Shown here one piece after another: positions 1 to 8,093 of a stretch of DNA of 8,093 nucleotides. Origin of the DNA: Ignavibacteriaceae bacterium (lineage in GTDB: Bacteria > Bacteroidota > Ignavibacteria > Ignavibacteriales > Ignavibacteriaceae); contig JACAFA010000031.1 of NCBI GenBank assembly GCA_013388525.1, forward strand, positions 1-8,093. The letters run 5' to 3'. How positions within the stretch are numbered: the stretch's first letter is position 1; each line of letters opens with the position of its first letter. Both the position numbers and the translations under genes were made by a program. A model generated the notes under the pieces. It did no database searches. It was given only the letters and a program-made list of their open reading frames with translations, and was not told the DNA's origin.

Positions 1-969
1 CGACTCTTTATAAATTTTCATGTAGTTATTATAACGCTCTTCTGAAATCTCTCCGCGTTTAACTGCTTCCAGAACTGCGCAGCCGGCTTCGACTGTGTGA
101 GTGCAGTCCTTGTATTTGCATTGATCTGACAACTCATCAATTTCATTAAACGTATCACCGAGACCGGACTCATTCGAGATCACTCCCAGTTCACGCATTC
201 CCGGGTTATCTATAATTATCGCTCCGTTTTCCAGAACAATTAGTTCGCGGCGAGTGGTGGTGTGTTTTCCTCTTCCGTCTTTCTCTCTTATTGGCTGTGT
301 TTTGTACAGGTCCTGATGAACTAAATTATTCAGCAAAGTTGTTTTGCCGACACCGGACGAACCAAGCAGGCAGTAAGTTTCAAATGGTGTAAAGAAAGTT
401 TTAACATTTTCGATATCGCTTGCGTTGTTGTTACTGAAAGATGCAATCGTAATATCAGGCAGAATTTTACGGATTTGATTTTTCTTCTCTTCTATTTCAT
501 CTCCGCTTATAAGATCACTTTTACTTAAGAATATTGCCGGGGTTATTTTTCCTTCGTTAATCATTACGAGGTAGCGCTCGAGTCTTCGCAAGTTAAAGTT
601 GGAATCGAGTGACTGCATAATTATCGCAATATCAATATTCGCAGCGATAAGCTGGAACTCAACTTTTTTGCCGGATGCTTTTCTTTTTAGTAATGATTTA
701 CGCGGAAGTATTTCGTGAATGATTGCCAGTTCATCATCATCAAACAATTTTGCATAAACCCAATCACCAACAGCAGGCAGATCAAGCGAGTCCTCTGAAT
801 TAAATAAAAACTTTCCTGTAAGCTCAGCATAAATATCTTTTACACCGTTTGAAACAACAAAGCTGTTTTTATTTACGCTTATTACTCTTGCAATGTTGAA
901 ATTGGTTTTTGATAAATTAACTTTATCCTGAAACCAATTGTTGAAGCCGAGGGATTCAATCGCGTTCAT
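1..969 (-). CDS. rsgA: Ribosome small-subunit-dependent GTPase RsgA (C-terminus cut by window edge)
   Basis: RsgA (YjeQ) is a cytoplasmic, circularly permuted GTPase that acts late in 30S subunit maturation. The 323 visible residues read open from ATG to the window edge. An N-terminal OB-fold region (about 1-105) holds the AVGDWV motif at 66-71. The G domain follows in permuted order: G4 as SKSD (149-152) instead of NKxD, the P-loop GSSGVGKTT (203-211), a switch segment GKHTTTRR (234-241) and G3 as DNPG (254-257). The zinc knuckle is complete: C284, C289, H291 and C297. Family members are usually 300-360 residues, so only a short C-terminal tail should be missing. The start is the only ATG in frame near the OB fold. 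No strong Shine-Dalgarno is visible. A TTGACA sits about 83 bases upstream but has no convincing -10 partner. By eye the gene is richer in G+C than the accessory genes to its right, consistent with backbone status. Identification is secure. Confidence 0.96.
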   Translation of the reverse strand, partial: MNAIESLGFNNWFQDKVNLSKTNFNIARVISVNKNSFVVSNGVKDIYAELTGKFLFNSEDSLDLPAVGDWVYAKLFDDDELAIIHEILPRKSLLKRKASGKKVEFQLIAANIDIAIIMQSLDSNFNLRRLERYLVMINEGKITPAIFLSKSDLISGDEIEEKKNQIRKILPDITIASFSNNNASDIENVKTFFTPFETYCLLGSSGVGKTTLLNNLVHQDLYKTQPIREKDGRGKHTTTRRELIVLENGAIIIDNPGMRELGVISNESGLGDTFNEIDELSDQCKYKDCTHTVEAGCAVLEAVKRGEISEERYNNYMKIYKES

Positions 970-1050
970 AAATTATGTTAATAGATTTTTTAGGGGATAA
1001 ATTGAGTTTTTTCATCTCTTTTTACCAGAAGTAATTTATTACACCGATTA

Positions 1051-1062
1051 TTGTCAATAAAA
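1051..1062. repeat. 12-base direct repeat TTGTCAATAAAA, copy 1
   Basis: An exact 12-base copy recurs at 1138-1149, 87 bases away. This copy lies upstream of rsgA and, on the minus strand, contains TTGACA. The other copy lies in the last codons of the Schlafen-like gene. Both the identity and the close spacing are read directly. The cause (local duplication, junction scar or chance in AT-rich DNA) is open. Confidence 0.5.
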
Positions 1063-1074
1063 CTTGTTGAAAAT

Positions 1075-1084
1075 CAATGACTTA
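1075..1084. repeat. 10-base direct repeat CAATGACTTA, left copy flanking the Schlafen gene
   Basis: An identical 10-mer lies at 2851-2860. The two copies bracket the Schlafen-like gene, both in intergenic DNA and in the same orientation, about 1.77 kb apart. They could be a target-site duplication or a recombination scar from gene gain. Chance is not excluded. Confidence 0.4.
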
Positions 1085-1124
1085 AGAGCCTTTTATTTTT
1101 TAAGCCACAAAGATTGGTGTGTTT

Positions 1125-2765
1125 TTACACGTGCTTTTTGTCAATAAAATACTTTCGGAATTTCTTACCACCAGCAGTGCTAACTTCACCTATCTTGACA
1201 AGCCAGTAAAGAACAGCCCTTAATTTTCTAACCGGAATTTCCTTGCCAATTCGGGAATGGATATTCTCAATCAAACTCATAGGGTAATTTTCTAAGTCTT
1301 CGATAATAAGTTGCTTAAGTCTGTGCTCTTCTATTTGTTGAAGGTTTGTTCTTTCTAAACTCGTTCCTTTTAAAACAGCAGGATTAATGTAGTACTGAGT
1401 TCCTTTGGTTTTTCCTTTTGTAAGCACTATTTCATACTCAAGTAATCTGCCCAACCAGTACTTTATTTGTTTGTCATTATTACTCTGAATCTGTTTCGAA
1501 AATTCAGTGGCAATTATACTTTTGTATTGTGCAATAATTCCTAGGCAAATAATTTCCTTCTGATTGAGTTGATACTGGTTTTTGATTTTTTCCACAAGAG
1601 TAATAACATCAACACTTGTAATTTGCTTATAGATGGTTACTATTACTCTGTCATCCCCTTCTTTTACAGCAGGAGGTTTTTTAGCCTCACTTAAAAGAAT
1701 TTCATACATTTTGTCATAACCGCTGCCTTCTCTTTCCATTAAATTTAAATCGTAAAAGATTTTTGATAGATGCTCATTACGTTTAATCGATTGATGTAAT
1801 ATATTATTTGGTGTAACGCCCAGTGGTAATAAACCCGGGTTGTGAATTTCTAACCTGTCTGAAAACAAATTGATGAATATATCACCCCTGGTTGTGTAAG
1901 GTCTATGAACCAAAGCATTGGCAAGTAATTCTCTGATTACATTTTCATTGTAATTATAAATCATTTTACGACCAAAAATACCTTCGGAAATTTCAATTCC
2001 TTCTTGCCATTCTGGAATTTTTTTCCAAACACTTTGTATTAATTCCATAGGATTCAATGAGAAATCGTCCCAAAGTTCTTTCTTGACTTTATTACCATTC
2101 TCATCGAATTTCAGAAATTGTATTACCGGCGCATAAAGTAGTTTTGCTCTTTGTTCCCTTGTCCCAACCCAAAGCAAACCTAAATTAGTTAGATAAGTAC
2201 CGTCGAACATTAAGTAATAAGACAAGATTTCAGATGTGCTCTTGTTTTTAATAAAATCAGAAACTCTTTTTGAATTTCTTATTTCATTAACGAAATTTCC
2301 CAATTTAATTGGATCACAATCATCAATGCTTATCTTTTGTACAACTTTTGTCTCCCAATTAAATGCTGGTTTATCGTTGAATAACCTTTGAAGCTCATCA
2401 GGTAAAACCGGTTTACAATCATCAGCAATACGGATATAGTATCTTCCATCAGTCGTCGAAGCTACGCTGCTTACACTTGGGAAGATTTTTATCTCTATGT
2501 ACTCTGAGCCATTAGCTGATTTTTTAAGTTCGATATTTGTACCAACACCTATAGTTAATTCGCTAATTCTTTTTCGTATTTCTTCTGCCTTGCTTATTTC
2601 TATTTTTTGATTAGCTGGGGGTGTATCAATGTCATCTTCAACACCTATCAATATGCTTCCACCTTTTGCATTTGCGAAGCACACACAATCTTTTGCCAAC
2701 TCATTCCAATCAGGTTTTTCTAAGAAACGAATGGACTTCTTTTCATAAATTTGATTTTCATTCAC
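1125..2765 (-). CDS. Schlafen AlbA_2 / HATPase_c_4 (RecG-like) ATP-binding protein
   Basis: The 546-aa protein begins with a Schlafen AlbA_2 domain (about 8-130) containing DWNELAKDCVCFANAKGG (19-36) followed by ILIGVED. This fold is linked in the family to nucleic-acid or nucleotide binding. A helical middle region follows, then a RecG-type HATPase_c_4 domain: ENVIRELLANALVHR (274-288), HNPG (308-311), an RNEHLSKIF helix (329-337) and EREGSGYDKM (344-353). The C-terminus (about 390-546) looks like one or two winged helices. Such proteins are annotated as transcriptional regulators or ATP-dependent DNA-binding proteins, and Schlafen-like domains recur in defence loci. The start is GTG; no in-frame ATG lies before residue 186 and an in-frame TGA lies about 27 bases upstream. 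No Shine-Dalgarno is visible. An out-of-frame ATG opens a five-codon ORF whose TGA overlaps the GTG. The gene stands alone, flanked by 10-base direct repeats. The domain call is strong; the cellular role is unknown. Confidence 0.88.
   Translation of the reverse strand: MNENQIYEKKSIRFLEKPDWNELAKDCVCFANAKGGSILIGVEDDIDTPPANQKIEISKAEEIRKRISELTIGVGTNIELKKSANGSEYIEIKIFPSVSSVASTTDGRYYIRIADDCKPVLPDELQRLFNDKPAFNWETKVVQKISIDDCDPIKLGNFVNEIRNSKRVSDFIKNKSTSEILSYYLMFDGTYLTNLGLLWVGTREQRAKLLYAPVIQFLKFDENGNKVKKELWDDFSLNPMELIQSVWKKIPEWQEGIEISEGIFGRKMIYNYNENVIRELLANALVHRPYTTRGDIFINLFSDRLEIHNPGLLPLGVTPNNILHQSIKRNEHLSKIFYDLNLMEREGSGYDKMYEILLSEAKKPPAVKEGDDRVIVTIYKQITSVDVITLVEKIKNQYQLNQKEIICLGIIAQYKSIIATEFSKQIQSNNDKQIKYWLGRLLEYEIVLTKGKTKGTQYYINPAVLKGTSLERTNLQQIEEHRLKQLIIEDLENYPMSLIENIHSRIGKEIPVRKLRAVLYWLVKIGEVSTAGGKKFRKYFIDKKHV
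1138..1149. repeat. 12-base direct repeat TTGTCAATAAAA, copy 2
   Basis: This is the second exact copy of the repeat at 1051-1062. It encodes part of the C-terminal FIDKKHV of the Schlafen-like protein, so the end of that reading frame resembles the DNA just upstream of rsgA. Confidence 0.5.
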
Positions 2766-2850
2766 AGTTGCAAAACCATTTTGAATTTTTCACATTCTTG
2801 TTTATAAAATACTTTTTATATCTCCGGGTCTAATATTTTAAACCAATTAA

Positions 2851-2860
2851 CAATGACTTA
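2851..2860. repeat. 10-base direct repeat CAATGACTTA, right copy flanking the Schlafen gene
   Basis: This is an exact copy of 1075-1084 on the opposite side of the Schlafen-like gene, in the gap before the flavoprotein gene. It overlaps the left arm of the inverted repeat at 2858-2898. Confidence 0.4.
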
Positions 2861-2898
2861 TGTTTTCTATTGAGAGAAAGTTAAAAAATAAAACATAA
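2858..2898. repeat. 9-base inverted repeat (TTATGTTTT / AAAACATAA), possible weak terminator or operator
   Basis: The arms at 2858-2866 and 2890-2898 are perfect complements separated by 23 bases. The pair lies directly downstream of the flavoprotein stop and upstream of the Schlafen gene. It is almost pure A+T and has no clean U-tract after the stem, so it would be a poor intrinsic terminator. An operator or a chance palindrome is equally possible. Confidence 0.25.
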
Positions 2899-2901
2899 TT
2901 T

Positions 2902-3549
2902 TCAACTAATCAGTTTGTTGATGTAATCCGGAAGAAGAATTCCCGACTTAAGTTTTGGATCTTCTTTCGGCTGTTCGAATTTTTTTGAAAATGGTATAAC
3001 ACCTGCCCAAACCGGTAAATCATAATCTTCTTCTTCATCCTTTGGTGGTCCGGTTCTTATTTTTGCTGAAGCTTCATCTATCTTAAGTGAAACAACTGAA
3101 GTTGCATTAAGCTCTTTTTCGTTTGGCTTTCTTGCATCATTCCATCTGCCCGGAATGATGTGATTTGTTATTGCTTCCAGCGCATTGAGTTTTTCATTTT
3201 TATTTTCAATCAATTTGCCTTTACCAAAAATCACTGCAGACCTGTAGTTCATTGAATGGTGAAAAACTGATCGTGCCAGAACAAGCCCATCTAAAATTGT
3301 AACTGATACAGCTATTTCCTCTCCGCTGGAAATTTGTTCAAGAAGCCGGCTGGCTTTTGCTCCGTGAAAAACAAGATGATCGTTTATTCTTGCGTGAATA
3401 GTTGGAATGATAAACGGGTGTCCGTCCTGGATAAAGCTGATGTGGCAATACAAAGCCTCATCAATAATTTTATTGATTGTTTCAGAATCGTAAAATCCTC
3501 TTTCCGGAATGCGATTGACTTTTATTTTTTTACCTGGTTTGTGTCTCAA
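2902..3549 (-). CDS. Pyridoxamine 5'-phosphate oxidase-family flavoprotein, NimA-like (COG3467 type)
   Basis: The 215-aa protein is a cytoplasmic FMN-binding split barrel of the NimA/Pyridox_ox_2 group. The N-terminus has RIPERGFYDSETI (13-25) leading into EALYCHISF, then QDGHPFIIPT (41-50), HGAKASRLL (62-70) and the hallmark FHHSMNYRSAVIFG (96-109). GRWNDAR and TGPPKDEEEDYDLPVWAGV complete the C-terminal family pattern. The motifs match across the full length, so the gene appears intact. Members bind FMN or a related flavin and are annotated as reductases or general-stress flavoproteins; the true substrate is usually unknown and cannot be read here. The start is TTG, chosen because AAGGTGA lies 5 bases upstream, an in-frame ATG does not occur until residue 100, and the conserved N-terminal block begins at residue 13. 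It sits alone between two accessory units, 92 bases from the DUF3800 stop. Confidence 0.92.
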   Translation of the reverse strand: MRHKPGKKIKVNRIPERGFYDSETINKIIDEALYCHISFIQDGHPFIIPTIHARINDHLVFHGAKASRLLEQISSGEEIAVSVTILDGLVLARSVFHHSMNYRSAVIFGKGKLIENKNEKLNALEAITNHIIPGRWNDARKPNEKELNATSVVSLKIDEASAKIRTGPPKDEEEDYDLPVWAGVIPFSKKFEQPKEDPKLKSGILLPDYINKLIS

Positions 3550-3554
3550 TTATA

Positions 3555-3561
3555 TCACCTT
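3555..3561 (-). promoter_or_regulatory. Shine-Dalgarno AAGGTGA supporting a TTG start
   Basis: On the minus strand AAGGTGA ends 5 bases before the TTG at 3549. No ATG or GTG is available in frame nearby, so this site decides the start of the flavoprotein gene. Confidence 0.7.
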
Positions 3562-3574
3562 AAAAAAACTTTAA

Positions 3575-3601
3575 ATCAACTATCAAAGTCTAGAAGTTGA
3601 T
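3575..3601. promoter_or_regulatory. 7-base inverted repeat upstream of the flavoprotein gene, possible operator
   Basis: ATCAACT (3575-3581) and AGTTGAT (3595-3601) are perfect complements with a 13-base spacer. They lie 26-52 bases upstream of the TTG start, where a promoter is expected. Within it the minus strand reads TAGACTTTG, one base longer than the Bacteroidota -7 box TAnnTTTG, and no clear -33 element is seen. A regulator-binding dyad is possible but unproven. Confidence 0.3.
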
Positions 3602-3611
3602 CATGTTTTGT

Positions 3612-3632
3612 AAAAATTAATTAACTATTAAT
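3612..3632 (-). terminator. Weak AT-only hairpin after the DUF3800 gene, possible terminator
   Basis: Just past the DUF3800 stop the minus strand reads ATTAAT-AGTTA-ATTAAT followed by a run of T. The six-pair stem contains no G-C pair, so it would be unstable. It is the only terminator-like structure between this unit and the flavoprotein gene. Confidence 0.2.
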
Positions 3633-3641
3633 AATTCGTAA

Positions 3642-4556
3642 TCAAAAGAGTGACGGCTCTTGACAAGTAACCTGATTTTCAATTTTTAGGTTGTCAAATT
3701 GCCAACTTTCATCCTTTAACCATGCCTCACTAAGTGAAAACGAGTTCAAGAATCTACTGTTATTCATTCGAGCTTTATTTTTAATATCTTTCTCAAGCAG
3801 TTCAGAAAGTGGATGGGCAATTTCATAACGTAGAAATGGTTCTTTGATTTTAAGTGCCCGTGTTCTTATTGCTCCAACTGAAATATCCGCAAGTTGCATA
3901 AACTCCGTGATGAGATCCTTTTCGCGGTAACTATTTTTATCGATTGGGCAAATTCTTGAATCTTCCTCAAAAAGAATGTTATCTCGTATCTCCCTTCTCA
4001 GTCTATCCAATATCTTGACGCCATCATAACTTCTATTAAAATTTTTTTCAGGATGATCTACATAAATATTACCAATTTTCATCAAATCTTTGAATAAAAA
4101 ATGACACCCCCCCTTTAATCCCATTCTAAAAGTTGCCTCAACTTTTTTAGAATAACTCATATCGGAGAACATACTTTTTAAACAATCCTTTTCCCTTAGT
4201 ACAACATACTTTACGCCTATCTTATTAGCCGTTCCCTTTATCTTTCTATAAACAGGAGTATCAGTTTTATGGCCAAGATAAATGTCCGCATCTATTTTCT
4301 GTTCTTGTAATGCATAATGAAGAATAGTAATCCAAGATTTTATTAACCTAACTTTTTCTGAATTCGATTTCGTCTTTTTATTTACACTTGTGTAATAAAT
4401 TGGGTGAAAGTAATTTAAATTTGTTCTTGCTTCAAGTAATAGATTAAGAAGGTTTAGCTGGTTCATTCTTGGTATGAAAATAAAGGAGTGCCAGAACCCA
4501 CCCTCCTTACATTCATCGTAAAAAACATCATAAGAAAATGTAGATTCAACCCCCAT
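3642..4556 (-). CDS. DUF3800-family protein, putative RNase H-fold nuclease
   Basis: The 304-aa protein carries the landmarks of DUF3800 in order. The N-terminal strand has FYDECKEGG (12-20), corresponding to the family's YxDES motif. A second strand has IYVDHPEKNF (164-173), and a third element has FMQLADISVGAI (219-230). Acidic residues D14/E15, D167 and D224 are spaced as expected for an RNase H-like active site, so nuclease activity is plausible but not shown. There is no signal peptide or membrane segment. The ATG follows AAAGGA by 8 bases. The gene is the last of a four-gene unit, 54 bases after the HTH gene stop. DUF3800 genes are frequent in phages, mobile islands and defence neighbourhoods, which fits the ATPase beside it. 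It could instead be a structural or regulatory RNase H-fold protein. A run of seven C at 4107-4113 encodes Lys-Gly-Gly without breaking the frame. Confidence 0.8.
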   Translation of the reverse strand: MGVESTFSYDVFYDECKEGGFWHSFIFIPRMNQLNLLNLLLEARTNLNYFHPIYYTSVNKKTKSNSEKVRLIKSWITILHYALQEQKIDADIYLGHKTDTPVYRKIKGTANKIGVKYVVLREKDCLKSMFSDMSYSKKVEATFRMGLKGGCHFLFKDLMKIGNIYVDHPEKNFNRSYDGVKILDRLRREIRDNILFEEDSRICPIDKNSYREKDLITEFMQLADISVGAIRTRALKIKEPFLRYEIAHPLSELLEKDIKNKARMNNSRFLNSFSLSEAWLKDESWQFDNLKIENQVTCQEPSLF

Positions 4557-4610
4557 TAAATGAATCCTTTATTTTACTCACGACAGTCTTTTCAAATTCT
4601 TATTTATAAA

Positions 4611-4817
4611 TTATTTTTTCTTTCGGTTGTACGGTGATTGATTCGTGGGCTTTAGTGAAATATTTTTTTCACTCGCCTTACTACGAATTGAATCTTCAGT
4701 TCGCCCTAATTTTAAACCTATTACACGTGTTGGTGTATTCTCTTTCGCAAGATGCCGTAAATTTGAAACTTCAGATGAAGTCCATGTCTTGCCTGAATTT
4801 CTATTGTATTTTGCCAT
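4611..4817 (-). CDS. Small Myb/SANT- or GcrA-like helix-turn-helix protein
   Basis: This 68-aa basic protein matches a widespread family of short bacterial proteins. Its pattern is SGKTWTSSEV (8-17), LAKENTPTRVIGLKLGRTED (23-42), SIRSKA (43-48) and a basic tail ending NRKKK. The tryptophan-led first helix, followed by a T-x-x-VIGLKLGRT turn and a recognition-like helix, resembles the GcrA/Myb-type three-helix fold. DNA binding is therefore likely, and a role as transcription factor or accessory DNA-binding subunit is inferred. Its ATG lies one base after the ATPase stop, and its Shine-Dalgarno GAGGAG (4825-4830) lies inside the end of the ATPase gene, 7 bases from the start. This arrangement suggests translational coupling and matched production with the ATPase. 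Relatives are often found as stand-alone genes, so its membership in a functional module is not certain. Confidence 0.82.
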   Translation of the reverse strand: MAKYNRNSGKTWTSSEVSNLRHLAKENTPTRVIGLKLGRTEDSIRSKASEKNISLKPTNQSPYNRKKK

Positions 4818-4818
4818 T

Positions 4819-6762
4819 TTAATTCTCCTCTATTATTTCTTCAAGATCTTCTTCGGGTGTTTCTTCTATGAATTTGCTGCTTTCTTCTTTTATTTTTTTA
4901 GCTGCAAGTTGAACATATTCATTGTATCGTTCAAAGAAAGAACCCTTTAATTTCTCATCATGGAATAAACCCCAAGCAACAGCAATACTTTTATGTATAT
5001 GCATTTGAACTGCAATGCCAGAACCAGATTCAACTTCTTTTCCAATAGTTTTGTCTGATTGTTCTGCAGCTTTGAACATTGGGTGACCAACGTTATAAAT
5101 TATTTCTTGCTCATCGGCATTTACCCAAGCTTCCGCCAATTCGTTAGGTTCATCTACAGGCCTAATACGCCACCTTGTCCCATCTATCCAGGCATCCATT
5201 GAACGAACAACAAAACGGTCTGTCTTTTCTAATTCTCGTTGATGTTTTTGATATTCGCCACGTTTTTCGCCATTTGTTTTTTGAGTTTGATTTTCTTCGT
5301 TTTGTTCGTGTGTCTTTCTTAAACCCCTTTTACCATTGTTAGAAATTTTAGAATCAAGTACTAATTTTTCCGTTTCAATTTTTTTACGTTTATTATTTTC
5401 ATTTGCAACTTTCTTAATCTCTTCACTTCTTAGACTAGAAAGTATTTCTGCTGCTTGTCGTGTAATCTTTTGATGTCGTTTTTTAAGATTAGCTTCCTTT
5501 TGTGTTGTTGCTTCTTTTTCTAATACCTTATTAAGTTCCTCTATAACTATTTCTGAGAAAAAATATTCAAATGTCTTTTTCTCGTCGTTATCAATTAATC
5601 CTTGCCGATTTGTTGTATCCTCTAACTTTGGATTTTTTTGTGGATCAATATTTATATAGCCCATAATTTTATCAGCATTGATGTAATATCTCCAGCCTTT
5701 TGTGTTTCTTTTTGCTTTCAGTCTTAACCAATCATTATTTTTCTCGCCATATGGTTTAACAATAAACCCCGAACGATATAATTTTACACCAGTATGATCT
5801 GCTCTTCTACCGTGCTTTGAAGATGAGTGACTCTTGAGCCCCCCCTTATCAAAGTAAAGTATTCTGCCTGAAATCGGTCCGAAACTTTTAAAACTTTCCT
5901 GTATTTCATGATTACTTTCAAATTCATTATTTGAAGCAGTGATATTATCTAAACAGTCATCCAGAACGTTACCGTCTTTAATTTTCCTGCTATCTATTTT
6001 AATTACGTAATTATCATTCTCATCTACCTCGATAATTAGCTCGTGTGAAAACCCATCCTTGATAGAATTTTCAAGCTTGCCTGACAATGATACATCATCC
6101 TTTACATCAAAAATTATATTGAAGTTAGAAGATCTTTCATCGGGTGTAATCATTAGGCAAAGTTCTTCACGTACTTCTCCTATCATTTTAGATGACCAAG
6201 TTCTTCTTAGTTTTTTCATACGAATCTGAGTTCCGAACTCATAATCCTTTTCAACAAATTTAATTTCTTGTCTAGGCAGGAAGTTTATCAAAATGGGTGT
6301 GTTCTGAAATTTTGCGTTAGGTTTCTCAAACTCATCTGCATCAATAGTTGCTGCAAAAGCTATTGGCTCAACTTTAGTTTTACTTTTTACGACTACCTTT
6401 GCACCAATCTTGTCAGTTCCAAATCTACCCATACCCTTTCTTCCCAACATCGTCCTTCCATAAAATGGTGAGGTATGTTCTTTTTCCTTATGAGCAGTGC
6501 CAGGACACATCCAAAATTCTTCAAACTGACTATGAGTCATTCCATGTCCATTATCAGTAACAATTATTTCACCGTTATGCTTATTTACTTTGTCAAAAGT
6601 AATAAGCACTTCTGTTGCATCTGCATCGTAGGAATTTTTTACAATCTCGATGAGAGCAATCGTTTCAGAGTCAATCTGATTTCGACCAATGTGCTTAAAC
6701 AGTTTTCCATCGGAGTCAAAAAATATTTCTTTCGTTTGTGGTTGGCTAAGATGTGATGACAT
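4819..6762 (-). CDS. GHKL (Hsp90/MORC-like) ATPase with charged linker and unassigned C-terminal domain
   Basis: The 647-aa protein opens with an intact Bergerat-fold ATP site. The N-box is E39 through NSYDAD (43-48), the G1 box is DNGHGM (70-75) and the G2 lid is GRKGMGRFG (107-115). A transducer-like region to about 400 carries GVKLYRSGFIVKPYG (325-339), NDWLRL (343-348) and TTNRQGLIDN (383-392), typical of stand-alone bacterial Hsp90/MORC-like ATPases rather than histidine kinases. No His-phosphoacceptor or membrane segment is seen. A highly charged, partly coiled-coil linker (about 408-515) leads to a compact domain with WRIRPVDEP (531-539), IIYNVGHPMF (554-563) and a helical acidic tail. 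This design suggests ATP-driven dimer closure acting on nucleic acid or a protein partner. The ATG follows GGGAGGG by only 3 bases and lies 17 bases after the 126-aa gene. ATPase identity is firm; the biological role is inferred from its DUF3800 and HTH neighbours. Confidence 0.88.
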   Translation of the reverse strand: MSSHLSQPQTKEIFFDSDGKLFKHIGRNQIDSETIALIEIVKNSYDADATEVLITFDKVNKHNGEIIVTDNGHGMTHSQFEEFWMCPGTAHKEKEHTSPFYGRTMLGRKGMGRFGTDKIGAKVVVKSKTKVEPIAFAATIDADEFEKPNAKFQNTPILINFLPRQEIKFVEKDYEFGTQIRMKKLRRTWSSKMIGEVREELCLMITPDERSSNFNIIFDVKDDVSLSGKLENSIKDGFSHELIIEVDENDNYVIKIDSRKIKDGNVLDDCLDNITASNNEFESNHEIQESFKSFGPISGRILYFDKGGLKSHSSSKHGRRADHTGVKLYRSGFIVKPYGEKNNDWLRLKAKRNTKGWRYYINADKIMGYINIDPQKNPKLEDTTNRQGLIDNDEKKTFEYFFSEIVIEELNKVLEKEATTQKEANLKKRHQKITRQAAEILSSLRSEEIKKVANENNKRKKIETEKLVLDSKISNNGKRGLRKTHEQNEENQTQKTNGEKRGEYQKHQRELEKTDRFVVRSMDAWIDGTRWRIRPVDEPNELAEAWVNADEQEIIYNVGHPMFKAAEQSDKTIGKEVESGSGIAVQMHIHKSIAVAWGLFHDEKLKGSFFERYNEYVQLAAKKIKEESSKFIEETPEEDLEEIIEEN

Positions 6763-6765
6763 TTT

Positions 6766-6772
6766 CCCTCCC
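6766..6772 (-). promoter_or_regulatory. Very strong, close-set Shine-Dalgarno GGGAGGG before the ATPase
   Basis: The minus strand reads AGGGAGGGAAAATG, with only three bases between the purine block and the ATG at 6762. It is the most complete ribosome-binding site in the window and fixes the ATPase start. Confidence 0.75.
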
Positions 6773-6779
6773 TGTTGAA

Positions 6780-7160
6780 TTATTTTTTCTTTCTGTCTTT
6801 TTCTCGCGGAACGAGCTTATACATTTTTTCATTACCGGAACTAATATCTACAATATCATAGATTACTGACTTCGATTTATAATCTACACCTATCTCATTG
6901 AAGAAATCCTTTGTGCTCAGATAATAATAGTTTCCAGCCTTGTTTACTTTAATTGCCAATTCATTGCTTTCCTTTGAAATAGCAAGATAAACGCTATTAT
7001 CTTTTCTATTCTCCTTATTAGTGCCAATCATAAGGTAAGTATCTTGCGTTAAATTGAGTTTACCTATTGCAGCTTGTGAAAATCCTAATTTCCCACTCTG
7101 ATGTATTGTTGCTTTTACTACACCCAAAGAGGTTGTTGGTTTCCAAAAATTTATTTCCAT
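6780..7160 (-). CDS. Conserved small protein of unknown function, first gene of the ATPase/DUF3800 unit
   Basis: I do not recognise a named family. The start is ATG at 7160 (126 aa), 8 bases after TAAGGA; an upstream TTG at 7187 is in frame but overlaps the promoter -7 box. The protein is soluble, has no signal peptide or membrane helix, and ends in a basic KDRKKK tail. Its N-terminal segment, ATIHQSGKLGFSQAAIGKLN (17-36) followed by LTQDTYLMI, has the rhythm of an AbrB/MazE-like swapped hairpin, with a beta strand, a GKLGF turn, a short helix and a strand. That would imply DNA binding or antitoxin-like behaviour, but the similarity is weak. The middle is beta-rich with NKAGNYYYLSTKDFFNEI, then YDIVDI. 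It opens the operon, 17 bases before the ATPase start, so it could be a regulator, adaptor or inhibitor of the ATPase. Confidence 0.75.
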   Translation of the reverse strand: MEINFWKPTTSLGVVKATIHQSGKLGFSQAAIGKLNLTQDTYLMIGTNKENRKDNSVYLAISKESNELAIKVNKAGNYYYLSTKDFFNEIGVDYKSKSVIYDIVDISSGNEKMYKLVPREKDRKKK

Positions 7161-7168
7161 ATTTATTT

Positions 7169-7174
7169 TCCTTA
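7169..7174 (-). promoter_or_regulatory. Shine-Dalgarno TAAGGA deciding the 126-aa gene start
   Basis: TAAGGA ends 8 bases before the ATG at 7160. This supports that ATG over the in-frame TTG at 7187, whose sequence is part of the promoter. Confidence 0.7.
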
Positions 7175-7184
7175 TTTTACAGTT

Positions 7185-7216
7185 CAAATCTATAAAATTT
7201 GTTTTACAATTACAAG
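7185..7216 (-). promoter_or_regulatory. Bacteroidota-type promoter of the four-gene unit
   Basis: The minus strand has CTTG at 7216-7213, a 20-base spacer and TAGATTTG at 7192-7185, matching the Bacteroidota -33 TTG / -7 TAnnTTTG consensus in sequence and spacing. Transcription would begin near 7178-7180, leaving a leader of about 20 bases that contains the TAAGGA site. No comparable promoter is evident inside the unit, which supports co-transcription down to 3642. Confidence 0.55.
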
Positions 7217-7251
7217 TATTTTACCAATTTTTTGTTTGTGTAATTACTTGT
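7212..7251. promoter_or_regulatory. Imperfect dyad overlapping the -33 box, candidate operator
   Basis: ACAAGTA (7212-7218) and TACTTGT (7245-7251) are perfect complements 26 bases apart, and both half-sites have a TTACA-like flank, with arms of the type TTACA-n-ACAAGTA. The inner arm covers the -33 TTG, so a bound dimer could block RNA polymerase. The binding protein is unknown. The operon's own HTH protein or the 126-aa protein are candidates. Confidence 0.35.
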
Positions 7252-7370
7252 GTGTAAATTTGTATGCTTTTCCTGTGTGCTTATCAGATTAAAATAAGAG
7301 ATTTTTGCAAAAATAGGGAGAAAATCAAGAGGAGAGATCAATTCTTCCCAAAGAAAACAACGGTTTAAAA

Positions 7371-7404
7371 ATAAAAAACCGCAGAAGATTTCTCCTGCGG
7401 TTTT
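7371..7404 (-). terminator. Intrinsic terminator of the vapBC-type unit
   Basis: AAAACCGCAG (7375-7384) pairs perfectly with CTGCGGTTTT (7395-7404) around a 10-base loop. On the minus strand the stem is followed by TTTTTTATTTTT. It lies about 37 bases after the toxin stop. On the plus strand only TTTTATCGTTTT follows, and no gene points toward it from that side. It separates the toxin-antitoxin transcript from the four-gene unit. Confidence 0.85.
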
Positions 7405-7441
7405 ATCGTTTTCAAAAACTCAAATTAAAAGAGTTCGCTAA

Positions 7442-7813
7442 TTAACTCAGATCCGCTTCAATTAGGGTAACTTCTTTAATTTTTTTAAAGTTCCTATCAA
7501 AAGTTAAGAACGATGCTTTCAGAAATAACGCAGTAGCACAAATAATGGCATCAGGAAGCTTAATTTTATACTTTCTTTTCAAATGAATTGTCTCTCTTTT
7601 AATATCTGCATTTAAGCCTATTACATCAACAGAGTCGAAGAAGATTTTTATTTTTTCTTCTTCTGACTTACTGAGGTTGGGATATGAAAGGAGCTCTAAT
7701 TCGGTAATGAATGATATAAAATACTCGCCTTTTGGCAAGGACATTGGATCGAGGCTGCCGCCAAGTAAATACAATACAGCATTTGTATCCAAAACTATAT
7801 TAGTTCCACTCAC
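7442..7813 (-). CDS. vapC: PIN-domain ribonuclease toxin, VapC-type
   Basis: The 123-aa PIN-domain protein is a probable Mg-dependent endoribonuclease toxin. The acidic residues of the active site are in place: D9 in IVLDTNAVLYLL, E38/E40 in ITELELLSYP, D88 in KLPDAIICATAL and D106 in LTFDRNF. Length and motif order are those of a full VapC. VapC toxins cleave specific RNAs, often tRNAs, but the target cannot be read here. The start is GTG at 7813, which overlaps the 3' end of the antitoxin gene by 14 bases, so translation is probably coupled. No good Shine-Dalgarno is visible, as expected for coupling. The gene is followed by a strong terminator. The family call is firm. Confidence 0.9.
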   Translation of the reverse strand: MSGTNIVLDTNAVLYLLGGSLDPMSLPKGEYFISFITELELLSYPNLSKSEEEKIKIFFDSVDVIGLNADIKRETIHLKRKYKIKLPDAIICATALFLKASFLTFDRNFKKIKEVTLIEADLS

Positions 7814-8009
7814 TTCTTATCTTTTTTTGATACTTGAGGGGATCTGTAATTAACTGAATTGAACCAGCGTATTTTTTTAGTTTTTCTCTTGTAAGTTTTT
7901 TAGAAGCGGATTTTTTACTCTTTAGTTTTTTTGATAAGAAATCAATTGGCACAATTGCTTTAACTCTCTCACCTCTCTCGTTCACTATGTATTCGATGTT
8001 TTGAGACAT
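7800..8009 (-). CDS. Antitoxin of the VapC-type toxin (Phd/VapB-like)
   Basis: This 69-aa protein is the predicted cognate antitoxin. The N-terminus, YIVNERGERVKAIVPIDFLS (7-26), resembles the beta-rich start of Phd/YefM-like and similar antitoxins, in which a dimer binds the promoter. A lysine-rich stretch (about 27-46) follows. The C-terminal part, with YAGSIQLITDPLKYQKKIRS and a final EWN, is like the segments that wrap PIN toxins and fill their active site. The ATG lies 7 bases after AAAAGG. Position directly ahead of, and overlapping, the PIN gene is the main evidence; the sequence alone would give only a moderate call. The complex probably represses its own promoter in the short AT-rich DNA upstream. 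Confidence 0.8.
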   Translation of the reverse strand: MSQNIEYIVNERGERVKAIVPIDFLSKKLKSKKSASKKLTREKLKKYAGSIQLITDPLKYQKKIRSEWN

Positions 8010-8044
8010 TTAATAACCTTTTTATTCATATTTCTTTTAACTGA

Positions 8045-8074
8045 TATTAAAATATGAAAATAAATCATTATGAT
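8045..8074. promoter_or_regulatory. Two short palindromes upstream of the antitoxin, candidate autoregulatory operators
   Basis: ATATT-AA-AATAT (8045-8056) and ATCAT-T-ATGAT (8064-8074) lie 36-65 bases upstream of the antitoxin ATG, where the promoter should be. Toxin-antitoxin complexes commonly bind such dyads to repress their own operon. A clear -33/-7 pair is not visible, and AT-rich DNA makes short palindromes by chance. Confidence 0.3.
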
Positions 8075-8093
8075 AAAGTGAAACTGAAAAACC

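Follow-up and report, generated by a model that had tools for sequence, protein, structure and literature searches.

CapK and CapS have been described as a controller of the pathways with which they are associated (EMBO J 2026, PMC13373217). In the accessible part of that report, 443 capK genes are each followed by capS, and in 348 of the 443 cases a known or predicted immune operon comes next, with CBASS accounting for 75 and type IV Thoeris for 12; yegP-like genes are present in 57 of the capK loci, and 88 lie behind restriction systems. A role in restriction systems has been predicted for MORC-type ATPases (Iyer et al. 2008, PMC2292703), and DUF3800 proteins are described as adopting the RNase H fold, with a catalytic rearrangement (PMC10910872), again as far as the accessible text of these papers goes. 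What keeps abortive immune systems off before infection is an open question.

Here, we have analysed a stretch of DNA of 8,093 nucleotides (the window), which carries a unit of four genes for a small basic protein, a GHKL ATPase, an HTH-like protein and a remote DUF3800-like protein. Our analysis suggests that the first two of these make up a portable module for control or sensing in bacterial immunity.

Results

Layout of the unit

The ORF list holds four minus-strand frames (6780-7187, 4819-6762, 4611-4817 and 3642-4556) separated, in gene order, by 17, 1 and 54 bases, which agrees with the genes and gaps given in a preliminary description of this DNA. Most aligned relatives of the small protein begin at ATG 7160, and we therefore take this as the start of the first gene and the listed TTG at 7187 as too long (Table 1). 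The same description had placed a promoter in front of the unit and a terminator between it and vapBC; the terminator was recovered, and the promoter found is of the Bacteroidota type. The promoter consensus of Bacteroidota reads TTG/TTTG, about 20 bases, TAnnTTTG, and it was against this consensus that the element before the small gene was called; the pattern occurs four times in the window, both strands taken together, compared with 0.8 in mononucleotide shuffles, and the promoter scan of the window gave no sigma-70 match at this place. A second locus carrying the pair (L001, described below) keeps the element at an equal distance, along with much of the upstream DNA. Terminator-like sites number seven in the window, compared with 3.1 in shuffles.

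Table 1. Features of the four-gene unit and its surroundings in the window
Feature	Position	Strand	Basis
Bacteroidota-type promoter, TTG-N20-TAGATTTG	7185..7215	-	pattern scan; starts 55 bases before first ATG
Small basic protein, 126 aa, pI 9.5, first gene	6780..7160	-	ORF and relatives
GHKL ATPase, MutL/MORC/Hsp90 kind, 647 aa	4819..6762	-	Pfam, relatives, solved structures, alignment
HTH-like protein, 68 aa, 1 base after ATPase	4611..4817	-	PHROG transcription-regulator match
Remote DUF3800-like protein, 304 aa, likely payload nuclease	3642..4556	-	profile comparison and structure model
Intrinsic terminator, boundary of vapC and unit	7375..7404	-	13-pair stem, 6 G-C
VapC-like PIN toxin gene	7442-8009		
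Pyridoxamine-oxidase-like flavoprotein	2902-3549	-	
AlbA_2 / HATPase_c_4 protein	1125-2765		

The window holds several other genes. A short gene overlapping the VapC-like gene from upstream encodes a presumed VapB of 69 aa, with no Pfam family at cut-off. Some 90 bases separate the flavoprotein gene from the DUF3800-like gene, which precedes it on the same strand, and the flavoprotein falls far under the cut-off of the Nim nitroimidazole-reductase models. The AlbA_2 / HATPase_c_4 gene is a second ATPase-like gene, whose product has a Schlafen-like domain and a RecG-like C-terminus and is matched in part by two PADLOC Argonaute-system models (E 1.6e-8).

The four proteins

For the small protein we found 78 relatives, and the members sampled (n=36) have a mean pI of 9.4. 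Pfam gave no family at cut-off, with no match to STAS or wHTH families or to AbrB/MazE (PF04014), and hhalign against the PF04014 profile gave a weak 3.7% on the expected core compared with 0.1% for an unrelated control. The structure model (pLDDT 89) consists of two successive strand-strand-helix-strand-strand stretches. PADLOC returned a weak partial match to Csx19 (E 0.027). An internal duplication, hinted at by the predicted order of strands and helices, was not supported when the two halves were compared (0.1%).

Pfam assigns the second protein to HATPase_c_3/HATPase_c only, and its solved relatives are MutL, PMS1/PMS2, MORC2/3 and Hsp90. Among the best 120 of the 951 homologues found, 32 besides the window show 55-94% identity, at least four of them being partial, and the rest show 26-38%, the distant relatives carrying annotations such as sensor histidine kinase or ATP-binding protein. 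In an alignment of 31 rows (the window, 28 close and two distant relatives), E39, N43, D70, G72, G74, G107, G110 and G112 are invariant throughout; together with the HATPase_c_3 match, this upholds the GHKL assignment first proposed for the protein. R386 is likewise invariant in 31 of 31 rows, with no match to the S5 profile, and the C-terminal region contains invariant H560 and H601 as well as H588 and H590 in 29 of the 31 rows. The protein missed the cut-off of the BbrUII/HgiDII model (NF050001), scoring 85 bits against 550 over N-terminal residues 23-201 only, and its PADLOC match to REase_II is partial and lies at the N-terminus.

Pfam gave the HTH protein no match at E 0.1; its matches are to PHROG transcription regulators. 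It was matched in 5 of 72,556 plasmid records, and in the two of these five that were opened it stands beside phage-tail genes in one and beside unrelated genes in the other.

The assignment of the last protein to DUF3800 in the preliminary description stands as a remote likeness and not as a Pfam match. With 20 relatives found, none of the 21 family members matched PF12686 even at E 1; comparison by hhalign with DUF3800 proteins of Bacteroidota genomes, however, gave 79.7% over 58 columns, at the N-terminal D-E motif, and all 21 aligned rows keep D10, D14, E15, E140, D167 and D224 unchanged. In the model (pLDDT 86.7), strands and helices follow one another in an RNase H-like order. We infer that this protein is likely the payload nuclease of the unit.

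Searches of mobile elements returned little. Neither tblastn of the DUF3800-like protein against plasmids and phages nor tblastn of the small protein against plasmids gave matches, a viral-contig scan for the small protein was also empty, and no near matches of the window were found among phage and plasmid records. On viral contigs the DUF3800-like profile matched one locus, L117, which is without the other three genes.

Linkage of the genes

Linkage was measured through protein clusters whose longest contigs agree in size to the base, an agreement that stands for a common contig and not for adjacency. On this measure, 14 of the 32 other close ATPase clusters, and neither of the two distant ones, match a small-protein cluster; with the window included, 15 of the 35 ATPase clusters examined match one of 79 small-protein clusters, which is a lower bound since one contig is shown per cluster. 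The same comparison gave no match to the ATPase or the small protein for any of 20 DUF3800-like clusters. The small protein and the ATPase belong together. One copy of the pair (clusters P0014 and P0166, on 3412-base contigs) is filed under a Promethearchaeota MAG, possibly through a binning error.

Searches with the proteins of the four-gene set found no second copy of it. When a collection of 84,980 species was searched for the ATPase, one close relative was present among the best 80 kept of at least 519 relatives, and this was L001, from a Chitinophagales MAG. There, the small-protein gene is followed after 17 bases by the ATPase gene (90% identity of the proteins) and after a further 36 bases by ThsA, ThsB and ThsB, which score 672, 276 and 227 bits with PADLOC and carry the Pfam domains STALD, SIR2_2 and ThsB_TIR. 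A Thoeris operon stands here in place of the HTH and DUF3800-like genes, so that one head occurs with two different payloads, an exchange seen in the two loci with readable DNA (n=2, the window and L001).

The two head genes can also be uncoupled, since a GHKL gene adjoins the small gene in only 2 of the 25 small-protein loci considered below, one of the two coming from another GHKL family. At L129, a GHKL-like protein that is different by motif is encoded directly behind the small gene (8125-9999), with a partial PADLOC M33A match and no Pfam match. A tie of the small protein to the wider ATPase family of about 30% identity was rejected, being present in only 1 of 117 scanned loci, namely L001 itself. 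Distant ATPase relatives were seen by eye to recur beside a cytosine methylase and a receiver-like protein (L003, L006, L009, L015, L016, L022, L024 and others).

Surroundings of the small-protein family

The small-protein profile matched sporadically across overlapping samples of genomes: samples of an order gave 9 of 298 for G001 (one doubtful), 4 of 236 for G666 and 7 of 241 for G783; samples of a family gave 1 of 5 for G255 (a repeat) and 0 of 79 for G004; and the others gave 2 of 294 for the class of G002, 7 of 395 for the phylum of G001, 4 of 148 among relatives of G001 (none of them new, one doubtful) and 1 of 8 in one further set. That all matches fall in one phylum, Bacteroidota, follows from the search having been confined to it. 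Surroundings were read at 25 distinct loci besides the window, with L128, an E 7e-4 match inside a 557-aa frame, left out of all locus counts.

At 12 of these 25 loci, a known or candidate immune gene is a near same-strand neighbour, the types being CBASS with STING, type II CBASS, Thoeris, restriction enzymes and PADLOC candidates. CBASS genes take the form of a cyclase with TIR-STING at L148, a CD-NTase with TIR-STING at L244, a CD-NTase as second gene at L237, a weak CD-NTase (E 1.1e-5) with Cap2 and a peptidase at L242, read as type II CBASS, and a CBASS-type patatin near the contig end at L149. Besides the Thoeris genes of L001, PADLOC candidates were found at L129 (M33, partial, 81 bits, then Vsr, a cytosine methylase and an NgoFVII-like enzyme), L131 (M36A-like, partial, 60 bits) and, as RhuM (candidate S05), at both L134 (a fragment) and L136. 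At L132 the small gene is preceded by an MmeI-like enzyme and followed by YegP-like and TIR genes, and at L147 it is preceded by a type III methylase and a GmrSD-like gene and followed by a YegP-like gene; both loci have a restriction system on one side of the small gene and a YegP-like (DUF1508) gene on the other. The other 13 loci (L130, L133, L135, L137, L146, L150, L151, L236, L238-L241 and L243) have no clear immune neighbour, with weak hints among them in ParE (L137), HNH (L146), AlbA_2 (L151) and a methylase-like gene about 2 kb off (L238). At three of the nine later loci, six proteins in total were compared with solved structures, and the remaining six were assessed by eye. Of the four parts, it is the small protein, given no role in the preliminary description, that has the widest ties to immune operons.

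The MmeI, small-protein, YegP and TIR stretch of L132 lies between two tRNA genes (2346-2419 and 15353-15426), with an integrase-like gene, recognised by eye, near the second of them, and resembles a mobile island.

Enrichment was assessed on the first 16 loci, taking at each the two closest complete genes that encode at least 100 aa (32 genes, of which 21 were scanned with PADLOC and the 11 unscanned were counted as misses). The control consisted of 77 genes in 20 stretches at round coordinates from eleven of the same genomes, in which 11 models matched, amounting to 12 genes at most and to 8 if models of the same name hit one gene. At E 1e-10, 9 of 32 genes matched compared with 8 to 12 of 77 in the control (Fisher p 0.02 to 0.11). 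At E 1e-40, the figures were 7 of 32 and at most 2 of 77 (p 0.0025), with this limit picked after the data had been seen and a control match lying at 1.1e-39 (p 0.0065 against 3 of 77). Counted by locus, p was 0.026 at 1e-40 and not significant at 1e-10 (0.26 to 0.71). Strong full-length PADLOC matches are enriched beside the small gene and loose ones not clearly so, the result depending on the cut-off.

Promoter elements were sought at 14 of the 25 loci, in the 250 bases before the small gene and in the gap behind it. Seven of the 14 have an element within 60 bases of the small-gene start, 33-55 bases before it, two of them with TTT instead of TTG, for a mononucleotide shuffle expectation of 0.06 (never more than 1 in 500); at L242 the element lies 124 bases before the gene. 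With an element just before its start in this half of the loci, the small gene is often the first gene of its transcript. No promoter was found in the 12 gaps behind the small gene that were long enough, an outcome that chance alone gives in 72% of shuffles. The CBASS loci L148, L237, L242 and L244 have gaps of 150-478 bases behind the small gene without a recognised promoter. Rfam on eight sources gave tRNAs only and, in these four loci, a single tRNA, in L237. A shared operator in the promoter and the following gap was rejected, as 1 of 12 loci beat all 30 mononucleotide shuffles, and did so through a low-complexity stretch.

Discussion

We read the small protein and the ATPase as a head module that would control, or sense for, interchangeable immune payloads, and we give this reading, whose regulatory part goes beyond what the genes display, a probability of about 0.45. 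The gene order, the ATPase motifs, the linkage of the pair, the two payloads and the promoter before the small gene are seen in the data. The pair would be a two-gene head behind one promoter, to which immune payloads are attached, in the window the HTH protein and what may be a DUF3800-like nuclease of RNase H fold, and in L001 the Thoeris operon. The basic small protein may bind DNA at the operon's own promoter and could, as a repressor, hold a toxic payload low. The ATPase would act as a dimerising clamp of the MutL/MORC kind that senses phage or damaged DNA and, on binding ATP, might act on the small protein through a predicted contact, whereupon the payload would be made or released.

Given that MORC-type ATPases have been predicted to act in restriction systems, in the accessible part of PMC2292703, the main rival is a self-contained pair. 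Here, the two proteins would be a complete defence unit with a paraMORC-like ATPase, whose C-terminal histidine-containing region would cut or remodel DNA with the small protein as its DNA-binding partner, and the later genes would be mere co-transcribed neighbours in an island. The conserved histidines of that region are consistent with this, and at many of 25 loci of ATPase relatives of about 30% identity we noted by eye cytosine methylases, Vsr-like or receiver-like genes, which are neighbours of the kind described for MORC/paraMORC ATPases in the accessible text of PMC2292703. However, restriction genes are absent among the scanned genes of the window and L001, and the small protein adjoins other immune genes without this ATPase. 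The HTH gene starts 1 base after the ATPase gene, which suggests that the two are coupled and counts against a unit that ends with the ATPase. We consider a self-contained pair unlikely.

It had been proposed in the preliminary description that all four proteins form one anti-phage or anti-plasmid machine, with the ATPase as sensor, the HTH protein as DNA-binding subunit and the DUF3800 nuclease as effector. The tight spacing and single promoter favour such a machine, and PADLOC 2.0 contains no such system; none of the four proteins has a full-length match to its system proteins, and the set is still, as that description had it, not a named system. The immune flavour of the proposal is borne out, but a single fixed four-part system is not. 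No second copy of the set was found, the HTH protein occurs without the others, L001 has Thoeris instead, and none of the 20 DUF3800-like clusters is linked to the head genes, the profile of this protein matching 1 of 235 loci, which had been gathered with other queries (L117). The genes of the small protein and the ATPase show the expected co-occurrence, and the DUF3800-like and HTH genes do not. A four-part machine seems distinctly improbable to us. Even less likely is an antitoxin-like small protein that binds and silences the adjacent effector instead of regulating a promoter, as a short basic protein encoded before effectors might (L149 has a patatin gene that overlaps it at the ends, L136 a RhuM gene about 11 bases off and L137 a ParE-like gene in the vicinity), for gaps reach 478 bases in other loci and the neighbours come from many unrelated families, hardly all bound by one antitoxin.

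Returning to the head module with interchangeable payloads, we tentatively propose, with the odds leaning against it, that the small proteins are a new family of immune-operon controllers. The first gene, ahead of CBASS (including STING), Thoeris, restriction and candidate systems, would encode a small basic repressor, and in one branch a MORC-like ATPase would serve as infection sensor. This would be an independent invention of the principle of CapW and of CapK-CapS, with a MutL/MORC clamp replacing the kinase, seen in Bacteroidota, the phylum searched. In the open-licence papers covered, we recognised no description of the small-protein family. If one head gene is common to CBASS, Thoeris and restriction operons, it would offer a handle on their regulation in Bacteroidota and a marker for unknown payloads such as the DUF3800-like protein, and it would point to a sensor or switch role for prokaryotic MORC-type ATPases.

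The likeness of the last protein to DUF3800 (PF12686) lies in the acidic motif near the N-terminus, the predicted RNase H-like order of elements and the remote profile match, whereas all 21 members fall below Pfam detection. With the WYL proteins BrxR/CapW, with CapH/CapP and with RptR (PMC13373217, PMC12255303, PMC9122601, PMC9122589), the small protein shares a place beside defence operons that these regulators also occupy; it differs from them, as far as the accessible descriptions set them apart, in having no Pfam regulator family at cut-off. MORC and paraMORC ATPases, as the accessible text of PMC2292703 presents them, have in common with the present ATPase a C-terminal extension and an N-terminal GHKL domain of the MutL/MORC type whose motifs are intact, and its distant relatives are often in restriction loci; the close branch differs in being tied to the small protein, with no restriction genes among the scanned genes of either readable locus. 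Like CapK and CapS, the pair is a head of two genes, one of them for a GHKL protein, that precedes immune operons of different kinds (here n=2 pair loci), and two loci of the small-protein family (L132 and L147) resemble the capK/capS layouts in having YegP-like neighbours and a restriction system in front. In the accessible part of PMC13373217, CapK is an HTH-STAS-GHKL kinase resembling SpoIIAB, activated by ssDNA and phosphorylating its partner, and CapS is a STAS-wHTH repressor, whereas the present GHKL protein belongs to the MutL/MORC class and has a long C-terminal part, and the two genes come in the opposite order. With neither STAS nor wHTH and with a different GHKL class, the pair is not a member of CapK/CapS as described there, but by analogy of arrangement CapK/CapS appears to be its closest functional parallel, occupying the same niche.
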